Assembly (NCBI GenBank): GCA_963678705.1 | Contig: OY783217.1 | Coordinates: 6,386,001-6,450,000, forward strand | Reading direction: 5' to 3' | Origin: Panorpa germanica | Taxonomy: Eukaryota > Arthropoda > Insecta > Mecoptera > Panorpidae | Length of the DNA: 64,000 nucleotides | In this document: positions 1 through 64,000 of the stretch, piece by piece | Numbering within the stretch: the stretch's first letter is position 1 | How the letters are laid out: every line of letters starts with the position of its first letter | Program-made: the position numbers and the translations under genes | Notes under the pieces: model-generated | Databases searched by the model: none | What the model was told of the DNA's origin: nothing | The model's input: only the letters and a program-made list of their open reading frames with translations

Positions 1-587
1 CTTCTATATAAATGAATCTTGGAATTAGCTTCTCGCATGATAACAAGTGTAAACTTTGCACTGAATTCTTTTTCGGTACACTGTTTATGGAAAATGATTT
101 CGAAATGTTATAAAGTTCTTTTAAGAGTGTAGATTACAATCCCCTTTACTAAAAACCCAGTCATTGATTTACCATATACGAGAATTTAATTAAAAGGAAA
201 TATAAAAGAATTGAATTTCTTTGTATTACAGATTATAAAAATATTTTTACAAAAAGTATAAAAAAATCTAGTTTTAGTATAAGTAACGTTTTTATACAGA
301 TGCGATTCTAATAATGCGCTGCATGCAGAAACAGCTGCATATCATTCAACCAGAAATGAATATGAATATGAAAAGAATTTTAAATCATTCAAAGATAAAA
401 TACTGTATATAATGGTCTCATCTATGTTATAACAATTCAAATAATAGAAAAGAATTATTTGAGTTATATAAGAGTATAGAGGAAGAATTGAATTTTATTT
501 CAAAGACATTTGAGTCAGCAAATACTACATCAACACAAGGATTAAGTTATTATTAAATATAGGCTACGTATTGCAATCTCTCTACAG

Positions 588-790
588 ATGACACAGTGGG
601 CGAGAGCGTTGATGCTTGACGCTGACTGTTGTGTCTTCAATCCTTGAATTTACATTTTCTGGGTTGGGATTTTATTAAGTTAAATTGATTGTATATATAC
701 ATATTCATAGTTATCAGGAAGCGCTGTAGCCCACTTATATGAGACCATGTCGTCGGTGATAGGACTTTGTATCGGAAAATTAAATTAACA
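588..790 (+). mobile_element. tRNA-type SINE copy 1
   Basis: Starts GATGACACAGTGGGCGAGAG, which resembles an RNA polymerase III A box, with a B-box-like TGTCTTCAATCC about 40 bp later. The body contains TTTTCTGGGTTGGG, GACCATGTCGTCGGTGATAG and ends in TAAATTAA. It is the most complete forward copy of a family with six members in this window. Confidence 0.75.
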
Positions 791-1283
791 ATCCCTCTTT
801 AATCTTAAAGGTATTCCTTTCTTAACGCTAGCCTAATTTAGGAGAAGTCTTAGCATTCACAAAGTTCTATATCCTATTCTTTATGTTCCATTTTAATCTG
901 TAAGTGCTTCAAATAAAATGAGAATGCAGAACCATCTCTTGAGATTGATTAAAACAGCATCATGAAAATAAAATGTTCAATAACTCAAATGAAACTTCTA
1001 CTGATAAATTAAAAACATATTCACGTAGAATGATTACTAAGCCCACACTTACAACATGTGAATTATTTTAGTTCCAAAAACACTAGTCTTAAAACTACGT
1101 TAGAGTAGAGTAAAGAACGGTGTTGCAGAATCGAAGCCCGGTTGGACATACCCCAAAAACTGTATTTAATTATAACTAGATACAGTTGATTTTACATAGG
1201 ATCTAAATATTGTAACGGTTCGAGTAGATAAAATTTATTTAACGTGGGATCTAACAAAATTTATTAAAATAATTGCTACACTT

Positions 1284-1520
1284 TTTTAATTTAATTAATT
1301 TAACGTCGACCTATTTTCGATGCTATGTCGTATCATCGACGACTTTCTACTATGTTGTCAGTTTTATCTCAGTCAGAGATCACATATATGTGGCCTACAC
1401 CTATGCCTCCTAAGATTATGATTTTGGATGTACATTATCCATTTAATTTGATAGCAACTAAACCCAGAAAATATAACTCTGATGCTCTGATCCAATGCTC
1501 TCGACCAGAAGTTTTTGAAA
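1284..1520 (-). mobile_element. tRNA-type SINE copy 2 (reverse)
   Basis: The reverse complement begins with a degraded head (CTGGTCGAGAGCATTGG near 1500), includes TTTTCTGGG, CGTCGATGATACGAC and CATCGAAAATAGGTCGACGT, and ends in TTAAATTAA at the low coordinate. An 86-codon open frame across it is incidental. Confidence 0.65.
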
Positions 1521-2204
1521 TATTTAGGATGCTTTATCATGGCCTTAAGACTCGAATATTTATGAAATTTGACAGTTTTACATAATTTAATAAAAAAATA
1601 TTCAATAAAAAATTATCAGAAAATACAGTTAACTGAATAAACTGAGTAAAAGTAAATAATTCACTCAGAGAATGACTACAGCTTTCTTAAGTGACTCAAT
1701 TTACTGCATTGGAACTCTCCAATTTAATTAATAACTATACTGTAGGTTAAAAATTTGTTGATTTAGAAATATAATAAAGATTAAAAATGATTTCTAAAAG
1801 AAAAGCAGAAAGCTTTATTAAATCCAAAAAGCTTTTACTTTAAGATAAGAGTAAGATGAGCATAAACAAAATTCCTGTTTACAAATAAACACACAACTTT
1901 TAAGCTTTAACATTGTTTTAATAGTTGTGGATTAGTTGCTGGCAGACGTGTTACATTTTCGTGTTTAAGTCGAGCTTTATTTTCCAGTTATAAACTACAC
2001 ACCAAACAAGTAGCAAGAGCATAACATGTACTTGTACTTAATATTATAATGAAGAATAATTATGTTGTTTATAATTAATTCTAATCATTAACATTATGCT
2101 AATTAACTTTTAAAGAACATTAAAAGTTTAGTTAAATGATATGTCATACATCACTTACCACACACAGAAGTTTTAGTAAGTGGAGCTTTTTTGAAGAAAA
2201 TTGA

Positions 2205-2235
2205 GCTTACCTAAAACAAAGTAAAAGATTATTAG
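2205..2235 (-). promoter_or_regulatory. Candidate recursive splice (ratchet) site
   Basis: On the minus strand the sequence reads CTAATAATCTTTTACTTTG, then TTTTAG joined directly to GTAAGCTC. A branch-point match, a pyrimidine tract, an AG acceptor and an immediately following GTAAG donor are the known layout of zero-length recursive splice sites in long insect introns. It lies about 44.6 kb into the giant CadN intron. Chance occurrence is possible. Confidence 0.35.
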
Positions 2236-2447
2236 ATTAAAGTTGTAGAATATGTCTAGACTAAAAATGCTTGAAGCATCAACAATTAATGACAGTTTAA
2301 AACTATGTGGTACAAGATGAAACGACGACTGATTGATATGTAAGTTCCCAAATCGCTGGAATCACAGAGATAAAACTTTTTTCTGGACGAATTGAAAAAT
2401 GTTCAATAACAAATTGAGTTGAAATATAAAAATCTCGTTTTTTTTTT

Positions 2448-2505
2448 TAATAATAATTCCCGGGCTTCTTAGGACCACGGTCCTTTTTTCGCCTTTTCTA
2501 ATTCA
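2448..2505 (+). repeat. Dispersed repeat, copy 1 of 2
   Basis: TAATAATT followed by GGGCTTCTTAGGACCACGG and TCCTTTTTTCG matches 6282-6332 closely. Family unknown. Confidence 0.5.
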
Positions 2506-3940
2506 TTTATTACCATTTTACATATGTCGTATTTTAAAAAGCGAATATTTTTCTATTCAGATCTTATACTACTGCTTAATTTTATCTCTAATTTCTTAAT
2601 TTTATTAAGGAACCTATTTATTAATCAATCGTTGTAAGTTCTTGCTCAGGTACCACTTTAATTAGGTTGTCGTAAGCTAGTATTTGTGAAACTTGTAGTA
2701 CAAGACAATTTCTATAAGAGAAATAAAAAATAAACCTTGAAATTAGCCTGTGGTAATTTGACAAGTATATAACGATATTGCAGATTTTTTTTTCATTGTG
2801 TTTAATAATTTTGGTTATTTTAAAAATTGTCATGCACTACTGAAGTGTACTGATTGAACTAGCTGCTGTACACAAACGAGTTGACCAGTCTTGCTCAAAT
2901 TTGGCTTATTAAAAAACTTACTGAAGAAAATACATCTAAAATAATTAACGCGGGACTTTTTAAATTATAAATTCTCATTACTTTTGAAACATACACATAT
3001 ATATTTATATATATGTATACAAAATTCTTTGTATATCAGTAATTGCGCTTAAGTTCAAACTATTCACAGTCAATAAGCCACGCTATAATTCCTCAGTTTC
3101 CACCAGAAAATTTCCACTGGATCAATTCTTCATAACGCAATCGAACGTAACATGTCTATCTATTGATGAGAGCAAAAGAAATATTTTTGTGTAAAAAAAT
3201 ATATATATAAAAATAAGGGTTTCATCATAGAATTTTACGACACCCCAGAGTATCGGAAAAGTGTTTTGAGGGTAACGTCATTCAAAGAGGGATATTTTTT
3301 ACGATTAGAGAAATTCGATCAACCGTATATAAATTCTTCTTCTTTTACTTCTTATTTTTTTGATATATGATATTTCTATATATTTCCATTATTGCTATTT
3401 AATTTATTTTTGATATTTTATCTTTGATTGTGGGTATTATATTACTATATTGATAAAATAATATTCAGTAAAATAAAATAAAGATTTCTAAGAGTTCAAT
3501 ATGATCAGTTCGAAATAAAGTAATACAAAAAAATAATCCTCTATTGATTTTAAGATTTCTTAGAAGAAGCGTGGGAGAAGCTTTAAGCTCCTGAGCTTAA
3601 AGGACAGCATCTAGAACGTACTGAATGGGCTATTGCAAAAATTACCTCAATATAAAAAAAGTATTTCTTTAATGACCTCTTTCGATATATTTAATACGTC
3701 GGAGTTACGTTCAATTAGGACATACTCATAAGGCCTGTCCCACACTATAAGCGTATTTAAGCAAATTTTGACCGCATGTAAATGCGCTACAATGTTAAAA
3801 ATATCCAAACCTTGCAAATGCAATCAGATTTCTCAGGAAGGGAATGCAATAAACTATTTCATAACAGCGGTGTATCGACAAAAATGAAAGTAAAAGTTTG
3901 CTCCCATGATAAATTACATTAGTGCAAAGCAACTCCAATA

Positions 3941-3982
3941 CACCCTACAGTACACAAATTTGACTTGGTGTACTGTATGGTG
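3941..3982. repeat. Hairpin, 15-bp stem
   Basis: CACCCTACAGTACAC and GTGTACTGTATGGTG pair with one mismatch around a 12-nt loop. Too short to call a microRNA precursor. Confidence 0.6.
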
Positions 3983-5180
3983 GTGGTGTACGGTATGCGG
4001 TGTGTATGTATTGTGACACAACACATTTAATGTGTTAAATAATGTAATATTTTTGCTCTATGATGGATTGAACAAGTATTAGAATATTACTCGAGGAGTA
4101 TTATTGAGCCAAGCATAGACTAATCTGAGAAGAGGTTATGGTAGGATCAAATACAAACCTAAAAAAAAGTATGTATAACATAAATATAAACTCAAATTAT
4201 AAACTAAAGTTTTTTTTACGCCAGAAAACTTAAACTTAAATAAGAGATAGTTTTTTATCTAATGTGATCTTATACAAGTATTAAAATTAAAAGAAAATAA
4301 CTTAGTATTATCTCGCAAAACAATGGAAGTGGTCTTAAGAATGTTTATGAATATACTAATGCACAAAAGAAAGCCGTGTTTAGAATAAATATATCTGTAC
4401 TACACTATTCTATATAGAGATAATTTAAATAATATAAAATCAACTGAATTCAAAAATTGATTTTGTAACAAACATTGTTAATCCAGTTATGAAAACGTAT
4501 TATTGAAAGATTTATTCAGATTACACCGAAGAACGACAGCGAAGCTTTAATTCAATTTGTTACAAAATAACTTGAACGAGCTTTTTATTTTATTTGACTA
4601 TAACGAAACTTTCCGCATTTACAAATAAAGAAACTTCCCACGTTTGTTAAAGTATATACGAGTACATATATTTTATACAACTTTTTTTAAGTTGTTCTTT
4701 TTTTTTATATATAAAACGTTATTTTAGTTTACACGAAACAGAATGAAGTCAAGAGGATCTAGATGTTTCAACCAGTGGGGGGTAAAGAGAAGGATGAATT
4801 GGGGCGGACAACCAAATTAGATTTATATTTGTGTGAGTGTCGTCTGTGTCTTTCTCTGTTGTCTATTGCCTTGTCGTTTTCTGTATAACAATTCGTTGCT
4901 TTGCTTTTGTGTTTTATTGTATTGTACTGTGCTATTCTGTTTGAGCTTTGCAAGTTGGGAGCACGAGTATCATTTATCACGTCGATTTTTAAAACTCTTT
5001 TTTGTGGTTGTTTGACATTACTCAATTGACTTTATCGATTGTATAATCACTCTGTACTGTTTTTATTATGTTTTATGAAATACATATCTCGTTAAACAAA
5101 TAGTTACTTGTACTTAAGGTTCATTTTACATAAAAATGTAACTTTTACGTGAAAAATATACCTTCATATATTATAATGTT

Positions 5181-5272
5181 CTAGGTGTATATTTATATTC
5201 TTTTATGTTTGGTACTGAATATTGTATGGTGGGTCGAAAACGGCTCCGTGCATTTTCTTGAAAATGTACATT
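5181..5272 (-). repeat. Inverted dispersed repeat, partner of 9966-10058
   Basis: Read in reverse complement it matches 9966-10058: ATGTTTGGTACT, the GAAAACGGCT core and TTTTGAAAAATG are shared. The copies lie in opposite orientation about 4.7 kb apart. Family unknown. Confidence 0.5.
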
Positions 5273-5461
5273 ATATAAAATAATATAATAATAACTTGCA
5301 CATTTATAAGAAAGTCTAAACACTAATAAATATTGAACTTCTAATGCGTAAATTATTGCTTAATCAACTAAAATCCTGATACAACTCTTTTATTCCTAAA
5401 TTCTTAAAACGTATTTAAATTATTTTATAATTCTATTAATCCAAAGAAGATTCTTTTACTT

Positions 5462-5692
5462 ATGCCGCAGAAATATAGGCAGATATTTGAAAGCAGGATA
5501 GCAGGATTCAAAGTCTGATAACCCTTATTGACTTTATCAATAAAACTAATTTAATCTCTTTAATTTAAGTACTCATACTCGTATCTATAAGTTGTAAATT
5601 ATGTTTTGTAAATGTTTATAAATGTATATATTGTTCTAAGTGTTAATAACTTTTGATAGTTGATGCACGCAAATAAATCTTAAAAAAAAAAT
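5462..5692 (+). repeat. LINE-3'-tail-like repeat, copy 1
   Basis: Shares a roughly 180-bp core with four other sites: TTTAATCTC, then ACTCGTA-CTATAAG, TAAATGTATATATT, GTGCTAATAACTTTTGA and GATGCACTCAAATAAATA, ending in a run of A. An AATAAA-like motif before an A tail and ragged 5' ends suggest 3' ends of a non-LTR retrotransposon or a SINE. This copy ends at about ten A residues. Confidence 0.65.
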
Positions 5693-6281
5693 ACTTGTAT
5701 ATCAAAAAATAAAAATTAAATGAAAACAATCTAACTAATAAATGAAGCAAACATTATACAAGTAATTTTGTCTGTGAGATGAGTAGGTGAACTAGATGCA
5801 CCTAGCTCAGGTGTTCGTTTAATGACAAGTATAAAACTTTATGGTATATGTCATGGTATATATTTAATAACTAATATAATAATAAAACGTAATTTCAAAT
5901 ACACATGAAGTTAGTTACCTTTACCATTTTACTAGACTTTAATGTATGAATACTACGATACAACGAGTGGTTTTACTACGCTCTTAAAATATAAATGTTA
6001 AAAATATATTATGTGGAAAAGCTACAATTTATTCAAGAAGTAGACCATACTTTTAAACAGGTGAATACATGAATCCTAACCTAGAAAATGTATATGACAA
6101 AGATTTTATGAAACATGTGAATATAAAATACTGCATTCCATGAAATATACAATGCTCCAGTGATATACAATGGAGGGTGTATATAATAATATAATCCTAA
6201 GATTCTCAATCTGTGTTATAAGAGATTGCAAATATTCATATCGTAATGAATTATGAAGTAAATGTTACATAATATTTTTTA

Positions 6282-6332
6282 TTAATAATTTGCCGAGCTT
6301 CTCAGGACCGCGGTCTTTTTTTCGTCTTTAAC
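6282..6332 (+). repeat. Dispersed repeat, copy 2 of 2
   Basis: TAATAATT then GAGCTTCTCAGGACCGCGG and TCTTTTTTTCG; partner of 2448-2505. Confidence 0.5.
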
Positions 6333-7658
6333 ATTGCAGTATCAATATCTACAATACATTAGAATGAAATCTTATACTTTAAGTTCCGCCACGCTCCATA
6401 ACCTGCCAGTAATAAAGCACACCGGCCACATCAGGATAATTTTATCGAACGCTGAGTAAAATTTGTGTTTTTTATAAGATGTTTCAATCGAAGGGCTAGC
6501 TGTAAAAAGATCGATCCTATCCTAGACTAGACGATGAATAAATCGACGCTACGTAATAATCCGTCATAGGGAGATAAAATATTTGACTACGGCATCAAAA
6601 AGGAACCGAAAACGTACGGTACGAGAATTACACAGCGTACGTATTTAATGTAGAAAATAACACGACTCCCATGATATAAAATACAGATAAAGCAATATAA
6701 AAATATAAGGAAAGTGGCAAACATCTGGTTAAGGAGTTTATGGTGCTGATATTCTTTTACAACTCTTTTTCTTTGTAAATGACAGTGGTGCACCAAAAAT
6801 CGATTTTCTGATAGATTTGTAGTTCGAAATCTATGAGATTCATTTTCACAAGTATTTGTTGATGAAACTTCTTATTAATAAGTATGTCCTAAATATAAAT
6901 CATTTATGTTCCCTGAACATCTTGAAATGAATGGCAAAGAAATAAATAAAACTGTAAGCAACTGCAAGTGTACTCCATAGTATGAATATTTCATTGTTAA
7001 AGTAATGCATACATTAACCTTGGGTACGAGTAGTACATTCTTCCACTGTTTATAAGCATACCTTTAGATGCAATTCGCATTATACAAACTATAAATAACC
7101 AGTTTCAAGAAGATGCTTAACTCTCTTCTCCCACCCATACTTCTCACCATTCTTCCACTTTAAAGCTTCCAGAGCTTTGCATTAATATTCTGAAGTAATA
7201 TATTATAAAACTTGACGGTCGCTTGGTATTAAAAACTAGTTGAATAACTTTTGTTTTATGTAAAATGGCGCCAGATTTAAAATAGAGTGGAAAAGTCAAC
7301 AGAGAATATAGTAACAGATAGTTATATACATATATTATATAAACACTATATTATAAACTTTTCAAATATTGCTAGTTTGATATCAACATTTCATAAAATT
7401 TACAAAATGTGTAATACTTATAAATATAAGCTACTTCAAAATGAGTGATATTTAATGTGAAAAGAACTTGAAAGCATAGTTTCGTTCAACGGAACAGAAG
7501 CAAAGTCTTGAAAGACAAAATGGCAAATTATTTATTTCTTCTGTGACGTCAGACCTAACAAAGGCTTACCGCCTTTTCAAATTGAAATTCTAATTAGCTA
7601 TATTTACGTCAACTTTTGGATATTAAAAAAAAAGAAATGCTAATACATTCTAATGCTA

Positions 7659-7688
7659 ATACTGGCTAATATATATATTAACCAGTAT
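7659..7688. repeat. 30-bp near-perfect palindrome
   Basis: ATACTGG(C/T)TAATATATAT is symmetric about its centre with one mismatch. May be a recombination relic. Confidence 0.7.
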
Positions 7689-9043
7689 TTTAATTATTAA
7701 TTAAAAGACGACCTTTAAAAAATAAGATCCGGCTCGAAGGATTAATGTTTTGTTGTAGATGTGTAGTTCGAAAAAAATATCTTCTCTGAATTTATGAACA
7801 ATACAATATTTAAATTAAACTAAAAAATACAAAAATATATTAAATTAAGGTGGGATTTTGTTTTACAAAGCTCAAATACAAAATTGCCGTAGTAGTTAAA
7901 ATTAAAAATAACTAAACTAAAATGCCCAACTAACATAAAACCAATTCCTACCAAATAAATTTTTAGATTGGTACACAAAATATTGTAGCCCTAGGAGTTG
8001 TTTACATATAATTTCCTATTTCATATACTTTTTAAAATTAGTACATAATAAATATACTCGTACATTATATAATTTACGTTAATAATTATCTATACAGTAC
8101 TCTTTCAACCTCCACAAGTCAAAGTAATCCTAAGTTATTACCTTGGATAAAGTCTAAAATAACAAATAAATAGAGCTTTAATAAGAGGAGGCTTTAATTT
8201 CATCAATCAATGTACGAGTCTGATCGGAAAGGGTCGGTAAATCTGGGCTTAAAAGGTTATCAGTTAATCCACAAACTTCAATCAAGTAAGTATGATATAA
8301 CTTGTGTATTATCAGATATTTCATAGTAACGGTTGTTTTTTATTGATTAGTTACTTCCGTTACACTTTAAATACATTTTTGATTTGTTAAATTTATTTTA
8401 AATTTGCATAAAAGTTATTATATTCATATTATTATTATAAAGAATGACATCGTGTACCAATAATGAGCAGAGTGAATCTGAACAAATCTCAAACATTTCA
8501 AGCAAGATTACATGTAGAGTATTATCTTAATACTACGATAGATACATTCACACAATTTCTCTCTATGCATAGATAACTGTCTTATTACCTCAATTAAGCA
8601 TGCTGCAGAGTCCTCTGTGGTGCATTACATAAACCAAATGCAATGTTCCGAGCAATATCATTTGCATAACACATGGCTTTTGGTCATACCATCTAATTAG
8701 ATATTTATATATCGTATATGTATGACTTAAGTATTGATTACAGCTGCTGAAACTAATTGTATCTATATACTCCTGTATATAATTGTTGATGTAATACTTA
8801 TAACAATAACAATGCTATAAACTGGCTGGTTGATTGGCTAAGGGTTTGTAACATCAATAAATGATGACCCTTACGGCATCCCTTTAGTTAATAGTAGTAT
8901 ATTGTGTTATATCTAAATAAATCAGTTTAAATGACTTATTGATGGAAACCTTAGGAGCTATAAAGTTTACTTTCATAACTAATTAAATATAGGTTATAAA
9001 ATGTATGGTACATAAAACGGTCACCTTGTAGACATACCACGAA

Positions 9044-9095
9044 ACGCAAAACATGAATGTTACCTTAATATTTTACTTAAGTAAAATCTAGTAAT
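9044..9095 (+). repeat. Short dispersed repeat, partner of 38795-38851
   Basis: Shares AAACATG-GTTACCTTAAT, then TTTAC-TAAGTAAAATCTAG, with 38795-38851. Confidence 0.4.
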
Positions 9096-9304
9096 ATATA
9101 AACTAGAAGAACTTTTCCTGTTAATACTAAATTTTTGTTAAGTGGTTCAAAATTAATTAGTGAATTAGTTAAATATTTAGAAATTTGTAAAATAGTATTA
9201 CAAAATGTGAAATAATTATAAAAAAATTTTGATGGTGGCTATAACGATAAAACTCAAGGTAAATAAATAAATAAAAAAATATATGTATAATCTAGAAGAA
9301 ATTA

Positions 9305-9542
9305 ATTTTTACATTTAATTTATTTAACGTAGGCCTATCATTGACGCACTCCTACTATTTCGCTAATTTTTCTAGTGTCGTGACCTCATATGTTCCTACT
9401 GCACTGCTGCCTAATTCGTGTGTAAGATTATGTATGTACTTAATGAATTTAATTTGATAAAAACAATCCCAGAAAATATAACTCTGGTCCGAGGATTCAA
9501 CTTGAAGATACAGCAATCAGTGTTCTCGTCCACTGTGTCGCC
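9305..9542 (-). mobile_element. tRNA-type SINE copy 3 (reverse)
   Basis: The reverse complement starts GGCGACACAGTGGACGAGAA with a B-box-like TTGAATCC, then TATATTTTCTGGGATTG, and ends with CCTACGTTAAATAAATT. Full-length but diverged. Confidence 0.7.
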
Positions 9543-9965
9543 AATTATTTTATAGCTAATCTAAAAGCCTGTAATTCTAAAAAATGATTTCTAAGATAAT
9601 ATAATCCCTAAAAATGTGTTCTTAAGATATTTTATGAGTATGCTAATGTGCAAAAGGGTAGATTTATTTTTCAAAAATCAGTAAAATTTGTCACTAAACA
9701 TTGTATGCATTTTTATTAATTAGATATTCGATTATTACATCATCCAAAATTTGAAATTTCTCCAAAGATCCATATCTTGCACTCTTAAATTAAGCGCAAT
9801 ATATATGCAAAATTTCAACTTTCTATCTTTAACGGTTTAGAAGTTATACCGCAAAAACTGCACATGTTCTTTTTTACAGTTTTTCCAATATTACAGGTTT
9901 TCGGGAAAGTCAGGTAAAAATCTGAAGACGCTAAAAGTTTTAGAATTTGTTGTCTCTAGAAATAA

Positions 9966-10058
9966 GGCATTTTTCAAAAATATGTATGAAGCCGTTTTCA
10001 AGCCACCGTACCAACAAGACTTAGTACCAAACATGTAAGAATATAAATATACACTAGG
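9966..10058 (+). repeat. Inverted dispersed repeat, partner of 5181-5272
   Basis: Contains AGCCGTTTTCAAGCCACCG and TTAGTACCAAACATGTAAG. It sits immediately beside a SINE fragment, so it may be part of a larger unrecognised element. Confidence 0.5.
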
Positions 10059-10074
10059 AATTCAAATTATTTTA

Positions 10075-10240
10075 TTTTAATTTATTTAGCATCGACCTAT
10101 TTCAGATGCTGAGTCCTACCACCGCTCACTGTGATCTCTAACATTATTTCGAATATGTTTCTTTAACAGTGTACCCATAAATCGGTATAGTATTTAACAT
10201 TTAGAATATACTATAACAGAACAACCCAGAAACGTAGTAG
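10075..10240 (-). mobile_element. tRNA-type SINE copy 4 (reverse, truncated)
   Basis: Only the 3' half is clear: the reverse complement has GGTAGGACTCAGCATCTGAA, ATAGGTCGATGC and TAAATAAATTAAA. The head with the A and B boxes is not recognisable. Confidence 0.55.
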
Positions 10241-10788
10241 TAATTGTCTATAAATTCTAGATGTGACGCAAAGTTAATTTGTGCCTGTCCCTTGCCCTTA
10301 ACTCACTAACCGTATGGGCAGCACGGTAGGTTCGTTAAGGGTGTGAGATAGGTTACAATCCTAATCCATTACGTCACCCTACTACTCATCCGACAAAATA
10401 ACCAATATACTCACACCGTAGTACCGTGTATAGTCGTATATACGTTGTACCTTTTGATGATTCTTGACCTTCGACCCTAAATGTAACCGGTACGTATAAA
10501 CTGGGTACCGTAGACCGTACAGTTGTAGTTTGTCTTGAAATAATCAGAAATCGTTTACGTTTACGAGAACCTTTAGATGAGACAAAGCTGATTACACTAG
10601 AACCCGGTGTATGCCGTTTGTTGCAAGGAGATGAGTATACAAAGTATCTAGGATATCATAAAGTGAAAAAGGAGTAATGTCGTAAAACAATTCAATCGGT
10701 GCTAGGTTTATATTTGTCAATATTTTAAATAATGATGGAAGACGTCAAATTATGCAAAGTGTGACCAAAATAAATTGTAACCAAAATG

Positions 10789-10806
10789 TTTTTTTTTTTT
10801 TTTTTT
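10789..10806. repeat. Poly-T tract, 18 bp
   Basis: Homopolymer run; no adjacent element could be recognised as its owner. Confidence 0.9.
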
Positions 10807-11527
10807 GATAAATGTGTCATAATATAAAAGAAAGGAAAAGTGCACTACAGCTAATGCAACTTTAAAATTAAGTGTTCACAGATCTGCATGGCTGCATCAA
10901 ACGCATTACAGCTTGTTCTTTATGATGGTTATTTGAATAAATGTATTATTTGGAAAAGTATTTGATTTAAATTTGTATATAGATTCGTTCCGAAGAGAAA
11001 GATGCACTGCAAAAAATATTTTTGGATAAAATGCGACGAATACAATCTTTCGAACATACTATATCTTATAAATCGATAAAAAATAACACAGATTATTAGA
11101 GCGCTCGCTCAAGAGTCACTGAAGACACGACTGCCTTAAGAGAATCTTGGCTTAGTCGAAAAAACCTTGAGCTTAGTACAGAGTACAGTAACATTTGTCT
11201 TAATATTTTGATTAAAATCTATGGGTGAGCAAGTAACATTTAAGTATAGTGTCATCTCTTGCTCTTTCTCAGATAAAGATAAAATTATCTTCAAACAGCT
11301 TTGTCTAATGTTTGCGCACACGCGTATATTCCATAGGGAAGTGAAAAGATATGGTAAATTTTGGAATTTGACTCTGTCTCTGATGTTCTGTCCATGAACT
11401 AATAATGGTAAAACTTTAGTTAAAGAAAACTTAATATTCTTACTCATACCTACTTATTCAAAAGAAAATCTCAACTAATATGTGAACAATGTAACAGCAC
11501 ACAAACAGTAAAGCCTATTATTTTTCG

Positions 11528-11765
11528 ATGCTCAAGTTACTCATCGCACAAGGCTGTAATATTCCAGACGAATATAGACTAATATTTGAAAGCAAGGAAA
11601 GTTTAAAAAAGCTTGTTGACATTATGAATAAAAATAATTTAATCTCTGTACTTTAAGCAACTATACTCGTACCTATAAGCTGTAAAGGTTTTTAAATGTA
11701 TATATTCTTTTAAGCGCTAATAACTTTTGAAAATTGATGCACTCAAATAAATATTTAAAAAAAAA
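11528..11765 (+). repeat. LINE-3'-tail-like repeat, copy 2
   Basis: Longest at its 5' side (GATGCTCAAGTTACTCATCG onward), then the shared core and an A tail after AAATAAATATTT. It lies about 120 bp upstream of the Helitron. Confidence 0.65.
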
Positions 11766-11884
11766 CTTAATATATTTCTTATTATTATTAAGTAATATTT
11801 TTTTAAATATTTTATATGTTTATTAATAACGTTATTTTACAGATAAGTAATAAAACATATATCTTCTTCTTAATCTTCTTATCT

Positions 11885-12217
11885 TCTTAATATATATAAA
11901 TTACGTGTCACTGTGTTGTCCGCTATGGACTCCTAAACTACTTAACCGATTTTAATGAAATTTGTACACCGTGTCCAGTTTGATCCAACTTGAAAGATAG
12001 GATACCTTACATCTCAATTTATTTATCTTATTGCTAATTATATGTCTATTAATTATCTGTATATGACATATGACATCGGGCGACGATGACGGCGACATCT
12101 GTTGACTAGATTGAGTAAATATTCTGTTGAGTAAATCGAAATCTGTTGACTAGATTGAGTAAATATTCAATAGATGGCGCTACGTTAGGCACAGCAACGC
12201 GTGGCCGGGACAGCTAG
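11885..12217 (+). mobile_element. Non-autonomous Helitron
   Basis: The 5' part (AAATTACGTGTCACTGTG, TGGACTCCTAAACTACTTAA and CCGATTTTAATGAAATTTG) and the 3' end GTGGCCGGGACAG-CTAG followed by T are the typical words of lepidopteran Helitrons, whose 3' ends are CTRR. Two 27-bp direct repeats starting ATCTGTTGACTAGATTGAG lie at about 12097 and 12141. No Rep/helicase coding is present. The 5' boundary is approximate. Confidence 0.75.
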
Positions 12218-12914
12218 TAACATATATAAAAATGTTTTCAGAATACTATGTACAAAAATAAAATAGAAAAGAAAACAATAAAAAGACAAATTAAATTTAA
12301 ATAGAATTTAATTTATCTCGACACTTACATTTAACATCCTTGATCACAAAGCGTTGAACTTATAAAAAGCTTCTAGTACATGGACGGTGAGCTTTATGTT
12401 TTCAAATACAGATACAGTTGTATATATTGTTTTCCTTTATTTATACAAACATTACGAGTACAGTGTCACGTTCTATAATCCCTACTTCCATTCCTAGTTC
12501 CACCTGTTACTTTGGTACACCTGTTTGCCTCACAATGTAATCGCTCACCGCCTTGTTCAAGATTTATCTCCATCATATATGACCGATGAACTTTATGGAA
12601 TGAACTCTCATATATCATGATGCTTTCTATGTTATTTAATATATTTTCCATTGAATTTAAAATGAAATAACTTTTTTTAAAACAAAATATATGTAGTGTT
12701 ATTGATTGATTGCATTTCAACAAAAGTCTTATTAGTTCTCTATTTATTGTACATTTCCTACTCTGGCAATACTATTAATAATTATTTTCATTGTTCTTAT
12801 TCGATAGAGTCAAAGACAAGCTGCATATGTTTTTGTCTTTGTGTTAATCTGTCACTAAGTAATTACTCTCCATCACACTGTCGAACTATGTCACCAAACC
12901 GCTGAAAGGTTTGC

Positions 12915-13009
<95 letters not shown>

Positions 13010-13019
13010 ATATATATAA

Positions 13020-13075
<56 letters not shown>
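12915..13075. repeat. Composite microsatellite (TATATG)n-(TA)n-(TG)n
   Basis: About 95 bp of TATATG units pass into TA and then into about 44 bp of TG. Open frames made of YV, HI or TY repeats across it are artefacts. Confidence 0.98.
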
Positions 13076-13076
<1 letters not shown>

Positions 13077-13543
13077 GGAATAATATCCCAGATAGAAAAT
13101 TGTCTTGGAGTGCAGGTTTAAAATTGAAAGTAGCATTATTTATGTTTAGTGTACAAGCTAACTGCAAGGTTGCTACTATAATAGTATATAACACAACTCT
13201 AAACGAATAATTAAGCATTAAAATTAGCTATCTTCTGGCTCTTATTCCAAGCGTTCTATGAAATTTGGTATGATCATTTTATAAACGTAGTGCAAATTTG
13301 CTGAAAAGTAAAATACATGCGTTTTCCAATTGGCACTAGCTAATCTTGCAAGGTTCAGCTTGGTTACATTTAATTTTGGACCAACCTAAATTACTAAGCT
13401 TAAAACTAGCTAATGCCTTGCAAAGATAGCTTTATAAAATCTAATTTCAAGATTAATTTCTACCTGGGATTAATACCAATGTAATAATATGAATTATAGA
13501 ACAAAATATTTAAAAATAAAACATATCCAGATATTTTAAAAAC

Positions 13544-13688
13544 GACACAGTGGGCGAGAGAAAGGATGCTTGTTGATTGCTGAGTTTGAAGCCACGACAA
13601 CATAAAAACTGCCAACATAGTAAGAGGTCGTCGGTGATAGGACTCAGCATCAGATATGGGCCGACGTCAAATAAATTAAATTAAAAAA
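13544..13688 (+). mobile_element. tRNA-type SINE copy 5 (internally deleted)
   Basis: Has the head GACACAGTGGGCGAGAG, the core GTCGTCGGTGATAGGACTC and the tail GGGCCGACGTCAAATAAATT, but lacks about 60 bp of the middle found in copy 1. Confidence 0.75.
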
Positions 13689-16566
13689 AGTTGTTTAATC
13701 TTAGATTTAGACCAAACAAAAAACTATAAAATGTAATTATTAGTTTGCCGATAAAAAGAGATCAACCGTGTAAGATTTTTCAGTAACATAAACATAAATT
13801 TGAATTCGAATTTTCGAAGTGAAAATCCGCTATTTTGAAAATAAGTGTATAATCAATTTTTTATTTATCTTTAAAAATACAACTCTCACAAAAATTTTGT
13901 GAAGAGCTTTTTTGTAGATAATAATATTATCTATAACATTTAATATTAATTTTTTGTTGTGACTTTTATATTAGAAAATATTCATTACTTTATTTCTTTT
14001 TCTTGATGTCTTTCCTTACACTAGATTCACAAAAGATATATTAGTATAAACATTTTGTTCACAAAAGGGAGAAGGAATATACGAAGTGTGTATCAGCGAA
14101 AAGTGTCTATCACTTCAAATTTTTACAATACCTTTATAACATTTTAACTGTGTACTCTCGAAATGTAAGTCTTCGAAAAAAATTGACCCAATCTTCCGGG
14201 CAACCCCCTCAAAGAAATAAAATACCGATAAGAAAGTTTTTCTTTGATTTAAACTTGACAGAATGAGCTTAAATGTATTAAAGTACCGTAAGGAATGAAC
14301 GAACACTCCTAAAGTTTCCCCTATCTAATCAATACAGGTCCTATTTTCCTTAGTATTCTTCATTTTCCTTTAACACCTTCTAAAGTAGCAAATGAAATAT
14401 TCAAATATTGATAAACATCTCAATATTCATTAAAAGTTTTTCTAAAATCAATATACCTACTTAAAGAAGAAAGACAGTTTTATCTCCAAGACAAATAAGT
14501 AAAAAAAAAACTTTATTTAAACAATAAAGAGTGACTAATGGATGTGTACCCCAGAAGAGTAAGAAGTGATTCTTATCCGTTACACAACAATCGTTTCTGA
14601 CAGTAAAATATCATTATCTATATTTTAAGATAGGGATAAGATAACCCATTGAACACAAAATAAAAAATAAAAAAAAATTAAGCTGGTTTATGACGTAAAG
14701 CCTCATTCCCACTCAATGTTTTAAAATAGGTTTTTAGAGTAGGCATTCCTTGTCATATTTCTAAATTAAACTTTTTTGTAAGAGAAATTCTACTCCATTT
14801 TGACAGATTGTCACAAATTGGGGATTATAATATAAACTATGTGAATACCGTTTTAGTATTTTTAATTTAGAGAGCTTGGAGAAGATTCTAAAACGACACC
14901 TAAGAGTCTAAACACAGTGAGATGGAACTGCAGCGCACCGCATTATCATTTAATATATGCAACTTTTAGTATTTTATTAATAGAGGGGATACATTTACCG
15001 TACAAGGCGGTACGCCAAATATAAAATTAAAACGGACACACAAAATGATTGCCCATATTTCTTTTTTTTTATTAATACTTTTCGCCCTTCTTACTTCATT
15101 TTATATACATTTTACCTATTTACATTTCATTATTATTATTACTACCTAAACTTTTAACCCCGCATGATTGTACCCATATGTTATACAATTTAAAAAAGGT
15201 AGGAACGATATTTAATTTGTTATTATGTAAAAGTTAATATAAAAAAACAAAGTGGTGGGAAAACAAAGTAGTTGATTATCATAGAAAAAGTGAAAAATAG
15301 AAAAATAGTTGTAGAGATCAATTAGAAAAACAACTTGTGATTTATTAGGTACACGTGCTTAGTTGCATCTGTGCATGGATGAAAAACAGTGTGGAAAATG
15401 TTGGAAAAACGAATATAATAGAGAAAACAAATAACATCGTAACTTTACTACTTTCAGTTACACAATTGTAATTTCTCTTTCACGACAACCTATTTCCTAA
15501 ATGATTTCTATCAATATTGTGACATAACCTCGTGATGTATGATATCAGGAGCTCGATTCTCTAACTTTATTGTTAACTGAACTATAGTGTTAGCGATCAA
15601 AACTGTTGACAGAGATAAAGATTGTGAAACCATTTCATTGTAAATTATCGAAAAGTCTTTCATCTGGCAAATAAAACATACCCCATGTTTATATCGATCA
15701 GTTGATGATACATTCGCCATTAAACTGCCAACATTATTAGGAGGCGTTTGTTATTAAAACTAGTATCAAAAATAGACTGATGTTAAATAAAAAACCATTT
15801 AGATAATATCTAGCATCCGACTAAACTAACATCCGAGGTAAACTAAACGGGAAAATGATCTATATCCTTTAAATGCTCAGTGAAAAGGAAGTGTTGGATT
15901 TAGTAAACCGGATGAAGTAAAGTCGTTGAGGTGAAGTTTCATAGAGTGACGTGAACTGAAGAGTGTGAAGGGTGTTTTATCTATTGGAAGGTGATGGATG
16001 TTCTTAAGGACGCATCAGGAGACACCGAGAATATGCTGTTATTTCCCAAGAGCATCAAACTAGTGGTGAATGTTATAGATCCAGATTATTGAGTAAAGAA
16101 ACGGGAGATATAAAGAGTGAGATGGAGGATACTAGTGCAGTAAGAATGATAAGTGAAATACCCATTAAAAGTAAAAAAATATGCAGCTCTTGAAATGTGA
16201 ATTAAATGGTTGAATAAATTAAAGAGAGTTCGTGATGGAATTGAAATTTATTTAATGTTAATAATATTTATTTTAAGTGCTGTTGTATTTCAGATAATGG
16301 TGCCATCATTATTAGAGGAATTTCTGAAGAGGAAATTCAGTATTTCCTTTCATGTAATATAAAAAGTATGTATTGTATAATTCTCTATAACGTTGTAGGT
16401 CATAAATAAATTTAAAGAAGAAGAATTTATATTGGTATAGTAATATCAACTGAATAATAGAATTAGTTAAAGTAGAAAGCTAAATATGTTCTAAGCATAT
16501 TCTATTACCTGCATTTTAATTAATAATTTTAACATTCTATCTCTTTTAATTCATGAGATAATATAC

Positions 16567-16616
16567 TTTTCCGCAACGAAAAAAATAAATATTTCCGCCG
16601 CGAAAAAAATAATATT
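16567..16616. repeat. Tandem duplication, 2 x about 25 bp
   Basis: TTTTCCGCAACGAAAAAAAT is followed directly by TTTCCGCCGCGAAAAAAAT. Confidence 0.7.
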
Positions 16617-17593
16617 TTCAGATTTGGGAAATTCAAACGGATCCTAAATTTCAAGGCTGATTTCAAATCTGCAATTTATTTTTTCTTTGGACTACCGGTT
16701 TTTGAGTTATCAGCATTTTATATATATATTTTCCATCTAGCACTGTGTTCCACATAATAATCAAGTACTGTGGTTTTAAAGCGTTGTTAAATTCAAAAAT
16801 TATCTAGTTCTCTAGTTGTAGTTCTAGCTCTAATTCTGAGAATTGGTAAGATATCAGTCTAAATGATATCTTGAAAGATAGGCCAATAACCGAGCATGTT
16901 TTTAAAAAGGTTTGAACGATCCAGGCTATTTTATTTATTGTTCTAAATGCCATAAACTGCGCAACTTTTTTTAATTTTAAAAGTTTTTACGACTTCAAAA
17001 GCGTCTAGGTTTATTTCTAGGTTTATTACTTGGATTATTAGTAGGTACACATCTGACAAACGCCAAAAAATAAAAAAATTAACATACCAATTAAAATTGG
17101 GTTACTGTTGTCATTTAACTGTCAGAAATTAGGTTTTTATAAAAAAAAATAGCAGTAAAAAATAAATAGTCAGACTTCGCCTAAGACATGTATGGCTCAG
17201 AATGTTCTAAATGGTCTCAACTATCATCCCCTTAGGGCTTTGCACCTTGCTACCAAACACCCTGTTTAAGTAAAATATCAAGTTGATACAATATACAAGT
17301 ATTTATCTTTTGTGTTTAACGAAAAAATATTATTAAATGAAAAGCTGCTCGTTTATCGGTTTTTCATCGGGCTCTGAATTTCGATTGACGTTCAACAGGA
17401 ACTGGAATACAGACGAGCTGTTTAAAAACTTTTCTATTTATAAAACTACCTCCAATAGAATGAAAATGATACCGTAACATGAGTATAGATGGCAGCATTG
17501 TACACCTCTGCACTCACTTGTCTATTATTTGGTGGATGACATATTATACCGTACCGTTACACCAATATGACAATATCCGTTTCCGTATACAAC

Positions 17594-17612
17594 AAACACA
17601 CACACACACACA
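17594..17612. repeat. Short (CA)n microsatellite
   Basis: A run of about nine CA units. Confidence 0.9.
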
Positions 17613-20510
17613 TATTCAAGTAACTTTATAAAATCATTTTTGTTGGCAAGATTGATTACAAAAACTATTTACTTCGTTTAAGTTATATTGAGTTTGCAAA
17701 TGTTTAGTGACAAATAAAAATATGTTTTATAAAAATCAATCACTTTGAAAGCTCAATTTTGATTCACGCTATGTCATGTGAGACTTTCAGAGTGTCATAA
17801 ATTGTGACTACATAAAAAATGAAACTTTTACGATTTTATGAAGATAAACATAAAAGAATAATTACTTAAAAGTAAATGTAATACTTGTATTTTGCCAAAA
17901 CCATTAACCATTTTCCGTTTAAAACAATAATCTGAGATCAACAAATGATTGGTCCACTCTAGTATAATTATATATTACTGATCGATTTTTAGAACATTAA
18001 TACTAACTTTTTTCAATAAAAAAAGATCGATGCAGAATTATTACAGAACTTAATCAATCAATAACACTATAAGCAATTTATTCTTTTAATGAATTGAATA
18101 GTTATCTTAACTTACAACAATAATAATAAATGATGATTAATTTAATTTGATTTTTAATTAATATTTGCAATATTTTATACATATAAACAAACTTTAAAAT
18201 AATATCACAATGAAATAAAAATATTTTTAAATACAGTACCGTAAATAAATATGTCTAGTAATGAAAGCGTATTCTTTTCTTTAAAAACCAAAAATCGTAT
18301 AAATAGACAATGCTAAGGCATTGTATGTATTATGCAATAATGAACCATATAATATTATAGTGAATAAAACTTTATAGAAAGTATATCTTTTGTTGCATTG
18401 TTTTAAAACTTTAACCAATGCTAAAAGTTTTACATTTGAATGTATTTTCTATATTTGTGAAAATCTTTTGTTTTATTTGAATTATAAATATTATAATAAA
18501 TTTTGTTATTAAACAAACAGAAACTAAAACTATGATTTAGTTTTAATAAATTGCATATTAAAATCTTGAAATAATATTTAACAAGTACTTTCCAATTTTA
18601 ACTTTTAAATTATTAATAAATTCATGTTTTATAATTCTATTGTTAATGCTGTCTATTTCTTAAGATAATGGATTATCTTACTGCTAAGTTTTTGTAAGTT
18701 AAAATATAGTTATAGTTAGTTTATAAGTTAAGTATAGTTAAAATATAGGTTATTTACCCTATAATATCCCTATTTAATATAGGATAGTAGCCATTGTAAT
18801 CTGCGACTCATTAATAATTTTAAATTTAAAAGCAATTTTAAAAAGCTACATACACACACTAAAAGTAAATAGAAATAATAAATAAACGTTAGGTTGGTTT
18901 TTAAAAGTTCTTAAATTTCTCAAATCAAGAATATTTTTTATACCTCAGTGCAACTGGCTTTCTTGCAGTAAATGTAAGTAAAGCACAAGAGAAGCAACTG
19001 AAGTTATTTTCAGAGCTTTAACAGTTTAAATGTGCAAACTGGATGCGCTTGTAATACAGGCAATTTAAAATCTGTGCTTTTATATAGAATTTTATTTTTG
19101 GATAATAATTTTTCAGAATGATATTTACAGAAAATGAAAAAGTTTAACAAACAATTCTTGAATATAAAAGTTCTGAAATTATTCTCTACTCAACTTTAAA
19201 TGTTAAATTGTTTGCCATTTTATATTTGTTAAACTTTAGAATGGAATAGAAATTGAGAATTTCTAAATCCAGAAATTATATGATTACCAGATAACTGTTT
19301 TTGACATATTATTAATCATCGTTTCATATTTTATTTTTCATATGACTTACGTTATTGAACTTACTATGGTTAAAGTTAAAACTTTTTCTATAATGAATAA
19401 GTTTTGCTCATGTTAATGTTTGGCAACTTTGTATTCAGTCAAATTGATAATTAGTTTTTTATGAAAAATTTTATTTAAATTATATATTTTAAATAAGTAA
19501 ATAAATAAATTATATATAAATTGTTTTTGTTTCTGTATAAATATAATATTTGTGTGTTTTGTAGTGTATAGTGTGTTTGTATAAAATCGTAATAATCAAT
19601 AATATTCTTCTGGACAGTTTCGTTCGCTTTCTATTTTTGTTTTCAGTCCATCTATTATGTACATCGGTAAGTCATATAAACATTTCCGGCCTGGACCGGT
19701 GACGAGAACGGGAGTGGGAGACAGGAGACACGCTACAGCAAAAACAGAGCAGAACGGAACAACTTTTAGCTCAACAGACATAAACGTTCATTAGTTTCCT
19801 TGGGTTTAATACAGAATAGGAAAAACCTAAAAGAAGTAAAAATATCTTGACGTTTTTAATGTTATAGAAGTATTTCTTTTTCTTCAATTTTTTTTCTTCT
19901 TTTCTTCATTTCATGCTGTACAAAACTATTTACGTCATTCTTTATGACAGCTGTAAAGTTGATGCTGTAATATCGACATTTTCGTTACACCTTTTATTTT
20001 TATTTCAGCTTCTCTTAGTCTGTGTTCTTATTAATAATTGGGAGATCTTATGCGTCGGCCACACCAGTAAATCACCACACCATCGGTAAATTCACAATCT
20101 ATTATAGACTAGAACAAACCAACTACTTGCATTTGCAATTAAATATAACGACTAGATCAGAACCAAATAATTAAGAATTGATCTCATGTTTATTACTTAA
20201 GTTATTTCAGATTTTTTTTTTATAAATGTATAAAACTGCCTAAAAGCATGCCGATGTATTAAGTTACATTTAATTTTGGTTTGGACGTGTTTTTAAACAT
20301 TTTCTAACAAATCACTTATGTGGACGATACATTAAATACAAATTATCATTTATCTTTTATAACAAAAACATATGTAGCAAGTTGATAATTTTGACTTCCT
20401 AAGCTATTTGAAATACAGAATAAGTCAAGTTAATGTAAGAATATTTAATTATTATAATAATCAAAGTGGACTATGTAATTATCGAATAAAAATAAGCATA
20501 TTCTTCTTAA

Positions 20511-20753
20511 ATGCTCCAAGTACTTATCGCAAAAACAAAACTGTAATATTCCTAAAGACTATAATAATTTTTTAAAAGCAAAGATAGTCTGAAAAACGTG
20601 ATTAATTTTATCAATAAATCTAATTTAATCTCCTTAATTAAAATACATATACTCGTATTTAAAAATGTAAATTATATATTACAACTGTATATATTGTCAT
20701 TAGTGCTAATAACTATCTAGTTGATGCACTGAAATAAAGATTATAAATAAAAA
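20511..20753 (+). repeat. LINE-3'-tail-like repeat, copy 3
   Basis: Starts ATGCTCCAAGTACTTATCGC, matching the 5' side of copy 2, and ends GATGCACTGAAATAAAGATT. Confidence 0.6.
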
Positions 20754-22237
20754 ATGTAAATAACCAATAACGATTGTATCCAAAACGGCACAAAATACAA
20801 ATAACATGTATATACAAAAAACCCACGACAAATGTATAATGGGATTACTTTCCATTTAATAAAATTAAAACAAAACAAGATCCTAATTAGCACATCAAAT
20901 GTAAAATAAATTTAAAAACAGATACAGAAAAGCAGGAAAAACAAAAGAAAAACGCTGACCGTTATATTAGCTCCAAAGCTCGTTATATTGACAAAACCTC
21001 TTAAAACCCCCTTTGCTTCTCCTAAGCTTCAAGCTCTAAAGCTCTACTACATTTCACAGAGGCGAAATAAACGTTTAAGGACATAGGCCAATAAATCTTA
21101 AGAGTTCTTTCTATAAAAAGGAAAAGGAATTTCAAGTACGTACTTGACAACAGGAAAAGCATTTAAATTATTTTACATTGTATTAGAGTATAAATTAATT
21201 GAAAAAAGTAATTTCAAATATTGTTTGGGTGTGTATTTATTTATTGGAAATAAGAGACAACTTTATAAAAGGTAAAAAGAGTTGAATCAGCGTTTTAAAA
21301 TTCAATTAAATAAGAGTAGAGCACTTCATCAAATTACATTGCAGAAAAGCTTTTAAACAAATATACTTAAAACAATACGAAATTTATCGTTTGAAAAGTT
21401 TCAGTGAATGCAAAGTACAATGCTTGGAAGCTGCATGAGTAGTTTGAAAGTTTTAGGAATGGAAACAAATTTATAAATTCATTTCGAAATATTTTGTTTA
21501 ATCTAATGAGAATACTAACACTAGTGTGAGTTATTCCGTATTGGTTTACAATTTACACGATTTTTTTTAGGGTATGGAAATCTCACAGATAAAAATCGTG
21601 CAGTCATATATTTGTGCAAATGCACATACATACAATGTACATAGAATGTAGTTCCATGTTTATTCATTTCATGTATATGCAATGTATATATAATATATAT
21701 ACAGGATATTATTTTCACATTATGAAGCGATATAGCGAATACAGTGAATATCTAATGTTATATGAGAATGATTAATAATTTAAATATAAGTATTTATTAT
21801 TAGTAACGTTAAAATGTGTATATGTGTATACACTTGTATACTGTATTGACTCAATGGACCTCATAAGTCGAATGAAGGTCAAAGTTCTTCTCTTTTTAGT
21901 TGCCACGGACAGAGACAACGTATAAACGCGGGACTAATTGGCATGTCCGTCTAAATAGATGTATGTTCTCTGGTAGGGCACTCAGCTTTTGCACACCCTT
22001 CCCATGCCACCCATCGCCACCATAAACTCCTCCCTCACCCCCTCTGTTGTATGTTGTGTGCTGCTATTTCCGGAGATTTTCATCAAGGTTGTTATAATGT
22101 CGTAACGTATAGACAGTTTAATAATAAAATACAAAGTGAGCCAACTTATATCAAAAAAATAATTTTATTTAATTACAAAATAATAAAACAATAGAGATGA
22201 AGATAGTTTCAATTACAGCGCAGCCATTCTACGGTAT

Positions 22238-22284
22238 CGGTTGTTACATTTTTAGACATCAATAGCTAAAAAATGTAACAACCG
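22238..22284. repeat. Hairpin, about 18-bp stem
   Basis: CGGTTGTTACATTTTTAG pairs with CTAAAAAATGTAACAACCG around a 10-nt loop. It lies about 50 bp from the MITE at 22331 but is not part of its inverted repeat. Confidence 0.7.
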
Positions 22285-22330
22285 AATATGTACAAATTGT
22301 GTATGAGAACAAGTAGCGTTGTAACGAAAT

Positions 22331-22552
22331 TTGACATTATCATCGTCTACTACCATCCTTTAAACGACACCATACTAAACTTCAGATTAATTTGTATGTC
22401 AGTCGCAATTCGAAGACGTTTTCCTCTCCAGAAGTGAAAATCTCGAATAACGTTTAACACAAATTTATGTCAAGTCAAATCAACCTATGAATTAATATGA
22501 AATTTTGTATGGTGTCGTTTGAAAGATGGTAATAGACGATGATAATGTCAAC
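22331..22552. mobile_element. MITE, 222 bp, about 45-bp inverted repeats
   Basis: The left arm at 22331-22375 begins TTGACATTATCATCGTCTAC and the right arm at 22507-22552 is its near-perfect reverse complement, ending GATGATAATGTCAA. Inner parts carry the matching words AAACGACACCATAC and GTATGGTGTCGTTT. No coding capacity and no convincing target duplication. Confidence 0.8.
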
Positions 22553-25500
22553 TTCCCCTAGAAAGGCTAGTTGTCCTCAAACAAGGAGACTTAGTGATCC
22601 ACCATCGTATTATAGAAATTAATAAAATGTGACTCAAAAGATACCAATCGTCCAGTTTATTAGTGAGATATATATGAAAAATACAGTTCATATACCGAAT
22701 ATTTTTCTTTTGAGTTTCTGTGCGTAAATTCGCATTAACCATTCGTAAACGAGCACGCATGCGTGGACCTAACATAATACTAAATAACTAATAAATATAT
22801 TATACTCGTAATTGTACTTTGTTTTAAGATATAAAAGTTAATTACAACAACGCAATCAATCTTACGAAAAACTGTCTAAAACACGTACTTACGCACCGAA
22901 ACACATTCTCATTTAAATTACTTAATCACTTGTCTACGTTTCCAGTTAATTAATATTTAGTAATTACCCTAATGAGCGAATTATTCTGAGTGTAAAAAAA
23001 CAAAGCAAACTACAATTAAATATTGAAAGCTTATAAGCACGATTTCATGACATATTGCTAAAAAGAAGAATTTAATATAACAATAAAAAAAAATTTAATT
23101 TAAGTGAAAATTTTTTTAACGTTACAAAAGAAACAACAAATAAAAAAAACATTTTTATATAAATACTTTGAGTATATTTAAGAGCACCATATTTATTTTC
23201 CAACGTTGAGCTGTTTACATTAGTCGCATTGGATGGCTGCCCACTGCGTAATTTGTTTCACAACTTGAGGCAGAGACAAGTGAACCAGTCCAGAGACAGT
23301 CCATACCAGAGACAAACAAGTTTTTTTTATTTTTCTTTGGTTTAAATAGATAGTATGTTTGAACGTAATTAGAAAATTTAAGTTGCAGTGTACTATTGAA
23401 AACATAATGAGTCCTTATCTAAATGTTGGTTAAAATTATAGTTTTATCTAAATGTCTTGTGAAATTCTAAGAAAAATCTAAAAGCACTTCGAATAATATT
23501 AGAACTGTATTTAAAACTATCTGGAAATTACATACTTATACAATGATAGGATTCGATTTCTATTAGGAGGTTACGTACAGATAGAGAAGCGTGAAAAAAT
23601 AGACCTGTATAAGAATATATTTTGATCTGTTGAACGATTTCTTTTATTATGTAATACAAAGTTTCAAAGAAATGTATAATAAAAATCAATTTAACCTGTG
23701 AAATGCTATGGCTACATAGAAACAATGTATTAGAAATGTTTGTAAAATGTCATGTTAAATCGATCTAGGCCTGCACTTTACTATTCTATCAAAAGGTTTC
23801 CAAATTATAAACAAAAAAACCTCAAATTATTAATTGATCATCACAGTTATGTTAATTATGAATAATTATATATAAAATAATTTTGACACAAACTATAGTC
23901 TTTGAAAATCGTCCGATATTCTAATTAATAAGCTATAACCTATTCCTGAAGCTAGATTTTAACGAGTTAGTAACCTTTTCGGTTGATGTTAAGAAAATTG
24001 GATAATATTATAAGTTATTTTTATGTAAATTAAAGTCCTTAGTTAACATCCTGTTTTGGAATAAAGCGTAATAGTTTTGTAGTTGTTCAGATTGCACTAG
24101 TTTTGAATTTGCTATTATTTTCTAGGAAAACTATAAAAATGTTTTCATTAAATTGGGATTAGTTGTAATCGTGTCTAATGAAAAATGAAGTCTCATAAAG
24201 GCGAAGATGCATTACATAACGTTACATCATATTTCAACATTTTCTGTTACATTTTACAGTATATAGTTATGCGCACTCGTAAACTTTATTACGAGTAAAA
24301 TATATATACATATATATAGTAAATAACTGAAGAGTAAATGTGATTTTGTTAAATAAACTAGGCCTCCCAAATGCCTGTATATAAGTGTAAGTGTTTAATT
24401 TCAGAAAACTAAGTGTTGTGGTTTTTAACTTAACTTAACTTTAAAAAAAATTATCGAGCTGTACCGCTGCTAAAGAGGTAAAGATGAATTGTGTTCGACT
24501 TTTGTCCTGTTTACGATTGGTAATAACTATACAAGCACTAGAACCAAACAATGCCAAGATGTTAAAAAGAAAATAGTCATCAATTTTGTAGATCTTAAGC
24601 AGAGGAAGTTTTCCCCGAGATCTTTCGTATTAAAAACTTCGATCTTCGAAATTTATATAAGTATGAAAGAAATTTAGAACCGATCTTTTTTATTTAATTA
24701 TTTATTTAAAGTCTAAAACGATTTCAACAACAAGTTTTTTGCCTACAGCGCTGCAAGTGGTTTTGGCGTGACTTTTCTCACCACGATAGTTCCGTCGTTG
24801 GTAGATTAACATATAATGAAATATTTCGCCCAAATATTCTCAAGAGATTCATTTATTATTGCACTAATTAAAATCACCAACAAAGCGATCGTTATATAGA
24901 TACCTCAAACAATCAACGCAATTTTTTTTAATACATTACATCCATGCTTGTAATAATATATGATGAAACCAGAGACAAGTTCCATTATCTCTAGAGTATA
25001 ACAAGGACAAAGGAAATGGAAACAAACAATTCTTGTTTAGTAGACTCGTATGTTTGTCCTACAGCATATGAATAAGAAGTAAGCGAATATGGTTGGAACA
25101 GCAGTAGAAGAGAGAGGGGTACAAAATAAAGCGGAAATATACAAATGAAATAATGGAAGGCAGCAGTGAATGCAACATGTTATTACTCGCTTTGTCGTGC
25201 ACTGCAACTTAATTACAATACTTAAAGTTTGCTTGCTTGGAGCGATGAGTAGATCAAGTATATGTTACACAACAACTATAATGTTTTGATGGTTTAGTAT
25301 AACTAGTTTAATAAACAAGTCACTCCAATTAAGAAACTAATTATTAATAAAAGATAAAAATTAAGAAGAAGAAGTGGGAGAATCAATACATTAATTAAAC
25401 AAGAAACTCGTTCGTGTTGTATATCAAGAGATATTTATTTTACTCATCAAAATTAAAGTAAAATTTATTCATCAACACGATTTTGTATTTATATAAGGCG

Positions 25501-26014
25501 CTTAGTGCTACAAGTTGTCTTTTTGTTAGTTAGTCTTTAACAAAAAAGCAAAAACAAAAACAAAAATGTATAAATACCGATCGTTTAATTTAATTTTACG
25601 CAGTGCTTGCATACATACAACAAACTAACGGTTTCTTTTGCAAAAAACATAATATTTAGAATGCATTTGAATATTAACCCAGTTAGAAATTGTAATGCAA
25701 TATAACTGTTAAATTAGCTTGTAGTAAGCTGGTAAGAGTGAAATATGTAATGCATAGCAATTTCTATATGAGAAGTTCAAAATTAACCTTAGCATTAGCT
25801 TATGGCAAGCTTAACCTTGTTTGTTTTATTGCGGTGTGTGAGCTTGCTGATACTATATATATCTACACTGCAAGAGCGTCATCTACTTTTCTGTAAATCT
25901 ACCGTTAAAGTTAAAAAATCTAGAATTCAAGTAGCTTTAATAGTCTATACACTATACGGAGCACGTGAGTGAGAGGAGATGTACGTACGTGATTTTACTT
26001 GTGGTATATCTGAT

Positions 26015-26118
26015 ATTTTTTGAAACTTGACGAAATTCCCTGATATTTCCAGGTTGCATTAAATTCCCTGATAATTCTCGAATTTCCAGGTTTTCCAGGG
26101 CTGTGGCCACCCTGTATA
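26015..26118 (-). mobile_element. DNA-transposon end beginning CAGGGTGGCC
   Basis: The reverse complement begins CAGGGTGGCCACAGCCCTGG and continues with repeats of CCTGGAAAT and TATCAGGGAATTT. Such CAGGG ends with CCTGGAAA motifs are common at insect hAT-like elements, as far as I recall. Only one end is evident here. Confidence 0.45.
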
Positions 26119-28891
26119 TGCACCGACAGCGAGACCAATTCAAGTTAAATTTGATAATTACAGCTTAAAAGGTGGAAGCAGTGTATGTAAGTGGGTATAC
26201 GGTATTCACTTACAAAAAAGTTAACATGTATATTTTATTATATATTTTTTTATGTTTCTCAAAATCAAAATTCTTACACAGGTATAGTTAGTTATTATTA
26301 TTGCGATATAAATTGAACTACCATAATTAATGTTACTTATTTGTTACGAAAGAGTTTGCAGTCATCGAATAAATGTGTAGCTGGATTATAAAAGTCCACG
26401 ACCTAATTACCTCGACCACACTAAAGACCTATATAAAATATATATATTAAATATTAAGTATAATTAAAATACTATATCTGTACGTTTGTTTACAAACAGA
26501 AAATACTTTTTATATATTTTATTTAAAACGAAAAAATATACTCGTATATTACTTTATAATAATTCAAGAAGAAATGTAGTTAGTTTACTACGCTTAATTA
26601 AAAAATATTATACTAAATAAAACTAGAACAAAATATTCAAGCAAAATAATTAAATTTGTAATGAAGTTTTACTGTGCAAATTGAAGTTAATTCCAATGCA
26701 AAGCAATAGAGGTATCGTCAAAGTTACATAACAAGAAATAGTTCACAATTTAGAGGAAACAGAACAGTGTGCTATAGGCTTGAGAATGAGTACGAGTGCA
26801 AGCATATTTTCACCTTTAATCTACGATCCAGAAAGACTCACTAGTTATTAGCAGAGGGTATGTTATTTGCAGGCATAGCACACCTTCCTGCGTTAGTGGT
26901 TTTCATATAAACGTATCTAAATCCATATATACAACATTGTGGCACGATATTAATGTGTATCACTACGTGATAATTATAATATGTGACAGGAATCGAACAC
27001 AAATGAAATACTCGCACATCTGAATGAATATTAATTATATTCAAAGCGCAAATATGGGTGACGCGCACAGCGACCGTGGCGTGGTATACGAATATGAGAA
27101 TTTGAAGAAGAACCTGTCATATTTTCAGTTGTTAAAACCAATTTGAAGTATTACAGGTAGAAATATTTAAGTTTGAATTAATAATAAGTAATTTATTAAA
27201 TACAATCGTGTTCATATGATTGTATAAAGAAAGTCTTACAGAAATATTGATAGTTTACTTGCTTTTTATTAGTTTCTTGAAATCTGGTTTTGAATTTACC
27301 TCATACCTTTTTTATACTATTTAATTAAGTCAAAAATAAATAACGAAATTGTTTAGAAATTAATTAATTTAATTTTAATTAAAAATACTTGCGGTCATAT
27401 TTTGATAGATAACCCGACAGAACCATATAATATTTTGATTGCAAAATAGGTGAAAGTAATAATCTGAAAATCGTATTTTGTACTATTAGATTACTTTCCC
27501 TAAAAGATATTATTTTAAACGTCAGTTATGAATAAATGTACTGGTAACGAAATATAAAATAATCAACAACATATTAATTTAGTTTATTAAGAAGTTTTCA
27601 TTATAATTAAGCTTTTCTACATTGAAGTTTTACAACATTGCATTCAGCATTCATTTCATTTGTTTTTTCATGTTTTCTGTAACTTCTAATTATATTTTTA
27701 CAATTTAGTAAAAGTATAAAATGACATCAAAACTTTTATAATGAATTCTGTAAACATCATAAATAGATATAACGTTAACATGGCGTCATGTACTTTCATG
27801 TGCTTTCCGTCATTCTATGTTAATTAATATTTAAATTTCATTTTGTTTATAATTATCATTCTTATATTATACATATGTAAAACATTTTGTTTTTGTAAGT
27901 GTTAATATATTCATAAAGCAGTGCTTTATTGAAGTATAACTGTGATATGCTAAAATAGATGCGTCACTTAGTTATAAGTTTAAATTATAAAAAACGTACT
28001 TTATTTATTTTATATATAATAATAACATAGAAAAGAGATAGCTCTTATAGAGAATGAGGTCTTTCAACAAAAACTATATCTTAAGCGTATTTCAGCAAGA
28101 GGTGTGATTTTAAATCAACAAGAAAATGCAGTATTGTTATTAAAATTTATGTAATTTTTATATTAATCCAAAGTATTAATTCTGACGTTAATAATAGACG
28201 CAGTATTTGCCAAATATTACCTCAGTTCAAAAATGGCGCGAAGTTTAAAATGTTGGCTTTTCTTCAAAGACCTTATACAATTACAAACCATTATATTTTT
28301 CGTGAATACAAAAGCATAACAACAATTCCTCACCTATATTATAATTTCCCTGCAAATTGAAACAGTGTATTAAGATCTGCTTGTAAACCATGTGGCTTGG
28401 CACATTAGCGTTAATTATTCTGTAAATTTATCACTTTCCTATAGTGAGTCCCATGTTCACGTACCATTGTGGTCTACCTGTAAATACCTCCACACCATAT
28501 CCACAATGCATATACAACGCAACATGGACCAAACTCCGCATTGCCACAAGCGGTTCACGACACATTAGCAATTTGGTTAGAGATCTGTTTCTACTTAGAC
28601 TCATGGGTGTTATGCGTGCGGTCTTTGGATTATTAACTGTCTGGTCTAATTTGATTTATTTACTGTATGGTACATAAGTTAACTAACTGATGAAGATACA
28701 TCTTGTGTATTTATCTTTGTTGAGATTACATCGAATTATTAGATTAATGAAAATTGTAGATCATTTTTATTTATGAGAAAAAATAATTGGTCTGTAGAGA
28801 TTGCCCCTGGGAACACAAATTCAACGTGGACATAATGAAGTGTCATATTTTTTTGTGAAATTGGACAATGATATCTCATTATAAACCTTTA

Positions 28892-29055
28892 GATGACACA
28901 GTGGGCGAGAGCTAGACTACTGTGTCTTCGGATTGAATCCCCGGACTAGAGTGATATTTTTTGATTTGCTTGTTATGAAGTTAAGTTGATTATGTACATA
29001 CATAATCATAAAATTGTTAGGCAACAGGATCAGGGTCATATATATGAAGTCACAA
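28892..29055 (+). mobile_element. tRNA-type SINE copy 6
   Basis: Head GATGACACAGTGGGCGAGAG, B-box-like GATTGAATCCCC, and a body including a TAAGTTGATTATGTACATAC segment shared with copy 1. The 3' end is eroded. Confidence 0.7.
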
Positions 29056-29582
29056 CAGTTTTTTTATAGCACTAATTTCACAATGCCAAACTACACCTTT
29101 TGCTTAAAAAGGTTGCTGGGTAAAAGTGAATCAGAGATTATAAATTTTTACGACAAATAGAATAACATCTGACACTTTATGCAGAATTTCCCACTAAATA
29201 GAGTTACATGTATTTCAGATTATCTAAAATAACAAATAGTATCTACTACATAAACGATTTTACTTAATATATAATATTTTGAGACCTATTTTTCTGGTTC
29301 TAAGTTCTAAGGATTATAAAATATAAGGAAGTTCTTTTAAGAACAAGAAGCGTTTATAATAAATATTACTAAGATTCGTTTAAGTAAGATATTACATGAA
29401 ATAATATAGTAACTTAGAAATTTACAAATTTGTTCTATAAAGATAAAAATCAATCTGAGTTACTTGATATTACATAACTTTGAATTGGATCGAATTGAGC
29501 TTTTTAAGAAGACCTTACTAGTACCAATTACCTACGTAGAAAAGTTTACAAGAGGAAGACGGGTAGGTCCATTCCGCTATTA

Positions 29583-29884
29583 CCATAGAGATATAAGAAT
29601 AGAGTGCGCAAGGTGCTGAATACTGTCAGAAAGGCAAAGAGAGAGATAGCCGCGAAAGTCCCATGTGTCTCTTTCGAGCCGAGTACTGTGATTGACAGCC
29701 GCGCTAACGACGTCTGCTTGCTTGTTTACCCTCTACCATACCGCCAATCAACTAAGCCAGCAACAGCGGTTCGGCTAGGAAGAAAAAGATAGAACTCTCG
29801 GTAGGCTATCTCTCGCTTTGCCTTTCTCGCTTGCTCTTACACGCGGCCGTACACTTCGCGTACTCTATTCTTATATCTCTATGG
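29583..29884. mobile_element. MITE with long terminal inverted repeats and 6-bp TSD
   Basis: The ends are CCATAGAGATATAAGAATAG and its reverse complement. Arm similarity continues for about 80 bp with gaps, through AGAAAGGCAAAG and GAGAGATAGCC. The element is flanked on both sides by CTATTA (29577-29582 and 29885-29890), a clear 6-bp target duplication. The centre is GC-richer, and its short open frame has no recognisable domain. The superfamily was not identified. Confidence 0.85.
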
Positions 29885-30064
29885 CTATTACTATAGAAGA
29901 CAACAAATAGCTCTTTACGATTTATAAAAATGAGTGCGTAATTCCAGACGCGATATATTTCTATATCCCCACCGCCTATTTGTAACAATTTGTCTTTCAG
30001 AAAATTCTTTAGACCTGACAAATATCGGTTCACACTTTGAAATAGATTTCTATTAGTACATATA

Positions 30065-30420
30065 TGGTATATATATAAAAGCTTTGGCTTTTAGCAACGC
30101 GAGTGCGCGTTTTAGCGTGTCACAGTTCCCAGCATGCAACATGCTCACATGGTGAAATCCACAACAATTTCATTTCAATGTTGTTGGGTAGGCCGAGCGC
30201 GTCGCAGCGTGATCTGTGATTGATGACAGCAGCATCAGTGTGAATTCCTAGAGGGAGCTACAATCCGGGACACGGAACACGGAACACAGGACACGGGACC
30301 CACCACTGGATGCTGATGGTAGCTGCTAGTGTTTTGGTTGGTGGTGATTTTACCACCAACCTCCCTGTGGTAGGAAGGTTTTGTAACTCTGTGGTACTAT
30401 TATGTGGTCCGGAACCTCAA
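30065..30420 (+). promoter_or_regulatory. GC-rich island with TATA-like motif
   Basis: A TATATATAAAAGC motif at about 30070 leads into about 350 bp clearly richer in G+C and CpG than the surrounding intron. It contains near-tandem GGACACGG/GGAACACGG words (about 30269-30300) and a perfect 10-bp hairpin GGTTGGTGGT/ACCACCAACC (about 30335-30360). It could be the promoter and 5' part of a nested plus-strand transcript, or an unrecognised transposon. The following 82-codon frame at 30402-30650 has no recognised domain. Confidence 0.25.
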
Positions 30421-33400
30421 AACGCCAAATAATAGCAAATGCTGATTGTGTAGCACTTCATCCATATCATTCTACAACAGAATCTCGATGGAATCACTCG
30501 AGTGCGTCATTTGCCTGCCTGGTTTTGTGCATATTCATTTCATTACGAAAAGAAGAATATTACTTTTGTTCTATTGTTAACAATTCATTTTACTTCCCTG
30601 TTATTTTGCTTTTAATAAACGTTAAACGAATTATTCGTTCTTTTTACTAATATGATGAATCTATAAAAATAAACGTACGTATGTCGTCCGTAAAAGATAG
30701 CTAACATATACCTATACATTATATACCGTACATTATTCACAAAGTGCAATGAAAAGCATACAGACTACTAAACAAAGGAAACTACTTCTTATAATTTATA
30801 GTATGTACTCTACTTCAAAAACAAGTAAATATTCGTATGTATGAATATTGCATAACACTGACATATGCAGGGGATCATACATATATCTCTCTAAGAATAG
30901 ACAAAATAATTATAACTTGTAGCTAAAACTTCAACTCCCATGACACGAGAAGTTAATCAATGTTACTGAAACAGTAACCGGTAACGAACATGTGTACAAT
31001 TAAGCTAATGTTTGAGTTGAAGTCTAAGGAGTACATCCGGGTATATTGCATTAGAGGAGTAGAATTCAATATTAACTGCACATATTAGCCGAAACTTGTA
31101 GGTGTATGATATTCTGGAAAGGTTTATGAATCGGTAATATGTGTGTACTTGCATGTGTAAGTAAAAAGGTCCTGCCTTAACTCAAGCGACCTGCGCATAT
31201 GCACGAACAAGAGTTCTCCTTTTAAAAATTACCTTAAAATAGTCGAGCAAACATTTATCTTGATAAAAAACTGCACTCTATAAATACGACAATGTCATTT
31301 ACAGTACAGTTATGTATATGGTACCGTCATGTTTACCGAGTATCTATTTCACATAATACCTTGCTAAATACTATAAAAATAATTTAGATTAATAATACTC
31401 AATCATTTGACAACTCAATAATTAAATTATTTTAAAAAAATGATCTTAACTTAAAAATTATGATTTATATGAAGGAAATAAGTTTTTCTTTCTTGTTTAA
31501 CGACGATTTCAATTACTGGGTCATATTCACCGATCATTATTCTTTTTATATCTTGATTATAAGGTTCGACTTAGGGATAAATAATTGAAGTTCTGCGTAT
31601 GTACTTTCAAAAATGTATGTGTTAAATGCTTATATACGTAAATAACATGTTCTGGACGCTGTGCCCTGAAATCACAGTTACAATATTTTAGGTTTATCTA
31701 ATATAACAAAAGTTACCTGTTACGTAAATAATGTTATCTAATATAATAAATTTTGTTACCTAGTTTCCTGCTTTTGTTAAAAATTCTTAAGAAACTGTAA
31801 TAAAAGATTATAAAATCCTAAGAAGTATTTTGAAAGGTATATCTTTATAATTCGATTTTTAGCTAACCTTTTTAGATTAAATATTTCTAGATTACGCATA
31901 AGTTAGCATTCATGTCTTGTATTTAGTAGTACTGATATATGAATATAAGAATTATGTTTATATTTATTATTTAGGTTATTTATATTTATAAAAACTGTAA
32001 ATCTAAAAATATTCATGTTTATATTTTAATAAAATTTACATTTCTAGAACAATATCCTTTTACTGTTACGGTAATAGTTCTTCGGAAAAAATGTATATAA
32101 CTTTTTATATATAACATAAATACATTCTTGCTTTTTACCTTTATTTTACAATAACTGTAATATTTGGAATTTTACTAACTATATAATATTTATATTATAG
32201 ACTTTACCTACTATGTACAAACAATTCATCTTATATACATGCGGTTGAGATAGACGTATTGTTTACTAATATATTATTCTCTTTGTCTAATTGAACACGT
32301 AAATCTAGAATTAAATTATGTGATGTCACTACTAATAAATAGGTATTTGTAAAATACATATTTTGCTGTTTACCCGTACGTACATCATCGATATTCATAA
32401 ACACATAACAACCCCCTCCCACCTTCCCCCTTTCATCTCCGACTCACATTAATTATACAGAATATACATCGACTTCACCAGGGTTTAGTTATTAGCTAGT
32501 ATTTGTGTGATACTCTATATAAATATTTATCATACTAAGCAAACATTTAATACGTTCTATCTGTATTTTATATTAGATAAATAATATACTAAAACTTTAT
32601 TCAATTGGATTAGAAATTATTATTTTTTAATAAGTCATCTGTTTGAGGATAGGATACTGGAAAATGTTGGCAAAAGGAAAATAATAAAATGCGCCGGTTA
32701 CATTTTCTGACGTTCATAAAACTTTGAAAGCAATAATATATAACATTACATATTAAATTCATATATTAGAAAAAGATTTGTAATGTTTTTAACATTTATT
32801 TTGTGACAATGTAAAAGAATTATGTTAAAATTCCGTAAATAATAAAGCGTAACATTTGGTAAAAAATATTACGTTAAGTAATACATTGGGTTACATTTCG
32901 TGTTTAAAATGATAATACTTTGACGACGTAATAATTGTATAATCTTTATTATTAGTTCATTATTCGTTAGTACAACAGACTTTCCATCAGCGGAAACGCC
33001 GTTGTTAGTTTCGGAGTAGGCCAATACCAATTTCAAAAGCCTAAATCATTACTAAATAGATTGCAGGAAGGATAATATTTTATAATTAGATTTAGAAGCT
33101 AGAAGAATATGAATAAGTTAACAAAGTAGAAATGAAAATATATTTTAACGAAAGTAAATGACTGATAGAACACGACTCAAGGACCGAATTGAATTTGACA
33201 TAATAGTACAAAAGAAATGTGCACAGTGACATCGCAATACCCAATGTATCAGTATCCAGCATCCAACCATTACAAAGAAAATAAATGAACATAAATTAAC
33301 AACAAGATATCAACATTTTCACTGTCTTTCTTTCAATTCACAATGATTACCTATATGCCCTCTGAACCATTGCCTGAATCCGTAGCATGAAGATATGTAT

Positions 33401-34910
33401 TACTTAAGATCTTATCAAAAATTAATCCCTTCAAGTTCACCATCATTTCCCGGAAGTAGGAAATAGCTAAACTTTGTGAAGATTCGAAAATTTTAACGTT
33501 TGAAAACTTTTAACTGACATTTATGTGTTTATTATAAATTGATTTGATTTATAATTCAGGAAATGACATCTAATGCATTGTTTTGTTTAATGTAATTTTC
33601 TCTCGTGCTTTGTACTCGTAAAAGCTTCAAACTTAATTACATCATAAATTTATGATATAGAAACTTTATACGTCTATAAATACGAGTATCGTTATAGTTT
33701 ACTTCAGATAGTGGATTTTTAATTGATAATCAATGATTTTATTGGAAATATAGTCCGATTCAAACTATAAAACTGTTCATATTTTTATCTCATACTTCCT
33801 TGAATTAAAATTTAATTCTTTCTTCCAAACAAAAGAGTTTTTGTTACAAGAAAATACAAAACAAAATCTTGAACCATGTTTTTATCACACGTATTTTAAA
33901 AAAACAAAAAATACATATAATATAATAAATATAATAATTTTTTTTATTATTTTTCTCAATTTAGAATGATGTAGCAAATTGTATGCTAGTCGACCGAGAT
34001 TTAGACGTTAAATTTTAAATGCTTCTAGCTCTGATGTTGAAGCGTGAATAATTTTTACGATAAAAACTAAATGTATAAGAAGCTGCTTAAAAGTATGAAC
34101 AGAATAGAGTAGAGAGAAGAGTAATACTTAAGTACTTACAATTATTACTCAATTAGTTGGAATTTGGCTATTCACAATTTAAAGATATATTAAAGTTGCA
34201 AAAGTTTACATATTTCTGAAGACTTATTACAATACTTTGCGTTACGCTGTGTATAATGGTAAGCGTTTTAGAAATAAAGTACAATTACATAAAACGTTTC
34301 GTTTTCAATATTTCTGAAAGACTTATTAATATTGCTGTAAACATGCACGTGAGAAATCGCATATTGTTCAACACCACAATATCTTTTGAAGTTTTCTTCT
34401 CAATTACCGTTTTTCAGTAAATAATGAATTCGTACAATTAATTATTCAATAATACACCTCTCTCCCTCTTCTTTATCCACACCCTACAGCAAACTAACAA
34501 TCAACAAACCTATTAAGTATTATTAGACGAAACAAACGAAGGAAGTCTTACGTGTAATTAATGGCAGGATATTGTATTCAAGGATACAAGGATAGAAAAT
34601 GTAAAACATAAAGGGTGATACTCATTTCAGAAGTAAGCTTCGCTATTTCTGGTACGTCATGAAATCTTACATTACATAATATTGTTATGTAAGATGGTTA
34701 ATAACTCACTGTATTAATATTGAACGTTCAATATTTATTGATATGTATTAGTACTGTGATACGTCTGATGGAATATTTGTACCGTTATGTTTTATTAGTA
34801 ATACACCAACTCTTCAGTCATTTGATGAATATGAAGCACAAGTAGCATCTGAATGCTGGTGGTGGAATCTTAATAACTCGTCTTATAATGCAATATATAA
34901 GATATCATGA

Positions 34911-34912
<2 letters not shown>

Positions 34913-34980
<68 letters not shown>
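34913..34980. repeat. (AT)n microsatellite, 68 bp
   Basis: Uninterrupted AT dinucleotides flanked by GATATCATGAAG on the left and CATG on the right. Confidence 0.98.
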
Positions 34981-34982
<2 letters not shown>

Positions 34983-35127
34983 TGTTTAAAATTATACATC
35001 AAACAGAAAGACACAAATAACATGTATATACATGCTTCTCAAGATTCTTACCATCGTTGTTTCAATTGTAAGGGATTTATTTTATAACTATTTCTATATT
35101 CTGTAACTATTTGTAACTATTTTCTAA

Positions 35128-35280
35128 CTCTGACGTCACGCGTCGTGAATTGCACTAGTGTGATATTTATTTGTTTAATAATATTGGCAAATAAAAGCTT
35201 TTCCACTACAATTTTGTTTGCCAATACTAACAAACAAATGAGTATCACACTAACCTAATTCATGACGCGTGACGTCAGAG
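35128..35280. mobile_element. MITE, 153 bp, CTCTGACGTCACGCG ends
   Basis: Both ends read CTCTGACGTCACGCG(T) facing inward. The inverted repeat extends through GTGAATT, the TAGTGTGATA region, ATTTGTTT and TATTGGCAAA, covering most of the element. A diverged relative lies at 61747-61858. Confidence 0.8.
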
Positions 35281-35640
35281 AAAAAGTTATAAAATACGAC
35301 CCTAAGTTAAACTTTTTAAAAAACAAATCTTGTTTTTCAATAGGCCAATGACAATAAAAAATGTAAGAGATATTTTTCTTGGTGACAACTGGAAAACAAA
35401 ATTAATAACCAAAATGGAATTTTAAAATCGGACTTAAGTCCCAATGTGACATTCTAAGTATAAAATGATTTCAACTGACTTAGCCTTAAGGTATAATTTG
35501 AGAATGATATTTAACCAATTTAGAACAAAGATGAGCAGATTACGCTAAATAAACATATATGATATATGTTCATAAACCATTTTTCTGCGAATAAATCTTA
35601 GTATAAAAACAAATTTTTACCTGATTTATACCATTCTAAT

Positions 35641-35775
35641 TTTGTCAAAGACTAACCATAAATATTTAATAAAAAATGCTAGTGCTAGTATTTTGCTTAG
35701 TTAAACTACAGTTATGTTCGATTGGAACAAAAGTGAGAGGTTGGACACAAAAATATTAATCAAGATTTATAATAT
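35641..35775 (+). repeat. Dispersed repeat, partner of 43890-44022
   Basis: Both copies have TCAAAGACT-ACCA, a TTTTG-TTAGTTAA stretch, ACAGTTATGTTCGA and a final CAAGATTTAT/GT. They are diverged but collinear over about 130 bp. Confidence 0.5.
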
Positions 35776-36591
35776 AGGTTAATAAACGACCAACCTGTGT
35801 ACGAATAAATGACAGGTTGATTAGAGCTTCAAAATAATAACTGAAAAAGATTTTATAAAGTATAAACTCCGAGCTAATTAGAAGCTCGAAGCTCTAAGTA
35901 GAAGCTCCGAGCTCGAAATATTACGTTTTTCTATTGATTTAAAATGACCGCTCTTGTTGAAAGACTCTATTCACGAGTATATATGAATAAATAAATGAAA
36001 TTTAACTTTAAACATTAAATCCTACTTATAATTTATTTAATTTAAAAAAAAACTTTTAAAAACTTATTTTCCAGACTACAGTTTCAAAGCATGTATAATG
36101 TATATTAATTAGAAAGCTTTAAGCGAACAAAAGGATCCACTACTAAATTTTGAAGGTAAAGTACAAGCAAGTAGATATTTAACATAAGTTGTCTATGTCT
36201 GTGATTCTAAATATATTAAACGAGTCAACGTTGTAAAGTATATGCCAGTTTAAATCTATTGTATATATGTGTATGTATATGTATATGTGGGATGTGCATA
36301 CACTGACTGAATCTACAGCAATCAGAAGTTTAAGAACAATTTTCATTTCAACTATGTTTTCTATATTACTGTATGTTAGTCCAGTAATTGAAACGACCTC
36401 ATGCTTTTACAGTGAGTACCATGTCTGAAGAGGTAAAACTTTTGTACTAGTCTAGTACTTTATACCAGAAGAACTAGCGGAGGCAGTGGTGGTCAAATGA
36501 AATTATGTGAGATCCAAAATATATAAACATAAAACTATAAATATGATAAAATAACTGTAGATATTATGAGAAATAGCATACTAATACATCT

Positions 36592-36770
36592 TTTTTTAAG
36601 TATTAATTTTTGTGTATCAACTTTCAATAGTTATTAGCACTTAAAACAACATATACATTTACAAAACATTTGTAATACATAATTTATAATCTATAAATAC
36701 AAGTATGGGTATTTAAAGTATAGAGATTAAATTAGTTTCATTGATAAAGTCAATAAAGCTTTTTAAACAA
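36592..36770 (-). repeat. LINE-3'-tail-like repeat, copy 4 (reverse)
   Basis: Reverse complement of the family core: its A tail appears as TTTTTTT at 36591, followed by GTATCAACTTTCAATAGTTA and GATTAAATTAG at the inner end. Confidence 0.6.
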
Positions 36771-36834
36771 GAGCAACGGAAAAGAAGAATAAAACAAGTT
36801 TATAAAAGAGATGGATATGTTTGAAAGATAATAA

Positions 36835-36945
36835 ATTGTGCACTAAGAGACTTAATTAGCAGATGGACGGAATATACATTTCAAAAAGGACAAGGAATGC
36901 AATGGGAGACATCGCAGAGGAGGCGATTCCTGCATCAGATCGTAA
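36835..36945 (+). pseudogene. Possible LINE ORF2 C-terminal relic
   Basis: A forward reading gives ISRWTEYTFQKGQGMQWETS followed by QRRRFLH, which resembles the RW(T/S)-x-GxxW-xxxxQ-R pattern near the end of non-LTR retrotransposon ORF2 proteins. The match is short, and the flanking frames are broken by stops. It would fit as the coding end of the element whose tail is at 37478-37569, but this is inference. Confidence 0.3.
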
Positions 36946-37477
36946 TGCGGTTTTTGTTAAAGTGAATACGAATGATCCCTTAAAGATACAAGGAAAGTGA
37001 TGTTGGAAGATGGATGGTTATTACAAAATTCGTCTTGAAGTGATCAAAAATGGTACCAATCGGCTCTAAGCGACCAAAATGTTGCAATCCGGTTACGTAG
37101 AACCAAAAATGGTGTAAAATGGCAGATTACACATTAATTTCAGTACTGCGCCAGTAGACTGAATATTGTACTAAAAATAGATTTTGTAAATTTAGATAAA
37201 ATACGTTTATTAACTTGTATAAACTTATTGGTATAGGGTCTGAAATTATTCTATCGAATTGTATCAGCTAATGCTTAGAAGAAACAAAATCAGAGAGAGA
37301 AATAAATATGTAAAAGAGAGAGATATAAATAATAAATGAACTCAGTTATAAAGACATCTAGGATAAAATAGATCAATTAATTAGTAAATACAAACACTAT
37401 TTACATAAAACTAAAATACATATTTCACAATAATGAATACAAAAATATAAACTGAAAAATAGGAAAATTATAAAAAA

Positions 37478-37569
37478 TATATATTATGCAATGTTTGTAA
37501 ATGTAATTATTGATTTAAGTGCTAATAACTATCAAAAGTTATTGCACTCAAAATAAATATTAAAACAAA
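37478..37569 (+). repeat. LINE-3'-tail-like repeat, copy 5 (short)
   Basis: Only the last part of the core is present (AAGTGCTAATAACTATCAAA, then GCACTCAAAATAAATATT). It lies about 540 bp downstream of a possible reverse-transcriptase C-terminal relic. Confidence 0.55.
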
Positions 37570-38794
37570 TCCAGTGACCTGAACGTTTGGCATCTCTGAG
37601 CTAGTCAGTTAGATGCTTTGGCTATTTCTCAGGGGACACGAGAATGCAGCAGAACGGGGGAAACCAACCATATTGTGGTACAACCACATTACCAACAGAA
37701 TACGTCGGTAGAACGAGCAATGGGTGAATTTGTATTGCAGTCTACCACAAACAAAATAAAAACATTAGAAAAAACCTAATATTAATTTACTTCTGGAAAA
37801 TATTGAATACATAAATTGAAGTATACAAAGTTTGATTGTTTATAAGATTTTCTAATATAAATAATTTGTTTTAAACTTGTTCTTCGTCGTTAGTATCGCT
37901 ATCTTACACGTATATGTCGCCTCATTGCTTACTGGCATCTTAGACAGCAACGAAGAAACAGTGCTTGCTAGTTAAATTAAATTTTGTGAGTACTTCAAAT
38001 GAAGAAATATAATTAAGCAAAACTCTATATGTAACAGCCTTAATGAATAGACTGTAGTTGCTCTAAGTTATCATTATCATGATGGAATATCTAAATTAAT
38101 GCCAGAGTTAACAATTCTTAAATTAATTAAGGTAAAGTAACGTAATGTAAAAAAAAAAATAAACATTTGTATAATCTTTCCAGTGTAATCAAACCTACAA
38201 GTTGCATTTTTGTTACATGTACAGAATTAACGAGAAATTCAAGAACTACAAAATCTAGTTAAGTACTAAACCATTTATAGGGCAGAGTGAAGTTAGTAGC
38301 ATGTGACCTTTAAAGGTTTTGCCTCTCGTTTCTTTCTCGGACATACTGATTACTCGTTAAAAAGTTTGTTATTTCTCTAACGATTGTATAGCTACAGCTT
38401 TACTTGGCTATCTATGGCACAGATAACATTAAATCCAAACTGAAGAATATATTATGCCATAAACCATTTTATCAAATAGTTCTTCCGGAATTTAAACCAA
38501 ATGTTGTCCATTTATCCATGGTTTATCCTGTGCACTGCAAAAAGTAGCGAATAAAATATCTGACTGAATAAAAATCAAGTAAGTGCATAAGACATGTCAG
38601 TTTAGTCAGGCGAGATTACTCAACAAGAAGAAAAACTTTTATTTTTTTAATTCTATAGAATACAAAGTCAAAGAGTATTTAAATTCAAAGAAACTGTCAA
38701 GAATTCCAGAAAAACACAAGAATTATAGAGACTAAACAAAGTTATTAAAAATTTCATCCTGTAATCGAAATACGTTTCTCATTGCAAGTTAGAG

Positions 38795-38851
38795 ACAACA
38801 CAAAACATGGGTATTACCTTAATGTAATATTTCACGTAAGTAAAATTTAGT
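38795..38851 (+). repeat. Short dispersed repeat, partner of 9044-9095
   Basis: Shares ACAAAACATGGGTATTACCT and GTAAGTAAAATTTAG with the copy at 9 kb. Confidence 0.4.
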
Positions 38852-39503
38852 TGTATTTAACCCAAAAAGGTGTAAATATTTTGCTTGAAAACTGAAAGTA
38901 AACATATGTTGTAATCCTTTAGGTCTCCTCAGGAAGAAATGTAACATTTAAATTAGCTAGCAGCACGTTTGGAAGTTGAATTTTAATAACTGCTAATTGA
39001 AGCTTAATAAAAAAAGATCTCCTTTAGAAATTTTATGATTTTATTAATCGCTAAAAAGGTGGATATATTTTTTAAATATTACATAGCAGCCAACTTTAGA
39101 TATTAGATAAGTCATAAATACACGTAACCGTGCACAGCCGGATGTCATTAAGGTATAATTACTTCCAAGATTTACATTTTTATCCCATTTAGGATTGAAA
39201 TAGGAAAATAGCCTGTTCGTTAAAAAGTTTTCAATTTTAAGAAAATGTAAAAACTTTAACGAATAATGAAGCCTGACTAATTTCTTCATAATTAATGATT
39301 TTCTTTAATTGATTAGTTGTAATTAGAGAAGGGAAGCTTGACAATTAAAAATTTATATGGTTTATTTTTAATTACTTTTGTTAGAAAACAGTCGAATCTA
39401 TACCTAAACTTTATTGACTAACAAGTGATTACTAATTACGGCATGATTGGACTTCAATATTTAATGTAATTCAATGCTTTATTGACAGGATATGGAACGT
39501 GGC

Positions 39504-39536
39504 GGTACTTAAAGTATTCATATACTTTAAGTACCG
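39504..39536. repeat. Palindrome GGTACTTAAAGTAT, 33 bp
   Basis: GGTACTTAAAGTAT and ATACTTTAAGTACC face each other across a few bases. Confidence 0.7.
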
Positions 39537-41074
39537 TATACTTTATGTAATGTATTGTCGATTTTGAAAATGTAATATTAAGTTCGAAAATAGGACAAAG
39601 ATCTAAGAAGCCCGGCAAATTATATGTAATAAAAAAACGAATATGTTTAAAATTCATAATTGATACAAAAAATTAAACAAGTTCAAGTAAAAACAAAAAA
39701 TAATCATTCATAATTAATTAGATAATTTAAACGATTTTCCTAAAGCTTCTCAGTTTTTTGTAGTTTCGTGTTTCATGTGTAAAATTCTCTATAAATTTAA
39801 TTATAGTCAAAGTTACGGTAGATCGGCGATGAGTCATACTTTTAAAAGTTCAGCTGCATAAAGCTACGACACATTAAAAAAGCATTGTCTCACTCTTATT
39901 ACTATAATATATATGGGAGTGAAAAGGATAAAATTATACATGCATTTTTATTGATTAACTGTTATCAAGATATAGAGCGCTAAATGTTATTTATTTTATA
40001 AAACCGTTTTTAACTTATAAACACTTAGGTTTTTGAAAAAAAAATTGTTATTTAAAAACTGCGTTTAACGAGATTGTTTAACCTATTCAGTTAACGTGTT
40101 GTTATTAACAATTATAATCTTAAACTATAATCATTCATTTTTTACTTAATGTAATTTATTTCTAGAGAATTTGAATCGGCTTCTACAATGGCTTAACCAA
40201 TAACGCGCTGAACAAGGTCTGCTGTATTACTTTCAAAGTTAATATCAAATAATTAAATATCTTATTGATTCGATAGCCTAAGCTGTTCCACTTTACAAAG
40301 TTCCTTGTTACATTTTATATTTAAATTTGCCTCGCTTAACGGTTTTCTTATATTTAATTTATGCCAATGAATAATAATTTGTTCTTATAAGTATCAAAAA
40401 GGTCTGATAACACGTACCGCAAAACAATTTGATATAAATAAGCTTTGGAGTACAGATCGTGGTTCCGCAAGCTTTCAGAGCTTTACCTATATTGCCTAAA
40501 GTAAAAAACTTAATTATGCAAAGAATTTAAAGAAGCAGAAATCATTTTGTTTTAATAGATATATTTTCGAAATAACGATTAAATAAATCATGAATAAAAT
40601 TGACTGCAACCATTTTGAATGACATTTGGTTAGTAAATTATTTACTATTTTAATAGCTGGAAAACATAATTTCCCCGAGCATTTCCCGGGGCGTAATATA
40701 TGGGCATCGACATAGGCATGTGGTGTATTTCCGATACGTTGTACACATTTATTACATTATCAGTACAATATGATGTCTGTCTGTACGACATTATTTTATT
40801 ACATAAATTAATGGAACGGTAGAAACATATTTTTGACATAAACAAATTATCATTAAATAAAAATGTATCATATATTTATGCTTTTTGACATGTTAAATTA
40901 TTGTAGTCGATGTTACACAAAAACTAATTCATAATAATTCAAAATTACATTTTAAATTTGTTGTAATTATTTTGACTGAATTTTGTTTAATTTAAATTTA
41001 CTTCAAGTAAAGTTAATGAACATTGAAATTTAAGTTGATTAAAAAATATATTTTTAGATACAAATACGAAGGGC

Positions 41075-41210
41075 CAATCAAATATAAACCGAAATTTTGT
41101 TCATTTAACCCACGTCGTGGGTGAGCACGGACATAAAAATGTTAATGTCGTGCCAAAAATATTTTTAAATAAATGAGAAAAGAAAACAGAACCAATTTGG
41201 ACGGTGCAAC
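41075..41210 (+). mobile_element. Possible mariner-type end
   Basis: GGCCAATCAAATATAAACCG followed by AAATTTTGT resembles a mariner inverted-repeat end, followed by a CCCACGTCGTGGG palindrome. No transposase and no opposite end were found. Confidence 0.3.
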
Positions 41211-43889
41211 AAATAGCGTTTCTTGATATTCTATTTTCTGTAGTATATATATTCAAAGTTTAAAATATTCAAAAACAGATTCGGATTCGAAATTATTTAA
41301 AACAAAACTCTAAACAGAAATGAAATTCTCGCACTGTTGCAAAACCAGTTGTAAAATAAACGAAATTAAAAAACGGATTAAAGAGTTGATATATTTTGAT
41401 TACATTGATGGAGACTTGTTGATTATAAAAACACTTCCGAAGTAAAACAATAATGAAATTGTATTTACTCCCCTAAAATACACACAAAAATAGGTGGGTG
41501 AATAGGGAGAAGTATTATTTCGTAGAGGTTAAATATTAAAAGAAAAATATTTTTTTTACAATTTTTTTCATGAAAATTAATTAAATTTCCAGTATTCTAA
41601 ATAACTGGATATATTTTTTTAAAAATATTAAAATTCTGTTTAAGTCAAATAATATAGGTGTATTACTACTGAGATTAAAACAACCTTTTTACCTTTTTTA
41701 TATGTACTTACTTTTTTAATAATTTATTAAATGAATTTATTTTAAACAGCAAAAAAATCACACAAAAAGCATTTTCCTTTTTAATCCTGTATTTTTTAAC
41801 TTATTTCAAACATTCGATAGCTTACGCTTAGGACACTATTTTGATGGTTAGGCTAATTAAATACGTCAACTAAATAGTGCAGAAAAATTTCAGGAACCGA
41901 TGTAGCTAACTGGAGTTGTAAGACAATAATTACTAATATATAATAAGTATAAAAACATTCGCGCATTTCCTTTATTATGATACTATAAATATGATCTTAA
42001 AAAAACTTTTTAAGGATTATAATGTATCTTTAGAGTCGTAAAATAGTACAAAGTTTCTGAAGAATATCAACTATCTCGGCAAATGTACCTTTTGAGAGAA
42101 TTTAAACTTGTCAACAGTCCCAATAATGAATATGTATACAACTATATGCATATTAGCAGTGCATTTCAATTGCACTAAAATGCATTGAGATAAATCCAAT
42201 TAATTAGCTTTGACAGTATCTGTTCAAGAATTTGACATAATGCAACTCATATTAAGTCAAAAGATCACTTTGTGCAACTCATGTGGTAAAGTCGTATTAT
42301 TCATATGTACCTCTAGTACAGTTCAACGAATTCTAACAATTAATTTAAACTAAACACAATTCGGAATTTCGCATTTCAATCGTATTAACTAAAACATGTA
42401 ACATAACCTAAATTAAGTTAATTAGAAATCATATAAAGTGTTTTGTCAGGCGGTAAAATCTGAGTTTACCTCTGTACCTTTGTCTTTCATCGCTTCCGGT
42501 AGTTCTTATTTTTGGATATTTTTAATTTTAGGATCCAAATGAGCGAATTCGCCGCTACCTTGAAAAAATAGCGGGCAAAAACGGTACTATGATAAAAATA
42601 ACTATTATTACTCTGATAGAGTACTCAATTTCTCATATCGAGTTACACCGCTGCAAAGCAACGTACTTCACTCACGTTCGCCTATTTAGTCGTATATCAC
42701 ATTATTAATTATTACTTTTAACATGGGACCCACTAGTACGGAGATATTGCAGTTAAACGTTTTTAGTCGCCATTTTTACAAAATGTCGGTGCTCGCAAAA
42801 TTTCTGCGGTGGGAACAAAGAAAAATCTAATTCAATGGCTATAAACGAATTCGAAACTACTTCGACAGGACTACGCAGAGGCTTGGCCTTCATTTAGTTA
42901 AACTAAATATATACGTAATCGAAAAGTTATTTATGTTAAAGTAATGTGACGTCAGAGAAGATTCTCAGTATCACTTGATCTTTATTAATGAAGTATATTT
43001 CCAATTAATAGTACAATGGAACGAAATGGTTTATCATTTATAAGGTCTCTGTAGATAACGTCTGCCATATAATTGAAGTGACTAACATTCATTCAGAAGA
43101 CAATACATGTTGCTCAATTCTCAATACAATTGGATGGATGTTTACCCCATAGAATCACTGGTTCTATGATTACTGGTGGAGTATGATACCCATTTTAGTA
43201 TTTTTTTCAATAAATACCTGGTATAAAAAAGACAGCTATTTTGAATTTCAATTTCAAAAACACGCCATTGTGTCAATTTTCAATTATTATTTTTTTCTAG
43301 TTCCGACCATAATTAAACTCATACTAATTATTAATTTTATTGATTTTTATTATTCAGATAAATAGAAGAGCCAAAATCGGTAACACTGTCCAGGTCTAAT
43401 TTTTTGACAGGATCTATTTCAGTGTCATTTTTAACATATTTAACAATATTTTTAAATTTAAAAAAAGATTTTTTTTGTATGTAGAATAAGTGTAATAATA
43501 AACCGAAAAAATTAAAATATTGTTTTTCATTATTTTTATTATAAAAAAAAAACAATCCTCAAAATACTTTAAATTTACTAGCTCCAGACCACCTTAAGTT
43601 AAATGAATTTAAATATGGTCACATAAGGTTCCCCATAAGAGTACTCTTACACTGAAACAGGCTACTAGGTTCGATATTTTCGTAGGACTTGTTTCGCATA
43701 AACGTACTTTATCGTGAGAGGAGTTTCTACTTTAATGATTATCAATACACCATTGTAACGCAGTTCATACGCCTGTCACAATATGATTAATACGTACGTA
43801 AATAAAAAACCGCCTTCGTTATTACGCATTAAATATACGTCGTATATTTCTCATATCTCTTTAACCTAAAAAATGTGTTTTTCAATTTT

Positions 43890-44022
43890 AGTTTTATCAA
43901 AGACTGACCACAATTAACCTACAAAAAATATAACCGAGATATTTTGTTAGTTAAGCCACAGTTATGTTCGACTCATTTAAAAAGCAGCTGAGAAACAAAG
44001 ATTCAACCAAGATTTGTAAAAA
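43890..44022 (+). repeat. Dispersed repeat, partner of 35641-35775
   Basis: Collinear diverged copy with CCACAGTTATGTTCGACTC and AACCAAGATTTGTAAA. No coding capacity. Confidence 0.5.
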
Positions 44023-45520
44023 GCCTCAGTTATCTAACTATTTAAAAAACGGCCCTATTTAATATACTTAAGTAAATATAAAAAATATTTCCATTATTTA
44101 TAAGCATCATATTTATGTTTAATGCTAAACTATACAACCAACCTTATTATATTTTATATTCAGAGAATAATAATAACGGCCACTTGAAATATTTAGACGT
44201 AAACAAGCAAAAAAAGAGCTTTTTGTGGTTGTGAAATAAACTAAAAATAAACAACAGCTACTCAGATTTAAAATATGTTATTTTTTTGTAAACTATCTTG
44301 ACCTCGATACAAAAAATTAAACTACTAAAATATTCAGTTAAAGAGGTTAAAGTTTATCAGTCAGTAGGAGTACATTCAAGAGAGTCATTCAGAGACCTCT
44401 TGAGAAATTTTATAAAAGTTTATGAAGTAAGCGAAAGAGTAGAAGTATAACAATCAGGGGCTAGAAACTGAATTAAAACGAAAATATAATAAGGTTAGTT
44501 TGTAGATATTTGCACATACATTATGTGGATTATTTTGTTTATAAAATTTTCTTTATGTGTAATTTGACCTAGATAAACCAAGAAAACATAGAGCTACTTA
44601 CGATCGATCCAAAATTAATTAAAAAATAACAATTTCTTTAACTATCTAAAACTATATATTACAATGAAATTTTATTTATTTAGTAATGCAATAATATTAC
44701 AAACCCGTTTCATTAATATTTATAAAGTTTCTTTTTAGATATTTCAATTTTAAATATTCTATTAGAATTATGTAACAATTTCAAGAAGATTATTTTGAAA
44801 AATATTTCAAATAAGTTCATTTAGTTTAAAAGTAAAATATTTGGTTCTATATCCTTTACCATCTAGTTTATGTAAGATGGTGCCCTGAGGTAATACGTTC
44901 AGTCAGATGAAAGAAAATTGAACATAATACCCACCAACTTTACTTATGTTTGTTTGAAACTGAACACATCACAAGAAAAGAAAACTTTTATAACTTTATG
45001 ATGAGCCCCTGAAGCAATTCTTTATAAATAACTTGCAATCCTCGTATTGGGATAAATAATTTTAGATGGTGAGTATATATTTCAAGTAATAGCAGCATTG
45101 CAAGCTAACTCACATAATTATTTGTATTGGTTTCCTTTGATATATAAAATATAGTCATCATCTTTTTTTAACTTAAGAAAGAAGCGAATAATAGGAACTT
45201 TTATGTGGTTAATAAAAATATATGATTTGTATGTATATTTGATGTTAGAAAATGTAACGCAATATATATTTTAATTACCTTGTAGAAGATAGGAAATGTG
45301 ATCCTGCACTACAACATAATTTTTCATTTGGGTAATGTTGTACCTAAATAAAATTAAGTGTGGTCTCAATTACCTATGCTAAACCGTAAAATTTATTCTA
45401 AAATCACTAAAACCTCAACCTTTAATACAATATGTAAACCATTATATAAAGACTGGCCCAATAAATAAATAATTAATATCAATAAAAAAAAATGCAAGTG
45501 AAATACGATGTAATTTCAAT

Positions 45521-45594
45521 TAGTAAAGACTATAACCATCAAATAATTTTAGTTTAGACTCAAACCGGCTCGAATAATAAATTAATAAAGCATG
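45521..45594 (+). repeat. Dispersed repeat, partner of 50211-50285
   Basis: Shares TAGTAAAGACTATAACCA, GACTCAAACCGGC and AATAAATTAAT with 50211-50285, about 80% by eye. The copies sit in two different CadN introns in the same orientation. Confidence 0.6.
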
Positions 45595-46771
45595 ATTACA
45601 ACGGAATTATTTAATTAATGTATTTTTTAAATTACTGTTATTGAACAAGATGTACTAAATGCAACAATAAAACTGCATTCAGTAGTATTTTTATTCTAGT
45701 TTCTTTCGGCACAGAATTGGAATTTCAAATATATTTTTTGCAATATGTAAACAAATAATGAAATGTGTTGAAATAAATGAAGAAAAAAATTTGTCTTTTA
45801 CGAGTTTTATAATGTTTTCTTTCTTTAAATAATTTATTTCAGATTTAGGGTATGTTCTTTATTTTATACATTAATAAAATAAAATAAATAATAAAAATAA
45901 TAAAAAATTAAAAAAAATAGCGCTTCTATTCTAGCAAACTTATTTCAGTTCGTCCGACAGCTTATAGTGAATTTAATTAAGTAAATTTTGTCAAAAAAAG
46001 GTATTTGCAAAAATTTGGCACAAAGGCATCAATACAAAGTTACAAAATTGGTTCGATACCTTAGACAGAATTGAATAGCTTCATTTTGTTAAATAAAGCA
46101 ATTTGAAATATGTATAATTGTAAGTGCGTCTTTTATAAGTTACAAAATAAGAGTTTTGGCAATATTTTAATACATATTCTTTCATATTAATACAATTCTC
46201 AGTACCGATACAAACTAAAGACCCCTATCTTGTAACTGTTCAACTGATAAGCATTAACTTTTGACGCTTTTTTAAAAACCTACATTTTGTAAATTAATGT
46301 ACTTGTGCCCACTGCAAGGTACGGTATTTATTTTGCTCCTTATTTAAGATCGGCTGATAGTTCTGGATATTAGACAAATTGTCAGAAATTAACGAACGTC
46401 TAAAATAAAGAAATATTTCTTTTTTTGAAACTACACCTTAACTACTTAGGTTATATTCAATATAAAGTATAAAACGTTGTTTATATATTAATTTTGCTAT
46501 AAATAATTGTATATTATTTGTAAATGCACGAAAAAGACAAGTCACAAAATGAAGCCATTCCGAGTTTCAAACCTAAACTCAGCATAATTTCTGCTTTGTT
46601 GAAAGTAATAGGTAATTTCAAATGGAAATATTTTGTACAAATTAGAAATTAATAGTTTTAAATTTAAAAATATAAATTCCCATATTTTACGTATATATAA
46701 AATAAATATTAGGTATAAATAATTACATTTTAAAGAGAATAACTGTAGTAAAAATTAAATAAATGACTTAC

Positions 46772-46961
46772 CTGAATTGGGTTGGTTGTTGGAGTTCGGC
46801 CGCGCTGATGGAGCTCCGTCCCTGGCTTCTACTTCAAGAGCATAAGCTCCCTGTTTCTCGCGATCGAACACAACTTTCGTGAAAACTTCACCGGATTGAA
46901 GATTTATTTCAAAGAAATCTTTACCTTCGTTACGAGGTGAATCTACAACGTAGTAGTACAC
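46772..46961 (-). CDS. CadN: CadN exon (190 nt), last in window
   Basis: The acceptor is attttttcag, with a good pyrimidine tract, and the donor TCAG followed by GTAAGT is consensus. It encodes 63 residues from VYYYVVDSPRNEGKD through FFEINLQSGEVFTK, FDREKQGAYALEVEARDG and PSARPNSNNQPNS, and ends one base into the next codon. It completes the repeat begun in the previous exon. In N-cadherin the next residues should be a KFIRIG-like strand and a DKNDNPP linker; no such sequence was found down to position 1, so the next intron is at least 46.7 kb. Confidence 0.95.
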
Positions 46962-49389
46962 CTGAAAAAATAATTAATTTACTATAATATATTGTGTATA
47001 AATCAAGATAAAATTTGTGGAAAACTAGTAGCATCTTAGAATATATTTAGAAAGATTGTTTTCATATAATAGACTATAATAATAGAAAAACATTTCAAAT
47101 GTTTTTTATCTTAGTGAATTTTCATAATTCTGAATGATCTTTGCGTGTTTTCTTATTTTTAAAAAGAATCAATATTTTGCCTGTGTTTGTTTTTACACAA
47201 AAAGTAGAAATAAAATTCTTTTCTAAATATTCTACAGTAACCTTTTTGATTGCAAGCTACCAGATCTTACAAACGTTTCCAAAAAGGGGTAATCCTTTTA
47301 ATAGGAAAACTACCTTCATAAAAAAGTTCAATAAAAAGAAAAAGTATTTTATTAAACAAACGCAACAAATTGGTTTGAGAAATGTAAGACAAAAATAATG
47401 TAAGAGAAACCACATTATTTTCAAATTACGCTCTCAATTTCTAAACTATAGTCATCTAAGTTTTATTTCATTAACTAAGAGTAGGTAATTGTAGGTTGTC
47501 GGTAACTTAGTAATATTCTTTTTACATATTTAAACTGTGTCAGTATATGTCAAATTACAAAATACGAATTTAAATATTCATTATCATAAAATTAAAAACA
47601 ATGTGTTAATTGTATCTAGTGTTAAATAATTAATTAATTGATTTATATATATGATTATTTACGCACTCAATGCATACAAAATTTCAGAAAAACAATTTTT
47701 GTGTATAGAACGCAACAAATATTAAATAATCCAATTTTGACATTACATTCCCAATACATTTTTGATTAGCTGTTATAAATATGTTTTATATATTTTTGTA
47801 TAAACATTTTGTAAAACTAACCGTAATATTCAGAACAAACAGACAATAAAGGTAAAACTTTGCCATCCACAGTTTCAAATTAAATGAAAATAAGTAACAA
47901 CACAGGGTTACTGCACTACATATTCTAATATTTTGTCTTATATATAGTAACTCTTATATAGTTTATTAATTTATTTAAAACAAATATATAAATGATATAA
48001 TAATAAAACTTCAAAACGGCACATTATATAAAAAAAACTTCCATTACAGTAGCTCGGTGATACTGACATGAACCAAATAATATTCTACAATGTACATAAT
48101 CATTTACTTATATGATTTTAAAATGTAATAAAACTAAATTTCTTTCATCTAATAGAATATTTTATAACTAAATAAAGAATGTTATTTTATATTAGAAGGA
48201 GATAACATAACCCCTGATAATGATCAAAATTTTTGATATATTATTTACAGGAAGTCATAAAATATTCTATTATGTATATGACTATTAACATAATTATTTT
48301 TAAAGTAGATGATTTAATTATTTTTTTATTAATTATTTAATTATTTATAAATACTTTAGATGGAGTGCTGGGTTCGAGGTTACAGCACTCTCCAACAAAA
48401 ATTTGAATGAAACCGAAAAATATGCAGCAATGTATCAACTTATTTATAATATAGAAAATATAAGTCTGGTAATTATAATTTCTATTTAGACCTCAGGAAA
48501 GAATACTTATTTTTTAATTTAAGCTACTATAATAAGATTATCGAGTAAATATTTTATAAAACTAACCTTAAAGTTATTATGCACAGAATATTGAGAACAC
48601 TCGCATATATAGTAATCTTTTGCCAAATGCTTTTATGTTAACGCGAATACCCATTACTACTTATTAATGTTGTTTAATGATATATATTTAAAATGAAATA
48701 ACACAAATAGAAATAGCATTTAAAAAACTAAACATAATAAGAACACAACCTCCAGTGCTGGAAGACCCGGTACTACTGAACTATATTCACATTTCAAAAT
48801 CTATGCAAATGCTGCGATTTAACGTAGAACCCAAAGAATGTCTATAATGTCAACAATCATTTATAAAAAAAAAATTGTGCAGTAAAGGAGTCTAAAATTT
48901 TAATTTAATTAATTAATAGATTATTACTTTAATAATTAGTATTTTAGAATTTTAATTACTATATTATGACATTGAAAATGAGGGGTTCGAGAGTACAGCT
49001 TAGCATCTAACACAGGACTGTTGCCGGAATATTTATACTTGAAGCTGCAGAAAGTACATTCAACATAGTAAACAAATCTAAATTATTTTAATTACATAAC
49101 AAATAGACGCTAATGTAAATCAGAATAATTTAATTTCAATTTATTTCATGAAATGTAATATAATTGAAGTAAATATTGTTAAATAGTAATTAGTTTCTCT
49201 GAGATATTTAGATGAAACTCAATATTAACCTCCTATATTAATAAATAAATAAAGTGTACAACGTTTTTTTATACGACTACTAATATAACAACTACTGTAC
49301 TATTTTTTTAAATGTATTAATCTTTCGTAAATCTATTTATTTTCAGCCATAACAAATTATTTACATCATATAATATTCGCGATGTATAC
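46962..49389 (-). other. CadN intron, 2428 nt
   Basis: Bounded by donor GTATAC and acceptor ttttttcag. AT-rich with no recognised element. A plus-strand open frame at 47141-47398 is lysine-, phenylalanine- and isoleucine-rich and looks like chance. Confidence 0.85.
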
Positions 49390-49572
49390 CTGATTGTTTG
49401 GAAAAGTTCCATCTTTATCAATTGCATTAACTTGAGTCACTTTAGTACCAATTGGTTCGCCTTCTAATACTGTTTCTTGTTCCCTCTCAGTGAACAATGG
49501 AATTTCATCATTAACATCTTCTAGCATAATATAAACGGTGGCTTCAGAAGCCAACTGCTGGGCACCATTATT
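49390..49572 (-). CDS. CadN: CadN exon (183 nt) with DVNDE linker
   Basis: The acceptor is tctttgcag, 137 nt downstream of the previous exon, and the donor CAG followed by GTATAC opens a 2.4-kb intron. The exon is 61 codons, phase 0 at both ends, from NNGAQQLASEATVYI to TFPNNQ. It carries the canonical calcium linker LEDVNDEIPLF and the start of the next repeat with VLEGEPIGT and a DKDG calcium loop. It reads directly into VYYYVVDS in the exon at 46772-46961. Confidence 0.95.
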
Positions 49573-49709
49573 CTGCAAAGACATAGTAAAATATTAAATT
49601 ATGTAAATTATATAATTAGATTATCCTGTAGAAAAATATTTAATATTTTTAAAGAATTCCTAATATACTCTCTGAATAATGATAAATACAAAAACAATCT
49701 AATAGTTAC

Positions 49710-49899
49710 CTCAACTCGTATTGTCAGATTATATTCTTTGATGCTCTCATAATCCAGCGGATGGTTGACTTTAATATCCGCCCAAGTAAATCCATTATCT
49801 GATCTTTGTTGCAGATAAAATGTATGAAACTTATTCGTTTGTGCTGTGGATCCAGGCATAAGCCGGTAAAACACAGTGGGGTTTCCTTCAATCCCAGAG
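49710..49899 (-). CDS. CadN: CadN exon (190 nt) after the alternative pair
   Basis: The acceptor is ccatgtag and the donor GAG followed by GTAACT. The first base completes the Ser codon whose AG comes from exon A or B, followed by 63 codons: SGIEGNPTVFYRLMPG through LDYESIKEYNLTIRVE. This is the body of one cadherin repeat, with an LDYE motif in place of LDRE. It is the downstream constitutive partner of the switch and accepts only phase 2. It ends in phase 0. Confidence 0.95.
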
Positions 49900-51334
49900 C
49901 TACATGGACAGAAAATGTTGTTCAAATAGTTGCCTTAAAGTTTTAATAATAAATAATGTGTATACTTTGAAACAATTAACGAATGGATAAAGTAACAACT
50001 AGAATGAATATTTTAGTAAATTTAAATTGAATTAAAGTAATGTTCGATATAAAAAATTGGTGTATCGACATTTCCAAAATAAAAATGAAAAATACGTACG
50101 ATATAAAAATGAATAGTTAAGTGAACAAAACTCTGGCACAGCTGCATGCAGTTTTTAAATTGCCGGCATTAATTAAAAAAAAAACGTGTAAAAAATATTA
50201 TAATAGGAAATAGTAAAGACTATAACCAACAACTGATTTTAGCTCAGACTCAAACCGGCCGGATACAATAAATTAATGCACCATGCAGCATGTGACTGAA
50301 AATCTTAATTTTGAAACGCGATATTCCTACTAATTAAATTTGGAAATCTTTACAGCATCCACAATTACTTGTAGACATTTAGCGAACAAAAATTGCTACA
50401 AAAATGCTACTTGTACAAAAATCATGCGACAAAAAAATCACAAAAATACTTTTGACAAAAAAAAATGATCAAAAATGATAGATACGCAGCTGAGTAAATT
50501 TGTGGATGCTGTCAAGTGTTACCTCATGGGTCCCTGCACCAAAATGTGTGTACTTCTATCTTTAAAATGGTATCCTGGGGTTAAAGATGAGTGTTAGGGC
50601 AAATGGAAATGTGGAAAGCTCTTGCGTTTTTGTATTATTTAGTGCAAATTTCCTCAATTATCGCCAATGATGATGAATATGGTTGTTAGTTTATTGCCCA
50701 CACACACGGTGATTTAATTAAACACAGTTTCAATTTTAAAGATGATGATGAAGATCGATTTGGTGAGGGTGGGGGTTAGAGGTGAGTGAGAAGACAGCGG
50801 GATTCAATGGACGGTCGAGTTGTCGCTGAATGTAGTCGATTCTAGAATAACCCTTGACCGTGATGCCCCAAGCATTGCTGATGTTGCCAGTGCCGTGCTC
50901 TGGTTGGCTTGGCGTGAAGTGCAATCATATCTCGACGACATTCAACGTGCGCTCTTCCTCAACGGGACCTAAGGCTAGGAGGGCGTTAAGCGAAACTGTT
51001 TAGACGGATTAGATGGATTAGATGGGTGGTAGATTAGAGGATGATGGCGTGGTGGTGGAATTCAATGTACTTACTCGCGACTCAAAGAAAAAAGACCCAC
51101 AAAATGAGAACATAACGAGACTAAATTAACATCTAGTCTAACTATGGGGTATGAAGGGAGTCGGGACAGAGGGGAGGCTAGGGTTGGTAGCGGACAGCCA
51201 CACACCAAACTGACGTGCATAACAAGTGTGGTGGCGTGGTGTTGCGTGCGTAACCCCACGTGGTCAGGGAACGGCGGCCTGAACGTGCAGCCGCACGTTC
51301 GCACCGAGCAATCAACACTTATCGGGTCACAGAC
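49900..51334 (-). other. CadN intron downstream of exon B, 1435 nt
   Basis: This intron lies between exon B (or A, when B is skipped) and the exon at 49710-49899. The part nearest exon B, about 50.7-51.33 kb, is GC-richer than the rest of the window, while the part below 50.5 kb is ordinary AT-rich DNA carrying one copy of a repeat at 50211-50285. A perfect hairpin GAACGTGC/GCACGTTC lies at about 51280-51297. A minus-strand open stretch at 50736-50924 is unexplained. Confidence 0.8.
50211..50285 (+). repeat. Dispersed repeat, partner of 45521-45594
   Basis: Second copy, in the intron downstream of alternative exon B. Confidence 0.6.
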
Positions 51335-51525
51335 CTGGCTTTAACCGAAACGACCTTTGCCCCGACAGGCAGGTTCTCCCTAATGTAGATGGGACCGTAG
51401 ACCACGTGGTCCCACACCGGAGGATTGTTAGCACGGTCCACGACGTCTATCTGGACCTCCACGGTTCGTGACAGGGGTGGATACCCTTTGTCTTGAGCCA
51501 TGGCCTCCAGCTTGTATGTTTCTCG
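51335..51525 (-). CDS. CadN: CadN alternative exon B (191 nt)
   Basis: This second alternative exon lies 300 nt downstream of exon A. The acceptor is gattatatag, with almost no pyrimidine tract, and the donor is GCCAG followed by GTCTGT. It encodes RETYKLEAMAQDKGYPPL through DVVDRANNPP to VVSVKA, which I recognise as the common N-cadherin form. It plugs into the same place as exon A: LD from upstream and AG plus C giving Ser with the exon at 49710-49899. As in A, the linker between repeats is the DVVDR type rather than DxNDN. About 65% of third positions are G or C. Using A and B together, or neither, would shift the frame. Confidence 0.95.
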
Positions 51526-51825
51526 CTATATAATCAACGGACAATGGAAAATAAACCACGCCGTTAGTAATGTTAGTGGGACGGAGCGTTCTCGTGGGCT
51601 AGTGGGGCCAGGGCTGGCTTGGGCAGAGAGGGAATACGGCGGTAAAATGGGCGGGGGATGACGAAACACCCGGGGCCTGTCCACTCCCTCGATCGCGGGT
51701 AACACATTTATTCATAGCCATAGCTAAGGTTACCATAACGTAACAAAACGCGCGCCCGAGACCTCGGGGGCCCCGTCATCTGTCGTTCGTTGCTTCCTGT
51801 GGACTTACGCTATGGCGATACCAAC

Positions 51826-52016
51826 CTGGCTTTCACTGCCGTCACTACAGTACCCACTGTGACATTTTCTTTGATGTGAATGGGGCCGTACACATTCACG
51901 TCCCACAGAGGAGGCTTATTGTTCCTGTCTACGACGTCTAACTCAACGTCCACGTCCGCGTAGGAGGGAGGCACGCCCCGGTCGGAGGCCCGCACGCGCA
52001 GGCGGTACCTGTCTCG
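51826..52016 (-). CDS. CadN: CadN alternative exon A (191 nt)
   Basis: This is the first of two homologous alternative exons in transcript order. The acceptor is gccactag and the donor GCCAG followed by GTTGGT, both weak. It gives 63 codons plus two bases, from RDRYRLRVRASDRG to VVTAVKA, completing the repeat begun upstream, then the linker DVVDRNNKPP, then the first strands of the next repeat (VYGPIHIKENVTVG). The linker lacks the DxND calcium motif. The exon has the same length and phases (0 to 2) as exon B and about 54% protein identity (34 of 63). About 70% of codon third positions are G or C, much more than the neighbouring constitutive exons. The pattern is that of a mutually exclusive exon; which Drosophila CadN pair it matches was not established. 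Confidence 0.9.
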
Positions 52017-53756
52017 CTAGTGGCATAAACACGGGGTGTCAGGTCAGCGGGTCGGGGCGAAACGATTAAATAATAACAAAATAACAAAATAATTTCATAA
52101 ATCATAACAAACTTAAAGAATAACCCAATCATGTAAATCGCTCCAGCTAATAAAATCAAAATAACATAAGATATAACATACACATAAACAAAAAGAAATA
52201 ATATAGACATCATCTGCACTGAACCGCAGAGTGCGAGTAACAAATGGCGACAAGACACACTAGCCGAATATAATTGTAACGATAACGAATAAATAATTTA
52301 TGTACAAACAATTGCCTTCAAACAAGGCGTTAGCAAATGATTGCAAATTGTTATCTTGCGCATGTACTGTACTTGTACTTGTACATAGACTAAATGGCTC
52401 TATCTCTAGATAATTGAAAATAAAATCAACATAAATGAGCAATGAACAATAAATCTTACGCTACTGAATCTACTACAGAATCATTCGTTCAGATGACAGT
52501 CGCACTGTATGAAATAGAGGCAACTGGCTAGAGCCTACGTCGGTACATTTACCGGTATCATACCTACTTACTGGATAACATCCCTGAAGTGGTCAATGCC
52601 GAAGAACAGAAATGTGCAATGTAACAGAATAAAACAAAGAGTATATTAACATAAATAAATCATGATGAAAGCAGGCAAGGCATGCGGAGCTTTGATTGCA
52701 TTCCCAAAAAAATAGTGGGAGGTTGGGGGCCAGGATGTGAAAAAATCGTGACCGCCAGTATAGTTAATCGGAACGACGCTCAAAAAACGATGGACGTTTC
52801 GAATTTCTTGTAATATAACGGTACTTCGCCCCATACACAGAAGGAAAAATGTCACAATTGCGTCAAGGCAGGTGTCAGAGTGCCAGCACCCGCTCATTTT
52901 GAAAAAAACGGCCCCTCTGAGACCGCCGAGACCAAAATATTTCTAACTACATGGTAAACCATAGCTTAATCTGGTGCCCCTGAAAAAATGAGCCAAAAAT
53001 ACATGGTCATGATAAAAATACATCATGTTAATATTCAAAAAAAATATGGGCCAAAAAAATATTCATCTCAAAACATGGCGCCCACTGGATGGCCCCTCTC
53101 GCAGGCGGCTTCTCAAAAATCGTGGTACCTGTACGGGTAGCGCCAAAAAACTTGCGCTGTACAAAAAATTTCTGCAGTTAGTAGAAAGACATGTAACAAT
53201 TCTAGAATCAGATGACAACATGACATACATCATTTCTGAATTTAAAGTCAAACTCAACGTTTCACCCAGGCTGAAGCGGCCTTCAAATTTAAAATTGTTT
53301 TAATTATTATTCGGACTCGCTAGCTAAGACTAGCACCAGACACTAGAGCTGTACATGTATTTGCACTAAGAAAACGCAGAACGACAGTGAAAAGTATAGC
53401 GTAAATATAATAATAATAAACTGTAGAGTATGCAAGGTTGTGCCGTACAAACGAAACTCATGAGTTGTAATGTAAATAACAATTAAGACAAGTGTGCCTG
53501 TATCCACGTTGGAGCTTATAGCAACTGAAACAAAATTGTGCTGAAAGGAAGAAACAAGCTACCTAATGCGTTCTTAAGGTGTCAGAAACTCTCTCGTGTC
53601 TCGGTAGTGTCATTCGGTGTAGTTCGGTGTAATTCGGTGTAATTAAATCGGTTTATCGGCGGCCGCTCCTCCAGGATAACCTAAGAAACCTCTCGCGCTT
53701 TCATTCTGCATTTGCTCTCGCATTCATTCGAATATTTATTTATGAAAGACACTTAC
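52017..53756 (-). other. CadN intron upstream of exon A, 1740 nt
   Basis: Starts at the strong GTAAGTG donor at 53756 and ends at the weak gccactag acceptor of exon A. It contains a tandem of 10-bp TTCGGTGTAA-like units at about 53613-53645 and an oddly composed tract at 52.65-53.30 kb with repeated GGCCCCTCT and CAAAAA words. Open frames on both strands in that tract have no recognisable domains. Confidence 0.75.
53613..53645. repeat. Short tandem repeat of TTCGGTGTAA units
   Basis: Three to four 10-bp units inside the intron upstream of alternative exon A. Confidence 0.8.
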
Positions 53757-53948
53757 GTCGAGAGGCTTTTTCAAAACAATCCACCCAGATTCGGGTTGAA
53801 TTTCAAAATATTCCAAATCTCCTGGATTATATGGGGCACTTAAAGTGTATACGATAGCACCATTATTATCTGCGTCTTCGTCGGACGCTGACACTCGAAG
53901 AATGTTTGTTCCAATGCTAGCATCTTGTTTAACGTTCTCGACGTATTT
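53757..53948 (-). CDS. CadN: CadN exon (192 nt) before the alternative pair
   Basis: The exon lacks an in-frame ATG but is clear from translation and splice sites: acceptor ctttctag, donor GAC followed by GTAAGTG. It is exactly 64 codons in phase 0 at both ends, from KYVENVKQDASIG to WIVLKKPLD. It joins the preceding DRQ and supplies the first half of a repeat, with the DEDADNNG calcium loop and the LD of the LDRE motif at its end. The following R(E/D) comes from whichever alternative exon is chosen, so this exon is the upstream constitutive partner of the switch. A hand count gives G or C at 22 of 64 third positions. Confidence 0.95.
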
Positions 53949-54060
53949 CTAGAAAGAACCAAAACAAGTGATAAAATTTAATCTAGCAAATAAAGCCAAG
54001 ATATAAAATCACTGCTTTAGATAAGGAAACTTTGGAGACTATCAAATCGTTCATAAATAC

Positions 54061-55080
54061 CTGACGATCAAACAAAGGCGGGTTATCGTTAACATCTGTA
54101 ATTTCCACTGTAAATGAACAAACTCCTTCCAAAGATGGTTCTCCTTGATCAGTAGCTTTAACGGTCACTGAAACGAACTTTCCATCGTCTCCCTCACGAT
54201 CGAACACTTTGTTAGTCATTACTTCACCAGTTTCTTCGTCGACTGTGAATTTAGTTCCTTTCTGATTCGGTTGCTGCACAATAGAATATTTGACTTGTCC
54301 ATTTACACCTTTATCTTCATCAGTAGCTTGTACTTTAATAACAGGGCTACCATTAGGAGCACCTTCTTCAACTTTTGGGTAATATGTACCACAATCTTTA
54401 AACACTGGTTTGTTGTCATTGACGTCTGTAATAAACACTACTACTACAGCTGTTGATGTATGAATAGTTGCATCACCATTAACACAGCAGGCGCCATCGT
54501 CAAGAGCCGTTACATTTAACTCATATTTGTCACGATCTAATGAAATAGACTTCCCATGTAATCGAATTACTCCTGTTATTTCTTCAATTACGAATTGCCC
54601 TGAACTTGTACCACCACCAACAAAACCAAATCTAACATTATCACCATCTTTATCTGAAGCTACCACTGTTGTAACAAGTGTATTTGGGCCAGCATTTTCA
54701 TCTACGTTAGGCGTATACACCTGTTGAGAGAATTTAGGTTCCTCGTCGTTTTTGTTCTTCGTGTAAACTCGTACAGTAGCGGTACCTGTTTTGGATGGTT
54801 CTCCTTTGTCTTTCGCTGTTACTACAAATTCATAATACGCGTTGTTGTTGTCGGCGTCTAACTGTTTGTTATTTGTTATAATTCCACTTGAATCTACGCT
54901 GAAATGGTCGTCTGATACTAAGTATTCAATCTCTGCGTTCGCTCCTGAATCAGAATCCATTGCTTTTACTTTTAAAATACTTGTTCCTAAAGGAATATCT
55001 TCATCTACGTTGTGTGCTTGATAGTCTGGCAACTCGAACTTAGGCGCATTATCATTTACATCTGTTACTCTTATTGTAAG
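54061..55080 (-). CDS. CadN: CadN large exon (1020 nt), three EC repeats
   Basis: The acceptor is tttcag and the donor GTATTT, leading into a 112-nt intron. The exon is 340 codons in phase 0 at both ends. It carries four linker motifs in order, TDVNDNAP, KNKNDEEP, TDVNDNKP and TDVNDNPP, which mark three complete cadherin repeats and the start of a fourth. Within the repeats are DEDIPLG, DxDxG-type acidic loops, DENAGPNT and the LDRDKY and FDREGD variants of the LDRE motif. A CC pair (GACCVNGD) lies in the second repeat and a further Cys just after TDVNDNKPVFKD. The second linker is a variant (NKNDEEP) but keeps the acidic residues. Codon third positions are AT-rich, typical of this genome. 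Confidence 0.97.
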
Positions 55081-55276
55081 CTGAAACAAAATATTATTTT
55101 TTAGATATATAATCATTAAACATGCAAAATGCTTTTATATTGAATAAAATACTCAATAAACCGAATAAATTGTAGTCACTTTTCTATATTTACTTCGAAT
55201 ACTACACCATTTATTTGAATTTATTCAACCTGTTTATTTTTCTGATTAAATATTGATTCTGTTGACTGAAAAATAC

Positions 55277-55493
55277 CTCAACTGAAGTAGAAAATCCGCC
55301 GGAATCCTCTGTAGCAGTAACAACTAAGGAATAAACATGGGGCTGCCTGAGATCCTCAAAATCTAATTCTTTTGCCAGTTTCACGATTCCAGAAGTAGGT
55401 CCAATGTTGAAGGTACCAGCTCCTTGCCCTTGTGCCTTCAGGGTGTAACGAATTTCTCGGTCGGCAAAGGATTTCGCTTTTACGGAGATAATG
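55277..55493 (-). CDS. CadN: CadN exon (217 nt), EC repeat core
   Basis: The acceptor is ctttcag and the donor is GTATTT, a weak donor that opens a short 196-nt intron. The exon supplies one base to the split Asp codon and then 72 full codons ending in phase 0. The protein starts IISVKAKSFADREIRY, runs through the repeat core with LDFEDLRQPHVYSL, and ends STSVE, which reads directly into LTIRVTDVNDN of the next exon. It forms the body of the repeat whose first strand lies in the exon at 57385-57823. No residue loss, stop or frameshift was seen. Family identity is secure; the exact EC number cannot be given without the N-terminal part of the gene. Confidence 0.95.
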
Positions 55494-57384
55494 CTGAAAG
55501 TAGAAAATATAATTATAAGCTTATTCAAGTTTTTCAAGTTATTTTATGTTGGAGTAGTTTTATATTAAAAAAGTTAGTGGAGCTCCAATGTACAACGCAA
55601 ACCATTTTATGAAACATTCCTGTTATTTTATGATGAAGTAAATCAATGGTATGGAAGGAAAGAAAGAATATTTTATATTGCAAATGATTTGAATTTGTAA
55701 CAATCAATTCGCATGAATGATTTAAGTAAACATTGATAATTTAATTATTAAAAAGGTAGGACAAACAAACGAATCGTAAAATATGCGGGAAAAGTAATTC
55801 TAACTAAATTATATCATTGTTCTAATTTAAAAAAAAGAATTCTACAAAATAACAAATTAGATTACAATAATAATAGAAATTCTAGATCATACAATAACGT
55901 TATTTAACATTAGTATAATACATTTTTTTCCTAATTTAAGGTGAAACAATACTTGGCCATTTTTTCTAGCGAAATAAAGATGACGATTCTATACAGCAGG
56001 TTAAATATTATCAAAAAAACCATGTTTTTTTATGTTTAAATCGTTTTATGTAAGTAACTATAAAAGCGAATTAAAATCTAAAGCTGCAATTAGTTAGATG
56101 GATAACGTATCTACATTTTAAGCCACTGACTTTTAATTAGTTGGAATCGCAAAAATAACTTTTTGCTAATTGGAATTTAACTAGAAAATATAGCAATATT
56201 CATTTTCAAAAGTTATTTCTGCGGTTCCAACTCATTAAAAGTCAGTGGAAGAAAGCTTAAAATGTAGATACGTTATTCGTCTAAGTAATTGCAGCTTTAG
56301 ATTTTGACTCGTGTTTATAGTTACTTACATAAAACGATTTAAACATTAAAAAAACATGTTTTTTTTTGATAATATTTAACCTGCTGTATCGCTAGAAAAA
56401 ATGGCCAAGTATCGTTTCACCTTAATTTATTTAACGTTGGCATATTTCTAATTCTGACGATTGTTTTTATTTAAGAAAAACAGGAAGCCCGGTTTATTTT
56501 AGTAGATCTGTGTCGTATACACACATACAATATTCTTTTAAACTATTGCCTATAAAATGATTTCATATAATGCATAACATTTTATTGCGTATAAATTAAA
56601 TAGACTAGATTATAATAAATTGCTAGAAGAATAATTAAAACTATCTTTCAGTTCTCTACTACTACTTCTACTACCATCCCTCTATCTATCTGTCATTTCC
56701 ACCCCGTCCTATTGTAAGGGTAATAACGTAATATACTGAACAAAAGTTGGCGAATCTACAAGACATTAGAACAAGTTTGCCTTAAAAGATAATTCGTTTT
56801 ATGGCTGGGCCATAATCTAGTCGGTAACTAATGTGCAAGAAGTTTTGCTAATGTCTTATATATGTATATATGGTACCATGTAAGTATTTTCAAATGTTTG
56901 AAAGCCAACTATACTTCTTATTATCTTTCTGATATATGATACCACTCTACGGAAAGTAAACTGTGATGCATTGGGTGAAAATCGCTGGACCAAAACGGTG
57001 TCGAATATATTTATGATATATGCCTTTTGTAAGTAGACTTAAAAATGTATAAAGAAATATGTTTTCTTCAAAATTGTTTTAATATTGTGTTACAGAAATA
57101 TTGTATTTATATATCCTAACTTTTGTCGTAAAGAATATTATAAATAATTTTAAATTGTGAAAATAACATGTAACATGTATTGACATCACTTCAGGCGTAT
57201 TTATAATGAGCTTGTGTCCTATGTCTTAATTTCTATAAAAGTGTACTATATATTGATAAAGTGTACTTTATATGGGTTCTACGCCTGAATTGATGGCAAT
57301 ACTAATAACATGATATTATGTTATAGATATTATATGATACATGGTAATACTTTTGAACATTATCGTTCAATCTTCGACACTTAC
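55494..57384 (-). other. CadN intron, 1891 nt, with foldback element
   Basis: Bounded by donor GTAAGT at 57384 and acceptor ctttcag at 55494. It contains the 490-bp foldback element at 55936-56425; the remainder is AT-rich with nothing recognised. Confidence 0.85.
55936..56425. mobile_element. Foldback MITE, about 490 bp, TTAA-flanked
   Basis: Two arms, about 55936-56165 and 56208-56425, are nearly identical when one is reverse-complemented, differing by a small insertion in the left arm (AAATAAAGATGACG region) and scattered bases. The outer ends read TTAA-GGTGAAAC and GTTTCACC-TTAA, so TTAA may be a piggyBac-type target duplication, though piggyBac ends usually begin CC. No coding capacity. 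In the CadN pre-mRNA it would fold into a stem of over 200 bp. Confidence 0.85.
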
Positions 57385-57823
57385 TCTGAATCCTTCTTCT
57401 GATTTTCTGGGATTTCAGCTTCATAACTCGGCATGTAAAACTGTGGAGCTCGTTTTCCTCCAACAATAGACAATCGTTCTTCAGGTGTAGATTGAAATCT
57501 TCTTTCATCAACTCTTCCATTTTGATCTTCAGCTTTAACATAAAGAACATATTCCATATCCAATTGAAACACATCGGTACCTCTGGTTCTAACAACTCCA
57601 GAACGTTCATCGACTTCAAACCGTCCTCCTGTCCGATCACGGACGATGAAGTAATGTATATTATGATCGGTGTCGGGGTCACGTGCTTGTAAAGTGAACA
57701 CAGGTGTGTTTGGGGGTGCGTTTAGTTGTACCACTGCTTGCATGGGGAGGGGGCGGTTGATGAAATAAGGTGGCTCATCGTTGATGTCTTTGACGTGGAT
57801 TATTACCCTCTGGTTGTCCGTGT
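57385..57823 (-). CDS. CadN: CadN exon (439 nt), EC repeat plus flanks
   Basis: The exon follows a tttccag acceptor and ends at a consensus GTAAGT donor. It begins with the last two bases of a split codon and ends two bases into the next (intron phases 1 and 2). It encodes about 146 residues: the end of one cadherin repeat with the calcium linker DINDEPP near residue 12, a complete repeat carrying DPDTD, FEVDERSG and AEDQNG motifs, and the start of the next (APQFYMPSYEAEIPEN). The linker before that next repeat reads RLSIVGGKRAPQF and lacks the usual DxNDN, so it should be a calcium-free joint. Match to insect N-cadherin is very close by eye. The joining residue with the next exon is Asp (GA plus C). 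The upstream exon was not found in the window, apart from the candidate microexon at 61085. Confidence 0.95.
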
Positions 57824-57909
57824 CTGGAAAGATAAAGTACATTATTTATTAAAATATGTCGTCGTTAGCTTAGCGACATCATTAATATTACGTTATTGTA
57901 TAAAATGAA

Positions 57910-58014
<105 letters not shown>

Positions 58015-58017
58015 GAT

Positions 58018-58775
58018 GTGGGATTATTTTTTAAGCAGTAATTTTAAATTAGATTATATTTAGTTTTAAGCAATAGAAATAAGAAACTGTAAATTAGGGT
58101 AGAGATCTTTGCTAAGAACGGGGGTATATTTAAATGTATAAATAAACCAGCGACAAACCCTACAGCCGTTCAATGGCAATTGCTTAGCCGTTCGCTTTTG
58201 GTGTCGAGCGTACGCCTCAGAGAACGTGGTATAGAGAACTGTTCGCTAACTATGAACGTGATGAGACATGTGTTTTGGGCGAGGCACAAGTAAAAGATTG
58301 TTATATGTGTACAGAGAGTTTTTATAAAAGCAAATGGCGATAGAAATATATAAAGTTTATGTATGGTCGTTATTGTGTGTTTTATAATTAAGTTAACTTT
58401 ATTACGGTGTAATAATTGTTATTTTGATCAGTGTTTTTGTTAGAGTTAGGCAGCAAGTGTAATGTTTAGTACTAAGGTGTATTTTCATTGAAATCATTGT
58501 GCTGATAACTATAGACAATTGCAACTGCGTAGTATGTATTGAGACGTATAATATTGTGAAGAGACATTTTAATCTAAGTACTGTAATTATATCTAGTGTA
58601 TTTTGTTGTGAATATAATTAAGATTGATTAACTTTATTTAGATGTAATATTGTGACTTTGATAAGTGATTAAACTATTAATAGCCAAATTATGTGTTTAC
58701 TCGTTTATAGGAAACTATATTGTTGTATTGTACATTAACCTAGGCTGATGTTAATTGTAACTTATAATTGTAGGA
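58018..58775 (+). repeat. LTR-like repetitive region (uncertain)
   Basis: Starts TGTGGGATT right after the microsatellite. It has a TATA-like GTATAAATAAACC at about 58137 and an internal duplication: 58380-58441 resembles 58614-58680, sharing TATAATTAAG-TTAACTTTATT and TTTGAT-AGTG. It is followed by the 40-bp tandem array. No retroelement coding region is present, so a solo LTR is only one reading. Confidence 0.25.
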
Positions 58776-58940
58776 AAGTACCTACAAATTAGGATCTCAA
58801 CAGATGGTTAGAGATATAACCTACAAATTGTGAGCTATCAACAGTGATTGAATAGTTCTAGGCTGCATAATAGAATCGCAACACGTGGTTGTAAATTCTA
58901 ACCTGCAAAGCGGAGTCTGTACCGGGATGGTAATAGATTC
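58776..58940 (+). repeat. Tandem repeat, four units of 40-42 bp
   Basis: Units start at about 58776, 58818, 58860 and 58900, each with the frame ACCTaCAAA...CAaCAG-TGGTTA-AGATTC in diverged form. The last unit ends GGGATGGTAATAGATTC. Confidence 0.65.
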
Positions 58941-60202
58941 AAAAACTACTAATGTAGACGATAAAAAGTCTACATATATGTTTATATAAATATATACAGT
59001 CCATGCATAAATATGACTTATAAAATGCTTTTAAATGATAACTATAAATAATGCAAGTGTTGAATGTCATCTTCCGTTTTAAATCATTACTAATTTTCTG
59101 TGAAGTGTTCTACTTAATAGCCCTTTAGCTCAATATCTTTTAGACATTCAAATAATGTTATATACACTAATTGTATGAAATTCAGTCCTTTATCAGATTG
59201 ATAATAACTATTTTTATCATAAGAGACCGACTAGTAGGGCATTATTACATAAAAACTGTTTTAGCTGCCATTTTTTCAAGATGGCGGCGTTGTCGGATGT
59301 CTTACGATAGGAAAAACATTAGGGCCCTAACCTTTTAAACATATGCAAAAAGCAGAACTATTTATTTGGTCCTGCGTCTGAGTTGTTTATAGTTTTGTGT
59401 ATTTAAATTCGTAAATTATTAAAGTTAGTCTTAGATGCATTTGAAATTTGCAGATACATGGTAATAAATACATTTTAATATATACCAAAAGTAACTAAGT
59501 ATATTTCATTACAACAATGAAAACTATTTAATATTTTAAAGGTAAAATCTTTTTAAGCTTTTTAAACCCTCACCTCAGCCCCGTGTTAATTTACCACTTG
59601 ATATTTTAATACTTTTATTTTATAATTTATAGTTTTATGAATGAAGTATACGTTATTATTTTCTTTGTTAAAATGTTTAAAAATGAATATTTAATTCATT
59701 TATTAAAACTAAAGTTTTCAAGCTGACTTTTATGAGTTTGAAAGCAGCATAAAAGGAAAGGCTTTATTACTTTTACCGTGCAAGTACACCGAGCTACGAC
59801 TTCTACCTATATTCTAAAGTATAATATTGAATTTATGTAACGACCAGTGACGGACAATAAAGACATCGACCTAGGTATTTTAAGGGCTCTTTTCAGTATT
59901 AATAAAGATTTAATGCGGCTCTGGTAATAATAGCAAATCAAGGTAAGACAATTTTAATGATAAAGCAATCGTAACTCTGAAGTTAGTTGGAACTGTCATA
60001 ATCTTGCGATAGTACTGGAGTACGTCATTATTAATGCATCAAACTATTGTAGATAAGTTTTGCAAGAATAAATAGGAGCTATCTTAGTAACAACTCGAAA
60101 GTTATGCAATTATATATGCATATATTATAAAGTATGATTAGGAGATATGTTTCTTAAATAAATTATGCCAATATCTTAAATATTCTCTAGAAAATACTTA
60201 TG

Positions 60203-60911
60203 TATAGTTCAAATTACGAGAGTTCGACGATAACTCATACTCAAAAGAGGTTATAAGAGCTGTATAAAGTACGATACGATGGTGAATATTATCTTATTCG
60301 CTTCTATATGCATTATAATGCCGGCACTTCACTCTCGGCGAGACATTTGTCAAAACATTTGTCAATATGCCGAGACTGTGATTGGACAAGTTCACTCTCG
60401 ACTTTTGCTCGCCTAAAGTCCCTCGGGCGATACATTCGCCGAGAGAACAAGTGTCTAGTCTTTCGTTTCCTTTGACTTGTGTCATAATACCGCTCATGAA
60501 CTGAGCCAAGGGCTGCAGTACACACTCGATCTCGAGGAGACGAGGCGAGAACTGCAGTACGCACTCTATCTCGCTTGTTACAGCGAGAGTGAACTGCCGC
60601 CATAAAACAATTTATGACACAATTCATTTTCATTATATTGTAGATTTATATAGTCCAAATCACGACAGTTCGACGGTGACTTATATTTAAAAGAGGTTAT
60701 TAGAGCGGTATAAATTAATTTTTTATCTTATTCGTTTTTATACACATTATAGAAAAATAAGTGAGTCAGTGCTTTTTAGTTATATCGACAGTTTATACCC
60801 CACAACTTGTTTTAAGTATGAGTCGCCGCCGAACTCTCGTAATTCGAACTATACAGCACAACTTATTTTATGCATGGGTTACCACCTAACTCTCGTAACT
60901 TGAACTATATA
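60203..60911. mobile_element. Nested/tandem inverted-repeat elements
   Basis: A 38-bp end beginning TATAGTTCAAATTACGAGAG at 60203-60240 is matched in reverse at 60816-60853. A second, related pair lies at 60649-60685 and 60874-60911. Subterminal sequence (AAAAGAGGTTAT-AGAGC-GTATAAA) is repeated after each left end. The picture is two related elements overlapping in tandem, with a GC-richer insert at about 60310-60605 that itself has inverted ends (TGCCGGCACTTCACTCTCG facing CGAGAGTGAACTGCCGCCA). Open frames over the insert have no recognised domain. Confidence 0.7.
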
Positions 60912-61084
60912 ACATGTTACGTACATATATTACATACGTTAAAAAAAACTATGAAGTTGTATGAAGTAATTTATGGAAGACCCCTTATTATAATTTTGTT
61001 ATTTTGAAATAAATGTAAATGTCAATATGAAATTATCGTTAGTGGACTAAAGATGTGATATAATAAGGCACTTCAAGTACTTAC

Positions 61085-61096
61085 ATCGTAATCCGG
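61085..61096 (-). CDS. Candidate 12-nt CadN microexon
   Basis: On the minus strand a CTAAT branch-point match is followed by about 35 nt of almost pure pyrimidine, then tttacag, twelve bases (CCGGATTACGAT), and a GTAAGTAC donor. All splicing signals are strong. Twelve bases keep the frame. If the unseen upstream exon ends in a single G, as a G-AC Asp codon at 57823 would need, inclusion would replace that Asp by Ala-Gly-Leu-Arg-Tyr. That peptide is inference. No known CadN microexon at this place comes to mind, and the sequence could be an unused decoy. Intron distance to the next exon is about 3.3 kb. Confidence 0.5.
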
Positions 61097-61746
61097 CTGT
61101 AAAGAGAGCATGGAAAAGAAAGAGAAAGAACACATATTAGAAAAAAGTACATAGTATAATTTATCTGTAAATAAAATATCTTGAAACATATTTATATTAG
61201 TACCCAACACAACGCAAATATTAAGTGTCGACATCTCTTTTCGAATACCAAAATTGCCTACTAAAATAGCGAACTTAATTACATCGCCATAATGCAACAA
61301 TAGGTCATTGTACAAGTATTGTACGCTTAACACCGATTAAGATCAATCGTTATCAATGCATGCACACTATATAATCACACCCCAATCGAAGCCAGCCTTA
61401 TATGCACGCAAAATATTTGCACGGTCCTTGCGCCCATACAATGTTCACCAACTTGTATGTTTATAGCACTTAATTAACGTAAATCAAAGCTGCCGTTAGC
61501 TTAAATTAACGCAGCGACATCTATTAAGTGGTAGTCGTACTACAATCAACATTCAAAGGGAACATGGATGAATATCGGTTTTGTTTGCTGCGTGATTATA
61601 GTGCAGTACATTAGCTGCAGGCACCTGCGTGGTTCTGTAGTGTGTACACAATGTGGCTTTAGAAGCTCAATAATATTACAGCTTTCATTTCCACAAACTT
61701 TGTATACTACGAACAGAACCGAATTTAGGGCATTATTTTGTGACTT

Positions 61747-61858
61747 TTCTCTCACGTCATTCTCTCATGATATTCAAATGGGTGTTAATATTGGGAAAAT
61801 GTTACTGAACAAATGAATAACATACTAGTTCAATTCATGACGCATAACGTCAGAGAAA
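61747..61858. mobile_element. Diverged short copy of the 35-kb MITE family
   Basis: The right end TTCATGACGCATAACGTCAG followed by AGAAAAAG matches the right end of the element at 35128-35280, and a diverged left arm begins near CTCTCACGTCATTC. The inner part is shorter than in the other copy. Confidence 0.6.
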
Positions 61859-64000
61859 AAGCGACAAATCAAGGCCTAAAATCTCATCATTTTAGTTAGA
61901 CAATAAGACACCAGTTCTTTTATAATTTCTATCAATTGTCATTGAATTCAGTAATGTATGTCATTCATTGTTAAACTGAATTCGTCGAACGCTTTATGAA
62001 CTTTAACCCGAACATTCATATACCATCATTTCACGAATATGGTTGCAATAACAATAACATTACAATCATATAATTTAATTGTTATTTGGTTATTACAAAC
62101 TATATTATTCTGGTGCGTTGATGATAAGCCAGATATCACTGCGAATGGTCGTAATGTCATTGTTTGGACATAACCTAACTAATTGTGAACATGAAACAGC
62201 AACTAGCTCTAAAATCCATGTGGCGTATCAAATTTAAGGGGTGCTTTGTATCAGTGAGAAGCCTAATGAGGTTCATAAATATTAAGGGTTCAAGAAATAA
62301 ACAAACATGAAATGCTAATGGATATTTACATAACATTAATTAACAGATTTAATAATTCAATGTTATGTTCCATATATTGGATAAAGATAAAAATCTGTTA
62401 TTATAAAGCAATAAGTCCAATGACATGCATAATAAAATATTCAAAAGTTCTTATTATATAAATATATATAATCAGAAAAACCAATTACGCAAAAAGCCAT
62501 TCAAATAATACACTACATTATCAGTATGAAAGCTGACAGCACTCCGAGATGAAATATATTTATTATACAACACTTGAAACCGTCTGAATTTGTATTTTCT
62601 TGTATAAGTATATTGTTTTTCTATTTGTAACGGATAATTATTCTATTTGTACCAGTCTTATGTTTCCCTTTTATCGCCAACATTAATCCTCTTTTATTCT
62701 ATCTCACTCTAACTTATATTAAATTATATATAACTCCTTTAATTCTTTTTATACATTCACCCTTCTTCATATTAAATATAATTTACTTCCATTAGATAAT
62801 ACTAGTGGGGACAACACTAAGTGGATCGATGAGTTTGATATAATGTGAATAAATACATCGATATATATCAATGAACCAATATGTTACCATTTGACTGTAT
62901 TTATTTTTGATTCACTAGTGTTAGATATAAATAGAGAATATACTAACTAAAATTATACTTGACCTCTTTTTAAGAGCACCCTTAAACATTGAACGTTTGT
63001 TGAAAGAACTATATCCGACAAAATTTGACTTAACTTACTCATCCAATGTTATCGACAGACGTTAAGTAAGTTGATAAATAGGTTCGATATCTTAAGCCTA
63101 TTTAAGAGGTCTAAAAATCATAATATAGTTCTTTGAAAAAACTTCTGATGTTAAAGAGTGTAAGGAAAATAAGTGCCTAAATATCAATATTTTTAAAAGG
63201 CTTTGCGCATACATGTCGTATATTTTTAGACGCTACTTTTTCACTGTAGTATCGTTATACGTACACTCTAAAAAAAATGCTTTAGACGTCTCTTTCTTAG
63301 ACTAGAGCGAATGCCTTAAGCATAAAATCTGTATTATTTAACTTTGCTTTTGTTTAAATTTGATAAAAATTGATAACGCATTGTTTACAAATGATTGTTT
63401 TCTAAGAGCGATATATGTATATCGAATTTCTATAATCGAAAATAGTTTTATTTTCAATACACAACCCTATACATTACTGAGGCAGACAAAATTGAAATGT
63501 TGCATTAACCATTCATTCCTTTACTATTCAAGATTTTAAATTCATTCGTGTCTTTGTAACTTAATGTAATAAATTCATGTCATATATTTTTTTAATATAT
63601 CGTAAGGCAATTTTATAGGTTTGCGTGAATAATTTTACGGTGACGTGCTGCATTTTGTCAGCCATATAATGTAGACGATAAGAGCAGTGAAATGTACAAA
63701 AAAAAATTAAGTAACAAAGAAGAAATTATTACATGACATGGATATATTTTTAAAAGCATGTAACTGGAGTGACGTGCATGTGTAAAAGTATTCTAACTTA
63801 CTGAGAAACAATGTGCTATATTCAACCTAAGCTAATATCTGATATCTCGAAAAACGTAACGTCATTCCATGAGTCGAGTGGTGTCAAAAGTTCTCAATGC
63901 GTGTAACGCTACTTTAATATACCCCAACCCTCTCAAGTAATCAGAAAATATTAAAAAGAAAACAAAGGAAGAAGTTGCAGCTATTTACAATATATAAAAA

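Follow-up and report, generated by a model that had tools for sequence, protein, structure and literature searches.

The window, that is, the whole 64,000-nucleotide stretch of Panorpa germanica DNA analyzed here, carries part of a cadherin gene on its minus strand. Upstream of a pair of alternative exons lie common exon 6 in the published numbering scheme, at 53757-53948, and, further upstream, cadherin exons at 57823-57385 and 55493-55277 and a long exon at about 55080-54061, the ends of which were placed by eye. Downstream of the pair lie common exon 8, at 49710-49899, and two more cadherin exons, at 49572-49390 and 46961-46772, all in the same orientation. Taken singly or in combination, the translated exons match cadherin repeats (PF00028, Pfam); the raw-frame translations of 55211-55543 and 49366-49593 score below Pfam's own cut-off. 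Downstream of 46772, in window positions 1-46700, no further cadherin exon was recognized by eye among the minus-strand frames of at least 28 amino acids and more than 0.37 GC, and 0 of 7 large open frames from that region match Pfam at E 0.01. At the same threshold, no match was obtained for one frame at 60.3 kb or for two frames in the intron before the pair. The gene seems either to have a very long intron downstream of 46772 or to continue past the window. A PDB search matched other cadherins, no insect N-cadherin being named among the best 60 of the 139 matches. Scans of the window for Rfam families, at the gathering threshold, and for tRNAs were both empty.

The two alternative exons are designated ME-7a and ME-7b, as follows. 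ME-7a, at 51826-52016 on the minus strand, is 191 nt long, begins in phase 0, ends with the first 2 nt of a codon, and encodes RDRYRLRV...AVKA. ME-7b, at 51335-51525 on the same strand, has the same length and phases and encodes RETYKLEAMAQ...SVKA. Each exon thus amounts to 63 codons plus 2 nt, and both are bounded by AG acceptors and GT donors. The intron between them, 51526-51825, is 300 nt long and contains the branch-point-like sequences TACTAAC and CACTAAC, 39 and 48 nt before ME-7b. The two exons are identical at 34 of 63 amino acid residues and at 109 of 191 nucleotides, and a BLASTP comparison aligns them at 28/51 identities with an E of 3e-14. A preliminary description of this locus had given the positions, lengths, and shared phases of the two exons, the intervening intron, and the protein identity; the positions proved exact to the base, and recomputation returned the same identity.

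The flanking exons accept either member of the pair. Exon 6 ends with a full codon (...KKPLD; donor GTAAGTG), and exon 8, which begins C TCT GGG ATT (S/SGIEGNPTVFYR), completes the split AG/C codon to give ...KAS/SGIEGNPTVFYR. The frame is therefore open through exon 8 when ME-7a alone or ME-7b alone is used, just as the preliminary description had stated. Its argument that using both exons, or neither, shifts the frame is also sound. When ME-7a is joined to ME-7b, the shifted frame reaches a stop inside ME-7b after 26 codons, the junction codon included, and when exon 6 is joined directly to exon 8, the latter reads Leu-Trp-Asp-stop. Because double inclusion and skipping both lead to an early stop, no full protein is expected from such transcripts.

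When translations of exon 6 joined to ME-7a or ME-7b are aligned to the Pfam model, one cadherin repeat closes about 28 residues after the start of exon 7. Consequently, each ME-7 exon contributes the C-terminal part of that repeat, the linker with its calcium site, and the N-terminal part of the repeat that follows. In ME-7a the linker sequence is DRNNKPPLW, and in ME-7b it is DRANNPPVW; the DxNDN part is degenerate, and the strict DxNDNxPxF motif is found in neither. A calcium-binding DRE motif spans the junction of exons 6 and 7, reading D/RE with ME-7b and D/RD with ME-7a, and the Drosophila junction oligonucleotide likewise encodes D/RD.

A GC-rich island, 50730-52060, surrounds the pair and, introns included, has 0.538 GC versus 0.296 for the whole window. 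The GC content is 54% in the 51-52 kb interval and 0.25-0.29 in three stretches further downstream of the island. ME-7a and ME-7b have 0.586 and 0.560 GC, and the seven other exons measured have 0.37-0.46. The observed/expected ratio of CpG is about 1 in the island, as in most stretches measured. The intron after ME-7b contains an inverted repeat at 50348-50516, with 17-nt arms that are 94% complementary and 135 nt apart. The arm 12-mer CAGCATCCACAA has no other copy in the window, one mismatch being allowed. The segment looks like a small terminal-inverted-repeat element.

Correspondence to the N-cadherin exon set

Hsu et al. 2009 (PMC2655722) reported three mutually exclusive exon pairs in the N-cadherin genes of flies, a mosquito, the silkworm, a beetle, and Daphnia, which agrees with the preliminary statement that Drosophila CadN has such pairs. 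In the passages of that paper used here, the length of ME-7 is given as 63 amino acids, the identity between ME-7a and ME-7b as 50% in Drosophila, and the DxNDNxPxF motif is given for all ME-7s. The exclusive exons are described there as retained for more than 400 million years in arthropods; in Apis, one member has been lost from two of the three pairs, ME-7 being unaffected.

The comparison with the Drosophila alternative exons that the preliminary description had proposed was carried out on the published oligonucleotides. We counted the distinct residues encoded by the 14 published Drosophila and Tribolium oligonucleotides that fall in ME-7 exons. For the Drosophila 7a oligonucleotides, 19 of 20 residues match ME-7a versus 10 of 20 for ME-7b, and for those of Drosophila 7b, 20 of 22 match ME-7b versus 9 for ME-7a. 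The Tribolium 7a residues match ME-7a at 15 of 18 positions versus 12 for ME-7b, and the Tribolium 7b residues match ME-7b at 15 of 16 versus 13 for ME-7a. These counts are partly circular, as oligonucleotides B, C, Q, and R bear no exon name in the passages used and were assigned by match. Oligonucleotides H and I contain named oligonucleotides, and eight are named outright. With the eight alone, the matches to the corresponding exon and to its partner are 10/11 versus 7 (7a) and 8/10 versus 4 (7b) for Drosophila, and 10/12 versus 9 (7a) and 9/10 versus 8 (7b) for Tribolium. The two 7a probes encode SVKA, which fits ME-7b of the window at 4 of 4 residues versus 3 of 4 for ME-7a. All four comparisons lean the same way, so the upstream exon is assigned as ME-7a and the downstream exon as ME-7b. 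Over the residues encoded by the oligonucleotides, then, each exon appears to resemble its orthologue more closely than it does its partner, clearly for Drosophila and slightly, by one to three residues, for Tribolium.

The common exons give the same picture. Drosophila oligonucleotide A (exon 6, at 53819) matches at 10 of 11 residues, and the Drosophila reverse primer encoding NPTVFYR (exon 8, at 49883) matches at 7 of 7. The fly oligonucleotides that span 6/7a (PLD/RDRYRLRV; oligonucleotide B), 7a/8 (SVKA-S/SGIE), and 7b/8 have the same junctions as the window. Together with the PF00028 repeats, these matches uphold the earlier assignment of the gene to CadN. The ME-13 oligonucleotides that were tried gave no convincing match to the window, the best scores being 0.46-0.83 of self over six frames, with the higher values coming from peptides of 5-7 residues. 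The six-frame scan takes the best-scoring frame, which is not the frame of the gene for several oligonucleotides (Dm_7bF, Tc_7aF, Dm_13bP). A query with exon 7b against viral and genome contig collections that hold no arthropods returned 8 and 122 pattern matches, respectively, and no relative.

Thus, the pair is very probably ME-7a and ME-7b of an insect-type N-cadherin, kept mutually exclusive by the reading frame together with a regulated choice. It is a real but ordinary pair, of a kind already known from flies, beetles, moths, and water fleas, and the preliminary reading of it was correct and well argued. The literature covered on CadN exclusivity, RNA structure, and microexons, which consisted mostly of papers open without subscription and included passages of PMC3303723, PMC9013439, PMC3359714, and PMC4553572, held nothing on ME-7 past Hsu et al. 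2009.

A candidate for microexon 7a'

There is a third element, overlooked in the preliminary description. According to the passages of PMC2655722 used here, a 12-nt microexon, 7a', is predicted in all insects examined; it invariably accompanies 7a and is never combined with 7b ("data not shown"). We have placed a candidate for it at 52572-52583 on the minus strand. Its sequence, GGATGTTATCCA, encodes Gly-Cys-Tyr-Pro in frame, the acceptor is TTCAG, and the donor is GTAAGTAG. The candidate is the best of the eleven 12-nt AG..GT pairs in 49900-53757 and, with both strands of the 64 kb counted, one of four YAG-N12-GTRAG sites. The AG-free zone upstream of it extends for 106 nt, more than for any other AG among the 87 of the intron; about 1% of the AGs in the window reach such a length. 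Of the ten acceptors scored, its own is the weakest (-1.13), and the branch-point-like motifs are poorly placed, at distances of 10 and 63 nt. A pair with the candidate's site score is expected by chance 0.11 times per 1,740 nt, and the site score by itself is not decisive.

The 300-nt middle intron contains none of the 11 pairs, and the pairs downstream of ME-7b have splice sites of poor quality. A higher-scoring 12-nt candidate at 61096 was rejected as 7a' because it sits in an upstream intron instead. It is itself a textbook-like candidate microexon, 61085-61096 on the minus strand (CCGGATTACGAT, donor GTAAGTAC, with a strong pyrimidine tract), upstream of the exon at 57823. On neither strand of the window does another 12-nt pair score higher, a site at 8153 being nearly equal. 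At and just after the end of the candidate 7a', in 52545-52571 on the minus strand, four donor-like sites (scores 1.56-3.49) are found within about 20 nt (GTAAGTAGGTATGATACCGGTAAATG).

The published 7a oligonucleotides, in the passages of PMC2655722 used, join 6 to 7a and 7a to 8 directly, which indicates that 7a' is optional. Being 12 nt long, 7a' stays in frame with either ME-7a or ME-7b, and its published restriction to 7a is therefore not caused by the frame. The account of exclusivity as locked by the frame, put forward in the preliminary description, thus holds for the choice between 7a and 7b itself and does not extend to the pairing of 7a' with 7a only. This pairing needs an active choice of splice partner, beyond frame and decay. 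Up to 8 CadN isoforms are given by Hsu et al. 2009 (PMC2655722) and 12, for Drosophila, by a review (PMC3359714), both in the passages used here; by our own arithmetic, 12 would fit three exon-7 states times two times two.

The choice between ME-7a and ME-7b

We suggest that each transcript would take one of two versions of a single joint of the ectodomain, with exclusivity arising at two levels. At the level of the frame, as the sequence itself shows, a transcript with both exons or neither meets a stop near the wrong junction and yields no full protein, and such transcripts probably undergo decay. At the level of splicing, a regulated choice would operate, in which the weak acceptors of ME-7a and ME-7b would need activation. 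The 12-nt microexon upstream of ME-7a may add a third state.

The splice-site scores are consistent with this proposal. The acceptors of ME-7a and ME-7b score -0.06 and 0.53 versus 3.19-4.92 for the six common exons; the matrices were home-made, so that the scores serve as ranks only, and the six do not include the long exon that precedes exon 6. Weak acceptors in both exons are as expected for exons that need activation. The donors are middling, with 2.03 for ME-7a and 1.76 for ME-7b, and weaker ones occur among the eight exons scored, in exon 9 (0.88) and exon 4 (1.52). In fly and beetle, the use of ME-7 switches during embryogenesis, as reported in the passages of PMC2655722 used. The pair is likely to be used and regulated in a comparable manner in Panorpa germanica, and the caution of the preliminary description, which had called regulation an inference, still applies.

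How far the frame could suffice by itself is the question raised by one alternative, namely, that splicing is loose and that transcripts with both exons or neither are freely made and then removed, the frame and decay being the sole enforcement. Double inclusion looks mechanically possible, as the 300-nt middle intron has a good branch-point match, and the early stops are found in both of the wrong products. We nevertheless consider this alternative unlikely, since the switching between the two exons reported for embryos requires regulation and since 7a' pairs solely with 7a though in frame with both exons (PMC2655722, in the passages used). The same branch-point match bears on a mechanical barrier to joining 7a to 7b, which would be either a steric block of the α-tropomyosin type or a mixture of U2 and U12 sites. 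The AG-free zones before ME-7a and ME-7b, 95 and 65 nt versus 20-53 nt for six common exons, would leave room for a distant branch point. However, the TACTAAC located 39 nt before the acceptor of ME-7b, a consensus match and predicted branch point, is separated from the ME-7a donor by about 261 nt, and so a tropomyosin-type block is not expected. The doubt about steric blocking that the preliminary description had based on the intron length is thereby justified, and the branch-point match is the firmer ground for it. As for incompatible sites, the donors GTTGGT and GTCTGT are not of the U12 type, each agreeing with 3 of 9 U12 donor positions. A mechanical barrier is, accordingly, highly improbable. 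Still less probable is the notion that one exon of the pair is a decaying, unused duplicate. Both frames are open, the GT-AG sites are intact, and both exons retain residues that the fly and beetle exons also have.

A further alternative is selection of the exon by competing RNA pairings, of the docking-site and selector-sequence type that operates in Dscam and other insect clusters: an intron segment would pair with a single partner at any one time and so bring one exon forward. Several observations lean toward such pairing. A duplex between the middle and downstream introns, at -29.4 kcal/mol, is reached by 0 of 10 shuffles, and one between the upstream and downstream introns, at -30.8, by 0 of 3. 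The 100-nt window at 51107-51206, in the downstream intron, has a z of -3.73, the lowest of 151, and the introns flanking the exons of the pair have a high GC content (0.547 and 0.504). In addition, a perfect 8-bp hairpin (GAACGTGC/GCACGTTC, 4-nt loop) is located at 51281-51300 on the minus strand, 34 nt downstream of the ME-7b donor; it is a possible element, as yet unproven. Against this, 4 of 10 shuffles match the duplex between the upstream and middle introns, at -29.6; the 151 local folds average a z of 0.09, and 7 of them are below -2; and 13 of 40 shuffles attain the top ungapped inverted-repeat score over all pairs in 49850-53800. When its 300 nt were shuffled 1000 times, such a hairpin arose in 18 cases, and the hairpin region folds no better than shuffles (z -0.33), the best structure forming without the 8-bp hairpin as such. 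Selection by RNA pairing is thus improbable, to about the same degree as enforcement by frame and decay only, and a structural switch is unproven. The combination of frame and regulated choice is the reading that we retain.

Meaning of the swap and comparison with known systems

It is tempting to propose that ME-7 is a three-state switch (7b, 7a, and 7a plus the Gly-Cys-Tyr-Pro of 52583-52572) that tunes the calcium dependence and stiffness of the joint, although we regard this as a tentative and rather doubtful reading. The insert would separate the D from the RD of the calcium-binding D-R-E/D motif, in a joint where DxNDN is already degenerate. An insert inside a calcium motif, combined with a degenerate linker, suggests that the choice would affect calcium dependence and stiffness. 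In the passages of PMC2655722 used here, ME-7a and ME-7b are both expressed in the embryonic nervous system and mesoderm, earlier cell assays cited there gave unequal homophilic adhesion for the two transmembrane (ME-18) isoforms, and tests in vivo gave no clear protein-level difference among isoforms.

The locus adds a data point, from another genome, to a known arthropod exon set and is no new kind. For specialists, it offers a placed candidate for 7a', the position of which does not appear in the passages of the PMC2655722 text used here, and the argument from the 12-nt frame about the partner choice of 7a'.

The resemblance to other exclusive exons varies with the system. In α-tropomyosin, the branch point of the second exon lies too near the donor of the first, which, by the predicted branch point, is not so here. 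In Dscam-type clusters, the pairing of docking and selector RNA governs mutually exclusive exons. The present pair resembles these clusters in that its exons are mutually exclusive, in tandem, and in an insect cell-surface gene; it differs in that it comprises just two exons and shows no pairing that clearly exceeds chance expectation.

The closest likeness is to the ME-7 exons of Drosophila CadN (CG7100) and Tribolium (PMC2655722, in the passages used). The family, the junctions, the 63 codons, and the orthologous residues of each exon are shared, and the residues of exons 6 and 8 are nearly identical over the oligonucleotides compared. The Panorpa pair differs in lying in a GC-rich island and in a pair identity of 54% (34/63) versus 50% in Drosophila. 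Its candidate 7a' resembles the insect 7a' of the same source in being 12 nt long, phase-neutral, and located in the intron that adjoins 7a.
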